NCBI GenBank assembly: GCA_023053575.1
Contig: JAKZAP010000018.1
Location: forward strand, 11,601,922 to 11,665,921
Direction of reading: 5' to 3'
Length of the DNA stretch: 64,000 bases
From: Branchinecta lynchi
Taxonomy: Eukaryota; Arthropoda; Branchiopoda; Anostraca; Branchinectidae
Part shown: positions 1-64,000 of the stretch, one piece after another
How positions within the stretch are numbered: position 1 is the stretch's first letter
Layout: each line of letters starts with the position of its first letter
Position numbers and translations under genes: made by a program
Notes under the pieces: generated by a model
Database searches by the model: none
The model's input: the letters and a program-made list of their open reading frames with translations, nothing else
Told to the model about the DNA's origin: nothing

Positions 1-82
1 AGAGTGATGGAAAAACGACCATGAACTACCGCCACCTATCAAAATTCGAGCAGTGGCTGGCACCGACAGGCACTGCTGACAC

Positions 83-173
83 CAAGGCCGTATCCAGGGG
101 GGGGTTAGGGGGTTGAAACCTCTTTTTGTACTTCTTTTACTTCTTTTTTGTACTTTTTTTACCGACTCGCAGG

Positions 174-204
<31 letters not shown>

Positions 205-222
205 TTCCTGGATATGAGCCTG
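83..222. mobile_element. hAT-like MITE (CCGTATCCAGG family), copy 1
   Basis: The ends CAAGGCCGTATCCAGG and CCTGGATATGAGCCTG are inverted. The flanks 75-82 and 223-230 are both gctgacac, a perfect 8-bp target duplication. The centre holds a G tract and a long C tract (about 23 C). Confidence 0.85.
174..197. repeat. Poly(C) tract, about 23 C
   Basis: The longest of about two dozen G or C homopolymers in the window; inside MITE copy 1 of the CCGTATCCAGG family. Confidence 0.9.
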
Positions 223-902
223 GCTGACACCCTGTTTTTCACATAAAGTAGAGGGACAGCACTTCGCATTCATGCAGGTCCAAGCGAAAAAGTTTTAGAA
301 ACTATCTCTCAATGAATTTCCAAAAGGATGGATTAATTTAAATTTCTGTCTGCCATGGCTACCACTCCCCAGCTTTTTGGGGGGGAAATCCCCGAACTAA
401 CACCCGTGGCCCCTTTAAATGAAAGATATAGAGGGAGTCGTATTCCAGCTTCTGTTAAATTGTACACTAAGCGATAATCTAGTCATTTTCATTTTTTTTT
501 TTTCATGAGAAAAATGGTAAAGGGACTTAGGTAGGCTAAATTATGCTTATTTTGTTCGACGAAAAGGTCGAATTCGGCGTTAACGTTGTGAAAGATGACC
601 AGCCCTTGGTCTGTACCCACTAGTCCTTGGTCCCTGGCCTACTGTCCCTGCCCTCCTGTAGATAAAGGGGTATGACGTTAGCCGTGTTGAAGAAGAGGTA
701 CAGGAAAGCGCTTGTGAATATCCTACCTTCTACCTCTTACTATGTGACGGTATTGAATATTATAATCTTCTGGAGAAGGGTTCTTATCTTCGCCATTGTC
801 ATCAAATTTACTCTTTCGCTGATCTATTTTGGAACTTGAAGAGCAAGAATTACCAAAAGCCGACTCTACCTCCGACAACTAGTTTGATGGCTTACTCAAC
901 AA
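223..902. other. No feature recognised
   Basis: AT-rich unique-looking sequence between the first MITE and composite copy H. Only short chance frames. Confidence 0.5.
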
Positions 903-1692
903 GAACAAAGGTTTCGACAGGATCTCAAAAACTGAATATCTATTCGACTTCTTGGTCCAGACAAATAGGGTATTGTAGATCTCCGGTTTCGCCAGGTCCC
1001 TTTAGCATGTTACTACTCATCCGTAATGAACCACTTGAAAATGTATACCGTTTTAGAATTATTTGACAAACTATGAACGGAACAACTAATCAGATGAGAA
1101 AACCAAGTTCAGTTCTTGGTTCAGCATGCATGTTTACGTTATGTCCGATATCTAATCGACTTTAGAAAAGTCTTCTGCTTTGACGAATTTCCTCGTTTTA
1201 GCTATATTCCGGGCGAACTACGCGGAGAGCAAAAGGGCTGGTGACACTGGGATGCGAACCAAGAACCTTTCGATCCGAATTTCCGGCTTTTGGCAAATAT
1301 TGGCAGAATTAATTGTCTGACGAGAAAATGGTGTTCAGATATGGATCGATCGAGCGTTACTACCCCCGTTACGAACCTCGAATCGAACCGAGAATGAACT
1401 TTTGTGTTTACCAAATTTCTGGCTTTACCGGATTCCGGTGAAACTTCTTGTCTGGCGAGACAGTTAGTTTCAGATCGATTCACCACGTCTCCTCACCATA
1501 TTTCGACTATCTCATTGGGTTTTAAAACTTCCTGGCAGATTTCCGGTTTCGGCCGGATTCCGGACAAACTGAATCCTCATAACCAAGTTGAAAAAAATAT
1601 CGCCGTGCTAGCGTGCGGACAGACAGACAGACGGACGGACGGACAAACTTTCCGAAGTCATACGTATTCCGTCACTAACGTTTTGGGACCAG
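903..1692 (-). mobile_element. GGGATCCC composite element, diverged copy H
   Basis: gaacaaaggtttcgacagga at the left; agacagacagacggacgga and actaacgttttgggac at the right. Few recognisable units between them. Confidence 0.55.
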
Positions 1693-2433
1693 AACCTCTG
1701 TCTCCCATCTCTGTCATCCGATCATGCGGAGTCGAATAGCCGTCCGATGCAGACGATTGGTTGCATGGATGCGCTACAGAGAGGGTCACCGCTCCTCCTG
1801 CACTAATTCGTCTGATAGGCACAAAGTAGAAGAGGCAAGAGACGGGCAGCGACTCAAAGCTCAGCAAATACCTCTAGCTCATCTCAATTTTGTCAGCGCA
1901 TCCATAGTTGCTTCATGGGACCAAAGACGGGAGTTCTGCTGGCTTATTCGTTCTTGGTTGCAGTGATCACCTGCCCAGCCTTCCGACCTCGTGACTCACT
2001 CCCCGTGGTCACCCGGTAGGATTCATTCCAAGTTCTCCCGGTCCTTCCCTCACAGAGACTGAATATTAACGGCTCCTGATTTATTCCCCTGGAACCACTA
2101 CTGCCGGAATCTAATCTCGTCCGTATTTCGAACAAGTATTGCCGAAATCGATCCCATCTCCACTGACTTGCTTAACGGCTTGACTAAAAAAGCAAACGCC
2201 CGCTATTTTTCTTGGTAGTTTTTTACTTAAATGGTATTGGAATAGATCGACGTCGGTAACGGCTTGTTGTGGGTCACTCCCATCACCAGTTCAAGAAGAA
2301 ACGAAGCTAAAAAACGATAAGTTGTTTATTAACTTCCTTCCTTATAGAAACTTGTCAGTCTGATTTCATATACAGCCCTTTCGTTTATCTAGACTGAAAT
2401 ACCGCAGATATGACAAACTTTTACAACAACTGA
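1693..2433. other. No confident feature
   Basis: Overlapping short frames on both strands, none recognised; may be decayed repeat. Confidence 0.4.
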
Positions 2434-2580
2434 AAACAAGACCAAAGATTTTGAAGGGATCCCGAAGAGAAATATGCATCGGACTTCTTCGCCCAGATTA
2501 TCGGGTCTTCTAGGTTTTGAGTCTTCACTAGATCCTTTAAGCATGTTCTTTATCCCTCGATCAGATTCCTTAGCTAATTC
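2434..2580 (-). repeat. GGGATCCC composite element, end fragment
   Basis: aaacaagaccaaagattttg then gaagggatcccgaagag: only the tggtcttgtt end of the family is present. Confidence 0.45.
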
Positions 2581-2794
2581 TTTTCTGTCTTAATTTATGG
2601 TCTAACCTAGATTGCAATGGCTCGGAGGATATTCTAACCAAACATGTTCTTTATCTATATAGCCAATACACCACCATATAAGTTATCAAAACGCGATCGA
2701 ACCATTCAGTTAAAAGGTAATCTTACAAAATAGTATTCTTATCTTTATCCCAAAACAGCAGCTGGACAAAGGCATTTATGAAGCTTGTAAACTT

Positions 2795-3185
2795 ACCATT
2801 TGCGACCGGTTCCGCGGAATCTGGAAGACCTAGATTATTCCAGCGATATTTCGGCCCTTCTTGGCAAGGTTCCTCTACAGGCCGTATCTAGAAGAACGAA
2901 CCTGCGTGTTTCTTCCTCTTGGCAGGTCCCTTCTACTCTGCCGGTACGCCGACAGAATCTTTACTTCGTTTCATTTCAGACCCCGAAACCCTCACAAGAT
3001 ATCCCGTAGGCCATAACGAATTAGCCAGCATTTTTCTAATTCCTATATGTTTGTTCTAGACAGGAAAACTTCTCGGATATTCTTCACAGCATGCGCCTGA
3101 AGAGGGCTTGCCAAGGAGGGCCAAAATATCGCCGAAGAGTTTCCTAGCTGACTTTTCGGCTCTGAGTAATTATATGTATGATTTC
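2795..3185. repeat. Foldback family copy (two arms)
   Basis: The left arm gcgatatttcggcccttctt at about 2848 and the right arm cctgaagagggcttgccaag at about 3090 are inverted versions of one motif, separated by ~240 bp. Confidence 0.6.
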
Positions 3186-3209
3186 CAGTTAACGTGGACC
3201 GAAGGAGTA

Positions 3210-3677
3210 TTAAAGTTTAACCGAAGATGGCCGAGATAGGACAATTTAGTAACCAATCACTTATTCCCTTAAAGAGGCTTGAAGACTGGATGGAAATGCG
3301 TTTCTTCGATACTCCGCTATTGACGAATAGTGAATTTTCAAATAGTGGAATTTCCCTTTTGGATTTGTGGTACCTCTATGCGCTTGTAGCCAACCTGTGT
3401 TGTACGCTTGACGAAAATGATTTACGAAAAATAACTGTTCACGCAGTGGTTTGCTTTCCGCAAGCTGATTATTGGCCACTAAAAAGCCGCGTTTGTACTG
3501 AGATTCTTATTTTCCGCGTCATAGTGAAATTTGAGTTGTTGAGACGGCCGTACATATTCTGAACGTCACTACTAGAGCAGACAGTGGAAAATACAAAAAT
3601 TCCTAAGCAGGATCTAAATAGTTCAGTGTATCCAATTAGATGATACAAAAATTTGTTGGCTTCCAGTTAAACTTTAA
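3210..3677 (-). mobile_element. TTAA-ended MITE, copy 1
   Basis: ttaaagtttaaccgaag at the left and ccagttaaactttaa at the right are inverted. The interior contains the reverse of cgcggcttttcagtg and gtaccacaa motifs found in the other copies. Confidence 0.7.
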
Positions 3678-6079
3678 TAATCGCGTAAGCCTTTCTGGGT
3701 TTTTTTATTTTAGAATCTCAACTTTTTTACGTGCAGTAATATTATTACATGAATTCTTAATATACGACTTTCTTCGATATCTTTATATCGAATACGGTAC
3801 GGTACCTTTAATTATTCGATCTGTAGGAACTGCAGCTGTTCTATTTTCGCCGGACAAAAACAAGGGATACCTTTTCCACTGGAAACCTCCATCCCTTCAA
3901 CCCCTAATGTTCAAACTCCCTTCATCTACGCAACGCACTTCAGCCAAGAGCAACAGACGGTTCTTCGCCAGCCTTCAGCACAATTTCTCCATTAAAAGCT
4001 TTTGCTCCACCAAATTTCCAATAATGGGAAATCCGTTCCCGGGAGGGGGAACTGCCCAAATTTAACTTGGAAATTGGAGGATCTGGAACAAGTGCACTAT
4101 ATTCACATAACACATGTTCCAGTGGGCGTCTTGGCGAGTGCGTCATCAAAGCCAAAATCTCGCAAAAAGAGACAGAACAGAGGCCCGATCAGACAAGTGA
4201 GATAATAGACAATACAACGTATCTGAGCTATCAAGGATTATTACGGACCTGAGAGGGAGTTTTAGTTCAAAATAAAATAGCTATAGGCTACATGTTGATA
4301 ATTTTAGAAGCAAAAATAGCATAAAACGTAAATCTTGTAGGTCATTCTAAAATTGTCGCTAGCCTTTGAGGAGTCCCAGCTACGTCAAGTCAAGATTTAC
4401 TTTACACACATGGACCCGTCAACCGTGATGCCAGTTACTCAACTAAAAGAACGCATTGTCTTTAACTTAAAATAATGAAAAAGTTTTTAAAATTAGCTCT
4501 ATGAGTCAAGGGGAGTGTGTGGCTCTGCGTCCGACCTGGGACGCCTTTATATGGTCATATACATTCCATGTTTCTGGACTGTATCCTCTTCTTTAAAAAG
4601 TAATTTAATGCTCTCCACAAAACTTATTATCATTGCTGCAAGTTTCTACCCCCCCCCCCCTTAGCACAGGAACATAAATATTGTTTGCCAGTTCGCTGTC
4701 ATTACTTAAGACATTTCTTGTTACTGCTACTGGTAAGTATTGGGATATGCCTTACGCCGACACTACGATACCGATATCACCCTCTTATATCCCTGTTTGC
4801 GCTTTAGCGTGTGGTGTTCTATATTATGGTACTTTTGTATTTTGTGCTACCTTTTGCTTTATTTTCCGTTCTGTTGTAATCCCTTGCTTTCCCGTTTGGA
4901 ATTGTAGGTTAAGAATATACCATTATAACTTTTGACCGAAAATTCCAGATGGGATTTCCAGCACTCCAGTGGGTCAACCACATCTAAGAGCCTAGCCTAT
5001 TTACACAAACGTAAGTAAGAATGTATAAAGTCCGCGAGAGATCGCCCTAAGATCCACTGGCTACCACAATGCATCATTTACCTATCCAAACCCACAGGAT
5101 CAATCTACGGCTGTATCAAAAGGATACACTCAGACATCCATTCTAACCCTGATATACCCATAGGGGTAAATTACCCCCTGAAGGTACCATCCACATTCCA
5201 AAGGTGCTAATTTGAGACCTTTGTAAATGGACAGAGTTGGCCTATTGATCATATACCTGCTCTAATGTGTAAAGGGTTAAATCATAGACCAACAATCATA
5301 AATGAATGTATTGACTGAATCTGAAAGGCTTTTAAAGGAAGAGCCAGATACAGATCAGACGTGTTTGGTTGAATCAAGGTTTGACTCTTAGACAGGGCCG
5401 AGGGGATCCATGTATGTCACATGTGATGTGAACCTGGTGGATGTGGGCTGCAGTGTTGAGGGGGCTGATTGCTATTTTGTCTCAGAACAACTATATAAGG
5501 ACTTGTGAGAATTCAAATGACATTGCATATTTTGTGATTAGTTGAAAGGAGTATTGAGAGCAAAACAATGGCAATCACAGACTATCGTCATGGACACATA
5601 AACCGACAGAAAAAACAAAACAGGACAACCTTGCCCTAAGTAAATTGTCAAAATCTTGGACGGTAAAATTACTGAATGCATGATACCGAGACAATTTTAA
5701 AGACTGGTAAAAAATGTTGATCAAACCATAATAGCCTACTAGGCACATGGGTAGAGAAACCAACACATAACATGAACCAGGACAAATTTACCGGCCAAAT
5801 CAATTATACACATCTTCAAGGCCAAAACTAGATAATGGTAGCCTAGATTTTTTTTTTCCAATAAGGAAGCTACCAGCCTATAAGCTAGCCTACCCAGAGC
5901 ACTTGCTGAAACACTCGGGCATCAAGCCCGGATTTATTAACAATTGGTGATATTATTAATGTTACCAAAATTATATAACATGTTATAAATACATGTTATG
6001 TTGCATTATACCGTTGTTGCCTTTGGGAATAATCAGAACCTACCTCAGGCACAGCAGAAGGAGAAAAAACAGAACATAC
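3678..6079 (-). other. Presumed glypican intron 1
   Basis: Low-repeat, AT-rich sequence with a C10 tract near 4651. No exon-like segment was found on the minus strand. Confidence 0.4.
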
Positions 6080-6215
6080 CTGACACTGGTTCTTTTGGGA
6101 TATCCTTTTCTGCTATTCCTTTGGAAGCATACGCATAGCGAACACTTGAACATCCAAGTTCTGTCCCTACACATTGTTGAGTCAAACAGCAAACAACAAT
6201 AAATAGCAAAAACAT
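6080..6215 (-). CDS. Glypican (GPC4/6, dally-like type), first coding exon
   Basis: Forty-five codons plus one nucleotide from ATG at 6215 to a donor (exon G, then gtatg at 6079-6075). Residues 1-17 are a signal peptide: Met, a hydrophobic FLLFIVVCCL core and a small-residue cleavage region near CVGTE. The following LGCSSVRYAYASKGI and the IPKEPVSG end match the start of mature glypicans, where the first conserved Cys is followed by V-R-x-x-Y-x-x-K-G and a short linker before the ICPQG/CC segment. Glypicans are GPI-anchored heparan-sulfate proteoglycans at the cell surface that modulate Wnt, Hedgehog and BMP ligands. I looked on the minus strand at 1-6079 for the next exon (ICPQG...CC) and did not find it, so the rest should lie beyond the left edge. 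The frame stays open upstream to 6299, but the signal peptide favours the start at 6215. The gene is divergent from the phosphatase gene at 9049. Confidence 0.75.
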
Positions 6216-6504
6216 CGCTAATTCTTTCGAACTGATATTTCTGCTCCTGAGATTCAAATACGATTCAACAGTTTTCACTGGCCGATTTTTGCAACACATT
6301 TCTCACTTCAACAGAATTTAAAGCAGCAGACCAAACAATTTCTGAAAGAAAAAAACTCTCTTAGGCTTTTATCACGATTGGTAGTAGGCTAGGCTACATA
6401 GAAGCAGGGAGTGGCCTGGAGGTCATTGAGCCTAATAGATAAGACAAAACTGGTGGTAAAAATCAATACAGTGATACTTCACTTTCAAATTCATTAGACT
6501 ATGG

Positions 6505-6698
6505 TAGAGGTATGCTTATTTGAACGTTTGTTGACTATGAACTTTGCCATTTTCATGCACTTACTGTGACTAAAGTTAGCCAAAGTAATTAGGGTCCTTT
6601 GAAAACACTTGAATAGGTATTACGGGTCTTGATTCTACCATTTAGCCCAAAACCGCACTGTCCACATTGAAGTAACTATTCAAATAAGCATACTTCTA
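6505..6698 (+). mobile_element. AGAGGTATG MITE, copy 1
   Basis: tagaggtatgcttatttgaa at one end and ttcaaataagcatacttcta at the other form a ~20-bp inverted repeat; the interior has gcactgtccacattgaagt. It lies just upstream of the glypican start. Confidence 0.8.
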
Positions 6699-7959
6699 AT
6701 GTACAATAATATTTAAAACTGATGACATTCTGCCTCTGGCAAAAGTTTAGCTTCCCAGTATCTGTCCCATGTTTTCTGTCCATGTTTTCATAAGTAGGCT
6801 AAACATCGGGCAAAATCAAAATATCTTATTTTATCATTTACATCAAATGAAACCTGACAAAATTTAGCTTTTAACAGATATAAATTTCTTAATTAATCAT
6901 TCCCCTCCTATTCCCATTGCACTGTTTTTTGTTGGATGTGAAGGGCAGAACCAAGGTACGCTGATCCACATTTAAAGAAGGTCTCAAAGAACCATAGGCC
7001 TACCTCTAATGTACTTGACTTTCCTGAGCCAGACACAGTGGTGCATCTCCTTGTGTGGCGCAAAACACACTCAGTACCAGCTCAGTACAGACTAGGGCTA
7101 CAGGACGGATGTCTGACCTCATTTTTTACACAACCTCAAATATTAACAAAATCCATGCTGTCCTTAAGGGCTTACAGTCAAGAGGCAAATCTGATTTTTT
7201 TTATAGCCATTTGCCTAAAAAATGTTCAAATCAAATGCCTTTTCTTTGTTTTCAGCTGCTTTGAAAAGGGATTTTCGGGTTATCTACTTTGGTGGCTCTA
7301 CCTGTTTCAACACTCTGAAAATTACGGCAAGGAATACGAGGTATTGTTTGAAAATAAAAATATGTTTAACTAGAAATATTGATGCAAAATTTATTTCTCT
7401 AGTATGTAAACCGTTCTATTAGCTTCAATCCAGTCTATCACAAACCCCTGATTTTGGGAAAGCCGATGCAAGCCAACACCAAATGCTGGAAACCTGAACC
7501 CAATAAAATATTGATGATTTGAGGGAAGCTCAGAAATCAACCAATCAGAACCTGTCTATAGTGGGGTCGGTCAGGGTTAGTGTACCAACAGCTATCCAGC
7601 GTTTAGCAAAGGGTATCCAAAAATCAGTAATTTTCTTAAGGACAGACTTCTCTGGAAATTTGAAATCTTGTTTGAGGTTGGATACCTCTCCTGCACAGTA
7701 GCCTACTAGGAGTACTGTAGGACAGGAGTAGGAGGCCAAATCAGAGTTGACTGACTCATCCTACCAATAATATTCAAAACCCTCTCCTAGGATGCTTACT
7801 TTGTAAACACAGCTTAGCATACCCAAATTCTCCAACATAAAACGATATCCCAGATCTACAAATCCATCTGTTCTTGTCACTTAAACAAAATCACTTCACA
7901 AAACTAGACAACAAATTCAGTATCATCAGCTTCGGCCAGCTGAGAGAACCAGACTAGCA

Positions 7960-8260
7960 AACATCAACGCGCGATCGCCGCACAGTCCGGAAACTCTGCT
8001 GCCGAACACAGCAGAACTACCAAAATCCGAAATAGTCGGAGAGACAGATTTTTCGTGCTGACGATGTGCTCAGCGACGAGCGAGAAGCGTCCCGACCACA
8101 GTCACCAGAAACGTTGTTGATTGGTTCGAATTGGCTTAAACGGGATTTGAATCAAATTTGAAGGGAAGGGCAAGGTTTGTGGTGACGTTTCTTGTTCTTC
8201 CGAGGTTCACCGGTGCGTTCTAGCGGATCCGCGAAGAAAGGTACTGCTCCTAGTCTTTAT
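7960..8260. promoter_or_regulatory. CpG-richer stretch between divergent glypican and PUDP genes, possible promoter or 5' UTR
   Basis: The spacer is otherwise AT-rich, but here CG dinucleotides are frequent (for example cgcgcgatcgccg near 7970 and repeated cgacgag further on). It lies 1.7 kb from the glypican ATG and 0.8 kb from the PUDP ATG. It is the only gene-proximal segment between them without an obvious repeat. No TATA box is evident. Promoter function is inferred from position and composition only. Confidence 0.3.
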
Positions 8261-8282
8261 GGTGGCCAACGTCATTGAAAAC

Positions 8283-8694
8283 AGTGTTGCCACATGTCGC
8301 ATGACTCGCATGATATGTAGTGTGAATTGTCACTCTATTTTGTTTTTGTCACTCATGTCCTATTGTAGCGGTAGAGAGAATTAAGGGTATACGTGGGTAT
8401 TAAAGGGTAACGGGAATGCGGTGTATGACGGTTCTTTACCTTCGGTGGTAGAGCTACATACAACACAGGTTGATTTATAAAATGGACATAAAAATCACTC
8501 TATTTTAGAAATGACCAAATGTGTCATTTTTGCAGCAGGGATTCCGACCAAAAAGTAAAATTAAGATGTGTCATTTTTACAGTTTCGATTCTGACCACAA
8601 GTGGACATATCGTGAAAATAAATTTCACTCCTAATTCACTCACTGTCTTGGGCCAAAAGTCACTCTCTAAATATTTTTGATGGTGCAGACTGCA
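8283..8694. mobile_element. Related hAT-like element, inverted and decayed
   Basis: The left end cagtgttgccacatgtcgc and right part ttcactcctaattcactcac match the element at 11885-12632 in reverse orientation, about 410 bp. No clear target duplication remains. It occupies the region 350-770 bp upstream of the PUDP ATG. Confidence 0.7.
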
Positions 8695-9048
8695 GAGTAT
8701 CGTATCGTACTATGCCGTTTCCGCAAATGTAGCTTTTCCGAGACGGCTAAACAGACAAACTTTTAGGAGGTAGGTAGGTAGAGTATTTAGAGGTAGAATT
8801 GACGTAATGCATCATAATATTACACCATTCGAAAAGACAAGATCAAACTATAGAATAATATAAGTCATGATGATAACAAGTGTAACAACAGAAAGTCAGA
8901 GGGGTTCCCCCTCTGGTTTCGAATTTGCGCACCATCTAGCCCACAAAGTTGGTTTCCCACTGCAAAGTAAAGGTCTCCTCCACGCTCTCTAGCGTAAAAG
9001 TGATAAAACCTTTTAGTGATAAGTATCTCGTGAAAATAAAAGACAAGG

Positions 9049-9109
9049 ATGGAGTCAAACTTTCCGTCTGTGACGCACGTACTGTTCGACATGGATGGTT
9101 TGCTGCTTG
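9049..9109 (+). CDS. PUDP: PUDP exon 1: start codon and HAD motif I
   Basis: ATG at 9049 begins a peptide starting MESNFPSVTHVLFDMDG and ending LLL, the usual N-terminus of this family. D14 is the predicted phosphate-accepting nucleophile and D16 the general acid/base; the hydrophobic strand VLF precedes them. The exon ends at G 9109, followed by gtatgt, leaving phase 1, so the next exon completes an Asp codon (LLL-D). The start is chosen because it gives the family-typical short leader; the context around the ATG (aaggATGG) is acceptable. A hAT-like repeat ends about 350 nt upstream at 8694. Confidence 0.93.
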
Positions 9110-10270
9110 GTATGTAACCGAATTCCTATAAACTACTCGGAGTTGCGTATCCCACATCCAAGACTAATTGGAAAAAGGCATTCTCTTCGCAGAGTGAAAA
9201 GAAATGCAGCTGTCATCTAGCAGGCACGAAAACCTAAAAGTCGAGATACCAGGCCCCGAATAAATGACGGGCAGATGGCGTCGTGAAAGCGCTCCAAGAT
9301 TCGATGTATACGCTTGTCAGACCGGACTCTCTTCTACGGATATTTTGGCTCGACTCTCTTTCTAGTCTCTAAGGCCGAGGTCCTACCCTACTCCGGAATT
9401 GACTCCGGCTAGTGTTCTGATACATTTTCCAAGAACAAACTAATAAGTTTACAGAGAAGTTGTGTGCCCGTTTTCTAACTCTGAAAGTTCTCGCAGGAAG
9501 GAAATAACGTGACAAAGGAGATGTCGCTCGGTCCCGTTTTTTTCTGTGAATTTTTCTGTTGAGGTCTAAAACTTTCGAGGAATAATGGGAGGGTCTGTAC
9601 CAGGCACACACCGAAGGTTGCTCACTTCCTGGGTTCTAAAGGTGAGTCTTCACCTTCCGGAATCTGGGTTCACAGATTTTTCGAGATTTTTTTTTTTATT
9701 TCTTCAGCGATACTTACCAATTCCGGAGATCCTGGAAGTTCAAAAGCCCTTTTTTTCCGGATTATTTTGATATACGTTTGGACCGGTTCATATTCCAGAT
9801 GCAGTTTACAGAAGACGTCAAAGAATAATCTGGAAGCCCAGATTCCGGAAGTTCCGGGAGGCGAAGACTTGACTTAGCGCTCTGTCAAATCCTACGGGCA
9901 GTCTTTTCACAGTTAAGCCCCGCCTTTCGCGTCGTTCGTAGTTGGTGCAGTCAGTGGTAAGGACTGGACAAGCAATCAGAGACGCTGTTTGTTGGCGATT
10001 TGAGTCAAGATTGCACGTCATTGGTAGTGTGCTTTTATAGTGGAAAAACATTGCGAGAGTTAGCGCATGGGGGCTGATCTGTTTTGTCTTCTTTCGGAAA
10101 ATCGGAACTGGAATGCAGCAAATGTATAGTACACCCGTGCAGTAAATCGGAACAATGAGCTCTTAAGGAATCTTTAAACATTAAAACAATACCTACCTTC
10201 CCAGTTTGGTATACTCTAAATTTGCGTTTTATTGGATGTTTTCGGTGGATTTTCAGTCTTGTTTTCTTAC

Positions 10271-10341
10271 TTCGTCTAAAAGTTTTGCTTCGTATTGGGT
10301 TCGTACGTTTGTATTTGTCCATTCCAGATACTGATATTTTA
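10271..10341 (-). CDS. Weak candidate exon, unknown gene, inside PUDP intron 1
   Basis: The acceptor tttgttttattatgacag and donor GAA|gtaaga frame 71 nt that stay open in one frame (KYQYLEWTNTNVRTQYEAK, then LLDE). Splice signals are good, but no family is recognised and the neighbouring frame is also open in places. It could be chance. Confidence 0.15.
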
Positions 10342-10705
10342 CTGTCATAATAAAACAAAGTACGTCAAACTCGGAGCAAAATAACACTAAGAAGTAGCGC
10401 CAAGACTTGACAAGATTGACATACACAACTAGCAGCGATACTAGCACCACCAGCGATAGAGAACGTCCCTACTGAATCTCATTCAGCGTTCGCCAGCGCT
10501 GACTCCGATAACTTCACATTCTGAACATAGCAAAGAATTTTGCTATGAAGAATTTTGCTGTACAGTCTCCATTTTTTTCTGGTGTGTGCATACCGCACCT
10601 TTGTTTTACTAGAAATTTCTGAACCCGCAAGTTTGTCTCGCTTAAATGCCGCAAACGTTGTGGGTGGCTCTACGAATATGGCCCGTTTGTAAAGCATGGA
10701 AAGCA

Positions 10706-11119
10706 TAGAGGCGTATTCTCGCCGTTCCCCGAGGACTTTACTTGAGGAGTCCCCGCGTTTTTGTTTGTCCCCGGGGCTCACTCCCCGTATTCTCGCGAGT
10801 CCACACGGACGGGGAATGCTCCGATTATCCTAACCATCGTCAAAAAGGACTCCCTTTCAAATTCAGAGGGGAATCAATTTTTGCTGGTGTTGGTGCAATG
10901 TAAAATTAATTAAAAACAGTCAGAATGAAGAAAACCAAAAATAAAGTGGATCCAGACTAATTTTGACAACTGCATATTTTCTTTTTCGAACAAAATCCAT
11001 TTTGGAAGCATTCCCTGTGTTCTCGTTGTTCATACGCGGAGTCCTCGTGGAGTGACTCCTTCTCGCCGTTCCTTTCGATTCCCAGAGGAGTCGTCGGGGA
11101 AAGACGAGAATATGCCTTT
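10706..11119. mobile_element. MITE with ~30-bp imperfect inverted ends
   Basis: gaggcgtattctcgccgttc at the left is mirrored by gggaaagacgagaatatgcc at the right; further cggggact/agtcc motifs are inverted inside. It ends 120 bp before PUDP exon 2a. Confidence 0.55.
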
Positions 11120-11240
11120 GGTCTACTCTGGTCAAACTATAGTGAAACTCACCCGTAAAACGCAACTTAATAGGTTGATCGGTGGTCGGAGGGGTTGGCA
11201 ATGAACGCCACTCTCGCAGCTATATAATCTGTCATTTCAG

Positions 11241-11459
11241 ACTCCGAAAAGCTGTATACAATCGTAATCGAACGGATCGCTATCAAGTATGGCCGGACTT
11301 ACACATGGGAAATGAAATCAGCACTTATGGGCCGATCCGGTCGAGATGCAGCTATGGCCCTTGTAGAAACAATAGGGTTACCTATAAGTCCAGAGGAGTA
11401 CATTACGGAAAGCCTGGATATTTTTTCTGAGGTTTTTCCATTGTGCGAATTAATGCCAG
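11241..11459 (+). CDS. PUDP: PUDP exon 2a: cap domain, version A
   Basis: The acceptor gtcatttcag precedes 11241 and the donor is G 11459 followed by gtcaga. The exon is 219 nt with phase 1 on both sides. It encodes D-SEKLYTIV, then YGRTYTWE, KSALMGRSG, GLPISPEEY, and ends LCELMPG. This is the helical C1 cap inserted between HAD motifs I and II, which closes over the active site and largely decides the substrate. Version A is closer to the general family pattern (D-[ST]-E-x-[LI]-Y, Y-x-W-x-x-K, MG[KR]). Its duplicate is 5.2 kb downstream. No exon 3 copy was seen between the two. Confidence 0.92.
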
Positions 11460-11884
11460 GTCAGAGACTGTAGACTTAGCCTAGTGCGGGAATCCTTGGC
11501 GTGGCTTTTGCTGCGCCGTAGTCTTATCGGAATTCACACAGAGGGCGTAAAAAAATCGCCAGGCAAAAATACGCCTCGCAACGTCTAGGTCAAATCGCAG
11601 GGTGTGTCAGACGGAGAATACGCCCGAATTTATTTCAGAAATATGAACAGACAAATTTAGAGAGGTGTATGGAGCCTAGAGGATTAGCTTGCTCTGCTAC
11701 AGTACAGCCCAAATCCATACAGCCTGTGTAGAGCTGGCATCTGGGCACAGCCAAGATTGAAGGGCAAGAGCTTCCTGCTGACTATACTACTGTGCTGTCC
11801 TACATGTATCTACTGTACCTTCTTCTCCGGTTCCTTGGATAATTTCTTTCCTGGCATTTTCCCTGTCCGTGTACTCCTTGATAG

Positions 11885-12632
11885 CAGGGTTGCCACATCA
11901 GAAAAATTTAGAGAGTGAATTTTGGCTGAAACAGAGAGTGAATTGGGAGTGAAATTTATTTTCATGAAAAAACGTGAAATCGTCATTTTGGTCGGAATCG
12001 CTGATGCAAAAATGTATTTCGGCGGAATCTCAATCGGTTTGGAATCTTCTAAGTATGGTGAGTTAAAAATAAATCCAATTTTTCTGTTCAGATCTCGACA
12101 TATTTGTAAATGCTGTATCATATGAAGAATAGACTATCCAGTACCATACGACTAGAATGACTCACATTACAAGATGGGTTTGGTAGGCCAAAGCGTGTCT
12201 AAACGAAAACTAGGTGTGCGAAATACTTTATTCCGACGTGCTTCCAGTTCACGTAAATAGTATGTAACACGAAATCACCTCACGTTACAGGAAAAAATAG
12301 CAATTTGGGTGCATTTGATCAATGCAAAACGTGTAATTACGCTACAATCTTTTAGAGACTCTTGCCCATGGGATGGCACTTTTCTTCTCTCCCACTGAAA
12401 CTAAAATCTGACTATTTGTGTAGTAGAGACATAGTAAAAGGCCTTACAAATACTTGCATTGAGTTGAATTCCGCGTTAATTTTTTTGTATTTTCTGGAAT
12501 TGTCACACTATTGTACGACAAATATGGACATTTTCATAGATAGAGTGAATTTTATGTCCTACATAGGACAAGAGTGACAAATTAAAAAATAGCGTGACAA
12601 TTCACACTATCGTGCGACATGTCGCAACCCTG
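11885..12632. mobile_element. hAT-like non-autonomous element, 748 bp, intact ends
   Basis: The ends CAGGGTTGCCACAT and ATGTCGCAACCCTG are imperfect inverted repeats. The flanks 11877-11884 and 12633-12640 are both cttgatag, a perfect 8-bp target duplication. The interior is AT-rich with repeated 'gagagtgaattt' motifs and no transposase. It lies between PUDP exons 2a and 2b. Confidence 0.9.
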
Positions 12633-12751
12633 CTTGATAGCAATACCATAGATTACTGGATAACTCTGAACTAGGCTAATTAGCTGTTCCACGTCCATCT
12701 CAAATTATTTGCCAGGTTGCGATTTGTTTCGGCTCGAAGCCCGACAGAGCG

Positions 12752-13910
12752 TTTTTTGGGATCCCAAAACGTAAGTGGAGGGATACCTATGACATCGCAA
12801 AAGTGGTCCGTCCGTCTGTAAGCACGATAACTCTCGAAGAGAATGAGTTGTCAGTCTGTCCGTCCGTCCGTTTGTCCGTCTGTGCGCGCTATAACTCTGG
12901 AAGGGATTGAGAAATTTTGATGAAAATTCGTGTGAAGATTCTTTAGGTCAAGAGTAAGGTCGAGTTCGTAGATGGGATCTGTAGCCGTATATTTAGGGGT
13001 GGGGGCTTAAATTAAGGGGCAAATGAAATATTTTTAAACAGATAATATGATAGTCGATTATGGGATAAGAAGACATGCTGAACACGAATCTTGAAAACCG
13101 TTTTGTCATCGGACAAGTAGTTAGCCCGGAATCCGGCCAAAACCGGAAAGTCTGTTAAAAGTAAAAGTTCTATTTGAAGTTGATTAGATGTTCGATTTAG
13201 GGGTATGAGGACATGCTGAACTCGATGCTGAAAACCATTTTCTCGCCGGACAAGTAGTTCGCCGGGAATCCGGCCAAAACCGGAAAGTTTGTTAAAAGTA
13301 AAAGTTTTATTTGGAGTTGATTAGATGTTCGATTTAGGGGTAAGAAGACATGTTGAAGACTTTTGTGAAAAAATTTCTACCCGGGCAAGTAGTTCGCCCG
13401 GAATCCGGCCAAAACCGGAAAAAGTTAAAGTTTTATTTGTAGTTGATTAGATATCCGATTTAGGGGTAAGAAGAGATGCTGAATCCCTGTATGAATATAA
13501 TTTTTTACCCGAACATATACTTTGACCGGAATCAGGCTGGAGCCCGAAAATTTGTTATAAGTTAAATTAGTATTTGAAGTTGATTAGATGTTCAGTATTG
13601 GGGAAAGAAGATACGCTGAGATCGTATTTGAGCTTTCTTTTTTCGCCGGACAAGTAGTTCCGGAATTCGTGTGAAACCGGGAAATTGGCAGAAGTGGCAG
13701 GAAGTTTTCGTCAACACAGATATGACTTGTAGGGGTAAACACGCATGCTGAATCCATATCTGAACTTGGATTTCTAGCTATTTGGCCTTAACATGTTTCT
13801 GAATTTTAATAGTAAAAATGTTCAAGGAGTCTGGCGAAGACAAGACAAGACCCAATTGTCTGGATCAAACATTGAATTTTTGGAATCCCATCGAAACATT
13901 TGGTCTTGTT
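12752..13910 (+). mobile_element. GGGATCCC composite element, copy A
   Basis: Begins ttttttgggatcccaaaac, then acgtaagtggagggatacct and a (gtccgtcc)n microsatellite. The body has about five diverged ~130-bp units (…gttgattagatgttcgattt…acatgctga…ggacaagtagttcgcc…ccaaaaccgg…) and it ends ggaatcccatcgaaac, tttggtcttgtt. No coding capacity is seen. Confidence 0.8.
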
Positions 13911-14149
13911 GTGCATGTCACAAAGTTTCCAGACCCCCCCCCCCCCCCCCCCCCCCAACTCCTCTAACCATTGTCGCATGTGGTTCTGAGACATTTCTTG
14001 CCTGTCTAGGTCATCCGTTCTTATCACCAGAAAAGTTTTACTCGAATCGGACCACCCGTTCGCAACCTACAGAAATGGTCGGATCAAGAAACGGAAGTTT
14101 CCCCGGGGCATTGTTTCAGGTCCTTAAGTCTATTTGGCTGGGTCACTAA

Positions 14150-14620
14150 TATGCTTGCCAAGTTTCATCGTCCTTAGTACATCAGGAAGTAGGCTATCCT
14201 TACTCGCGATAACCAGAATTCTGGGAAACCCCCTCCAACTCCCCCCAAAGAGTCCCGATACGGTCTAGTTCTGTCAAGAACGTATCTAGGGCTTATGTTT
14301 CCCACCAAATTCCATCCCGATCCCTCGACGCTAAGCGTTTCCAGAAAATTCTGGTGTCCCCTTCAACTCCCCCCCACAAGTATCGGATCCGGTCCGGGCT
14401 TGACGTGGAGCATCTGAGACAACATTTCTTTCCACTTGCGAAGTTTCATTCAAATCGGATCGCCCGTTCAGAAGTTATGAATGCTTTGTGAATGACTTTT
14501 GGGTGACCTGACAAGTTTCATCGTCCTAGCTTATGTGGATGTGCCCGAACTAACAAAACCTGGACAGACCGACGAACGGACAGAAATTGCGATTGCTATA
14601 TGGCACTTGGCCGAAGGGTA
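14150..14620 (+). repeat. GGCACTTGCA family, 3' fragment
   Basis: tgccaagtttcatcgtcctt and related paragraphs, ending gctatatggcacttggcc. Confidence 0.45.
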
Positions 14621-14985
14621 CCTAAAACAATCGAATGGTAATAGAACAGTCGTCTTGTAATAGATACGGACCAAACAAAACTCCGGCGAATACCAAATTC
14701 GGTAACGAATAGGAACCAAATGAATCTGATCATAAAATTATAAAATGGACTGACCGAATGCGATAGAACAGATACGGACTTGAGAAAGTCCGGTGAATGA
14801 CGGAATTCGGTAACGAATGAGACCAAATGAACACGTCAAATTACAAAATTTACGAAGGGACGGACCGAATGCAGTGAAGTCCATGCGGACCGAACAAATG
14901 TTGGATGAATAACCAAATTCGATAAAGGTTGGGAACCAACAATCACGTGAAATCACCCAATTTGGAAATGTGGGGACAAATGATT
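14621..14985 (-). repeat. ~115-bp tandem family, array 1
   Basis: Three units of the type 'accgaatgcgatagaacaga … gtccggtgaatgacggaatt … cggtaacgaatgagacca'. Confidence 0.6.
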
Positions 14986-14993
14986 TTTATAAA

Positions 14994-15030
14994 ACGGGCA
15001 TCACGCCTTCGCCGCGATGCCCGTTTCGAC
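14994..15030. repeat. Hairpin AAACGGGCATC/GATGCCCGTTT
   Basis: An 11-bp perfect stem with a 13-nt C/G-rich loop between the 115-bp array and a G-tract/C-tract palindrome. Confidence 0.6.
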
Positions 15031-15289
15031 CGGAATTTTCGACTACGGCGAAAATTTGACAGAATTCCCAAACTTTAGGGGGGGGTCGCCCCCCCCCCCC
15101 CTCGGGACGCCACTGGTCAAGGAGTGAAGACAATTTAGTAAGTGAAAATGCATTTCTGGAAATAAAATTCGGGCGAGCTCGCTCACGTCTGTCATACCCT
15201 GCGATTTCGCTTAGACGTCGCGAAGTGTATTTTTGCCTGCCAATATTTAGACGCCCTCTGTGTGAATTCCTCTTTAGTCAAAGGAATGC

Positions 15290-15367
15290 AAATTCCTGCA
15301 AATTTTGTATGTTTCGGGGGGGGGGGGGGTCAGCCCCCCCCCCCCCCGCCCCTGGATACGGCCTTGT
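15290..15367. mobile_element. CCGTATCCAGG-family MITE, truncated copy
   Basis: Only the end gcccctggatacggccttg and the adjoining homopolymers (G11, C15) remain; the other end is missing. Confidence 0.6.
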
Positions 15368-15494
15368 TTCACCGTGTTTCGGCGAATGCTGCGTCTAGGA
15401 AAGCCACGTCATGTTTTCCATCTAGAATATATAATCCTGCATGAGATAGTATGTCTTCGCATTACCATCGTGCAACCATAGCCTGCGGTGACTA

Positions 15495-15664
15495 CACTGT
15501 AAAAAGTTTCTCCGAGTAACGATTAAAGTTAACTGCAGTATCTGCTACTAGGATTAATCTTGTCTCTACTGAGATAAGATTAATCCGAATTAGAGATAAG
15601 ATTATCTTTTTAGAGACAAGATTAATCCCAGTAGCAAATACTGCAAGATGTTTTTTTAGAGAGT
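15495..15664 (+). mobile_element. CACTGT MITE (TA target), copy 1
   Basis: About 170 bp beginning CACTGTAAAAAGTTTCTCCG, with nested palindromes around ttaatcttatctctactgag and a poly(T) end (tgcaagatgttttttt). The preceding TA fits a TA target. It lies between PUDP exons 2a and 2b. Confidence 0.8.
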
Positions 15665-16281
15665 ATTCAGTTCCAAACTTCTGTGAGAGCCGATACTTGT
15701 ATCCGAACTACCACACCTTCGACCTACTTAACTCGTTTTCGATAACCTCTATAACGCCACCTGCTCTTTTGAACAAATAATCAGACAAACCTAGCTTAAT
15801 CATTCTTCTACATATAAAAATGTTAACATCCCTTCCATTTAAACTATAAAAAAAATTGTCACCACAAAAACTACAGATACATTTCTAGTTGAAAATCAGA
15901 CTACAGTAGCCTATTTACTTTTGAGACTAAATAGGTACTATAAACTATAATGTAAACAGTCCAAAATAAATTGCTATTGCTAAATCTGAAAGCTTCGTGG
16001 GATGACGAGAAAAATAAATTACTTATATTGACTAATACCGAAAATCAAATAAATAATTTCTTAAGATAATCGGTATTAAAAATTGGCGCAGTAAGATTCG
16101 GGTTCGTGGATCTGGGGATACCGTAAAACAAAGCCGAACCACCCGAAGAAACTCCATCGAAAGCGGAAGAGTTTCACAGACTAGGATTAAGTTGGACAAA
16201 GGGGGCAACCAATTATCTGGAGCTGTCTCGAGTCACGCCCACGATTTTCGGGAAGGCTCGTGATTTTTATTATTTAAATTA

Positions 16282-16447
16282 CACTAAAAAAAATCTTGAA
16301 GGATTTGCTACTGGGACTAAGCTTGTCTTTATTGAGATAAGATTATCTATAATCCGGATTAATCTTATCCCAGTAGAGATAAGATTAATCCCCGTAGCAA
16401 ATACTGCAGTTAACTTTAATCCTTACTTGGAGAAACTTTTTACAGTG
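16282..16447 (-). mobile_element. CACTGT MITE, copy 2
   Basis: Reverse orientation: begins cactaaaaaaaatcttgaag and ends gagaaactttttacagtg, with TA on both sides. It is 230 bp upstream of PUDP exon 2b. Confidence 0.85.
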
Positions 16448-16679
16448 TAAGATACGACCTACTAGGGTCGAACACAGACAAAATAAGTAACAAACACTGG
16501 CATAAATATAAACTACAAATGAAATTAAACAAAATTTCAGCACATCAACCTGGAGAAACCCCCATTTTGCCACGTCGTATTGTCTGAAGATATAGCTTCT
16601 CCTGCAGGATTATGGTTGATGATCGTCTGTACTTGTTTATATCATTTGTGTGCCCTCTTTGTCCTTTTTTCTTCCTCAG

Positions 16680-16898
16680 ATACTGAGATAATATATACCC
16701 GTGTTACCGAGGAGATAGCAGCTCGCTATGGCAAAACTTACCCTTGGGAAGTCAAGCTCAAACAAATGGGAAGGACTGCCCCGGAACTAGCCAAGGTCAT
16801 CGTTCAGGAACTGGACTTGCCACTCTTACCTTGCGAATATACAGTCGAAGCAAAAGTGATGCAAGAGAAAATGTTTCCAACCTGCAAACTGCTGCCAG
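16680..16898 (+). CDS. PUDP: PUDP exon 2b: cap domain, version B (alternative or mutually exclusive exon)
   Basis: Same length (219 nt) and same phase 1-1 as exon 2a, with a strong acceptor (cctttttt-cttcctcag) and donor (G then gtatac). It encodes D-TEIIYTRV, YGKTYPWE, KQMGRTAPE, LDLPLLPCEY, and ends CKLLPG. By eye about 32 of 74 positions match exon 2a, and no position needs a gap. Shared residues are the family-conserved ones (D-x-E, YG-TY-WE-K, MGR, LP, P-EY-E, FP-C, L-PG), while the loops between differ. There is no stop, frameshift or repeat inside. Equal length and conserved borders after so much divergence indicate selection on both versions. Because both exons are symmetric, skipping one or including both keeps frame. 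Confidence 0.88.
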
Positions 16899-16920
16899 GT
16901 ATACCGACAGCTATTCGAGC

Positions 16921-17040
16921 GCCGAACGTTTGAGTCTTCATCTACGGAACTAGTGGCGCGTAATTTTCAGTCGTCGCTCGTAATGTCAGTGGCAATACAC
17001 TCTGTAGTTGCGTTTCTGATCGAAGTTTGGCTTAGCCGGT
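16921..17040 (+). pseudogene. Possible decayed copy of PUDP exon 3
   Basis: Starting 23 nt after exon 2b, one frame reads AERLSLHLRN and then a stop; exon 3 begins AERLVRHLKS. Further on, MSVAIHSVV recalls exon 3 IAVATSSSS, with the nucleotides cagtggcaa shared, and the segment ends cggt where exon 3 ends aggt. The preceding AG is one base out of phase and an intron of about 22 nt would be too short, so it cannot be spliced as it stands. It may be a remnant of a duplication that once covered exons 2 and 3 together. The match is short and judged by eye. Confidence 0.35.
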
Positions 17041-17889
17041 TGCTTAATTTCTGTTTTCGAGCGCTGTCGAAGTCCACCGTTCACTTAATTAGTGTTTTAC
17101 GAGTCCGACTTGCACGTCCGCCGTTTCTTCAACGTTTCAAGCAAACTTGGAACTAGCTAGCTCACGAATTTAGACGTCCAGAGTTTGAAGGACGAAGAAA
17201 CTGAGACCGGCGACCAAAAACGATACTTGAACGAAGGTAACTTCAAACTTCGATCAAAAATGAAACTTGTGATTCTTCTTCAGGATTGTAATGTTGTCAA
17301 TTTCACTTTAGAGCTAAAACCGAGGCTTTCTACGTAATGTCATAAGCACCGGATAAGCTTTCCGGAACTGGAATCTTCCTCAGAGAGAAGAAAGGGGTGC
17401 TCAAAAGTAACGGCGCTCGATTTGCGATGGTAAAGTCAGAGTTCTTGATATGTCCTAACAAGATGTCTGAGCTTGACTAACACTGTTAAATGTCTTTTGT
17501 AGCAAAATCAGTAGTCGCTACTCCGTCTTGAAGCTTAAGTTTAGCACATGTATTTTGTTATACCGTTGTGGACTCGAACGGGTTTCCATAGCAAGTTTAT
17601 GCCCCCCCCCCCCCTCCCGGTTTCTAAGCAATATGGAAGGATCGAATTTCGCTGAAAGTAGGAATTTCAGTAAAGAAAAATAATTTTCACTTGCGGCGCA
17701 CTTTGTGTTGTCATTTGCCATTTTGTGTTGGAGACAATTACTTCAACCGCTACCCTTTCCGCAAAATTAGAAGCATGTTCCACCCTTCTTACATCAGTTA
17801 CTATGCTAACCGTTCCTTCTCGAAATCGTAAGCCACACAGTAAGCGTGGTAACCACGATCTCAATGTGTGACACAAATGGCAGGATACT

Positions 17890-18075
17890 CTTGATGACTT
17901 GCTGATGCAAAATCTCCGGCCTCTCCGGGTAGCTAGCGGAAGAAAGGCAGAAATGGTGTCGCTGCTGCTGCCAAAGATCGCGGTGATTGATTGACACAGG
18001 ATTTGAGTCGTTGAGTTTGAGTCGTACGGACACGCTGGCGTGTTTTGGACTTAGTCATGTAGAGTATTAGCGAAT
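17890..18075 (+). repeat. Intronic duplication, copy 1
   Basis: aaaatctccggcctctccgg and the following ~180 bp are repeated at 18370-18570, immediately before PUDP exon 3. Confidence 0.75.
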
Positions 18076-18369
18076 GGCGCGATACTTTGCTGAAAGTAGA
18101 AAAATTGTTGAAGCCAAGAAGCCGTGACATCATGCGTAGTTACTGCGGTAAGTAGGGTGGAAGACGACCTAAGTAACTGGCCTATTGTCCATGATGCGTT
18201 CCGACCTCCTACCTAAGGTTAGTAAAAGCTGCAATCGTCGTTACAACTGTATGAAGCGATATTCAAACTGAAATGACGTTGGTAGTTTTTAATAATTATA
18301 CGGGGGTTGATAGACCCCTCTAGTGGCGTTATTCTGAACTGGCTACCGATGTACCAAGCTGATGCTAAT

Positions 18370-18570
18370 AATCTTGATGACTATCTGTCCTTGCCGATGT
18401 AAAATCTCCGGCCTCTCCGGGTACCTAGCGGAAGAAAGTCAGAAGTGGTGTCACATCTGCTCCCAAAGATCGCCGTGATTGCTTGACTCAGGATTTGAGT
18501 CGTTACGGAGACGATTAATCCTTCTTCCTGAGGATCACTGGCGTGTTTTAGTCATATAGAGTATTCATGT
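18370..18570 (+). repeat. Intronic duplication, copy 2, adjoining PUDP exon 3
   Basis: taaaatctccggcctctccg, tcagaagtggtgtcacatct and ggcgtgttttagtcatatag match copy 1 with scattered changes and small indels. Confidence 0.75.
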
Positions 18571-18574
18571 TTAG

Positions 18575-18677
18575 GCGCTGAGCGACTGGTGCGTCATCTC
18601 AAGTCGAAGGGTGTCCCTATAGCAGTGGCAACAAGCAGTAGCTCTGAGACGTTCCATATGAAAACGACGAACCACAG
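18575..18677 (+). CDS. PUDP: PUDP exon 3: HAD motif II
   Basis: The acceptor (tattcatgtttag) precedes 18575 and the donor is AG followed by gtaaac. The exon is 103 nt and encodes G-AERLVRHLKSKGVPIAVA, then TSSSSETFHMKTTNHR. The strand VPIAVATSS carries the motif II Thr/Ser that binds the phosphoryl group. The codons split at both ends match their neighbours: G from exon 2 (either version) and AG|G (Arg) into exon 4. The 200 bp in front of it are duplicated at 17890-18075. Confidence 0.92.
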
Positions 18678-19134
18678 GTAAACATAAAATACTGTCAGAA
18701 AGGATTGAAATATTGTTTGATGTTAGGAGGGTAAAGTGATATTTGATGTGATATGACAAGAAAGTTTTATGACACCATCGAATCTGTTTGCCCCGTCATT
18801 AGACCCATTCAGGGAGGTCATTTTAAATCAGAGGTGCTCTGAAATTGCCATGATAGTGGTAGTGATACTGCATCACAGAAAGGCTTTCGTCTTCATAGCT
18901 GAAAGTACCAAACGAGTTTAAAGGGGAAAGTCGCAAAGTCTGATCCTGACTTTTTAATTTATTGTCTTAAAGTTTCAGTGCAGTTAGAGATATTGATGTA
19001 TGCTGAGTTAGATCCTAGACTCACAGATACAAAACAGACCGTTTGGCAAACGGATATTGGTCATCCATCTTTTTTCGTAAGGTCAGTGTTGCAGAAACTG
19101 TATTGTAAAGTTCCGAAAGTGTCCGATCTAGGTA

Positions 19135-19453
19135 CAGTAGAGGTATGCTCCTTTGATCGTTAGTGAACCTTGGACAATGCCATTTCCATGTGACAAAAGC
19201 ATCTCTCCGTGCCGGCGACTTCTCTGAGCTTCAGGTTTCAAATTGACTGTCACAGAAGAAGAAAGGACATCGAGAAAGAGGACCGTTATACACTAGATAA
19301 AAAACGGGAGGGCGGGCAATTAATCTGTATCTTACCAGTCAGAGGAGCGGAGTCAGCCTGGAGTTAGCACTACATCTGAATTTTGGGCCTTAATTTTCCC
19401 GTTTACCCCAGCACTGTCCACAGTTAACCAACGTTCGTTCATACCTCGACTGT
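19135..19453 (+). mobile_element. AGAGGTATG MITE, copy 2 (with internal insertion)
   Basis: cagtagaggtatgctccttt to cgttcatacctcgactgta. Longer than the others (about 320 bp), so other sequence has entered it. It ends about 60 bp before PUDP exon 4. Confidence 0.65.
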
Positions 19454-19516
19454 ACTATGAGTGAGCGGTGAACAAATACATTCCAGTCAAGTACATACGA
19501 ACATTTCTTTCTTTAG

Positions 19517-19646
19517 GGAATTTTTTGAAATATTTGATCACATCGTCTTCGGGAGCTCCGAACCGGAGCTGAAGCACGGAAAACCAGCCCCCGACATTTT
19601 CCTCCTGTGTGCCAGCAGATTCCCAGATAAGCCTGCCCCGGAAAAG
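19517..19646 (+). CDS. PUDP: PUDP exon 4: HAD motif III
   Basis: The acceptor tttctttctttag precedes 19517 and the donor is AAG followed by gtaagc. The exon encodes EFFEIFDHIVFG, an acidic link SSEPELKH, then GKPAPDIFLLCASRF and PDKPAPEK. GKP-x-PD is the motif III loop whose Lys (K150) stabilises the phospho-aspartyl intermediate. The sequence aligns closely with the family; no odd residues. Confidence 0.94.
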
Positions 19647-19981
19647 GTAAGCTGACCCAAGAACAGGCAGGGGGGATTTCAAGTGCCTGGGGTCCGACGG
19701 TGAAGACCCAGAGAGCGTGTTCCACCCTACTTACCATAGTTACTACGCATGAAGTCACGGGTCAGGGCTGGAACGAATTTTCGGCAAAATACCTTGCCGC
19801 GGGTTGTCGGACTAATCACGTCACAGAGATCGTAGTTACCAGTTACACGCATAGAGTTACTAGATCCGAAAGATCACATTTCATTCGATGAAATCCGTTA
19901 TCTGTGGACAGCGGACAAACGGAGTAACGAATTTTTATCGGATTTTCAGGGCTATTTAAGCGAATACGTGATGTGTAACTA

Positions 19982-20148
19982 CAGTGTAAAAAGTTACTCC
20001 GAGTAAGGATAAAAGTTAATGGCAGTATTTGCTACTGGGATTAATTTTATATCTACTGGGGTAAGATTAATCCGCATTAGAGATAATTTTATCTCAACAG
20101 AGACAAGGTTAATCCCAATAGCAAATCCTGCAAGATTTTTTTTTAGTG
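19982..20148 (+). mobile_element. CACTGT MITE, copy 3
   Basis: cagtgtaaaaagttactccg to tttttttagtg, with TA flanks. It lies in PUDP intron 4. The 64 bp following it are the reverse complement of the 64 bp preceding copy 2. Confidence 0.8.
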
Positions 20149-21189
20149 TAGCTTAAATAAAAAAAAATAATAAAAATCACGAGCCTTCCCGAAAATCGTG
20201 GGCGTGACTCGAGACCTATCGACGCAGTATCCCCGTGATATCGATATCTGTCCTGCACACGGGTACTTCGTCGGCTTATTTGTAGAGACAAAAAGATCGG
20301 AAGGCACATAGGAAGAGTCCTTTGCAAGCCACGCCTACTGGTAACGCAAATGCAAGTCTGACCAAATTACCGAAGAGAGTAAAATGAACAGACTAAAGAG
20401 CGACGTGGCAATACTTTTGATTCCACCCTTCGAACAATAGTAACTATTTCATTCCAACCTCGTAAAATGTTACTACGCTGACCGTTCCAACCGTCTCGAA
20501 ATAGTAACTAATGTAACTATTTGCTTACGATGCTCAGGAGTGTAGTAAGCGTGGTAACTACGCATCTCTGTAACGTGATTGGTCGGATTCGCCAGTGCGT
20601 CATGGGAGCTGAGTTTCGAAAGAGCCACCGGATCTTGATAGCGGGAACCTTAACTGACATGAATGGATGAATTTTATTTGTAACCCGTCACACCGTTACA
20701 GGAAACAAGATGATGATGACATTTTATTTACGCACTTAAGAAGAGGAAAATAGTGCATTATAGACAAAGAAATGGAAAAAATACACTAAGCTTTCAATAA
20801 TGTAGTAAATGCACGAGATCATAAAATAAAAATTTAAAAAAAAGAAAAAAAGGGACTAATCGGGTCTAAAAAATCTTCTTCCTAGATGGAGTGCGGAGAA
20901 ATGGCCAAGGGCAGAAACGTGAAGGTCTTGGGCAATCGAAGATAACTTTCCACAATGGTCAGAGGGCAAAAAAGTTGCAGCTATACGGGAATTCCTATAA
21001 CGTCGAGGAAGGTACAAGAGAAATTTACAATAAATGAAATAAAAAGTCCTGATATGTTTTAAATCTCTTCGCCTCGGAATACCAAAAATTCCGGAATGGT
21101 TGTAGACAGAGGGAGGACAAAAACTATTATATAAACTACCAAGGGCTTTCCTGTTATACCTTCCTCTATTCGGAACTATTTTTCCATAT

Positions 21190-22086
21190 CCGACACGAAT
21201 AGGATCGTGAACAGCCGAAACAGCGTTATCGCAGATTTTGACTAGTGGTTTCCAAAATCCATCGGGTTTGGAAACTACTGACGTTTACGTTGGTAATAGA
21301 GTCATGCCCATCTAGCTGGTCAAGTGCGGCTTTTCGGGAAAGCGGATCTGATATGCCGGCAGGAGAGTTGTCAACGATTATTTTAACAGCATCGGAGTAT
21401 GAGGGCATGTGGTTGCGATGGGCTGATTTGTTGCCGGCTGTTGACATTTTTGGCTGAGTGTTAGACAAGTTATCCATCGAGAAAAGTCACTCAGACATAA
21501 GTTTGACTTCGTTGACACAGGTAGTGATTTGGCAGGAAAGGGTGGCAAAGGCTGAAGCCAGGATTGGTCACCAAAAATAACTTCGTACACCCTGGAAAGT
21601 ATCCCAAAAGTATCTCAAAGTAACCCAATGTAACCTAACGTAACCCAAAGTAACCCAATGCAATGTAATCCAAAGTAACCCATTGTAACCAAAAGAAACC
21701 CAAAGTAACCCAAAGTATCCTGAAGTAACTCGTACACCCTGGTTCTTGGTGACCAACCCTGGGGTTGAAGCTGGGATGAACGGTACCTCACTTGGAGACT
21801 TGATCACGAAATCAGGCAGAGAGACATCGTCTTCATCGCAGCGAGTGAAGGCAGCGAGAACATCGGTAGCATGAGCCGACGCAGCGTTGGGACCTGAACG
21901 ACGTGGGACAGGATCCTGCGGAAAAGCCTTCTTCCAAAGTAGGCGCTTTGCAGCCAAAATAGCTGCCTCAGGAAAAAACTCTACAGCGTATTGAGCAATG
22001 CTGTCATGGCCGATTCCCTTTTCGAAATTATCTTGCAAGAAGTTCAATACAGGGTCGTAGAAAAGCACAGCCAAATGGCCAACCAA
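21190..22086 (-). pseudogene. Retroelement ORF1-like protein, interrupted by a MITE and broken
   Basis: From the ATG at 22086 about 105 codons look genuinely coding (DPVLNFLQDNFEKGIGHDSI, AAKRLLWKKAF, RRSGPNAASAHATDVLAAF, VSLPDFVIKSPSEVPFIPAS). The type, a small helical N-terminal domain with a basic linker and an SLP-x-FV motif, occurs widely upstream of retroelement polymerases in marine and other invertebrates. At 21763-21559 a 0.2-kb insertion adds a W/G/L-rich frame and a stop. After it the original protein resumes (LASAFATLSCQITTCVNEVK, then MDNLSNTQPKMSTAGNK) until a further stop near 21226. It sits in PUDP intron 4, antisense, beside composite element copy B. Retroelement origin is inferred. 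Confidence 0.5.
21559..21763. mobile_element. hAT-like MITE with a TAACCCAAAG minisatellite core, inserted in ORF1
   Basis: The ends CCAGGATTGGTCACCA and TGGTGACCAACCCTGG are inverted repeats, continued by cgtacaccctgg near both ends. The flanks gctgaagc and gttgaagc are near-identical 8-mers, as expected for an 8-bp target duplication (two extra G at the right). The interior (21600-21725) is a degenerate tandem array of a roughly 10-bp unit, taacccaaag. Confidence 0.6.
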
Positions 22087-22234
22087 ATGGCCAACATGGC
22101 CAACTGCCAGGTTTTGGATTCCAAGTACACACGGTCACTTTTTGACAGTTGAAGCTTGAAACCGATAATTATCAAACTGAAACGGAGATTGCGACCGTTC
22201 AGCTCAACGGTCAAACCAAGACTGTGAGTAAAAA

Positions 22235-23599
22235 AACAAGACCAAAGGTTTCGATGGGATCCCAAAAATCTAATATTTGATCCTGACAATTGCGAACGAA
22301 CTACCATACTTGTCCAGAAAAAAAAAGTTCAGAAACGAATTCAGCGTATCTGCTTATCCGTATAAAGAACATCTAATCAACTTCAAGTAAAAGTTTAACT
22401 TATAAAAAAAAATCCGGTTTCAACCGGATTCCAAACGAACTATATGTCCAAGTAAAAAAAAAAGATTGTCATATACAGATTCAGCGTGTCTTCTTACCCC
22501 TAAATCTGTCATCTAATCAACTTCAAATAAAACTTTTGCTTTTAACAAATTTTCCGGTTTGGCCTGATTCCGGCCGAACAAGTTGTCGTGGTAGAAAATA
22601 CTGTTGCCATAAGGGTTCAGCATGTCTTCTTACCCCTTAATCGAACATCTAATCAACTTCAAATAAAACTTTTACTTCGAACAAACTTTCCGGTTTGGCC
22701 GAATTCCGGGCGAACTACTTGCCCGGAGAGAAATGGTTTTCACCATCGTGTTCAGCATGTCTTTTTATCCCTAAATCGAACATCTAATCAACTTCAAATA
22801 AAGCTTTTACTTTTAACAGACTTTCCGGTTTTGGCCGTATTCCGGGCTGACTACTTGTACGGCGAACAAATGTGTTTCACCATCATCTTCAGCATGTCTT
22901 CTTATCCCTAAATCGAACATCTAATCAACTTCAAATAAAGCTTTTACTTTTAACAGACTTTCCGGTTTTGGCCGTATTCCGGGCTGACTACTTGTCCGGC
23001 GAACAAATGTGTTTCACTATCATCTTCAGCATGTCTTCTTATCCCTAAATCGAACATCTAATCAACTTCAAATAAAGCTTTTACTTTTAACAGACTTTCC
23101 AGTTTTGGCCGTATTCCGGGCTGACTACTTGTCCGGCGAACAAATGTGTTTCACCATCATCTTCAGCATGTCTTCTTATCCCTAAATCGAACATCTAATC
23201 AACTTCAAATAAAACTTTTACTTTTAACAAACTTTCCGGTTTTGGCCGGATTCCGGGCGAACTGCTTTTCCGATGACAAAATGGTTTTCACCATCGTGTT
23301 CAGCATGTCTTCTTACCCTATAATCGACTATCGCATTAGCTGTTTAAAAATATTTTGTTTGCCCCTTAATTTGAACCCCCTCCCCCACCCCTAAATGTGG
23401 GGCTACATAGCCCATCTAAGAACTTGACCTTACTCTTGACCCAAAACATTCCTCACACCAAGTTTCATCAAAATATCTCATTCACTTCGAGAGTTATAGT
23501 GCGGACAGACGGACGGACGGACAGACGGACGGACGGACAGACGGACAACTTTTGTGATGTCATAGGTATCCCTCCACTTACGTTTTCGGATCCCAAAAA
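22235..23599 (-). mobile_element. GGGATCCC composite element, copy B (expanded units)
   Basis: Reverse orientation, aacaagaccaaaggtttcg to cttacgttttcggatcccaa. It has about eight units. Three consecutive units around 22745-23160 are nearly identical, indicating recent expansion, and a (gacg)n-type tract lies at 23503-23550. Confidence 0.85.
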
Positions 23600-23639
23600 G
23601 AAGAAGGAAATGGCACGCTATATACACTAACTACCCTCT

Positions 23640-23935
23640 ACTAGTGCTATTTGAGCTTTCAGCTCTGGTTGTTATGATCATTAGCATGGTCTCACGTGTT
23701 TTGTACTAATGAATTACTAATTACTTACTCAGTTTCAAATTAAGGAGTCTGATTGTTTAGGTTATTTTTTGTTTTTGTTTGTTTGTGTATTTGTTTTTCT
23801 TGTACGTGATTTTTTGTGGTAGTTGCTATGGCCAGTTGGCTTTTTGCAGTAAATATCATATCAAAATATCATATCATATATGGCCCTTGGGCTTTTGAAA
23901 TACACTGATCTATCTATCTATCTATCTTTATTGAA
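23640..23935. mobile_element. Tail-to-tail retroelement 3' ends with (atatc)n and (atct)n
   Basis: On the plus strand a retroelement 3' UTR containing ctatggccagttggc ends in atatcatatc repeats at 23856-23880. The same kind of ending (gcgatggccctcgggct, then atatcatatc) closes the LINE at 56341-56775. Immediately after it, (atct)4 followed by ttattgaagcg is the reverse of an aataaa-(agat)n tail, so a second element lies on the minus strand with its tail against the first. Confidence 0.45.
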
Positions 23936-24390
23936 GCGCATGCTACGGACAGAGCAGATTATTAGTTTTTGTTGTCATAAAATAAACATGCTAGTCAGTC
24001 CACGAGTCAAAATTAACATACACAAAATTACAGTGTATACAATTAATAACTATTTGCAGATTAAAAAACCGACCCGGCATTAAACAACTTAACAAGGAGG
24101 CCACAAAACTAAGCTCACGTCGACACTCAAAGCAGTCACAGCTTGAAGTTTCGGAACAGGCTCTGTAACGGACCTGATTGGCCTTACACGTGCCCGTCGA
24201 TGCTGGGGCGGGAGGATATTTCGGTGAACAGGGCTCTACAGGATTTTATCACCAAAATAGCGAGAGTTTTAAAAGAGTGAAGGCTTTAAAATTGAAACTG
24301 ATTAAGGAAGGATATGTTTTTTCTTACTTAATTAAGAAACCAAAATTATATATTGCCTGAAGATTATATAAAGTAATAGTATATTATACT

Positions 24391-24861
24391 GGTCATATAA
24401 TTTCTCTCAAAGAAAAATTACGGAAGACTTACGGAATGTTAGCACGAACTAAAGGCCAATTTGATAAAATTACGCTTGGCCGTCTATGCAACGCCATGTT
24501 CGCGCCCCATCTCTTCTTTCTACCTCTGTGGAATACATTGAATAAAACTGGGCGTAAACAAGTCCGTTCTAATTTTTTCCGGTACTGCAAAAATTTACTG
24601 GGAATTCCCATATGGTTCCAAAACTCTTACGTATCGCAAAGGTATAATAAATCTGAAATGATATGGACGCCAAGTAGTTTAAGCTCGATCTCACGGCTAG
24701 CGCTGGGAATAATTGGGTTAGAAGCTGGCGTGGATTTAAAAAAAGAAATGGTTAAAATTACAGATTTGTCACAGTTACAGTCATTTTGCTCACCTTTGCC
24801 TCTCTTTGGGTCAGTACGTACAAAATTTATTCACTCACCCAATCGGTTTGTTGGCGCATAG
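24391..24861 (+). pseudogene. LINE-type reverse transcriptase C-terminal fragment
   Basis: The frame reads LKEKLRKTYGMLARTKGQF, then NAMFAPHLFFLPLWNTLNKT, then RKQVRSNFFRYCKNLLGIP and IWFQNSYVSQRYNK. The order 'upper loop, L-W, x-N-K-T-x-R-K-Q, F-R-Y-C-K-x-L-L-G-(I/L)-P' resembles the thumb region at the end of non-LTR retrotransposon polymerases. An open stretch at 24184-24357 (ending LIKKPKLYIA) probably belongs to it. No catalytic FADD motif is present. It lies in PUDP intron 4, sense to the gene. Confidence 0.45.
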
Positions 24862-24979
24862 AGAAATCGGGAATTGCACAGTCGGCTCATGGCTGCTTGG
24901 AGATGATTATAGGCCGACATTTCTCCTATATTGTTATGAGTCCCAGCCGCTGGTACATAGGCTTTTCTCTCTTTTCCAG

Positions 24980-25159
24980 TGCCTAGTCTTCGAAGACGCA
25001 CCTAACGGTGTAACCGCCGCTTTAGCCGCTGGTATGCCGGTCGTCATGGTCCCCGACGCACGGATGGACGATCATAATCAAGGCCGAGCCACACTCTGCC
25101 TCGACGACCTACGCGACTTCAAGCCTGAGTTGTTCGGCCTACCTCCGTTCGACGACTGA
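24980..25159 (+). CDS. PUDP: PUDP exon 5: HAD motif IV and C-terminus
   Basis: The acceptor ctcttttccag precedes 24980 and the stop is TGA at 25157-25159. It encodes CLVFEDAPNGVTAALAAG, then MPVVMVPDARMDD, and ends FKPELFGLPPFDD. E176 and D177 are the predicted Mg2+ ligands of motif IV. The ending ELFGLP-x-(F/Y) is characteristic of the HDHD1/GS1-like family and supports the assignment over other HAD phosphatases. An AATAAA lies 6 nt after the stop. Confidence 0.95.
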   Translation, partial: CLVFEDAPNGVTAALAAGMPVVMVPDARMDDHNQGRATLCLDDLRDFKPELFGLPPFDD

Positions 25160-25164
25160 TTTTA

Positions 25165-25170
25165 AATAAA
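25165..25170 (+). terminator. Polyadenylation signal of PUDP
   Basis: An AATAAA hexamer five bases after the TGA stop. If used, the 3' UTR would be very short (tens of bases). Confidence 0.5.
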
Positions 25171-25569
25171 TACATTCCAGAGTCACTGTAATTCTCGTTT
25201 ATACAGATTTAAGGAGGTTGAAGGAACATCATCGAGTAAAAGGATCTGTGAGCATAGATTTTCCCGCTCACTTTCTTCTATCGGATCCTAGGTAGGTAGG
25301 ACTCGAAATTTTACATTGACGGTTTCGGGGAACGGGTCCTGTCCTTAAAGCACAACTGAAACCCGACACCATTATATCGTTTTCCTTACCAATGACAAGC
25401 GCCACCACCTGTTACCTATTATTTTTTTTTGTTTCACTTGCTTTTTTTGCTTGCTGTGAAGCCAAATCCAATCTTCTCATGGAGAGCATTTTCACAGCTC
25501 AGCACCGTCCCTCGGGGGGGGGGGGGGGGGTCCCGAGGGGAGGGGGCGCAGCGCCCCCATAGTTCCAGC

Positions 25570-25930
25570 CGCTGGTAAATACACTTTCATATGTTTCCGG
25601 CATTCGGTAAAGTTCGGTGATTTAAGATATGTTTTTATCTAGTTCCCATTCCTTACCGAATTTTGATAATCACCAGAACTTTGTTTAGTCCGTGTCTATC
25701 TCACCCCATTCGGTCTGTCCATTTGCAAATTCGGTGGTTTAACGTACTTCTTTATTTAGTTCCCATTCTTTACCTAACTCGGTAATAAATTGGACTTTTC
25801 TTAAGTCCATATCTGTTCCACCGCATCCGGTCAGTCTATTTCATAATTCATTGATTACTCAGATTCCTTTGGTTCTGATTCGTTACCGAATTCGGCCATT
25901 CACCGGACTTTTGTTTAGTTCGTATCTAAA
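25570..25930 (+). repeat. ~115-bp tandem family, array 2 (opposite orientation)
   Basis: Three or more units of 'attcggt … agttcccattccttaccgaa … gtccgtgtctatctcacccc', the reverse of array 1. Like array 1 it is next to a G-tract element with the tccctcggggg motif. Confidence 0.6.
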
Positions 25931-26854
25931 CTAAGTGAGAAACTTCGTGAGAAGATCGTGAGAATGGGACACGTATGGGGGGGAGGAGGGGGTACGACCC
26001 CGCCAATGTTGTCGGCCAGTCGGTAAAAAAACATTCGATTCGACGTGAAGCGCCACGATCTTTCGGAAAGACAGTCGATTTTTTTCTTGGAAACGGTCCA
26101 CTTTTTTTCAAAACATTTGGTTTTTCGTAAAAATAGTCGTTTTTGTTTTGAACAGTCAGTCTTTATCAAAATCAGTCGACTTTTCGTCAAAATAGTCGGT
26201 TCCTCTGCAGAAACAGTCGGTAAGAATGTCAAGCCAGTCGGTAAATACCTTGCCCCCCCCAAAACAAAAAAAAAACTGGCCGTGAATGTATGTGTTGTAT
26301 GTGGGTTTACTTCTCGGGCGTCCAGCCGTTGCAATCTTGGATGAGGCTCCACTTCTGCACCGTCAGAAGCTTGAGGACGCATCGTACTTGCGATAGTATT
26401 TCATTCTACTTCAATAGTACTTCCATCCATGCTCGTTCCCGAGATTCTTCACTTCATAAATGTATCCTTTATCACTGATTATCACGCTTGCCACGTTTGT
26501 TCTCTTTACGCGACATAGCACGCAACCGAAATGTTTCCGATGAGCTTATTTGTTGGGAGACCGGTTACGCAAATTTTGCCAAGATCGCCATCCAAGGCAT
26601 AAGGGACACCGAAAGAGGCTAAAATCATCCGAAGCCGTTTGCAATTTTCTGTAAGCATAGCTTAGTTGTAAAGTAGTCAATTATCTCAATAACTTCTGAG
26701 CAGAAACACTATATAGTGCGAAGTGTGCATTAACATATGATGTGCCGGAAAGTTCTCAAACTTCTGTTTTCTTTCTCAGAAATAATACATAAAATCGGTT
26801 GATGTGTATTGTTTTCCGAAAATATATAGTTGAGACGATCATAACATAAGTTGT

Positions 26855-27065
26855 GTGTTTCGCAGATACCATGGTATCCGATACCACTGTAACTGGACAC
26901 GCGTTTTGTCGTTTTTGCAGTTACAATGGGATTCCTGGCAAAAACGACATATGCCAAATTCGCGCTTTCAGAACTCATCCAAAAATGAATCCTTACATCC
27001 GCTCACATCACAAGTGCGAAACTTTTTTTCCCTAGACTCTTGTATAGATGATGATGAAAGTGATC
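26855..27065 (+). repeat. ACCATGGTATC palindromic repeat, copy 1
   Basis: gataccatggtatccgatac followed by cttacatccgctcacatcac and gatgatgaaagtga; the same order recurs at 30066-30310. Confidence 0.55.
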
Positions 27066-27158
27066 ACTCCCGTGCCACTCGTGCTTTGCCCTCTCCCGGG
27101 GGTGTTTGATAATTTATGTGTGTACAGTTAGTGAAAAGAATAAATGAACCTGAACCTG
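27066..27158 (+). mobile_element. Retroelement-like 3' end with a (gaacct)n tail
   Basis: aagaataaatgaacctgaac is the form of a short-repeat LINE or SINE tail. Nothing coding was recognised next to it. Confidence 0.25.
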
Positions 27159-27282
27159 AGATGAATTTATCAAGTATCACCGTCAGTTACTATCATGAGT
27201 ATCCGATACAATGGTAACCGGAAAAACGACTTAAGATCGTGGTACCAGATACCACGGTATCTGCAAAACCGCAAATACGCCA

Positions 27283-27410
27283 AAGTAGGTAATTAAGGGC
27301 ATCTGAAAACACCTGAATAGGTATTTTGGATCTTCATTCTACCATTTAGCCCAAAACTGCACTGTTCACATGAAAGTAACTGTTCACATAAACCTACCTC
27401 TACTATAATT
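27283..27410 (+). mobile_element. AGAGGTATG MITE, truncated copy
   Basis: Retains the central tctgaaaacacctgaatagg and the end cataaacctacctctacta; the other terminus is missing. Confidence 0.6.
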
Positions 27411-27432
27411 AATAGATCCCAAGAATACCTTA

Positions 27433-27853
27433 AAGTAATTGAAAAGCCAACTTATGTTTACGTCATTTAACTGAATCGATTGAATTATTTGGATTCTGCA
27501 AAGGGATTTTTTTTTATTTTCTACTATCTGCTCAAGTTAAGACGTTCAGAATATCTGCGGCCGTCCCCACAGGGTAAATTCTACTATGACGCGGGAAATT
27601 TTAATTTTAACACAAACGCGGCTTTTCAGTGGGAAGTGGTGAGATTGGTGAAAATTGCTTAGTGCCTGAACAAAAAAATAAACCATATATCATACATAAA
27701 TCAAAGGCATACAACAAAAATACACAAACAACAAATATTCTTGAATAGCAGAACAACTAAGTGACGCATTTTCAGCGGGTCTTCAAGCCAATTTAAGGGA
27801 ATAAGTGATGGGTAACTAGATTGTCCCATCCTAGTCCTTTTCGGTTAAACTTT
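27433..27853 (+). mobile_element. TTAA-ended MITE, copy 2
   Basis: agtaattgaaaagccaactt at the left, ccttttcggttaaactttaa at the right; interior shared with the copies at 51713 and 62344 (ggattctgcaaagggatttt, acaaacgcggcttttcagtg). Confidence 0.75.
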
Positions 27854-28651
27854 AATGGATGTTTCTTCGTTGAAAATTTAGCTCAAAACAACTGCCTATT
27901 CAAAGTTACCTTATCATCAACAAAGCACACCTTAACACCTTGAAAACTCGAATTTAAAAACGTTTCCTAAGAATTTAATTTCCACAAGCATGTATTATAG
28001 TGGCTATGTAGCGTGAGCTCTCGCTGGCAGGGCAGCTACCCCGCTCTGGCGTCTACATAAGGATTAATCACCTCCTTAATTGAACTATTATTTTCTCTAC
28101 TATTCCTTCCTTCCGTCTTAGAACTATCCTCTCAGCTCCGTCGATGGATCATTTTGCTGCTCGAAGCTTGTTGCCTAAACTTAAATACAATCTTTAGGCA
28201 AACAACAGCTGACTGTCTGAACTCTGAACATTAAATGGTTACTAGCAGAGCAAGCCAGGGCTTGCGTGCGTGATAACAGCTTGAAAATAAGGCAGTCGGA
28301 ACTTAGGAATGATACATACTTAGGAAATGTTGTTAAACTAATTCCAGAGCATGAAAGGAAGATCGGCCAGCTGGGGTGACACCTGTCGTCAATAAAACGC
28401 CAATTAGCATAACTCCAGTTTGGCGCTCAAAATGGACTAGTTTCTGGAAATCCGCCATTATCTCATTAGTAACACTTCTGACAGATATAGTAGAAACACG
28501 TATCTATAAGGTAGTGAGTAAAACATGGTAACTTTTACTTTCTACTCCAGAGATTGGTTGGGTCCTCCCACGAGCCAGAATACGCTTCAGTTTCCTTAGT
28601 CCCTAAGGGCTTGTATAGGACACCTTTTGATGCGCAGCATAGTTCACTTAC

Positions 28652-28760
28652 AGGACTTGCAAATATGTCGCACTGCCAGTAGTTTCTGGTTGTGTCACAT
28701 GTGTCTGATATCTTCTCCATCAGGAGTTTTTCACCATCTCCCGGTGACTTCTCACTAGCG
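28652..28760 (-). CDS. Candidate internal exon of the minus-strand zinc-finger-type gene
   Basis: A pyrimidine-rich acceptor (ttctttttttatgcctcaccag) and a strong donor (CCT|gtaagtg) enclose 109 nt encoding S-ASEKSPGDGEKLLMEKI, then SDTCDTTRNYWQCDIFASP. The phase (2 in, 0 out) fits the donor of the exon at 30352-30699. The N-Y-W-x-C element recalls FLYWCH-type fingers, but the rest does not match, so no domain is claimed. Upstream in the same frame a hydrophobic stretch is open as far as 29083, but part of that is repeat. No downstream exon was identified. Confidence 0.35.
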
Positions 28761-28963
28761 CTGGTGAGGCATAAAAAAAGAACACCGGCAAGACCGTTAA
28801 ATGGAGCCAGAGGATCCAAACCAGTGAATCCAAAAACGACTAGGAAAACACAGAGACCACTAGTGAGCACTCCGGCGGTAGAAAAAACGCACCTTATAAA
28901 TAGTTGCATTTTTGCACCCACCATGGTACCTGATACCACGCTAACTAAATCTGCATCTTGTCG

Positions 28964-30060
28964 TTTTTGGGATCCCAAAACGTAAGTGGAGGGATACCTA
29001 TGACATCGCAAAAGTTGCAAAAGGGAATGAGATATTTTGATGAAACTTGGTGTGAGGCTTCGCTGGGTCATCGGACCAGTCAAGTTCGTAGATGGGCTTT
29101 GTAGCCCTACATTTAGGGGTGGGGGTTCAAATTAAGGGGCAAACAAAATATTTTGAAGCAGTTAATTTGAGAGTCGATTATGGGATAAGAAGACATGCTG
29201 AACACGATGATGAAAACCATTTTGTCATCAGACAAGTAGTTCGCCCGGAATCCAGCCAACACCGGAAAGTTTGTTAAAAGGAAAAGTTTTATTTGGAGTT
29301 GATTAAATGTTCGATTTAGGGGTAGGAAGACATGCTGAGGACGATGGTGAAAACCATTTTCTCGACGGACAAGTAGTTCGCCCGGAATCCGGCCCAAACC
29401 GGAAAGTTTGTTAAAATTAAAAGTTTTATTTAGAGTTGATTAGATGTTCGATTTAGGGCAAGAAGACATGCTGAACACTTACGTGAAAAAACTTTCTACC
29501 TGGACATGTAGTTCCCCCCCAATCCGGCCAAAACCGGAAAATAGTTAGAAGCTTAAGTTTTATTTCTAGTTTGATTAGACAACCGATTTAAGGGTAAGAA
29601 GAAATGCTGAATCCGTGTTTGACAATCATATTTTACACGGAAATTTAGTTCGACCGGAATCCGGCTGGAGTCGGAAAATTTGTTATAAGTTAAATTTTTA
29701 ATTTGAAGTTGATTAGATGTTCATTATTGGGGAAAGAAGATACCCTGAGTTCGATTTTTAAATTTCTTTTTTCGCCGGACAAGTAGTTCTGGAGTTCGGC
29801 CGAAACCAGGAAATTGGCAGAAGTGGCAGGAAGTTTTCGTCAAAACAGATATGACTTATAGGGGTAAACACACATGCTGAATCCATATCTGAACTTGGTT
29901 TTCTCAGATGACTAGCTATTTGGCCTTAATCTGTTTCTGAATTCTAATTGTAAAAATGTTCAAGGAGTCTGGCGATGACTGGATCTGGCTAAGACAAGAC
30001 CTAGTTGTCTGGATCAGATATTGAATTTTTGGGATCCCATCGAAACCTTTGGTCTTGTTT
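28964..30060 (+). mobile_element. GGGATCCC composite element, copy C
   Basis: tttttgggatcccaaaacgt at the start, gggatcccatcgaaacc and tggtcttgttt at the end. The exon-like frame ending at 28652 is on the opposite strand beyond its left end. Confidence 0.8.
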
Positions 30061-30065
30061 AAGTT

Positions 30066-30310
30066 GCCATGATGTCTGATACTACGGTTGCTTTGCAAAA
30101 ACGACAATTGACGATTTTGCGCTTTTAAAAGTCACCGCAAAAGAGATACTTACATCCAGTCACATTACAAGTGCCAAACTTCTTTCCGACCACTTTTACC
30201 CGACATAGACTCTTCTGCTGGTGATGATGAAAGTGAGACGACTTTTTTCAGATACCACGGCAACTGCACTTACGACCTAAACCTGTGGTATCAGACACCA
30301 TAGTATCTGC
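30066..30310 (+). repeat. ACCATGGTATC palindromic repeat, copy 2
   Basis: ccatgatgtctgatactacg, cttacatccagtcacattac, gatgatgaaagtga and cagataccacggcaac in the same order as copy 1. Shorter pieces lie at 27190-27290 and 28915-28970. Confidence 0.55.
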
Positions 30311-30351
30311 CAAAACGCAACTAATGTTTGAGGCTAGACTAGCACGGCCAC

Positions 30352-30699
30352 CTCGGGCCTTTCGAATAGCCTCTTCTCTCATGTATCTCTCCCGACAGAG
30401 AGAGCTCTTCCCTCACATTATTAATAATCCTTCGCACAAATTCCTCCGTGGACGATGTTGTCTCTTTTTGAACTGAACTTCTTCTTCGAGTTGACTGGCG
30501 AGTTACCGTTGTATCATCTTGCGACGCGTAACGGTCGGCCCTGGCTACGTAACGGTCATCTTTGGTCATGTAAGGGTCTTGAGGTAGACCGACGAATTCT
30601 GTGAGGGAAGGGCGGCTAGGTTTGGAGAAGGAGGGTTCTACGGCGGTGACACTGATGTCGTTGGGTAGTCTGGCTCGGAGTTGCTGTTCTAACGTAGGC
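30352..30699 (-). CDS. Internal exon, Ser/Thr/Arg-rich, of a putative transcription regulator
   Basis: The acceptor aatacacttctgatccag and donor CCGAG|gtggcc bound 348 nt with no stop. The product begins PTLEQQLRARLPNDISVTAV, continues through PSFSKPSRPSLTEFVGL, a basic/phospho-rich middle (TRQSTRRRSSVQKETT) and FVRRIINNVREELSLS near the end. Phase 2 at entry matches the donor of the 34927-35077 exon, giving EEL-PTLEQQ in frame. If the donor is ignored, the frame stops at 30339. The coding look (long open frame, charged and low-hydrophobic) and matching phases support a real exon; the protein family is not recognised. It probably lacks catalytic function and acts as a linker or regulatory region, by inference. 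Confidence 0.5.
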
Positions 30700-30745
30700 C
30701 TGGATCAGAAGTGTATTATCGTAGGATTTCAACAAACTTCTGCAT

Positions 30746-31083
30746 TGGTAGCGTTCCAGTGAAGTTATTACAAGTTACGATGATAAGAGGAGGGGCGAGC
30801 GCCGTATTGGGTACCTGGGGTACTTATCACGCTCTCTGGAACGAAAAATAATAACAACGCGAACATACGTCATCACTCTTACGGGAGTTCATGCAGGACC
30901 GATGGTGATTATCACTTATGATGCTCGCGACCATCATAAGTAAATTGTAACGACCGGAACAGTCGTAGAACGAAAATAATAAGTGGGAGGAGCCAATTTA
31001 CTTATTAAGGCGGGTTCTGGAATGGCAATAATAACAAGAATAGTAAAGATCGTAACTAATAATAAGTCGCTGGAACGCTACCA
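30746..31083. mobile_element. MITE with GGTAGCGTTCCAG inverted ends
   Basis: ggtagcgttccagtgaagtt at the left and aagtcgctggaacgctacc at the right; internal ggaacga-aaataataa motifs repeat. It lies just upstream (minus sense) of the exon at 30352-30699. Confidence 0.65.
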
Positions 31084-31679
31084 TTGTAGGTACTACTTGC
31101 TTCAGCTGGAAGAAGTCCGTGATGACCGAGGATGACATGGGTTACGATTTCTTCCAAGAACTCCTAATGCTAGTGTACTACACTATCACAAGTCTCACAT
31201 TAGATAACACAAGGATGCGCGGTTTCAACAGATAACACTTAGGATGTTAGCTGTTATGTTTTCAAAGGTTACGCATTAAAAGGTCTTCCATACAAAAAGA
31301 GCCGAAACACCGCCGCGACATTTGTTCAGATATTTAATGTCTGCTGGCTTTTCTATTTTGTCATCATGATATCGGAGAAGTTACTAGATTTTCTGGCGGT
31401 TTCTCAGCTCTTCCTGACAATGCTTGTTCTGCACAACGTTTTAATGCATAACGTTTGGAACATCCTAGGCGTTATCCCATGAAACCTGTTGATAAACACC
31501 GCGTGTTGCGCCACACAGCTTATTATACCTACTTGTACATAGCTTAAGACTCATTCACAGCGGGTTTTAGCCAGTACTTGGTACCAGCTGGCTCTGAAAA
31601 TCGCTCCGAGACCGAGACTTCGCCTGGTTTGTGACGTTCGCAATGGATACTGGGGTCAGTTTCGGGTAGCAGTTAGACC

Positions 31680-32093
31680 ATGACGGAACGCAGTTTTGGA
31701 TCTCGACCAACCCGCTACCTAGCAATTATTTGTTATTACTTATTGTCTCTTCTTATTACTAGAGTTTCGAGACAGTATCGGGGTCTTTGTGCGCGTGCTA
31801 ACCATTTAATTCGTAATATTAAATTTTGTACTGTGTCGGTGAGAACTCTTTTATTTAAGACGTATTGCACGCAACTATATTGTCTCCCACTTTTTGATAA
31901 CTATCTTGAAACGACGATGCGTAAACTAAAAGTTTGTTTTAACAATGCATTCCGTCATCTCCTTTCATACAATCGACGTTACTCTGCTAGTCAAATGTTT
32001 TTAGAAAATGAAACTGAATCTTTTGATGTTATGAGACGGAAAGCGATAGTTAGTTTTGTTGCAAGGGTAGAAGTTTCCGAAAATCCACTTTAA
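31680..32093 (+). pseudogene. LINE (CR1/L2-like) reverse transcriptase C-terminal remnant
   Basis: Reads RANHLIRNIKFCTVSVRTLL, then FKTYCTQLYCLPLFDNYLET, then MRKLKVCFNNAFRHLLSYNR, FDVMRRKAIVSFVARV and ENPL. This follows the family signature F-K-(S/T)-Y-C-x-x-L-Y, R-x-L-x-V-x-(Y/F)-N-N-x-x-R-x-L-L and (F/L)-D-x-x-R-R-K seen at the end of many non-LTR retrotransposon ORF2 proteins. Only the last ~110 residues survive; the catalytic palm is absent. The 3' UTR runs to an aataaattaattgattgatt tail at 32262-32286, a typical short-repeat LINE tail. Confidence 0.75.
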
Positions 32094-32261
32094 AAGGCAA
32101 TTCGTGAGAATGCAGAATGCCGTTCCGGCCATTTCTACCGACTTTTCCGTCGACTTTGTTATTGCCCCGAGCCACCGATTGGTTAAAATGATTGTATTTA
32201 TTTAGTAAAGAAATTTCCTGTCTTAGTGTAATTTTATTATGTGATGTGTAATATCACGAAT

Positions 32262-32286
32262 TAAATAAATTAATTGATTGATTGAT
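32262..32286 (+). repeat. (attg)n tail of the LINE remnant
   Basis: aataaattaattgattgatt closes the LINE 3' UTR. Such microsatellite tails replace poly(A) in several non-LTR clades. Confidence 0.6.
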
Positions 32287-32651
32287 CCCGAACTAGACGG
32301 CGTTTAGCCGTTGTCAAGTGAATGCAAACAAACGAAGAGTATTTGAAAGACAAAATTACTCTTGGGCATGAGAAATAGCCCGACAGCTTTTTTAAACAGA
32401 TGCTTACAAAATGACAGACTAAACAGCTAAAAGCATAGTAAGAAAAATGCTTCCAACAATAGAACAGTGATTTTAAAGTCTAAAGCATTATTAACCAGGT
32501 TTAACAAGTTCTATAGCGCTATACCTTTTGCTTACGTCTTAAACGTTCGATGTTGCCATCCGATACAATTTTTCGAGCTTCTAAAGATCAGAATAAGGGT
32601 TCTTAGTACTACTTGAAGTACACAAGTACTATTTGACGCCCATTATATTAT

Positions 32652-34067
32652 AACAAGACCAAAGGTTTCGATGGGATCCCAAAAATTCAATATCTGATCC
32701 AGACAACTGGGTCTTGTCTTAGCCAGATCCAGTCTTCGCCAGACTCCTTGAACATTTTTACAATTAAAATTCAGAAACAGATTAAGGCCAAATAGCTAAT
32801 CACCTGAGAAAACCAAGTTCAGATTTGGATTCAGCATGTGTGTTTACCCCTATAAGTCATATCTGTTTTGACGAAAACTTCCTGCCACTTCTGCCAATTT
32901 CCCGGTTCCAGCCGAACTCCAGAACTACTTGTCCGGCGAAAAAAGAAAGCTCAAAGACGAAATCAGGGTATCTTCTTTCCCCAGTAATGAACATCTAATC
33001 AACTTCAAATAGAAATTTAGCTTATAAAAATTTTCCGATTCCAGCCGGATTCCGGTCGAACTATATGTCCGGGTAAAATACGATTGTCACACAGGGACTC
33101 AGCATCTCTTCTTACCCCTAAATCGCTTATCTAATCAACTAGAAATACAACTTTGACTTCCAACAGTTTTCCGGTTTTGGCCGGATTCCGGACGAACTAC
33201 GTGTCCGGGTAGAAACTTGTTTTCACATAAGTGTTCAGCATGTCTTGTTGCCCTAAATCAAACATCTAATCAACTCCAAACAAAACTTTTAATTTTGACA
33301 AACTTTCCGGTTTGGGCCGGATTCCGGTCGAAATACTTCTCCGTCGAGAAAATAGTTTTCACCATCGTCTTCAGCATGTCTCCCTACCTCTAAATCGAAA
33401 TTTAATCAACTTCAAATAAAACTTTTACTTTCAACAAACTTTCCGGTTTGGGCCGGATTCCGGGCGAAATAGTTGTCCATCGAGAAAATAGTTTTCACCA
33501 TCGTCTTCAGCATGTCTTCCTACCTCTAAACCGAACATCTAATCAATTTCAAATAAAACTTTTACTTTCAACAAACTTTCCGGTTTGGGCGGGATTCCGA
33601 GCGAAATACTTGTCCGTCGAGAAAATAATTTACACCATCGTCTTCAGCATGTCTTCCTACCCCTAAATCGAACATCTAATCAACTTCAAATAAAACTTGT
33701 ACTTTCGACAAACTTTCCGGCTTTGGCCGGATTCCGGGCGAACTACATGTCCGACGACAAAGTGGTTTTCACCATCGTGTTCAGCATGTCTTCTTACCCC
33801 ATAATCGACTATCACATTAGCTGTTTCAAAATATTTTGTTCGTCCCTTAATTTGAATCCCCTCCCCCACCCCTAAGTGTAGAGCTACAAAGCCCATCTAC
33901 GAACTTGACTGGTCCGACGACCCAACGAACCCTCACACCAAGTTTCATCAAAATATCTCATTCCCTTCGAGAGTTATCGTGCTTACAGACGGACGGACGG
34001 ACGGACAGACGGACAACTTTTGCGATGTCATAGGTATCCCTCCACTTACGTTTTGGGATCCCAAAAA
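32652..34067 (-). mobile_element. GGGATCCC composite element, copy D
   Basis: aacaagaccaaaggtttcga to cttacgttttgggatcccaa. Four near-identical units at 33300-33790, and a (ggac)n microsatellite at 33988-34015. Confidence 0.85.
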
Positions 34068-34926
34068 CTACCAAATTAACGGATGGCCAGCACTGGTCCT
34101 CGAACTAACAATACACAATCGTAACAGAACCAGAACGTCTTCCTTTGAAGAAAAGTTATTACCTCAACTTCCAACAAAGTAGACGTTTAGTGCTTCCGGT
34201 GGCAACCCTGGCAATGCTGCTTTTTCCTCTGCCCGCTGGCGCAACGAATCAACCGATCTGACTGCCAAAATAGAACCCGGGTCTATTCTCCTTATACACC
34301 TTACTACAGAGTGCCCCGAGGAAAAGAGAAATCAGATATATACGCCGTATAACACCTTATTACACCTATCTGAAAAATGCATAAAAGTGCTAACACACTT
34401 TATTTTCTGCACTTTCATCATGGAACTGATGATAGTCCCGAAAACCAAACTTTAGCCGATTATCTACGGCAGGTGACGTTTTTATGACGTCATGAAATAA
34501 ATAGGAAAATTCGGTTAAACTAATGTTGCAGAATATATATTTGTATCTATATATATCACATAGCCGAGCGGCCAGCATCGCGCAGGACCTGTTAACACTT
34601 ATAAACCGTTCTAGGGACGATCAGGTCCGTTAGTAAATGCAAAATATAGACTTTTCGTGTGACGTCGCGACCCGTAGATATTCGGCTAAACTTTAGTCAA
34701 CACCGAAAATCCGGGCAGGAATTTCATTTCGCCAGCACCTGACCCTGCTCGACTGTCCAAGGCATAAGCACTTAACGGCGCTGACTGGAACGACGTGGGT
34801 TACGTGAGTTCCCCGTCTTTCCCACTGCTAGGGGCTATGCACAAAAAGACAGAGCAACTCCACTGGTCCAGCGAGCGCCTAAAGCAGCGGCCAACACACA
34901 TCATATCAAATACCAAATTGACTTAC

Positions 34927-35077
34927 AGTTCTTCTGGGTACTCTGGAGGCTCCGTCTTCATCTCAACTAATGGGACTGTAGCCGCAGACCCTTGAGGTAC
35001 TGTCATATTTGGCTCAGTAAGACCTCGCTTCACAACTTGTGACGGAATCCAAACGCGGACTAGTGGAGCACCTACCC
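34927..35077 (-). CDS. Internal exon with acidic 'MKTEPPEYPEE' linker, putative BTB/zinc-finger-type gene
   Basis: The acceptor (ctgctttttcgtttcag) and donor (CT|gtaagt) are both near consensus. The 151-nt exon reads VGAPLVRVWIPSQVVKRG, then LTEPNMTVPQGSAATVPL, then VEMKTEPPEYPEEL. The V-x-x-K-T-E-P pattern is typical of linkers between BTB and zinc-finger parts of insect-type transcription factors, and a parallel MVKTEE occurs in the zinc-finger exon at 47324-47868. It begins in phase 1 with GG, exactly like that exon (GT), so both could splice to the same upstream donor. Family assignment is inferred. Confidence 0.55.
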
Positions 35078-35147
35078 CTGAAACGAAAAGCAGCAATAAT
35101 TGAAAGGCCTAAAAAATACGCTGTTTCTCCTTAAAACACACTCTTCA

Positions 35148-36275
35148 TTGTGTTGCGAGAGCAACACTTTGGTTTTGTCCTCGTTTTTTTTTCCTAGCAC
35201 TCCGATTTCATTTTATTCCTGGTAACTGGTAAGGGTCTAACTTGTACGGTTTTTACGGAAAGTGGGGACCTTAGGCCGGATTGATGAATATGACATTACA
35301 TTTTGGAAAGCTCCGTATAACTCTTGCCTGGGGCCAAATTGGATGGTTTTTGCTTGTCCTCGACGGTCCTCGAGCCAGAGCCTACGGTGTGCGAAGTGAA
35401 GTGGAGTTATATAGCCCATGTCAGAGAAGACTATCTGAAGTTGTGCAGCCACCCTTTCCTTTTATCACATCATGTTTCTGCTTTCGAGTGGAAAGCTCCG
35501 TTCTAGCACGCAAAGCAGGCAGGCAACAGTTTCAATTTGAAGAGGGACTAAAATCAATAAGTGTTAAATATATGCGGCAGTCACCCGGCCCCACAGCCAA
35601 CATATCCTTTTTGAGTGATAAATAGAAAAATCTACAGAAACAAAAAAGTGGCTTTTTCCCATGGGTCCGAAAGTGCTGCCATCTATTGCTTCTATCCAAA
35701 TCTGTTCGCGATTTCAGCTGAGTTTATCATTCGTTTTTTTGCACTTGGGTTTGCGGCAGAGAAATGGTGTCAGATGTGCCTCTTAAACTTTTAAAGTTCT
35801 CTCATTGCTAAAGAAACGAGACCTTATCCTTTGTTCCTTTCTATGTGGTGACATTAGAAAGTCTGCCTACGGCAAAAAAGTCAACTTTTGAACTAAGACA
35901 GGTAGATTTTTTTTTTCGACGGCAATCGATAGCCGTTGATAAGCTGATCAAAGTAGATGTCATCCATCTTTTGGTACAAAATTCCTTCATGAGATACAAG
36001 AGTTAGAAAATTTCAAGGGGTTGACAACTTCAGTAGTAAGGTACACACTGAAACCAAAAATAGGCGATACCACTTTAGTCCCTTCTTCTGATACTCTTTT
36101 GTTGCTGTTTTTTGAGGATGAATAGTGTAATAATTCACAACAGCCTTTGTGATCATGTGATTACTGATTGTGTTCTTCTTAGAAAATACCGTTTTATAAG
36201 CTTTGATAAGTTGACAACTTCAGCATTTAACTGACAGCAAAGAAACAAGACCAAAGTGTTGCTCTCGCAACACTT
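35148..36275. mobile_element. Possible element bounded by inverted GTGTTGC hairpins
   Basis: gtgttgcgagagcaacactt at the left is the reverse complement of aagtgttgctctcgcaacac at the right, about 1.1 kb apart. Each end is itself a 7-bp hairpin. The single frame inside (35281-35625) is not recognised. Confidence 0.4.
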
Positions 36276-36527
36276 TAGTCGGCGAAGCCGGACAAAGGTT
36301 GCCGCAACACTTCACGTTGCCCAGGCAACGTAGGTCTAGTTTCAGACTGAAGAAAGATATGGTAATTGGAAGTATAAATAAGTGCACAAACTGGAAGTTG
36401 AAAATGAAGGTTGAAATGGAACCGAGACTGAACTTTTGAAGTTTAACATACTTGTAGAAGATTGATTAACGTAAGTTTGTATGTTTTTTGTTCTGGAAAG
36501 AGTAGGTTACGTTAAAGAGGTAAATTA

Positions 36528-38303
36528 ACAAGAGCTGTAAGCTCATATGGCACTTGCATGGGTTAAGATATTTTGATTGATCAAAAGTAAGTTTCGACTT
36601 TGCGGTGGAGATGCGCACTCTAAGGGAGCTGGGGCTTCATTTGTAGGCAAAACCCTTGATCGGATTTGGGAAGTAGCAATTTCTAAACAAATGTTGATGA
36701 ACCTTCAATATTCCAGCGAAGTTTCGTCGTCCTAGCAGATCTGGAAGTACCTTAACTCGCAATAACCAGAATCCCAGATCCCCCTCCCCCCTCCAATTCC
36801 ACCCACAATACCCGGAGCCAATCTGGTTCTGTAAATGATTAATCCAGAGCATCTGTTTGTCATTCCCCGAAGTTCGATCCAGATCACACCAGTCTAAGCG
36901 GGTGAAGTATTTTCCGCCCTCCCCCAATAATTGTCGGATTCGGTCCGGAAATGAAAAAGATCACCAGAGAAAAATGTCCTCTGTTCAATTATTATATTTC
37001 ACTCGAATCCGATCACACGTTCCAAAGTTACGCATGACTCAATATTTCGGATTCCCCTCCTTCAACTCCCCCCCCAAGATTATCATATCGAGTATTTTTT
37101 TGTATTCCAAATAGTCAGTTTGACCGGGTCCTTGAGGGTTCCAACCGGGGTTTCGTCGCGAAAATCCAAAAAAATTACAGAATTCCGGGACCCCCCTCTC
37201 AATTGTCCGGATCCAGTCAAATTGTGTAAAAGACCTACATGGGGCAGATTTGTATTCTTCCCAGCAAGTTTCAGTCCGATACCATCATTCTAACCGTTTC
37301 TCGAGATTTCCCCCCCCCCCCCAAACTCCCCCACGGTGCCCGTAGCCAATCCGATTCAGTAAATGATTTACCTAGAGCATCTGTTTGTTCTGCCCACAAG
37401 GTTCCATCCCGATCTCTCCATTCTAAGCGGGTCACGTATTCCCCCCCCCCCCAATAGTTGCCGGATCCAGCCCGGGTATGAAAAAGATCACCGGAGAAAT
37501 ATCCTCTGTTCAATTCTTAAATTTCACTCGAATCCGATCACCCGTTCCAAAGTTACGCATGATTTTATTTGAAGTCAATTTGATCGGGTCCATCGTATGC
37601 CTGCCAAGTTTCATCGTAATAATCCCCCAAACTGCCATCACCGGACTTTCCGGACCCCCCCCCCCCCCCCCTAAGTCTTCGGATCCAGTACAAAAATTGT
37701 CTAAAGGATTTATCTAGAGCAGATGCTTGTTCTTCCCAGCAAGTTTCACTCCGATCCCTCCATTCTAAACGTTTCTTGAAATTTCCGGTCTTCCCCCCTG
37801 GCTAAAGAATCCGGTCAAGACTTTATATGGTACATCACAGATATATAATCTATTCAGTTATTAAGTTTCATTACAATCCGATCACCCGTTCGAAAGTTAC
37901 ACACTTCTCAATTTCCCTGATTCCCCTGCCCTCCACTCCCCCCCCCAAAATGGTCGGATCGGAAAACTGATTATTTCAAAGTTTGTTTGGTCGGGTCTCT
38001 GATGCGCCTGCCCCGTTTCATGGTCCTGGCACAACTGGAAGTACCCTAACTCGAAAAAGTGTGACAAAATGCCCTAAATTTTCAAGTTTCCAGCGCCCTC
38101 CACTCCCCCGCATATGGTCGGACCGGGAAACTGATTATTTCCAGGTTAGTTTGGTCGGGTCCCTGATATGCCTGCCAAGTTTCATTGTCCTAGCACATCT
38201 GGAAGTACCCTAACTCGATAAAGTGTGACAAAAAACTCGGACCGACCGACAGACGGAATTGTGATCGGTATATGACACTTGAGCCAGAGGCGGCAAGTGC
38301 CAT
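36528..38303 (+). mobile_element. GGCACTTGCA family, copy 1
   Basis: Starts acaagagctgtaagctcata then tggcacttgca; ends gcggcaagtgccataaaa. The interior has paragraph-like repeats of aagtttcatcgtcctagcac … tggaagtaccctaactcg, with several C tracts. No protein is recognisable. Confidence 0.65.
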
Positions 38304-38595
38304 AAAAACTTAATATTACCGAGTGGGGAGTCGTACGCTAAAAAGTAAAGAATCGGAAAAACTAGAAAAAATGCTACGCAGGTTATTTAAAAAAAAAAAA
38401 AAAATCACTGTCGTGCTGCTCTCCTCTGTATTTTGCCTGGTATTTCGTGACGCGCTCTCGTCATGAAAAAAATGACAAAATCTTCCCATCCTTTCAACAG
38501 GTGGCAGGTGGCTAACTGCGGTCTCTAACCGCTTCGAATCTTACCTGTCATACCTTCGCATGGTTCCCTATTGCCCGGATCCTTAACTTCATTCC

Positions 38596-38685
38596 ATGTG
38601 TATTTTTTCTACTGTTGGGAATAGGAGGAAATACCCAGGGATGTGTATATTTTCTACTGTTGGGAATAAGGAGGAAATACCCTGC
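38596..38685 (+). repeat. 45-bp tandem duplication
   Basis: atgtgtattttttctactgt and the rest of a ~45-bp unit occur twice in a row with few differences. Confidence 0.75.
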
Positions 38686-39415
38686 TCGTGTCCTATGTTT
38701 GGAGACCCTGAGGAGACCACTTCATGTTATATTTGCCAGGAACTCCACAACATAGTTTCTACACAGAAATACAGGTGAAGAGGGGTGGCCACATGGCCTG
38801 CTCAGTAGCAGATCTTTTGGTACTATTCAAAACCTGTCAGTGTTTGTCCAGGTGGGCCCCTTTTCATTCAAAGTGTCTTAATTATTTAGTTTGTTTTCGT
38901 AATTTTTTATTTCAGATAGTGTGTTAATTCTGTAGTTAGTATTCGCTTTGAGTTTCATTTTTTGGGTCTTGGGCTTAAGGAAAACAAGTGCGCAAGCGCT
39001 CAAGCATGGAGCGTAAGAAAATGAATGAAGTTCAGGAATCGAAGATAACGCATAGCGATTGGCATATGGACTCATCAAAAACATTAACACCGGAAGAGTA
39101 AAGCCATAAAAGTACCAAACCTTGCCATAAATTCAGCACCGTTTTTCCACGCAATAAAGCATGGCATACACACAAGAGAGCGCATGGCATGCTAGGACGC
39201 CCTTCTTTCTCAACGGCGACCTGTAAAACTTACACATAGTTGTGAAGGCGTAAGACAAATATTCACATTATGGCAGGGGGCAATTCTAACAAATACCTAC
39301 TGACCTGAGTTATACTACAAACCCCCACCGTGGTCAAGCTACAGATTAAAGTCACTGGGGTCCCAGCTGTCCCTGAACCGGATGGCCGGGACGGGAACCC
39401 TAAAAGACACTCTAG

Positions 39416-39444
39416 ATCCTAGTCCTACCAAGTAGGACTAGGAC
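39416..39444. repeat. 12-bp perfect hairpin
   Basis: TCCTAGTCCTAC and GTAGGACTAGGA separated by CAA. Confidence 0.8.
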
Positions 39445-41473
39445 CTTGACACACGTTGTCAGGTCACAAACTTAACTCACTGGACAATCTGGGCCCAGAC
39501 GCCCACCAACCTTGAACGGGGCCGTAATCCAAACAGATACTTACAGACCCTAGGGTCTAGAAGTAAACGAAATTTCTCCGTCCTAACTCACTTGGCAATC
39601 CCCTGAACCGGGTGGGTTTAAGGGGCGGGAACCCCCCAAAGCGCGCATTCTAGAGAACAGTAAAAACGAAAGACCGAAAACAGGTCAGAGCGACCGCACG
39701 AATTAACTGTTCGCAAATGAACATGCCACTAAAAAGACGGTGCTAAAAACTGAAATAACTGATTTTGCCCATAGACGTACCCTAAGAGACCAAAAGAATC
39801 TGACTGCACCAAACGCTAGGTCTACTCCTCGAACATGGTTTGATACTTTCTCGTTTTGGGTAGTTATACCCGACCTTACGAGAAAACTGTTCGAAGAAAA
39901 AAATGTCCTGAAAAAAGACTTGAACCCGCTGTCGTCACGTTCAGAGACACGCTCTCCCCCAAAAATCGGAGCTTCAGTTTTGTTTTGACTCTTACGCCAT
40001 ATTAATGGGGGGGGGGGGGGACGGACTTTAACGTCGGTCCACAACAATGATGCGTTGAAGCATTAGTTCCTCGCATATCGTACAATAACGACCATTGATT
40101 TTCGCACATCTAATGAATAAACTTATAACTCGGTGTATTCATAAAATTTCCAAAGCCAGTTATACAACAATGTTAGTTACAAAGAAAAATCGACAACGAA
40201 CAAAAAAAAAACAAAGAAGTTTTGAGTTCAAACAGTGTCAAAACAAAAAATATTTTTGAGGCACACGGGTGCAAGAGTGCAAATGAAGAGTCAAGCTAGT
40301 GAAGAAACGAAGGCTTTTACACTCATTCGAAAACAAAGTGATATACTAAAAGGTTCCAGAAGTTCCTTGGGCCCTGCCCCGTTCAGGGTTACTCCAAGCA
40401 AAGTGGGGGGTATTTCGAGTATGTGACTCCAAAATGTTCCGATACCTCCTTTACAGCACGTTACTCCAACCGACTCAACTTCCTTCTCTAACTCAAAACG
40501 TTCCCCAAGAACATAATGTCGAAAGTTCCGACTAGCTTACGACTTCGTAACCGTAACTCGCACACTCTGTCATACCCACTCCCTATTGTTTTGCGACACG
40601 CTACTGGCAGCAAATAGCGGTTTGATGGGTGTGAGCGTACAAAAACGAAATTACTTGAAAAAAAAAACAAAAAACCAAGGGCCATGATGTGTTCTTAACA
40701 ATTTTCCACAAGGACCTTCCACTAACGCGATCTCTCGCCTAACTTCTCCCCCCCTTGTTTTATGACGCGCAGAGAAGACAGAATGTAAGTTTGTGCTCGG
40801 TGCGCTAAGTTACGTCCGACAGAAAACTGATTTAATCTTAAATTGGTCTCTACTGCCAATTGTAAGCTGTCGGAAGCCATACGTAATGTAGAGCAGCCGC
40901 CATTTTTTGCGATTTTCAGCCGATGAGAGCACGCCGGGTCTGGACGAGCACGGTTGCGACGGCTTTACGATTGCCCATGGACTTCATTCTATCTGACTAC
41001 AAGGAGTGGGCAAATGGGACTAGAAAAAAAGGGAAAAGAATATAGATCTACCACAGGCACGGTGGTGGAACGCCCTTAACTACAAGGAAGCAATGAACAA
41101 CTAAGTATGGTCCCTTGATGCCATAAGGAAGTTACGAGAATACAGCAATGTTTTCCATAACCGTTATATCACCACAGGATGTTGAGTAAGTTGGAGCGGT
41201 GCTGAAGGAGGTTTCCCTCGCGTAAAACAAACCCGGGCTTACTCATTAAACTTTTCCCTTCACCGACTCCGAAGCATGCGATCCGATGATGCAAACATAC
41301 GATCAGGACCGGGCAGTCGCAAACTCGAATTTTTGCCCGGACTTCCAGCACCTTCGTCAATTCTATGCGGAAAAGTTCAGATTATTTTCAACGTAATGGT
41401 TAAAATCCGGAGAAAATCCTGATGCGTGTTTTCGCAACATGAGTGCGGCGAGAAAACAAAACGGACTACTGAC

Positions 41474-41881
41474 CAAAGATGGGCGAATCCGATCATGAAA
41501 GGATTCGAATCCGAATCCAGGGCTAGATACGAGTCCGATTCTGAATGCAACATTTCATGCTGAGGATTCGAATCTGGATTCGATTCCGACCTTAACAAAC
41601 ATCAAATGATGTATATAGGTTATAGTCTGAAGAAAGTCAGAGGTGATAAAAAGCACCAATATCTAAGGTAATCAGATAACGTGATAGATTACTGAGGAAG
41701 GTTGGTGGTGGAGGCCAAAAAGTTCGATTGCCTAAACACATTGTGCAAAAATTGGGAAAACAGAAACTGGAAGGATTTAGACTAGAAACTTTAGCGGATT
41801 CGAAAATTGAGTGTTTGGAATCCGAGTCCGAATCCAGCCGGACTGCCAGAAGATTCGAATCCGGATTCGCCCATCTCTGCG
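41474..41881. mobile_element. hAT-like MITE rich in GGATTCGAATCC
   Basis: The ends CAAAGATGGGCGAATCCG and CGGATTCGCCCATCTCTG(CG) are inverted repeats. The flanks 41466-41473 and 41882-41889 are both ctactgac. The terminal regions are composed of repeated gaatccg/ggattcg motifs that could fold extensively. Confidence 0.8.
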
Positions 41882-43114
41882 CTACTGACTGCCAGAAGAA
41901 CTGACTAGCGGGGGGGGGGGGGGATACAAAAACACAATGATTGCACGCTTCATCACACGGTTACAAATGGAATTGTCTTTATAAAGTTTATATGGGACTT
42001 CCACCACAGATTCACTCGTTCGCACTCTTTTCAGTCGAACTACCTAGTTATTTTTATCGGACAATACCGATAAGACACTCCAGACATCTAACATTATCGC
42101 GCAGGCGTCGACCACGTCAACAATGCGTGGCGTCGATAGGAGATTTAGATGTATGGTAGTCTAGGTTTATGATTGGATAGATCCGTTCCGGAATTAGGTT
42201 GAATTAGTACTATTCTAAGTACGATGGATCCTTTAAGGACGGTCTCGTTTCCCAATGTCACGGTTCTCGCACCCTATATAGGTAGTTTGGCTGAAAAGAA
42301 GGCGAATGCGTAAATCTAGAGTTTCCATTAACCGATTCCGAATGACTATGTTTCTAGCTTACTACAATAGTTGTAACGCGTTGGCATTATTAAGCCTATA
42401 GTCTTCACTATCTATTCCCACCAAAAGAAAAAGCCTATACCTAAACCTGTGGCGAAACATAACAAGTAAAGAACGATAAAGACACACGCAACTCGAAACA
42501 TGCACTCGGGACAGGATCTCGCAGTTAAACCCACTCAGCAGCCGCAAAACTTGTAGAGTAGAGTTGGCTGGTAAGGCCAAATAATTCTAGGTCATAGAGC
42601 ACGAACGAAGTGGACTTTAATCGAAGCCGGAAGCATAAAACCGTCGGGAATATATTAAAACGAAGAAAAGCAGGACAAACTTGTGTTTGAAACTCTGTAA
42701 GGATTGCAACCATCTGGCGGGGTAACTGCGAGTTTCCATACAGACCAGCTCTAGTGAGAAGCCTACATGTGGTACTTTGACTGGCCATTACGAACATGCG
42801 TGATGAGTTCACGCCTTTTTACCACGCGGGAGTTTCAGCAAGCCGGGACAACTTTCCGTTAGTCTCGCGGTGCTACACCGCTCTGAAGGCAGCAAGCGAT
42901 GACAGAAATTCGTGGACACTCTGAACGACGATGATTCACGTGCCATGATCTGGAAACTAATTCAGAACCAACTGGCGCTTGCAACTAGAGCTGGTTGAAC
43001 ACTGTCGATATCAAACAAAAGAGGAGACCGGCAGCCACACGAGCCCTGCACCTTCTTGAATCTATTCCGACATTTTCTGGTTCCCCACTGTCCTGGCGTG
43101 TTAATACCACCCGA

Positions 43115-43495
43115 AGAGGATAGCCCTGTCCCTTAAGCTCGGATGAGACCCGTGACCAGTATTCCGAGTGACTGCGAATTTCTGAGCCCGGGTCAGGATT
43201 CCTTTCGAACCGAGTCCGGATCACAATGCTGTTAGCCTAGCCTGGAAACCTGTATTCTGAGTGTAACTACGGATTTCCAAGTCCGGGATCTGATTGCTGA
43301 CGAGAAATCGGATCGAAATTCGGGTAAGCTCAATGCTGTTGGGGTAGCCCGTAAGCCGATATTCCGAGAGCGAAAGACCACTTGCTCTAGAGAATCGGGA
43401 TCGAAACTTGGGACGAGCTTATCGCTGTTAGTATAGCGCGAATACCAATTCCCCGGCTTTGACTCCGAATTTCCGAAACCCGATCGGATGCAGTG
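43115..43495. repeat. Degenerate ~105-bp tandem repeat
   Basis: Three to four units, each with attccgag, cggatcgaaattcgggt-type and atgctgtt(a/g) blocks in the same order. Confidence 0.5.
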
Positions 43496-43512
43496 AGAAC
43501 TAACCCCACGGA

Positions 43513-43712
43513 CAGGCCCGTATCCAGGAATTTATTCCGGGGGGCGGGTTGCCTTTTGGGGGGGGGGGGGGGTTGCCTGCTGGTCGGACAAAAAAGTACA
43601 AAAAACACACGGATCAGAGGGAAAAGCCTATAAAAATTACTATTTTTGTACGTTTCGGGGGGGAGGGTTTGAACCCTCCTAACCCCCCCCCCCCCCCCTG
43701 GATACGGCCTTG
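43513..43712. mobile_element. hAT-like MITE (CCGTATCCAGG family), copy 3
   Basis: CAGGCCCGTATCCAGG to CCTGGATACGGCCTTG, opposite orientation to copies 1 and 2. The flanks cccacgga and ctcacggt match at 6 of 8, an aged target duplication. It contains two G tracts and one C tract. Confidence 0.75.
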
Positions 43713-46184
43713 CTCACGGTCCACCAAAATCAGGCGCAAATTATATCGGAATCAAGCAGTACTACATTTCAGTTAGGGGAAACCACGTTCTCTGCTAGCA
43801 CTAACGAAGGGCTACCCATCTCCTCTTCCACATACACGATCTATGACAAAGCTATTACACTATAAACACACCAGTATAAAATCAAGGCGGATACTACTGG
43901 ATAAAAACTATTTGGTATCGACCACTAGATTACAACTAAGTGCACAGATTGTCGTATGGGTGAAACATAACAATAACAATAAATTTACTGGCGACTCCCT
44001 AACGCACAACCAAAAACGGAACTGAGGCGGGGCTAACGATCAAACCTTACATGACCTGTAACATTATTCTAACTACACCTTTATTACGAAAATTGCACCG
44101 TCTCTAATTAACTAAAGGAAATGCAGCTTTTCTTTCCCAGTATTCTAGAATGTCTTCCTTCTTTCTAATCATTCTCCAGACCTGGCGAATGCCCTTTTAA
44201 TCGCATCCGAAAACACTAACTGTATTTTAGATCTTGGTCTCCACATTTGTAGTCAGATTATTTACTAGTACTACTGTAGATTGTACCAGCCTTATTTATT
44301 TAAATAGTTAAATAATGCTTTAATCTATAATGTCTTTAAACTGTATAAAATAGCTTCGGATGTGTTTATGTTTAAACGTATGCGTGGGTCAATATTTAAG
44401 GTATACGTGAGAGACCAAGGTGTCTAGAACAAGTCGATCGTGATGAAACTACAATAACCGTTGTATATAATCAGGACTGATCGGATTTAATGAAATAGGA
44501 CCAGTATCGCACTTCATTTAAGGATGTCGCATAATAAATACCCCACGATGAAGTGCCTCCTAAAATACTGGATGCAATGTCGTTAAGCTAGGGGAGGTGC
44601 TAAGGCCGGGGGGGGGGGGGGTGCCCATTTGGCAAACTTTTCTGCTCCAGGCACCAGCCAACCACGACACTATAGAGCATCGGTTCTTACAAACGAACTG
44701 CAGTAGCGACAACGGCAGACTCTTCTGAACCTAGTCCTCCCCAACATCTTGCCCCCCCCCCTCCACTTACAACAGAAAGGGAGAGGCCTCAAAGACAAGC
44801 TTCCGAACCAGTCCCTACCCTTCAACCAGTGTTTCGCCGACACGTGAGATACAAGAATAGTTTTGTCCCCTCCTTTATTTCCCTACGTAACAGAAATTAG
44901 TAGGTTATTAATAATACAAAGCAAGAGAAAAGGCTTTCGCCTCTAAATAACTAGAAATTTTGAGTAGTCGAACTGATCATTTTTTTATTTTTTATTATTT
45001 TATATTTACTGATCATTTTATTATTTTACCCCCCGTTGTCTACTACCCCAATCGCTACTGTTTATATTGTTTGTTCTAAGTATTCTATATGTAACTTTAC
45101 CACCTGCTATTCGGCTAGTCCTGAAATAAAACTGAATCGAGTTGAATTTGAAGAGAAACAATGTGCAAAGATCCGGTTTTCACCGGGCAAACAGCTAAAG
45201 GCAGAGCAGTTTATTATCCTATCGATGGGGTGGAACTGTTTTTAAACAAATGAGCGCCCCCCCCCCTCCCTGTTCGGCATATCTGGGGAGCTAGGGATGT
45301 AGCTCCAAGAAGCTGTCTTGATGTTCAAGCACCAGAGACGAACCGTTAGCCACACGACCATGATACGCTGACACTGTCCTGCCGTCACAAGTAAAGACTC
45401 TCGGAATCTCTTAACAGACAAAAACATACTAACAACACGTATTTAGAGGCATCTGCTGTATGCCTGAGCTGCCGGCAGAGTAAAATAACACTAGGGAGTA
45501 CCGCCAAGACCTATGCTTTCTATGTATCGGAAACGGGCCTTACTTGTAGCGCCGCCTACTACGCTCAGGACATTCAAAGCATGACAAAGTTGTGGGTTTA
45601 GGAAAGTACGGCTCAGAAGCAGTCTGCAGACATCGAGAAAACAAGGAAGGTTGTATTTTTTTTGGCTATGTCCGGAATATGGGTTATCGGAGCCATCGGT
45701 GGTGCAGGATTTATCGAGTTTCAGGAGGGGCATTCTCTATCGCTAGTGCCCGCTACTATTCAAGTGTGTGTCACTTTTTTCAAGTCTTGGCATTACTACC
45801 TATATAGTATTATTTTGCTCTGGCAGTCGGATACTAAGAGGTAGGAAATCAGACCTCAAACCATTAGCCCTGCCTCAAATCACCTTGCGTAATTCACACG
45901 AACCAATCAAACTAGTCGGTACTTTGACAGGCGTGATCTCTTATATTTCGTTATGTGACGAATCCTATTTAGTGTCAAAAGATAGCAATCGTCCTGTCCG
46001 TCTATTTGTCCCACGGAGTTTACACAGCCTGCGGACAAACATATATTTTGTATTTATTATTTATTTTTTTGTAATGACCAAAAACCAATTATGGGGGCGT
46101 ACCGCTTAGGTTTTTACAATGAATTGTTTATTGATTTGTTGATGATTGGTTCCTCCCAAAATCAATGGTAGGGCGAATTGAAAT
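43713..46184. other. No gene recognised; several G/C tracts
   Basis: G tract at ~44610, C tracts at ~44753 and ~45259. Short frames on both strands do not look coding. Confidence 0.4.
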
Positions 46185-46300
46185 ACTCCTTGAGCCCAAG
46201 CTGACTGGGAAACATATGTTCACACAATGCATAAAAGGGATACCTCAGCTACGAAGCTTGGTAGCGATAGTTCGGCCCTCCTTTGCAAGGGTCCTCGTCA
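46185..46300. repeat. Foldback family, single arm
   Basis: gtagcgatagttcggccctc then gcaagggtcctcgtcagg: the arm that precedes the loop in the copy at 51225. Confidence 0.55.
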
Positions 46301-46880
46301 GGTCAGGAATTTGCTATTGCCCCTCACATGTCCAACACTGGTCACTTCATGCAATTAGAAATTAAATTCACGAAGAAAATAATCGTGAACCGTAAACAAA
46401 ACATTTCCGATGAACACGCCTATCAAAGTACTGCAACAAAAAACGGATAAAAACAAATTCAACAAGTCACAACCACCGGTACTCAAATCCATAAATCCCA
46501 AACCAATTTTTTTAAAAAACGAAAACTAACTCACTGGGTCTCACCGGACTTCGACTTGTAGACTAGTCTCAAAACTATAATTCTAAACACTAATCCTCAC
46601 ACACCGGGTACTAAATTGCATGTCCAACAAACACTGGTGCTATCTACCGCTTCACTCCACTCCGATGGTGTTTTGAATTTCACGCCAAAACATAATGTAA
46701 GTACACCAGTGACATGGGGTACGTCAACTGTTCAAGTGAAGGTGCTTCAAGCAAGGGTCCTGGTAACCATGGTGACACAATTCACTATTCCGGTATGTGA
46801 ATGTATTGATTAAGCCCTTCGACACCTAACGCAGTAGAGGAGCTCATCGGTTCCAAATCCCTCTTCTTGTCACTTTACTA

Positions 46881-47085
46881 CAGCAGATGTATGCTTCTTT
46901 GAACATTAGTTAATCTTGAACAGCGTCATTCCATCCCCTTGCTGTGACGAAAGTCAATTACTCGTCAACCTAAGTAGCTAATTACGGGCTCCTAAGAACA
47001 GTTGAATGTGTGTTTGGGTTCTTTACCCTTTAGAATGAAACTGCACTGTTCAAAGTTAACTCACGTTCAAAGAAGCACACAGTAG
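46881..47085 (+). mobile_element. AGAGGTATG MITE, tandem copy A
   Basis: cagcagatgtatgcttcttt to gttcaaagaagcacacagta. It abuts the next copy directly. Confidence 0.75.
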
Positions 47086-47288
47086 AGGTACACTTATTTG
47101 AGCGTTTGCTGACTTTGAACAGTGCCGTTTTCATGTGACTAATATGAACTAGCAGTTAGCCGAAGTAGCTAGACACGGGCCCCTGAAAATACCCGAATAG
47201 CTATTTTTGGATCCTGATACTACCATTAACCCCCAAAACTGCACTGTTCAAATGAAAGTAACTATTTGATTTAGCATACATCTACTGT
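47080..47288 (+). mobile_element. AGAGGTATG MITE, tandem copy B, in the zinc-finger gene 3' region
   Basis: cagtagaggtacacttattt to gatttagcatacatctactg. It lies 36 bp beyond the stop of the zinc-finger exon, so it is probably transcribed in antisense as part of that gene's 3' UTR. Confidence 0.75.
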
Positions 47289-47323
47289 ATACAGTTAACA
47301 TCTTTCAATAAGGCATCGGTGCT

Positions 47324-47868
47324 TTAAAGAGGCGACCCTCTATCCGTCACTAGAGACATAGGGGTCGGAAGGTCTATGGAAGTGTTAAGAGTTTCGATTC
47401 GGGGTAAGCCGTCTGCAAGAATGCCGCTGGCTGGCATATGATGAAATAAATTCGTTATATTTATTTCCTTCGAGGCCTGGGGATCGTGGACCGTTTTCGC
47501 GTGGTGTTTCAACTTATCCGGACGTGAAAACTCGCGGCCGCATAAAAGGCACGGAAACACCTTCCTCTGATTCCCCTCATGGTAGAGATAGGCATGTCGC
47601 TGGAAGCTGTACTTATTCTTAAAGGTTCGCGCGATCTGATCTTTCTCACAGGGCAAGCACTTATAAACGCCATCTTCTGAAACGGTGGCGTACTTGAACA
47701 AATTCAGGCCTCGGATAGACATTTCTTGGAGTTGCTCCGTTTCGTTGGGGGAGGTGTCAAGCACGGCCCCGCCCAGCTCCTCCGTTTTGACCATTGGCAA
47801 TGAAGCGACACGGATTCGGCCGGGTTTGATTGGTTTTCGAATTCTGGTGACGCCCAACAGCTGACCAC
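47324..47868 (-). CDS. Terminal exon with two C2H2 zinc fingers (BTB-ZF / lola-like architecture inferred)
   Basis: The acceptor gaaatgtgttgcag precedes 47868 and the stop is TAA at 47324-47326. The exon opens GQLLGVTRIRKPIKPGRIRV, followed by a PMVKTEE linker. Finger 1 is KCLPC-x17-H-x4-H (CLPCEKDQIARTF, then NKYSFQRHAYLYH), with five extra residues in the loop. Finger 2 is canonical, C-x2-C-x12-H-x4-H (PCLLCGREFSRPDKLKHH, then AKTVH). A tail of about 45 residues follows. A two-finger module on one 3' exon after a shared splice site is the pattern of arthropod lola/fru-type genes, where alternative terminal exons change DNA specificity. No BTB exon was found in the window; it would lie to the right. 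A pair of MITEs begins just past the stop. Confidence 0.7.
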
Positions 47869-48219
47869 CTGCAACACATTTCTTGTAAGTCTTTTTCTTT
47901 CAGGTGAGTGAAAAGGGACAAAAACAAAGTCGTCTCCACCCTCCAGCTTCAGTTTCAACTTTAAAGCTCACGGCGACTTTGATTTTCCAGCCCTGATTCC
48001 TCAAGCTTGAATACAGAAACGCATTGTTTTCAATCCCTACTTTGGCTCTTGAAACTGTTTTTTAACACAGATCCTGGCAAAGTTTCTGTCCACAGCGCTT
48101 TTAATTTTACAAATATTTCATGTTTCTACGGGTTCGCGATTTCCAACTGACCCCTCCTAGCGAATCAAATACGACTGAAAACGCTACTCCAAACTGATGC
48201 CTGAAAACCTTCGTCCAAA

Positions 48220-48387
48220 CACCGTAAAAAGTTTCTCCGAGAAAGGATTAAAGTTCAGCAGTATTTGCTACTGCGATTAACCTTATCTCTACTAGGATAA
48301 GATCAATCCGAGTTAGAAAAAATCTTACCTCAGTCGAGACAATATTAATCCCGGTAGCAAATACTTCCAAGATTTTTTTTTACAGTG
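48220..48387 (+). mobile_element. CACTGT MITE, copy 4
   Basis: caccgtaaaaagtttctccg to gatttttttttacagtg, same internal palindromes as the other copies. Confidence 0.8.
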
Positions 48388-50122
48388 AAGCTAGGGTTTC
48401 TGATTCGGATGACTATTTTTATGTATTGACTGTTACTTTTAGTTTGCCATAGTTAATTTAGCTTTCATTTTCCAATCGTCCAGGACTGACTTCATCAACT
48501 ATTGAGTTTTCAATCTGGTTTTTGGCGACGAGTTCTACGCGTCAACTCGGTGTCCCGTTTCCAATCGTGCCTTCATCCGCTAGGAGCACTTCTATCGCAT
48601 GAATTCTTTGAAGCATGGACAGGCTTGCTGCACGTGACTGATGGATTCACAAGAACGCAGATCCTGCACAGACTGGCTCGTGGGAATTCACATAAGCGAG
48701 GTAACACGTTACGCCAGTGTGCGCATTTCACTGCCTTTCATTGAGTTTAAGTACAAGTTTCGGTTGATGTCACACAAGCTTACGACCAATATGGGCGATA
48801 AGACGACCCCCACCCCAACCACCCTACAGTGCACCAGACTCCGACCAAAATTTACTAAACGAAATGAACTCAGCAAAACACCCCTAGGAACGCCATCTAT
48901 CCTACGCATTCTAAAGTCAATTCCCGATCTCATTTTCTTCAGTCTCACTAGGTGACGCGGAGAGCTGGAGCTCGGACAGACTTAGTTGTACTTGCTGTCC
49001 TTGGTTCTGCTTCGTTTCCAATAGGGAGGGATCGGGTGCCATTTAAGGATCATTTACACGGCAGCTATTTTTGACGAGAGGGTAAAGTGTTCACACGGTA
49101 CCCGGTATTTTTCAAGGGAAAGTACTATTATGTGGCAATAGACAGGGGCGTCACTAGCCTTTTACCTTGGGGGGGGGGGGGGGGGGGGACGTCCGGTTTG
49201 TGCCGACAAAACGCGCCGTTGCCGCCAACGGCACACATTTCCCGTCAGCACAGAACAGAACCGGGGTAAAACTAACTATAATGCATTCGTAGAGATTATT
49301 CCTTTGATGTAATTTCGTATATTAAAGTTAATATACGTGGCTTTTCATTTTAGCTTTCGCTAAAAAGCGAAGCTTCCAACGACTGTACCAAGAACAAGTT
49401 AATCAGCGCCGCATGCGAAATCTTTTAAATCTGCTTTTTTTTCGGAAGAATTTAGCTATACCTACCATACAAGTTCTAGGTTTTAACGTGTTTCTGACCC
49501 CACGCATTTCAATCCTAAAACGCCAATTAAATGAAACACCGTTCTTCAATCAAAGAATACTACAAAATGCGCAGCAGGCGACAGTTTCTGTAAATTAACT
49601 GTAATGCATCACTTGAGATTATTTCTTTGATATAATTTCGTACTTTAAAGTTCTCGTGTAGTTCATTTTAGCTTTCGCTAAAAGCGGTGCTTCTAACGAC
49701 TGTACCAAGACAAGATAAACCAAGCGCCGCATGCGAAATTTTTTAAATCTGCTTTTTCCGGAAAAATTTAGCTATATTGCTATACAATTTCCGGCTTTTA
49801 ACGTGTTTCAGACCCCAAGAATCTATATCCTAATACGAAAACTAAATGATACACCGTTCTTCCAAATGGTGAATACTATAAAATGCGCCGCGGGCTAAAT
49901 TTTGTGTGAAAACTAACTATAATGCATCAGTTGAGGCTGTTCTTTAGATCTAAATTCATGTATTTAAATTCACATATTCGGCTTTTCGTTCCAGCTTTCG
50001 GTAAAAAGCGAAGCTTCCAACCAGTTGAACTAAGCAACGCCGGCAAAAAAAAAAAAAATCTGTATTTTTTCCTGAAAAATTTGCACCCGACAAATGTTTG
50101 CAGAATATGATTTCTTACATAT
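48388..50122. other. No gene recognised; ~300-bp duplication at 49300-49600 / 49620-49910
   Basis: ttttagctttcgctaaaa, gcgaagcttccaacgactgt and gccgcatgcgaaat recur in the same order at about 49350, 49670 and (partly) 49985, a degenerate tandem array of ~310-bp units. A G19 tract lies near 49170. Confidence 0.55.
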
Positions 50123-51085
50123 AACAAGACCAAAGGTTTCGATGGGATCCAAAAAGTTCAAATTTGATCCAGACAATTGGGTCTTGTCTTCGCCAGATCC
50201 AGTCTTCGCCAGACTCATTGAACTCTTTTACTATTAAAATTTAGAAAAAGATTAAGGCAAAATAGCGAATCAAATGAGAAAACTAAGTTCAGATATGGAT
50301 TCAGCATGTGTGTTTACCCCTTTAAGTCATATCTATTTTGACGAAGCAGATCGAAACTTCCTGCCTTACTTCTGCCAATTTCCCGGTTTTGGCGGAATTG
50401 CGGAACTACTTGTCCGGCGAAAAAATAAAGCTCAAAAACGAATTCAGCATGTCTCCTTACCCCTACATCCAACCTATAATCAACTTCCAATTTAACTTTT
50501 ACTTTTAACAAATTTTCCGGTTTCAGCCGGATTCCGAGCGATCTATACGTCCGGTGAGTAAATGGTTGTCATATGCAAATTCAGCATGTCTACTTACCCG
50601 CAAATTGAACATCTTATCAAATTTAAATAAAAATTTTAAATGGCCGATCCGACGAGAAAATAATTTTCATATTCGGACTCAGCACGTTTCCTTGCCCCTA
50701 AATCTAACCTCCAATCAACTTCATATTACTTTTCACAAATATTCCGGTTTTCACCGGATTCCGGGTGAGCTATTTGTCCGGCGAGAAAATAAATTTCATA
50801 TTCGGATTCAGCATGTCTCCTTACCCCTAATTCGACTATTTCATTAGCTTTTTAAAATATTTTTTGTTCCCCTTAATTTTAAACCCCTCCCCCACCCCTA
50901 AGTATAGAGCTACATAGCCCATCTTCGAACTTGACCTGTACTTTGACCTAAAGAGTCCTCATGCCAAGCTTGATCAAAATATCTCAACCCCTTCGAGAGT
51001 TATCGTGCTAACAGACGGACGGACAGACGGACAACTTTACGATGTCATAGGTATCCCTCAACTTACGTTTTGGGATCCCAAAAAG
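50123..51085 (-). mobile_element. GGGATCCC composite element, copy E
   Basis: aacaagaccaaaggtttcga to cttacgttttgggatcccaa, with about five diverged units. Confidence 0.8.
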
Positions 51086-51224
51086 ACCCAAGAATACCGA
51101 CGCCCGACAAAAGCATTCAGAATTACATTTTTTCTGTGTTTTGCCCGACAATATTGTAAAGAATTATATTTTTTTACGTGTTAATAGAAGCCCATAATTC
51201 GTAGATAAATATTCTTTGAGCCCA

Positions 51225-51437
51225 AGATGACTTTGAAATATATATTCAAAGAACGGATATACGTCAGCTACGATTCTTGGTCAGCGATATTTCGGCCCTT
51301 CTTGGCAAGGGTCCTCGTCAAGCTGTCAATCTTCTGGGTTAACCCAGAAGATCTTCTGTTGACACAGAAAATTGACAGCCTGACGAGGACTCTTGAAGGG
51401 CCGAAATATCGCTGACGAAGAATCGTAGCTGACGTAC
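51225..51437. repeat. Foldback element, near-perfect ~80-bp inverted arms
   Basis: tacgtcagctacgattcttg at the left and the corresponding gaatcgtagctgacgta at the right. Between them each arm carries the gcgatatttcggcccttc / gaagggccgaaatatcgc motif, and the arms meet at cttctgggttaacccagaag. The whole would form one long hairpin. Confidence 0.8.
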
Positions 51438-51480
51438 AAGGCCGTATCCAGGGGGGGGGGGGGGGTAGGGGGCATGCACC
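51437..51480. mobile_element. CCGTATCCAGG-family MITE, truncated copy
   Basis: Starts caaggccgtatccagg followed by a G14 tract and tagggggc; the opposite end is not found. It abuts the foldback repeat ending at 51437. Confidence 0.5.
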
Positions 51481-51712
51481 CGATATAAATTCACAGAATT
51501 TGATTTTTTGTTTTGTTTTAAAAGAACCCGATTTTCCGACGAGAATACCGACGCCCGGGAAAACCACCGAGTATTTGATTTTGTCTGTGTTTTGCTCGAC
51601 TAGACTGTATAGGACTTGATTTCTTACGTGTAAAAATAAACCCTTGTGCCGACGAGATTTGAACTTCCCGACTCCCGAGTTCGCCCGACAGGGTTTGCAA
51701 AATTTGATTTTT

Positions 51713-52164
51713 TAAAGTTTAACTGAAAAGCAAACTTATTTTTGTATCATTTAGTTGAATACACAAAGTTATTTAGATTCTGCTAAGAGATTTTTTTATT
51801 TTCCACTATCTGCTCTGGTAGTGAGGTTCAGAATGTCTACGGCTGTCCCCACAGCGCAAATTCTACTATGACGCGGAATATTTGAATCTGAACACAAACG
51901 CGGCTTTTCAGTGGGTGGTGATAAGCTTGGTGAAGACCTGCTTAGTGCCTGAACAAAAAATATGTCATAAATCTTTTTTGTCAAGCATACGGCACAGGTA
52001 GTACCACAAATCTGACAGGGAAATTCCACTATTTCAAAATTGATTATTCGTGAATAGCGGAGCAACAAAGTAACACATTTTCATCGGATTTTCAAGCCTC
52101 CTTAAGTGAATAGGTGAGGCGTAACAAGACTGTCCAATCTCTGCCCTTTTCAGTTAAACTTTAA
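51713..52164 (+). mobile_element. TTAA-ended MITE, copy 3
   Basis: taaagtttaactgaaaagc to cttttcagttaaactttaa, with the shared interior. Confidence 0.75.
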
Positions 52165-52378
52165 GTATAATTAGAACCCAATGTGCCGATGAGTCGAAAG
52201 ACGCCCGAGAAAAGCATACAAAGTTTATTTGTTCTGGATTCCTTATGTATAAAAAGAACCCAATGTGCCGACGAGAATACCGAGGCACGACAAAAGCGTG
52301 CAGAATTCAATTTCTTCAGTTTTGCGGAAAGTTGTCGCTTAATACTTATGGCTCGGCTAAAATCTTAAGTTTGTTTTT

Positions 52379-53919
52379 TATGGCACTTGCAGCTCCGCTG
52401 CCATATACCGATCACTTTTAGGTCTGTCGGCCCATCTGTCAGGCCACTAATCTCGAGTAAGGGTACTTCCAGATCTGCTAGGACAATGAAACTTGGCAGG
52501 CATAATAGGTACCCTACCAACTAACTTGGAAACAGTCACTTTCCCGATTCAACCACCATGGGGGGAGTGAAGGGACGGGGAATCGGATTTAAATGAAACT
52601 TGATATTTGGAAAGACCTCCTGTCTCAGTCACGTCCGGAATGGATCGGGTGACTTTGGGGGGGGGGGGGACCGAAAATCGTGTGTCATATTTAGAGTGGA
52701 TGGATCGAGATGCAACTTGGTGGGAAGAACAAGCACAAGCCCCAGATACATAGTTGACAAGACCGGGTCGAATTCAAGCACTAAGGGGGGAGTTGGAGGG
52801 AGGGTTCCGGAATTCCGGTGATCCCGACTTAAGATGCTTACACATGTGCTAGGACGGTGAAACTTGGCAGACATATTAAGGACCCGACCAAACTAACTTG
52901 GAAACAGTCACTTCCCCGATCCGACCACCGTTGGGGAGTAGATGGAGGGGGAATCCGGGTTATCGACGTATTTATAGCTTATGAACGGGGAATCAGATCT
53001 CGCTGAAACTTGATATTTCGAAAGACCTCGTGTCTCAAATGTCACACTTCAAATCCGGAATGGATCCGGTGACTTTGGGGGGAGTTGGAGGGAGGAACCG
53101 GAAATCGTGACACATTCAGAGTGGACTGATCGGGATGAAACTTGGTGGGAAGAACAAGACCGGACCGGATCAGAGCACTGTAGGGGGAGTTGGAGGGGTT
53201 CCGGAATTCCGGTGGTCCCGACTTTAAGATGCTCACACATGTGCTAGGACGATGAAACTTAGCAGGCATATTAGGGACCCGACCAAACTAACTTGAAAAT
53301 AGTCATTTCCCCGATCCTACTACTGTGGGGAGAGTGGAGGAGGGGGAATCCGGAATATTGACGTAACTTTGAACAGGGAATCGGATCTTAATGAAAATTG
53401 ATATTTGGAAAGACCTCATGTCTCAGATGTCCCATTTCAAGTGCGGATAGGATCCGACCAGTGTGGGGGAGTCGGGGGGAGGGGAGCGGAAATTTTGTGA
53501 CACGCTTGGAATATAAAGATTGGATAAGACTTGGTGGTACGAACAATCCGGTTTTCCGTCAGTCTGGGGGAGTTGGAGGGGGTCTTGACCTCCGGTGATC
53601 GCGGTTTAAGGTAGGCTACTTCCAGATGTGCTAGGACGATGAAAATTGGTGTGAACATTAGAGACTTGACAAGATTGGCTTAGAAATTGTCACTTCCCAG
53701 ATCCGACCATCCCTTAAAGTACTCATCTTAACCGCAAGTACAAACAATACTTTTACGCAAAACCTACATTTTCATGATCCCCTTGAGCCCATGATCATTT
53801 TTAGATGATTACAGAAGAAAAAAATTTACCAAACGATAAAATCTCGTGATTTCCAAGGATCCATCTTCATTCTTATTTACCAAGTCCTGCAAGTGCCACA
53901 TGAGCTTCCAGCTCTTGTT
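52379..53919 (-). mobile_element. GGCACTTGCA family, copy 2 (inverted)
   Basis: tatggcacttgcagctccgc to gcaagtgccacatgagcttc, then cagctcttgt; interior paragraphs as in copy 1 in reverse. Confidence 0.65.
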
Positions 53920-53934
53920 TTATAAGTTCATTTC

Positions 53935-54045
53935 AAGTCTGAGCGGCTTGAGTCTGAAGAAGGCCCTTGCCAAGATGGGCCGAAATATGGCTCTAATAAA
54001 ATCCAGCTGAAATATCCGTTTTGCACTATCAAATACTGTCGCAAG
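53935..54045. repeat. Foldback family, single arm
   Basis: gagtctgaagaaggcccttg, gccaagatgggccgaaatat, then taaaatccagctgaaatatc: one arm with its outer flank. Confidence 0.6.
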
Positions 54046-54289
54046 GTTTGTATAGTATGCCGCGAACCGCAGAATTTTGCGCGAAATCGCAGTGGTGTGA
54101 AGTAGGGCTAACTTTAAGCAACTCTTATCCTTGAAAAATCACCAAATCTTCGTTTTTTCTTCCCTTTTCCCCCAAAAACCACATGGACATGAGCAGAAAC
54201 TTTCCAACGAGACAAAACGCAACGTTTTACGTTACTTCACGTCGTTTTACGTTACGTTGCTTACTTTGTCGGGTTAGGCCTACTCTCAG

Positions 54290-54457
54290 TTTTCATCAAA
54301 CTACCCCCTTATTTATGTTTATTAGTCCCCCTGTTTATGTGCCAGTGTTTTTGTATGAATAGTTATTTTAGTATTTTCTTCTTTTCTTTGTTGTACTCCA
54401 CTTGCTTCTCCTCTGGAATTTGTGGGTAAGAAATAAATTATTATTATTATTATTATC
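54290..54457 (+). mobile_element. Retroelement 3' UTR with (att)n tail
   Basis: A T-rich 3' UTR-like stretch ends in aagaaataaattattattat, the form of a LINE tail. No coding part was recognised upstream. Confidence 0.35.
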
Positions 54458-55264
54458 CCACGATTTGTGTCGTATATCGCAAAACACCGAATTTTGCGCG
54501 AAACTGCAGCAGTGTAAACTCGGACTAAATCTCAGACCACGCGGCATGCACAACAAACATTTTGGGAAAATTCATCACGTTATTCTACCTTCAACTGATG
54601 TGTACTTCAAACGACTAACTTATTGCATAGAAAATATGCAATAAGTTTGATGCAGAAAATAAAATTAGTCATAGCTGACATAGATCCATCTTGTGCCGCA
54701 ATTACGCTGCCCATAATGCTGGAACCATCGAAATATTTGAATCGGGTTCAAAATACCCGACCACTTCCCAACCCTGATCTGCCCCGTTTAGGCGCTCATC
54801 CTCAAAAAGAGGAATGAGAGTACTGTTGCCAAAATTGCAACTGGTCGGGTAAGACTAGAGACAGAATATATCATGGGTAGTAGAGGGAGCATAGTAACTT
54901 CCAGATTGAGTCTGAATTCGCAATCCCGACTGTAAATTTCATAGCGCCCTCGTATTCGCGTCAAAATCTTGTTGCGAAAAAAAAAAAAAAAATCTGTGCC
55001 AAATTAAGCACGAAAATTCGCACGCATCCAAAAATGTATATTTGCTAATCCGGAGTTTGTATTTTTTACCTTTTTATACGAACTAATACTCAAGTCTTAT
55101 TGGTACCCAAATTGTGAACAGTATAACTGTTTCAGTACAAATGTTACTAGTTTTCCGATTTCTCATACTGCTGAAGCTTAATCCGAATAGAGACTCAAGC
55201 AAATCGAATCTAAACAAAAAATATCTTCACTATTTTTATTATTATTTTGTTATCTCACTTTAAG

Positions 55265-55345
55265 ACGAACAAGAGGCTCGGAAAAACAGGTGTTGTATTT
55301 ACTGATAGGTCGTACGATCGACCTGAACTGAAAACTCCGGATTCG
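55265..55345 (+). CDS. Weak candidate exon, unknown gene
   Basis: The acceptor ttgttatctcactttaag and donor GATTCG|gtgagt bound 81 nt, open in frame (TNKRLGKTGVVFTDRSYDRP, then ELKTPDS). The other two frames contain stops. No homologue is recognised and no partner exon was found nearby, so this may be chance. Confidence 0.2.
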
Positions 55346-55919
55346 GTGAGTGAAAGGGCTACGGTAGAATACTTGAGAGTGATTCGACTGACGGGCGTCA
55401 AAGCATAATCCACGTCATATATCATTTAACTGAGCGATTTATGTTCTTCCCGCTTTATCTAGGGTGAACAGTCCCCTATTTTGGTACACCTTATCGTTAG
55501 ACGCACTTCATTCGGGGACTACGTTCTGAGATGTTTTCACTAATGCAGCGTTTACAAGTAGAGGAAAACCTGAACAGAATCCGGTCTTGGTGACAAGATT
55601 AGCCTATGTTTACACACAGAGGGAGAAAACTGTTTCTTCAAGCCAGAAAATATGACAAAAAATAAATTCACTAGCCAAACAAAACAAAAAATGTTTTGCG
55701 AGCATTTATGACATCAGTACTGGTAACTGCTTGTCTCAAAAGCTAGCTAGCCTTTTTTTTTCTTTTTACCAGCGCCGCCGACGAGATTCCTTTCAAGTAG
55801 AAAAAGTTCCCAGTATAAAAAATTAACTCTTCAAAAACAGAGATTTTTCGGGCCGCGAACTGTTCGGGAATATATAGTAAGAGATGTTGGAGCTCCTAGT
55901 ACAGAAACACAGTGTTGGG

Positions 55920-56090
55920 GTTCAAGGACGTACCAGGAGGGGGGGGGGTCGACCTCCGAAATATACACAAATAATGTATTTAATGGGCTTTAACCTCTGC
56001 TCTTGTTTTACTCTCAGGTATGGATTAGGTCCGAGCCGAGGAAAGACCCCACCCAGCGAAATTATTTCCTGAACACGGCCCTGCTGGGGT
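55920..56090. mobile_element. Diverged relative of the CCGTATCCAGG MITE
   Basis: caaggacgtaccaggagggg at the left and atttcctgaacacggccctg at the right resemble diverged ends of the family, with a G tract inside. Confidence 0.35.
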
Positions 56091-56340
56091 TGCTCTTCTT
56101 TCAAATATTTCGCACTGGGAGACGCCGCCCCAAAAAACTGAACCTAGCTCCAACTTGCGTCCAAACGCCAAAGCAAACCACCTTTTGGTATCTTGTTAAC
56201 TTTCGGTTGCTATAGTATGTTTGGATGTTAATATGTTTTTTTTTTCCAGGACTGAAGCAAGTAAGACGGAGCATAAGTCGGATATAAATGTGTTTCTCAT
56301 TCACTATAGTTTTTGATTCTCAGCACTGGCAGATCCTACC

Positions 56341-56673
56341 AGACCGATCCTATCTTCGGAGGAATTAAAATTGATTGTTAGCGCTCGTAGTGATAGCCTC
56401 CCCCTGGGGATTCGGAGAAAATATATGGGAAGTGTAAAGGGGAGGTCTAGTGGTCTTTACTTCTGCCCAATGTGTGGTTGTGTGGACGAGAATTTGTTTC
56501 ATTTTATGTGCGAATGTGTGGAACTGAAGGATTTGAGAGTTGAAATATTTGGGGAGCAAAATTTCGGGGAAGGTTGGTTGGTGGAAAAGTTTAAGGATAA
56601 AAGTTTGTTTGGGGTTAGGCAGCTTGGAAGGTTTTTGCGGATAGGCTGGAAGCATAGAGAAGAGTTTTTGTAG
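56341..56673 (+). pseudogene. LINE ORF2 C-terminal zinc-knuckle fragment
   Basis: The frame reads LPLGIRRKYMGSVKGRSSG, then LYFCPMCGCVDENLFHFMCE, CVELKDLRVEIFG and FLRIGWKHREEFL. C-P-x-C-G-x(8)-H-x(3)-C is the zinc knuckle that follows the polymerase in many non-LTR retrotransposons, preceded by an R-x-x-Y block. The 3' UTR and an (atatc)n tail follow to 56775. The polymerase itself is missing, so this is a 5'-truncated copy. Confidence 0.65.
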
Positions 56674-56746
56674 TTAAGATTTTCCAGAAGAGTTGATGTT
56701 TGTTTTTTATTTGGTTTGTATGCGATGGCCCTCGGGCTCTAAGCAA

Positions 56747-56775
56747 ATATATCATATCATATCATATCATATCAT
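56747..56775 (+). repeat. (atatc)n tail of the LINE fragment
   Basis: atatatcatatcatatcat repeated, after the gcgatggccctcgggct 3' UTR motif that also precedes the tail at 23856. Confidence 0.7.
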
Positions 56776-58440
56776 CGTCTTCAACCCATCTGACAGGAAG
56801 AAGAGTAAGGCTAAGAAAACTTTCTCTTTTCGCAATTCCTCTGTAAAGGAAATTGCCCAGATTCTTGAGATATCACGTTATTACTTCACGCGACATTTTT
56901 CTTTTATATCTTGCATCCTCCTCAACGGTGGGTAAGGCTGTTTCCAAGAGCGAAGCAGGTCAGACTTCCGAGATAACGTAATTTATAAATTATTTTTGCT
57001 TTGCCCCCCCCCCCCCCAGGGCTGCATTTGCAAGCCACCGATCGGAAGCCCCAATTATCTTCATATTCAGAAAATCTCCTGGTTGTTTTGGAAAGGGGAA
57101 AAAAGAGATAAAGAATCTATTTTCCCCACACTGAATGATTTTTGACAATGCCAAACGGAATTTGTTTTTACCAAAGGCGAAAACTATATTAAGTCAGCGT
57201 GGATACCAGGTTTTTGGTGAGTTTGGGGAGGGGAAATCTACCAAAACTTGCCGGACCAGAAACTGGGTTTTCTAGAGACGTCGAAAGATTACATTCAGTG
57301 AGAGACTCAGCGCCGGACACCTTCTCACACCTCTCCCTCCACCTTTTCGACTGCGAAGTGAGTCTTCGTGTCTGGGCGAGACTTGATTAACCAACATCCC
57401 CAAAAGCATACTCCATGCCAAAACCCACACGTCGTAAGCTTGTACACCTCAACCTTGACACCAAATGGGTAATTGCATATACAGGTGGTTAAACGCATTA
57501 TTTCAAACCGAAGCAAGAGGGTGGTTCCGTGGTGGTTAGGTTAGCGCCAATAGGACATCACCAGAATTTCGAAAACCGCACTTGGTTGCACCTGGTAGTA
57601 AGCTTGTAGTTACCAAAAGCACAAGACAATGTCCGGACCTCGCGAGTGAGCTGTCCAAATCCAATCAAATATCGGCCAGACATCAAATTTGGCCATTATT
57701 ACTCAATCTGATGCTTATTGAGTAATATAAACAACATACTTAAAGAACTGAAAATATATTATATTCTCAGTTCTTTGTTCTTATTTTTTTCTCAATTATT
57801 GAGGGAAGGACATATTTTCGGCTCGAAATGATCAAATTGATGATCTTGCGGGCAGAATCTGATTTTAACAATATGCCACAAATAAAGTGCCTACCTACCT
57901 ATCACCGGTAAGGGAAGGTATGCTTCTCAATACGGTTTACAAAGTTTGGAAGATAGTGAGATTAACCATCAACATTTCCATAAAAATCCGAAGTGGCCAG
58001 TTATCACAGATATGTGATAACCCGTGCGCTTACAAACTGCCTTTAAGATCTACAGTCATAAGTAGGTGACTGAAAAATAATGGCGTCCAAATTGTGTAAA
58101 CGTCCGCGTTTAAATTGACTGAAACGACTACTTGACCGAAAATTCTCCTCCAAATTCAGCGCATCTACCGACCAGAGACATTAGCAATCTGATGAAGGAT
58201 GTACAGCTCAGTCGCGAGATTCGTAAACACACCCAAACACTGACTATCGCACAAAGAATGGCTAATTTTAGACTCATTTTGGCACTGACATTTACACACA
58301 ATACCGACATAGTATACCCTGAATACTAAGTACAGAACAGACTGCCTAAGCGAGAGTTAGGTATCGAATAGGGGAGCAAGCACTTAATCTAGGAGAGTTC
58401 CTACATCTCAGGGAGATTTTCTGGTCCTTTCTTCGCTTTA
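56776..58440. other. No gene recognised
   Basis: Contains a C16 tract at ~57004 and the short tail at 57835. The plus frame 58132-58329 is open but unrecognised and has no clear splice context. Confidence 0.4.
57835..57900 (+). mobile_element. Retroelement-like 3' tail, aataaag(tgcctacc)n
   Basis: atgccacaaataaagtgcct followed by acctacctat: an AATAAA hexamer directly followed by a short tandem repeat, as in LINE tails. Confidence 0.3.
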
Positions 58441-59669
58441 AACAAGATCAAAGGCTTGACGGGATCACAAATATTGAATATTTATTGGACTACCTGAACT
58501 TGACAAGCGAATCTTGTAGATTTCCGGTCTTCGCCCAACCCCTTTAAAATTTTGCTATAGCTTACAACCAAGTCCAGATATGGGCTCAGCATACATGTTT
58601 ACCCAAACATCTCATCTCTACTCGACTTCAGACCAACTTGAACACTTGACCAAATTCCCCCTTTTAGCAGTATTCTCGGCGAACTGCATGCAGAGCAAAA
58701 GAGCTGGTGACATTGAGAGGCGAAACTTTCGACTAAAATTTCCGAGTTTTGGCAAATCTTGCCAGCTCACCCATCAAAGAAATATGGCTCAAAATTGGAT
58801 TCAGAATGTCTCCTTACGCTGATAACGACTCTCTAATCGATCTTTAGTATGTTCGAAGTTTCCGGTTGTGGCCGGGTTCCGGGCGAACTACTCGTCTGGC
58901 AAGAAAATAATTTTCATATTTGGATTCATTATACCTCCTTGCCCCTGACTAAACCTCTAATTAACTTGAGATTAAACTTGCGGATTCCAGGTGAACCACT
59001 TGTACTGCAAGCAAGGCCGTATCCAGGGGTGTGTGTGTTAGGGGGTTGAACCCCCCCCCCCCGAAACATACAAAAATACTCATTTTTATAGGCTTTTCCC
59101 TCTGATGTGTCTTTTTTTACTTTTTTGTGCGACACGCAGGCACCCCCCCCCCCCCCCCAAAAAATAAATTCCTGGATACGGGCCTGACTGCAAGAAATAA
59201 ATTTCGTATCGGATTCAGCATGTCTCCTTAACTCTAAATTGAACCTCTATTCAACTTCAGATTAAACTTTTACTTTTCGCCAATGTTCCGGTTTTTGCCG
59301 GCTTTCGGGTGAACTACTTGTCCGGCGATAAATATTTTCGTATTATGATTCATCATGTCTCCTTACCCCTGAATCGACTCTCTCATTTGATTTAAAAAAA
59401 TATTTTTGTTCGCCCCCTTAATCTGAAACCCCACACCAACCCCTAAATATAAGGCATATATTTTTGTTCGCCCCTTAATCTGAAACCTCACACCAACCCC
59501 TAAATATAAGGCAATGTTCGAACTTGACCCGTACTATGACCCCTAAGAGTCCTCATGCCAAGTTTGGACAAAATATCTCAACCCCTTCAAGAACTGTAGT
59601 GCTAACAGACGGACGGACAATTTTTCAGTCATATGTATCCTTCCACTTACGTTTCGGGATCCCAAAAAT
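58441..59669 (-). mobile_element. GGGATCCC composite element, copy F (with nested hAT MITE)
   Basis: aacaagatcaaaggcttgac to cttacgtttcgggatcccaa; interrupted at 59012-59186 by the hAT-like MITE. An internal 60-bp segment near 59400-59515 is duplicated. Confidence 0.75.
59012..59186. mobile_element. hAT-like MITE (CCGTATCCAGG family), copy 2
   Basis: CAAGGCCGTATCCAGG to CCTGGATACGGGCCTG, flanked on both sides by actgcaag (59004-59011 and 59187-59194), a perfect 8-bp target duplication. It is nested inside composite element copy F and contains two C tracts. Confidence 0.9.
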
Positions 59670-59951
59670 AGCTTAAGGTCACACTCTCCTTAGACCCTTC
59701 TCCTGACTAGCTATCGTATTTATAATTCTGGAGGAATCTGGGCTAAACCCCGAGGAATTGCTAATTCCCAAAATACGTGTACAGTAAGCACCAAAGGCCC
59801 ACGGTACCCAGATGTGCCAAGCCGGTATCCACGGAGGATGCACAGGGGGCCTACCAAGTGAGCAACACCTCGGCTAGACGTCGAAGGTCGGCTGAAGGGA
59901 TTCTTAGGACATTTCCGAAATCCCGCATATTCAGTTTTCTCATTTTAGTTC

Positions 59952-60893
59952 GTTTTTGGGATCACAAAACGTAAGTGGAGGGATACCTATGACATCGCAA
60001 AAGTTGTCTGTCTGTCCGTCCGCCGGTCTGTCAGAACGATAACTCTCGAAAGGAATGAGGTATTTTGATGAAACTTGGTGTGAGGATTCTTCGGGTAAAG
60101 GGAAAGGTCGAGTTCTATGTAGCCCTACGTTTAGGGGTGGGGGTTCAAATTAAGGGACAAAAGAAATATTTTTAAACAGCTAATGAGATAGTCGATAGAG
60201 GGGTAAGAAAATATTGCTGAACACGATTATGAAAACCATTTTCCCGCCCGACAAGTAGTTCGGCCGGAATCCGTCCAAAACCGGAAAGTTTGTTAAAAGT
60301 AAAAGTTTTATTTGAATTTGATTAGATGTCCAATTTAGAGATAAGGAGACACGCTGATCACTTCTGTGAAAATCATTTTCTACCCCGACAAGTAGTTGAC
60401 CCGGAATCGGGCTAAAACAGCGTAAGTTTTATTTGAAGTTGATTAGATGTCCGTAAGAAGAGGTACGGAATCCGTAAATGACCATAATTTTTTTACTCCG
60501 GAATCTGGCTGAAACGGAAAAATTTGTTTATAAGTTTTAGTTTTATTTGAAGCTGATTAGATGATCGACATAGGGGTAAGGAGATACACTGAATTCGTTA
60601 TTGAGCTTTATTTTTTTGACGGACAAGCAGTTCGCCCGTCATTCAGCCGAAAAAGAAAATTTGGCAGAAGTAAGGCAGTAAGTTTCGATCAGTTTAGTCA
60701 AAATAGATATGACTTATATGGCGAAACACACATGCTGAATCCATATAATAATCTTGGTTTTCTCAGATAATCAGCTATTTGGCCTTAATCTGTTTCTATG
60801 TTTTAATAGTAAAAATGTTCAACGAGTCTGGCGAGACTGGATCTGGCGAAATATTAAATTTCTGGGACCCCATCGAAACCTTTGCTCTTGTTT
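59952..60893 (+). mobile_element. GGGATCCC composite element, copy G
   Basis: gtttttgggatcacaaaacg to gggaccccatcgaaacc, tttgctcttgttt. It lies head-to-head with copy F, separated by about 280 bp. Confidence 0.75.
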
Positions 60894-61228
60894 CTTGCGA
60901 GCTTTCACCGAAGCGTGTCTTCGGGATTGGCTCGTGTGATGTATCTTTGTAATGTCCATTAAGCCTTGAGAAGCACTAGGCGACTCGAGATAACTAGGGT
61001 CTTAAGAAACAAATAACTATCATTTACTCCTTCAGTTGATCTTATAGAGCCCTGAACTACTCGTGATTCTTTGGGGGGAGGGGGAGAAGCAACCTACATG
61101 AGGCAACTGGTATAAAATTCCCTGATACCAGGCCTATGACACAATCGTATCCGAAAAACAGACCGCGTATCCAAGGAAGCAAGCGAGTGCACGCCGATAG
61201 TAGCAGTCAACACGGGACGACCAAGCAA

Positions 61229-61396
61229 CACTGTAAAAAGTTCCTCCGAGTAAGGATTAAAGTTAACCGCAGTATTTGCTACTGAGATTAATCTTATCTC
61301 TACTGAGGTGAGATTAATCCGAATTAGAGATAAGATTACCTTTTTAGAGCAAGATTAATCCCAGTAGAAAATACTGCAAGATTTTCTTTTGCAATG
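61229..61396 (+). mobile_element. CACTGT MITE, copy 5
   Basis: cactgtaaaaagttcctccg to gattttcttttgcaatg, same internal structure as the other copies. Confidence 0.8.
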
Positions 61397-61639
61397 AAGA
61401 TCAAATTTTAGGGTTCCTCTTCTTCCAACTTAGAGATAATATACGAACCGGTACCGTAAGCGTCATAACCTTTTACCGTACAAAAAATGCATCCCTCGTG
61501 GGTTACAAGATCCCTGGCAAATAGTGAAGACTTCAGACTCGGACACGAGTGTCTGTCCAGGAATCCAGGCTGGTTTTCTCACTTTTATCATTTCTGTACA
61601 TAAAGCTTGACCAAGTTGTCGACTACTTAAACATTACTT

Positions 61640-61845
61640 CCGCCCAAGCTGACCGCGAATCGACTGCGCGAAACGGATACGTCAGCTGAATTTCATTCTA
61701 GCGATACTTCGGCCCTTCTTGGAAGGAGCCATCTTCAGGCTCAAGTCGGAAAAACGAACTGAAAACAGTAGGCTGATGCGGCAGCACAGAACTTCGGACA
61801 CCAGAAGGTCCGAAGTATCAGTAGAATAAAACTCAGCTGAGAGCA
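61640..61845. repeat. Foldback family copy
   Basis: ctagcgatacttcggccctt and ggagccatcttcaggctcaa; a second, shorter inverted arm (ggtccgaagtatcagtagaa) follows at about 61808. Confidence 0.6.
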
Positions 61846-62343
61846 GTTAAATGTGGTCAACAGACGTCTACTAACCCGAGATTTCAGCCTTGGACAAGAA
61901 TCACTGGTCTGAAATCCTCTATTTCCGTTTAATCATCTTCCGCGTGGGAAAGTTAATACTGTTTTTACTGATAATTTATATTTTTAAACAATTTTTCCAA
62001 TTTAATCGTCCATAAATGATTAAAGTAAGAAAATTCCGGATCCCTGATTCCTGTCATCGATTACTAAAGTCCAGCCGTGCGTACAAGACCTTTCCCGGCC
62101 ACCCCGTCAGAAATTCCGGCCCGCTGATGGCAGGAACGTGGGAAATTTATCTAAGCGTTTAAAGTAGGTCAGGCTTACTCTAACTACATTTAAACAGTAT
62201 TACCTTCGTCCCCGTTTTCTCCACTGTGATTTGTACTGGGCACATCTAAAACGGAAAACGACAATCACATCTATATCCCTAAAATAGTTCCAGGACGCGC
62301 GATGACCCCACCAGGTGACTTCGCAGGTGAAGTCACCAGGAAA
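61846..62343. other. Nothing recognised
   Basis: Unique-looking sequence between a foldback copy and a TTAA MITE; only a small gacttcgcaggtgaagtc palindrome near 62317. Confidence 0.4.
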
Positions 62344-62802
62344 TTAAAGGTTAACTGAAAAGCCAACTTATTTGTGTGTCATTTAATTGAATACACTGAA
62401 TTATATGGATTCTGCAAAGGGATTTTTTTATTTTCCACTATCTACTCTAGTTATGACCTTCAGACTATCTGCCACCGTCCCCACAACGAAAATTCCACTA
62501 TGATGCGGGAAATTTTAATTTCAACACAAACGCGGCTTTTCAGTGTGCAATGGTGAGATTGGTGAAGATTGCTTAGTGCCTGAACAAAAAAAAAGTCGTA
62601 ACCTTTCTCGTAAGGCATACAACAAAAATAAAAGCGCATAGAGGTACCACAAGTCACACGTATATTCCACTATATGAAAATCGATTATTCGTGAATAGCA
62701 GAACAACGAAGTAACGCATTTACAGCGGGTCTTCAAGCCAATTTTAGCGAATAAGTGATGGGTACCTAGATTGTCCTATCCCAGCCCTTTTAGGTTAAAC
62801 TT
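62344..62802 (+). mobile_element. TTAA-ended MITE, copy 4
   Basis: ttaaaggttaactgaaaagc to ccttttaggttaaactt, with the shared interior. Confidence 0.75.
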
Positions 62803-62947
62803 CACAAGAGTGATCCTCTTTATTCACATACATAATGCGCTCTACTTTCGTGTTACGGCGACCGTTTCAGTGACCTGTGGAGCCGTTTCAACGTTACTTT
62901 CTTGTAAACGAAACTTAAAAAACAAAAACAAAAACGTCCGCCCAAAA

Positions 62948-63849
62948 ACAAGAGCTAGACGCTCATATGTCCCTTGCAAGGCTGGGTCAGAGTGTGAAAT
63001 TAGAAATTTGCCCATTCGTGGGTTTGTTGTGATCAGTTGTAAGCAAGACCAAGGGGCCCGAATACAGCTCTAATAAAATGTAGCTGACTTATCCGTTTTG
63101 CTCCGTCAAATACGCAAGCCCCTTGAGATAAGAATGATCATGTGACCTTGGACATCACGAGAATGTATCGTTTGGTAAAAACGTATTTTATTCTTGAACT
63201 TGGTGATGATGAGCACTTTAATGGCGGCGCTGAAAACTGATCTGTAATCAAAGTCGTCGAGGCAAAACATACCGTTTAACAAAAGTATTTTTTTTTACTT
63301 TTCGGTTAAGATGCGCACTTTAAGGGTGCTAGAAATTAATTTTTAAGCAAAACCCTTGCAGCACAAAGACCATGGGACCTTGGGGATTTGAAATGTATCA
63401 TGTGGTAAAAAAAAAAAAAAAAAACTACTTCGCGGATAAAATGCACTTTAAGGGAGCTGGAAATTCATTCCAAAGCAAGGCTCATGGGGATCATGAACAT
63501 GTATATTTTGCTTAAAAAGTATTTTCTGTACTTTCCGGTTGAGATGAGTACTTCAAGGGGTGGTCGGATCTAGGAAGTGACAATTTTCTCCCGAATCCAG
63601 TCTGGTTTTGTCAATGACGTATCTCCGACTTGTGCTTGTTCTACCCACCAAGTTTCATCGCAATCACTCCACTTTAAGCGTGTCACAAGATTTCCGGTTT
63701 ACCGCTCCACCCCCCGCTCCCCCTTGATTTTGGACATTTGAGAGGATGTAGACTTTGAGAGCTTGAGAGTTTCATTAAGATCCGATCACCTGTTCGAAAC
63801 TTATACATGCTTCAAGATTATGGCACTTCCGCGAAGCTGCAAGTGCCAT
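62948..63849 (+). mobile_element. GGCACTTGCA family, short copy 3
   Basis: acaagagctagacgctcata to gaagctgcaagtgccatac, with a foldback fragment inside. Three subunits share a 'gatgcgcactttaaggg' motif. Confidence 0.6.
63015..63115. repeat. Foldback family, fragment
   Basis: ctctaataaaatgtagctga then cttatccgttttgctccgtc match the outer flank of the copy at 53935. Confidence 0.45.
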
Positions 63850-64000
63850 ACAAAAAAAGTACCAGCCTTGACTATTCATGAAAGAAATTGTGGACTACAA
63901 AAACATACCCGCCTGGGTATTTAGACATTCAACTTCCCAAAAGCTGAAATGCGAGCGACCTCCAATGTCGGAGCCTTGTTCCTTGAAAACAGGACAGAAA

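What the first reader, a model, noticed from the sequence alone, without database searches (positions are those of the whole stretch)
11241..16898. Phosphatase gene with two interchangeable cap-domain exons
Exons 11241-11459 and 16680-16898 are both exactly 219 nt, both phase 1-1, both with good splice sites, and both complete the same Asp codon from exon 1 and Gly codon into exon 3. They are only about 43% identical by eye, yet neither has a stop or frameshift. In HAD phosphatases this segment is the C1 cap between motifs I and II, which contacts the leaving group and sets specificity; the catalytic Asp, Thr/Ser, Lys and Glu-Asp are all in the shared exons. Mutually exclusive splicing would give one catalytic core with two substrate profiles. 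I know of no description of this for PUDP/GS1-like genes, though I cannot search. Facts seen: exon lengths, phases, motifs. Inferred: alternative use and specificity change.
Basis: partly seen in the sequence, partly recalled or inferred. Interest (0 to 1): 0.87.

Follow-up and report, generated by a model that had tools for sequence, protein, structure and literature searches.

The report
Phosphatase gene with two lid exons
In a genome that likely belongs to a relative of the brine shrimp, one pseudouridine-5'-phosphatase-type gene carries two different versions of the exon that codes for the lid over the active site; they are likely spliced in as alternatives to give two enzymes with one catalytic core, an arrangement already cloned from a fruit fly and suggested by gene models of many other arthropods.

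Summary
Exon 1 (9049-9109), two 219-nt cap exons 2A (11241-11459) and 2B (16680-16898), and exons 3-5 (18575-18677, 19517-19646, 24980-25159) form a complete PUDP/HDHD1-type HAD phosphatase gene; either cap gives an open 230-residue protein. Genome-wide search found only these six exons, so no second gene copy was found for 2B. Each cap is conserved with its own Artemia counterpart (53/73 and 57/73 identical, 32-34/73 across). Crayfish, lobster, shrimp and Daphnia models show identical or near-identical cores with different caps. Alternative use is thus well supported by relatives, but no RNA of this species was available; strict mutual exclusion is not shown (both or neither also stay in frame), and a substrate switch is inference. 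Not new in kind: Hopkins et al. 2018 (PMC5953924) cloned the same swap from Drosophila montana Gs1l. I found no print on its extent: 28 of 192 retrieved homologues, from 19 arthropod species, have two to four caps before one core (a list biased to such proteins); an A/B split may predate the branchiopod-insect divergence (support 85/82, not conclusive).

The parts
9049..9109 (+). Exon 1, coding part from ATG; motif I (FDMDG) with the catalytic Asp; ends in phase 1
   Evidence: Translation and GT donor; the only motif-I match in the window, by pattern and by profile (E 7e-11; next 0.5)
11241..11459 (+). Exon 2A: C1 cap version A, 73 codons, phase 1-1
   Evidence: cap profile E 2.4e-29 (profile includes the window's caps); 53/73 identical to Artemia cap A
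16680..16898 (+). Exon 2B: C1 cap version B, 73 codons, phase 1-1
   Evidence: cap profile E 1.4e-31 (same caveat); 57/73 identical to Artemia cap B
18575..18677 (+). Exon 3: core, motif II (ATSS)
   Evidence: 29/35 identical to Artemia
19517..19646 (+). Exon 4: core, motif III (GKPAPD)
   Evidence: 37/43 identical to Artemia
24980..25159 (+). Exon 5: core, motif IV (FEDAPNG), stop codon
   Evidence: 45/59 identical to Artemia
25165..25170 (+). AATAAA, likely polyadenylation signal
   Evidence: Sequence; use is inferred

Best explanation
This PUDP/Gs1l-type phosphatase gene has two homologous cap exons that are likely spliced as alternatives between the same exon 1 and exons 3-5, so that one catalytic core would be fitted with either of two lids. 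Shown: the exon pair with matching length and phase, one motif-I exon and one core in the window, no other matching gene found in the assembly, and conservation of each cap with its own counterpart in Artemia. Inferred from relatives: that both caps are used, mostly one at a time. Inferred from general knowledge of HAD enzymes (C1 caps line the active site; recalled, not from a call): that the two isoforms differ in substrate preference or turnover. Reading frame does not enforce exclusion: A+B (303 aa) and neither (157 aa) are both open.
For: Equal length and phase, good splice sites, all combinations in frame. One motif-I and one core segment in the window; genome-wide the A+B protein matches six places, all in this gene, and Artemia paralogue P0004 five places, all in this gene. 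Like-with-like conservation: A 53/73, B 57/73, exons 3-5 111/137; across types 32 and 34 of 73. Isoforms with different caps share a core: Procambarus 4 proteins and Panulirus 4 proteins 137/137, Penaeus 2 proteins 137/137, Cherax 5 proteins 136-137/137; D. pulex X3 against D. pulicaria X2 core 136/137, cap 31 identical residues. Artemia has a model with cap A alone (P0011) and one with A+B (P0001). D. montana Gs1l cDNA clones hold exon 2 alone or exon 3 alone (PMC5953924).
Against: No transcript of this species was seen. No B-only Artemia protein was in the best 120, though its query was the B isoform. Both-cap models occur in 28 of the 192 proteins, and Artemia P0160 carries both caps in an otherwise disturbed model. 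The Artemia P0001/P0011 models lack the motif-I exon. No complementary intron segments of the docking kind were found. The shared-core evidence for Daphnia is between species.
Confidence: 0.75

Rival explanations
1. Both caps are normally included together, giving a 303-residue tandem-cap phosphatase; single-cap forms are minor.
Against: Many of these are automatic gene models, which can chain alternative exons. In D. montana the short single-cap clones were the most common; of 12 long clones 9 kept the intron with a stop codon and the authors suspected the other 3 as artefacts. Human and most retrieved relatives have one cap (104 of 192 one cap, one core).
Confidence: 0.15
2. The two caps are alternatives, but the isoforms have the same substrate and turnover; the swap serves expression control or is neutral.
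For: Of 13 cap positions conserved in at least 75% of 71 caps, A keeps 11 and B all 13. The D. montana authors concluded from homology models that the exon-2 and exon-3 forms should be practically equivalent, and saw different cold responses of the two exons.
Against: A and B differ at 42 of 73 positions, and the stretch after the invariant G31 differs by class but is kept within classes: A-type MGxxGR[ED] in 4 of 4 (window, Artemia, D. pulex, D. magna), B-type MG[RK][TI]AP[DE]LA in 4 of 4 (window, Artemia, ArtemiaX1, P0007), insect second caps GTxE in 9 of 11 (read).
Confidence: 0.35
3. Exon 2B is the remnant of a second, truncated PUDP gene copy, or a dead exon.
For: Artemia has a paralogue (P0004) whose only cap is of the B type.
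Against: No second motif-I or core segment in the window and no other matching place in the assembly. 2B is open, has strong splice sites and is 57/73 identical to its Artemia counterpart, which lies in the same protein model after cap A.
Confidence: 0.03

Closest known systems
Drosophila montana Gs1l alternative exons 2 and 3 (Hopkins et al. 2018, PMC5953924)
   Same: PUDP/HDHD1 homologue; two alternative exons code the cap (residues 25-94 there, 21-93 here) between shared N-terminus and core; single-cap and both-cap forms.
   Different: There the rest of the protein is described as one exon 4, here exons 3-5. There cDNA was cloned; here only genomic DNA. Whether the two exon pairs go back to one duplication is open: no D. 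montana cap was in my trees.
Multi-cap PUDP gene models of Artemia, decapods and insects
   Same: Two to four caps of about 73 residues before one core; window A and B each pair with an Artemia cap at 73% and 78%.
   Different: Decapods have four starred cap classes and a fifth without its own support; the window has two caps. These are models, not proven proteins.
Human PUDP/HDHD1 (9m7l, 3l5k)
   Same: Best solved relatives of both isoforms over residues 7-128 (130.6 bits for A, 121 for B).
   Different: One cap. By the fly paper's account, human isoform differences lie at 20/21 and 51-93, which suggests that introns flanking the cap are old (inference).
Mutually exclusive exon clusters (Dscam and the like)
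   Same: Tandem homologous exons of equal length and phase between constant exons.
   Different: Exclusive use is not shown here; no complementary 18-mers link intron 1 or the 2B-3 intron to any other intron of the gene.

Membership tests
HAD phosphatase with C1 cap, PUDP/HDHD1 type | Motifs I (DxDG), II (T/S), III (K) and IV (ED) | tested here: met
   FDMDG, ATSS, GKPAPD, FEDAPNG in exons 1, 3, 4, 5; Pfam PF00702 and PF13419 over cut-off for both isoforms. Motif roles are recalled.
HAD phosphatase with C1 cap, PUDP/HDHD1 type | Cap inserted between motifs I and II; nearest solved relative is PUDP | tested here: met
   human PUDP far above the next hits (for A 130.6 bits against 50.2; for B 121 against 40.7)
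HAD phosphatase with C1 cap, PUDP/HDHD1 type | Hydrolysis of pseudouridine 5'-phosphate | not testable with these tools
   Needs assay
Mutually exclusive exons | Adjacent homologous exons of equal length and phase between shared exons | tested here: met
Mutually exclusive exons | One and only one exon in each transcript | not testable with these tools
   No RNA of this species; in relatives both-cap models and clones exist
Gs1l-type alternative cap exons (D. montana) | Alternative exons spanning the cap between motif I and the core of a PUDP homologue | tested here: met
Gs1l-type alternative cap exons (D. montana) | Same ancestral duplication as the insect pair | tested here: inconclusive
   Branchiopod B-type caps + insect second caps 85/82, not starred, 73/75 with fewer rows, and a branchiopod-own duplication not rejected, p-AU 0.392; no D. 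montana cap in the trees

The most novel reading that the evidence does not exclude
Arthropod PUDP is a natural cap-swapping enzyme: a cap exon between two old phase-1 introns was duplicated before branchiopods and insects parted, then again separately in decapods (about five cap classes), lepidopterans and ticks, so that one HAD core is fitted with different lids, perhaps sometimes several in tandem, to act on different phosphate esters: a small Dscam-like array in a metabolic enzyme.
Probability: 0.3. Interest if true: 0.8.

Novelty: new member of a known kind. Interest (0 to 1): 0.55.

Why it matters
In HAD phosphatases the cap is thought to set substrate choice while the core does the chemistry. 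A gene that keeps one core and two conserved caps (about five cap classes in decapods) offers natural isoforms that differ only in the cap, so that idea can be tested directly. It also marks this gene as a place where cap-exon duplication seems to have happened more than once in arthropods, while the only description that I found concerns one fly.

Tried and rejected
Second gene copy: not found (the genome tool scores only its best candidates). Chance open frames: rejected. Intron pairing that could enforce exclusion: exact complementary 18-mers among five introns occur only within the A-B intron and between it and the 19647-24979 intron, where repeats lie; none involve intron 1 or the 2B-3 intron. 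Counterpart of Artemia's other N-terminus in the window: no convincing match.

Age of the A/B split: cap trees have 73 columns. First tree: 71 caps from 56 of the 192 proteins plus the window, after 20 identical caps were merged and 3 left out (two partial, one a near-copy). An anostracan-own duplication is not rejected (p-AU 0.106), nor a branchiopod-own one (p-AU 0.392). A quick tree of 167 caps, with 60 double-domain or odd proteins dropped, showed two Daphnia caps near B. With those two and three more added, and the long Blattella cap 1 and the same 3 left out (75 rows): B-type with Daphnia second caps and P0105 95/75; B-type with Daphnia second caps but without P0105 is not a clade in the best tree (p-AU 0.372 when forced); Daphnia second caps with A-type p-AU 0.079; B-type plus insect second caps 85/82. 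These groups were named after seeing a tree, so the supports are leads.

The search with cap B alone returned 25 proteins of 56 candidates, too few to rank insect caps. dN/dS: not done, no DNA of a relative was reached. The HAD match is another protein (245-codon open frame in L002). Literature: searches listed one paper on alternative cap exons in a PUDP/Gs1l gene; several lists were capped and the library holds open-licence papers only. Hatje & Kollmar 2013 on Drosophila exons is not held and may list Gs1l. Species: not identified; 575,737,328 bases in 216 contigs; nearest proteins Artemia, whose A. franciscana assemblies are 0.85-1.27 Gb (PMC11492255, passages); Branchinecta is a guess from recall, its genome papers are not held.
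Full report
What is there. The window holds a complete gene on the + strand: exon 1 9049-9109 (coding part), exon 2A 11241-11459, exon 2B 16680-16898, exon 3 18575-18677, exon 4 19517-19646, exon 5 24980-25159, all with GT-AG introns, and an AATAAA at 25165-25170. With 2A or 2B the product is 230 residues, with both 303, with neither 157; all are open. Motif I lies in exon 1, II in exon 3, III in exon 4, IV in exon 5; the pattern scan found one match each for I, III and IV, and for the loose motif-II pattern two further chance matches. The best solved relatives of both isoforms (exons 1-3) are human pseudouridine-5'-phosphatase 9m7l and 3l5k.

The two exons. Equal length and phase, same Asp and Gly codons completed, 31/73 identical as protein and 109/219 as DNA. 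Of the 219-nt AG...GT segments open in that frame in 9110-18574 there are three: these two and one overlapping 2B in another frame.

No second gene found. Profiles of the motif-I segment, the cap and the core, built from homologues, find one, two and one sets in the window; the next matches are at noise level (the cap profile includes the window's own caps, which does not weaken the negative result). In the whole assembly (575,737,328 bases, 216 contigs) the A+B protein matches six places, the six exons of this gene, and the Artemia paralogue P0004 matches five places, all in this gene. The tool scores only its best candidates, so a distant paralogue could be missed. One other HAD gene was seen and is different.

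Both caps are kept. Against A. franciscana P0001, cap A is 53/73 identical, cap B 57/73, exons 3, 4 and 5 29/35, 37/43 and 45/59; across types, window A to Artemia B is 34/73, window B to Artemia A 32/73, Artemia A to B 33/73. So A and B parted before this species and Artemia did, and both have since been held about as tightly as exon 5. That is evidence of use; dN/dS was not possible.

Relatives. Two protein searches (best 120 of 6036, best 120 of 6562) gave 192 distinct proteins; the second query was the A+B form, so the list favours multi-cap proteins. By profile, 104 have one cap and one core, 50 are full double-domain proteins, 21 have two caps and one core, 6 three, 1 four (Homarus P0140), and 10 other orders. 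The 28 multi-cap single-core proteins come from 19 named species: Artemia; the decapods Palaemon, Macrobrachium, Cherax, Procambarus, Panulirus and Homarus; six dipterans; a beetle; a cockroach; a stick insect; two lepidopterans; a tick (names as). Many are automatic models, which can chain alternative exons, so they show arrays of cap exons better than they show tandem-cap proteins. Stronger is that isoforms with different caps share one core: Procambarus 4 proteins and Panulirus 4 proteins 137/137, Penaeus 2 proteins 137/137, Cherax 5 proteins 136-137/137, Artemia P0001/P0011 140/140. D. pulex X3 and D. pulicaria X2 share 136/137 of the core but 31 cap residues; D. magna and D. carinata X1 133/137 and 32; these pairs are between species and rest on isoform names. 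Artemia P0004 is a separate paralogue (core 99/137), and P0160 is a disturbed model (core 18/140 without gaps).

History of the caps. In the first cap tree (71 rows, 73 columns) window A joins Artemia A and two Daphnia caps (99/93*), window B joins Artemia cap 2, Artemia X1 and P0007 (99/93*); nine insect second caps with two single caps form one group (99/98*); both lepidopteran pairs fall in one lepidopteran clade (100/99*); the tick pair falls in a tick clade (96/93*); decapods show four starred cap classes and a fifth without support of its own. With Daphnia second caps added, B-type rows with P0105 join (95/75), A-type rows join (99/78), and B-type plus insect second caps are one side of a branch (85/82). 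This fits an old A/B split with later separate duplications, but 73 columns cannot settle it; the AU tests in the smaller set reject neither a branchiopod-own (p 0.392) nor an anostracan-own duplication (p 0.106).

Function. Of 13 cap positions conserved in at least 75% of 71 caps, A keeps 11 (S2 and R19 differ) and B all 13; the stretch after the invariant G31 differs by class and is kept within classes. With the general role of C1 caps in HAD enzymes (recalled), a change of substrate or turnover is plausible; the fly paper argued for equivalence from homology models. I put it at somewhat better than even odds.

What is known. Hopkins et al. 2018 (PMC5953924; abstract and outline, passages, sections 8 and 6 whole) cloned Gs1l cDNAs of Drosophila montana with exon 2 alone, exon 3 alone, both, and both with a retained intron; 9 of 12 long clones kept the intron, and the other 3 may be artefacts by their account. 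In eight searches of an open-licence library I saw no other paper on it and none on crustaceans. By that paper's account human isoforms differ between residues 20 and 21 and at 51-93, which matches the cap-exon borders here and suggests old flanking introns (inference).

Verdict. A real, conserved pair of alternative cap exons in a PUDP gene with no second copy found; a new member of a known kind, with a wider and possibly ancient arthropod history that I did not find described.

Noticed in passing
P0001 and P0011 (Artemia franciscana X2, X5): Both models start with a different N-terminus (MVWYIPGLYTEPLQNK) and lack the motif-I exon with the catalytic Asp: an alternative first exon or a model error. 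No convincing counterpart in the window.
   Followed up: partly
50 of the 192 proteins: Full double-domain PUDP-like proteins (cap-core-cap-core), among them named tick, copepod (Eurytemora), Clunio and hemichordate (Ptychodera) entries.
   Followed up: no
window 15493-15656 with 16286-16449; 11529-11613 with 15186-15270: Two inverted-repeat pairs in the A-B intron (164 nt, 88% and 85 nt, 85% complementary), the second starting 70 bases after the 2A donor and able to loop out much of the intron; likely mobile-element copies.
   Followed up: partly
window 47324-47899, minus strand: 191-codon open frame with a weak C2H2 zinc-finger match just under the Pfam cut-off.
   Followed up: partly
window 24361-24861 and 31677-32093: Open frames that look like ends of LINE-type reverse transcriptases (by eye, recalled); the first has no Pfam match, the second was not searched.
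   Followed up: partly
window 13934-13956, 15089-15101, 15316-15329, 15334-15347, 17602-17614 and elsewhere: Runs of 12 or more C or G; 22 in the window.
   Followed up: no
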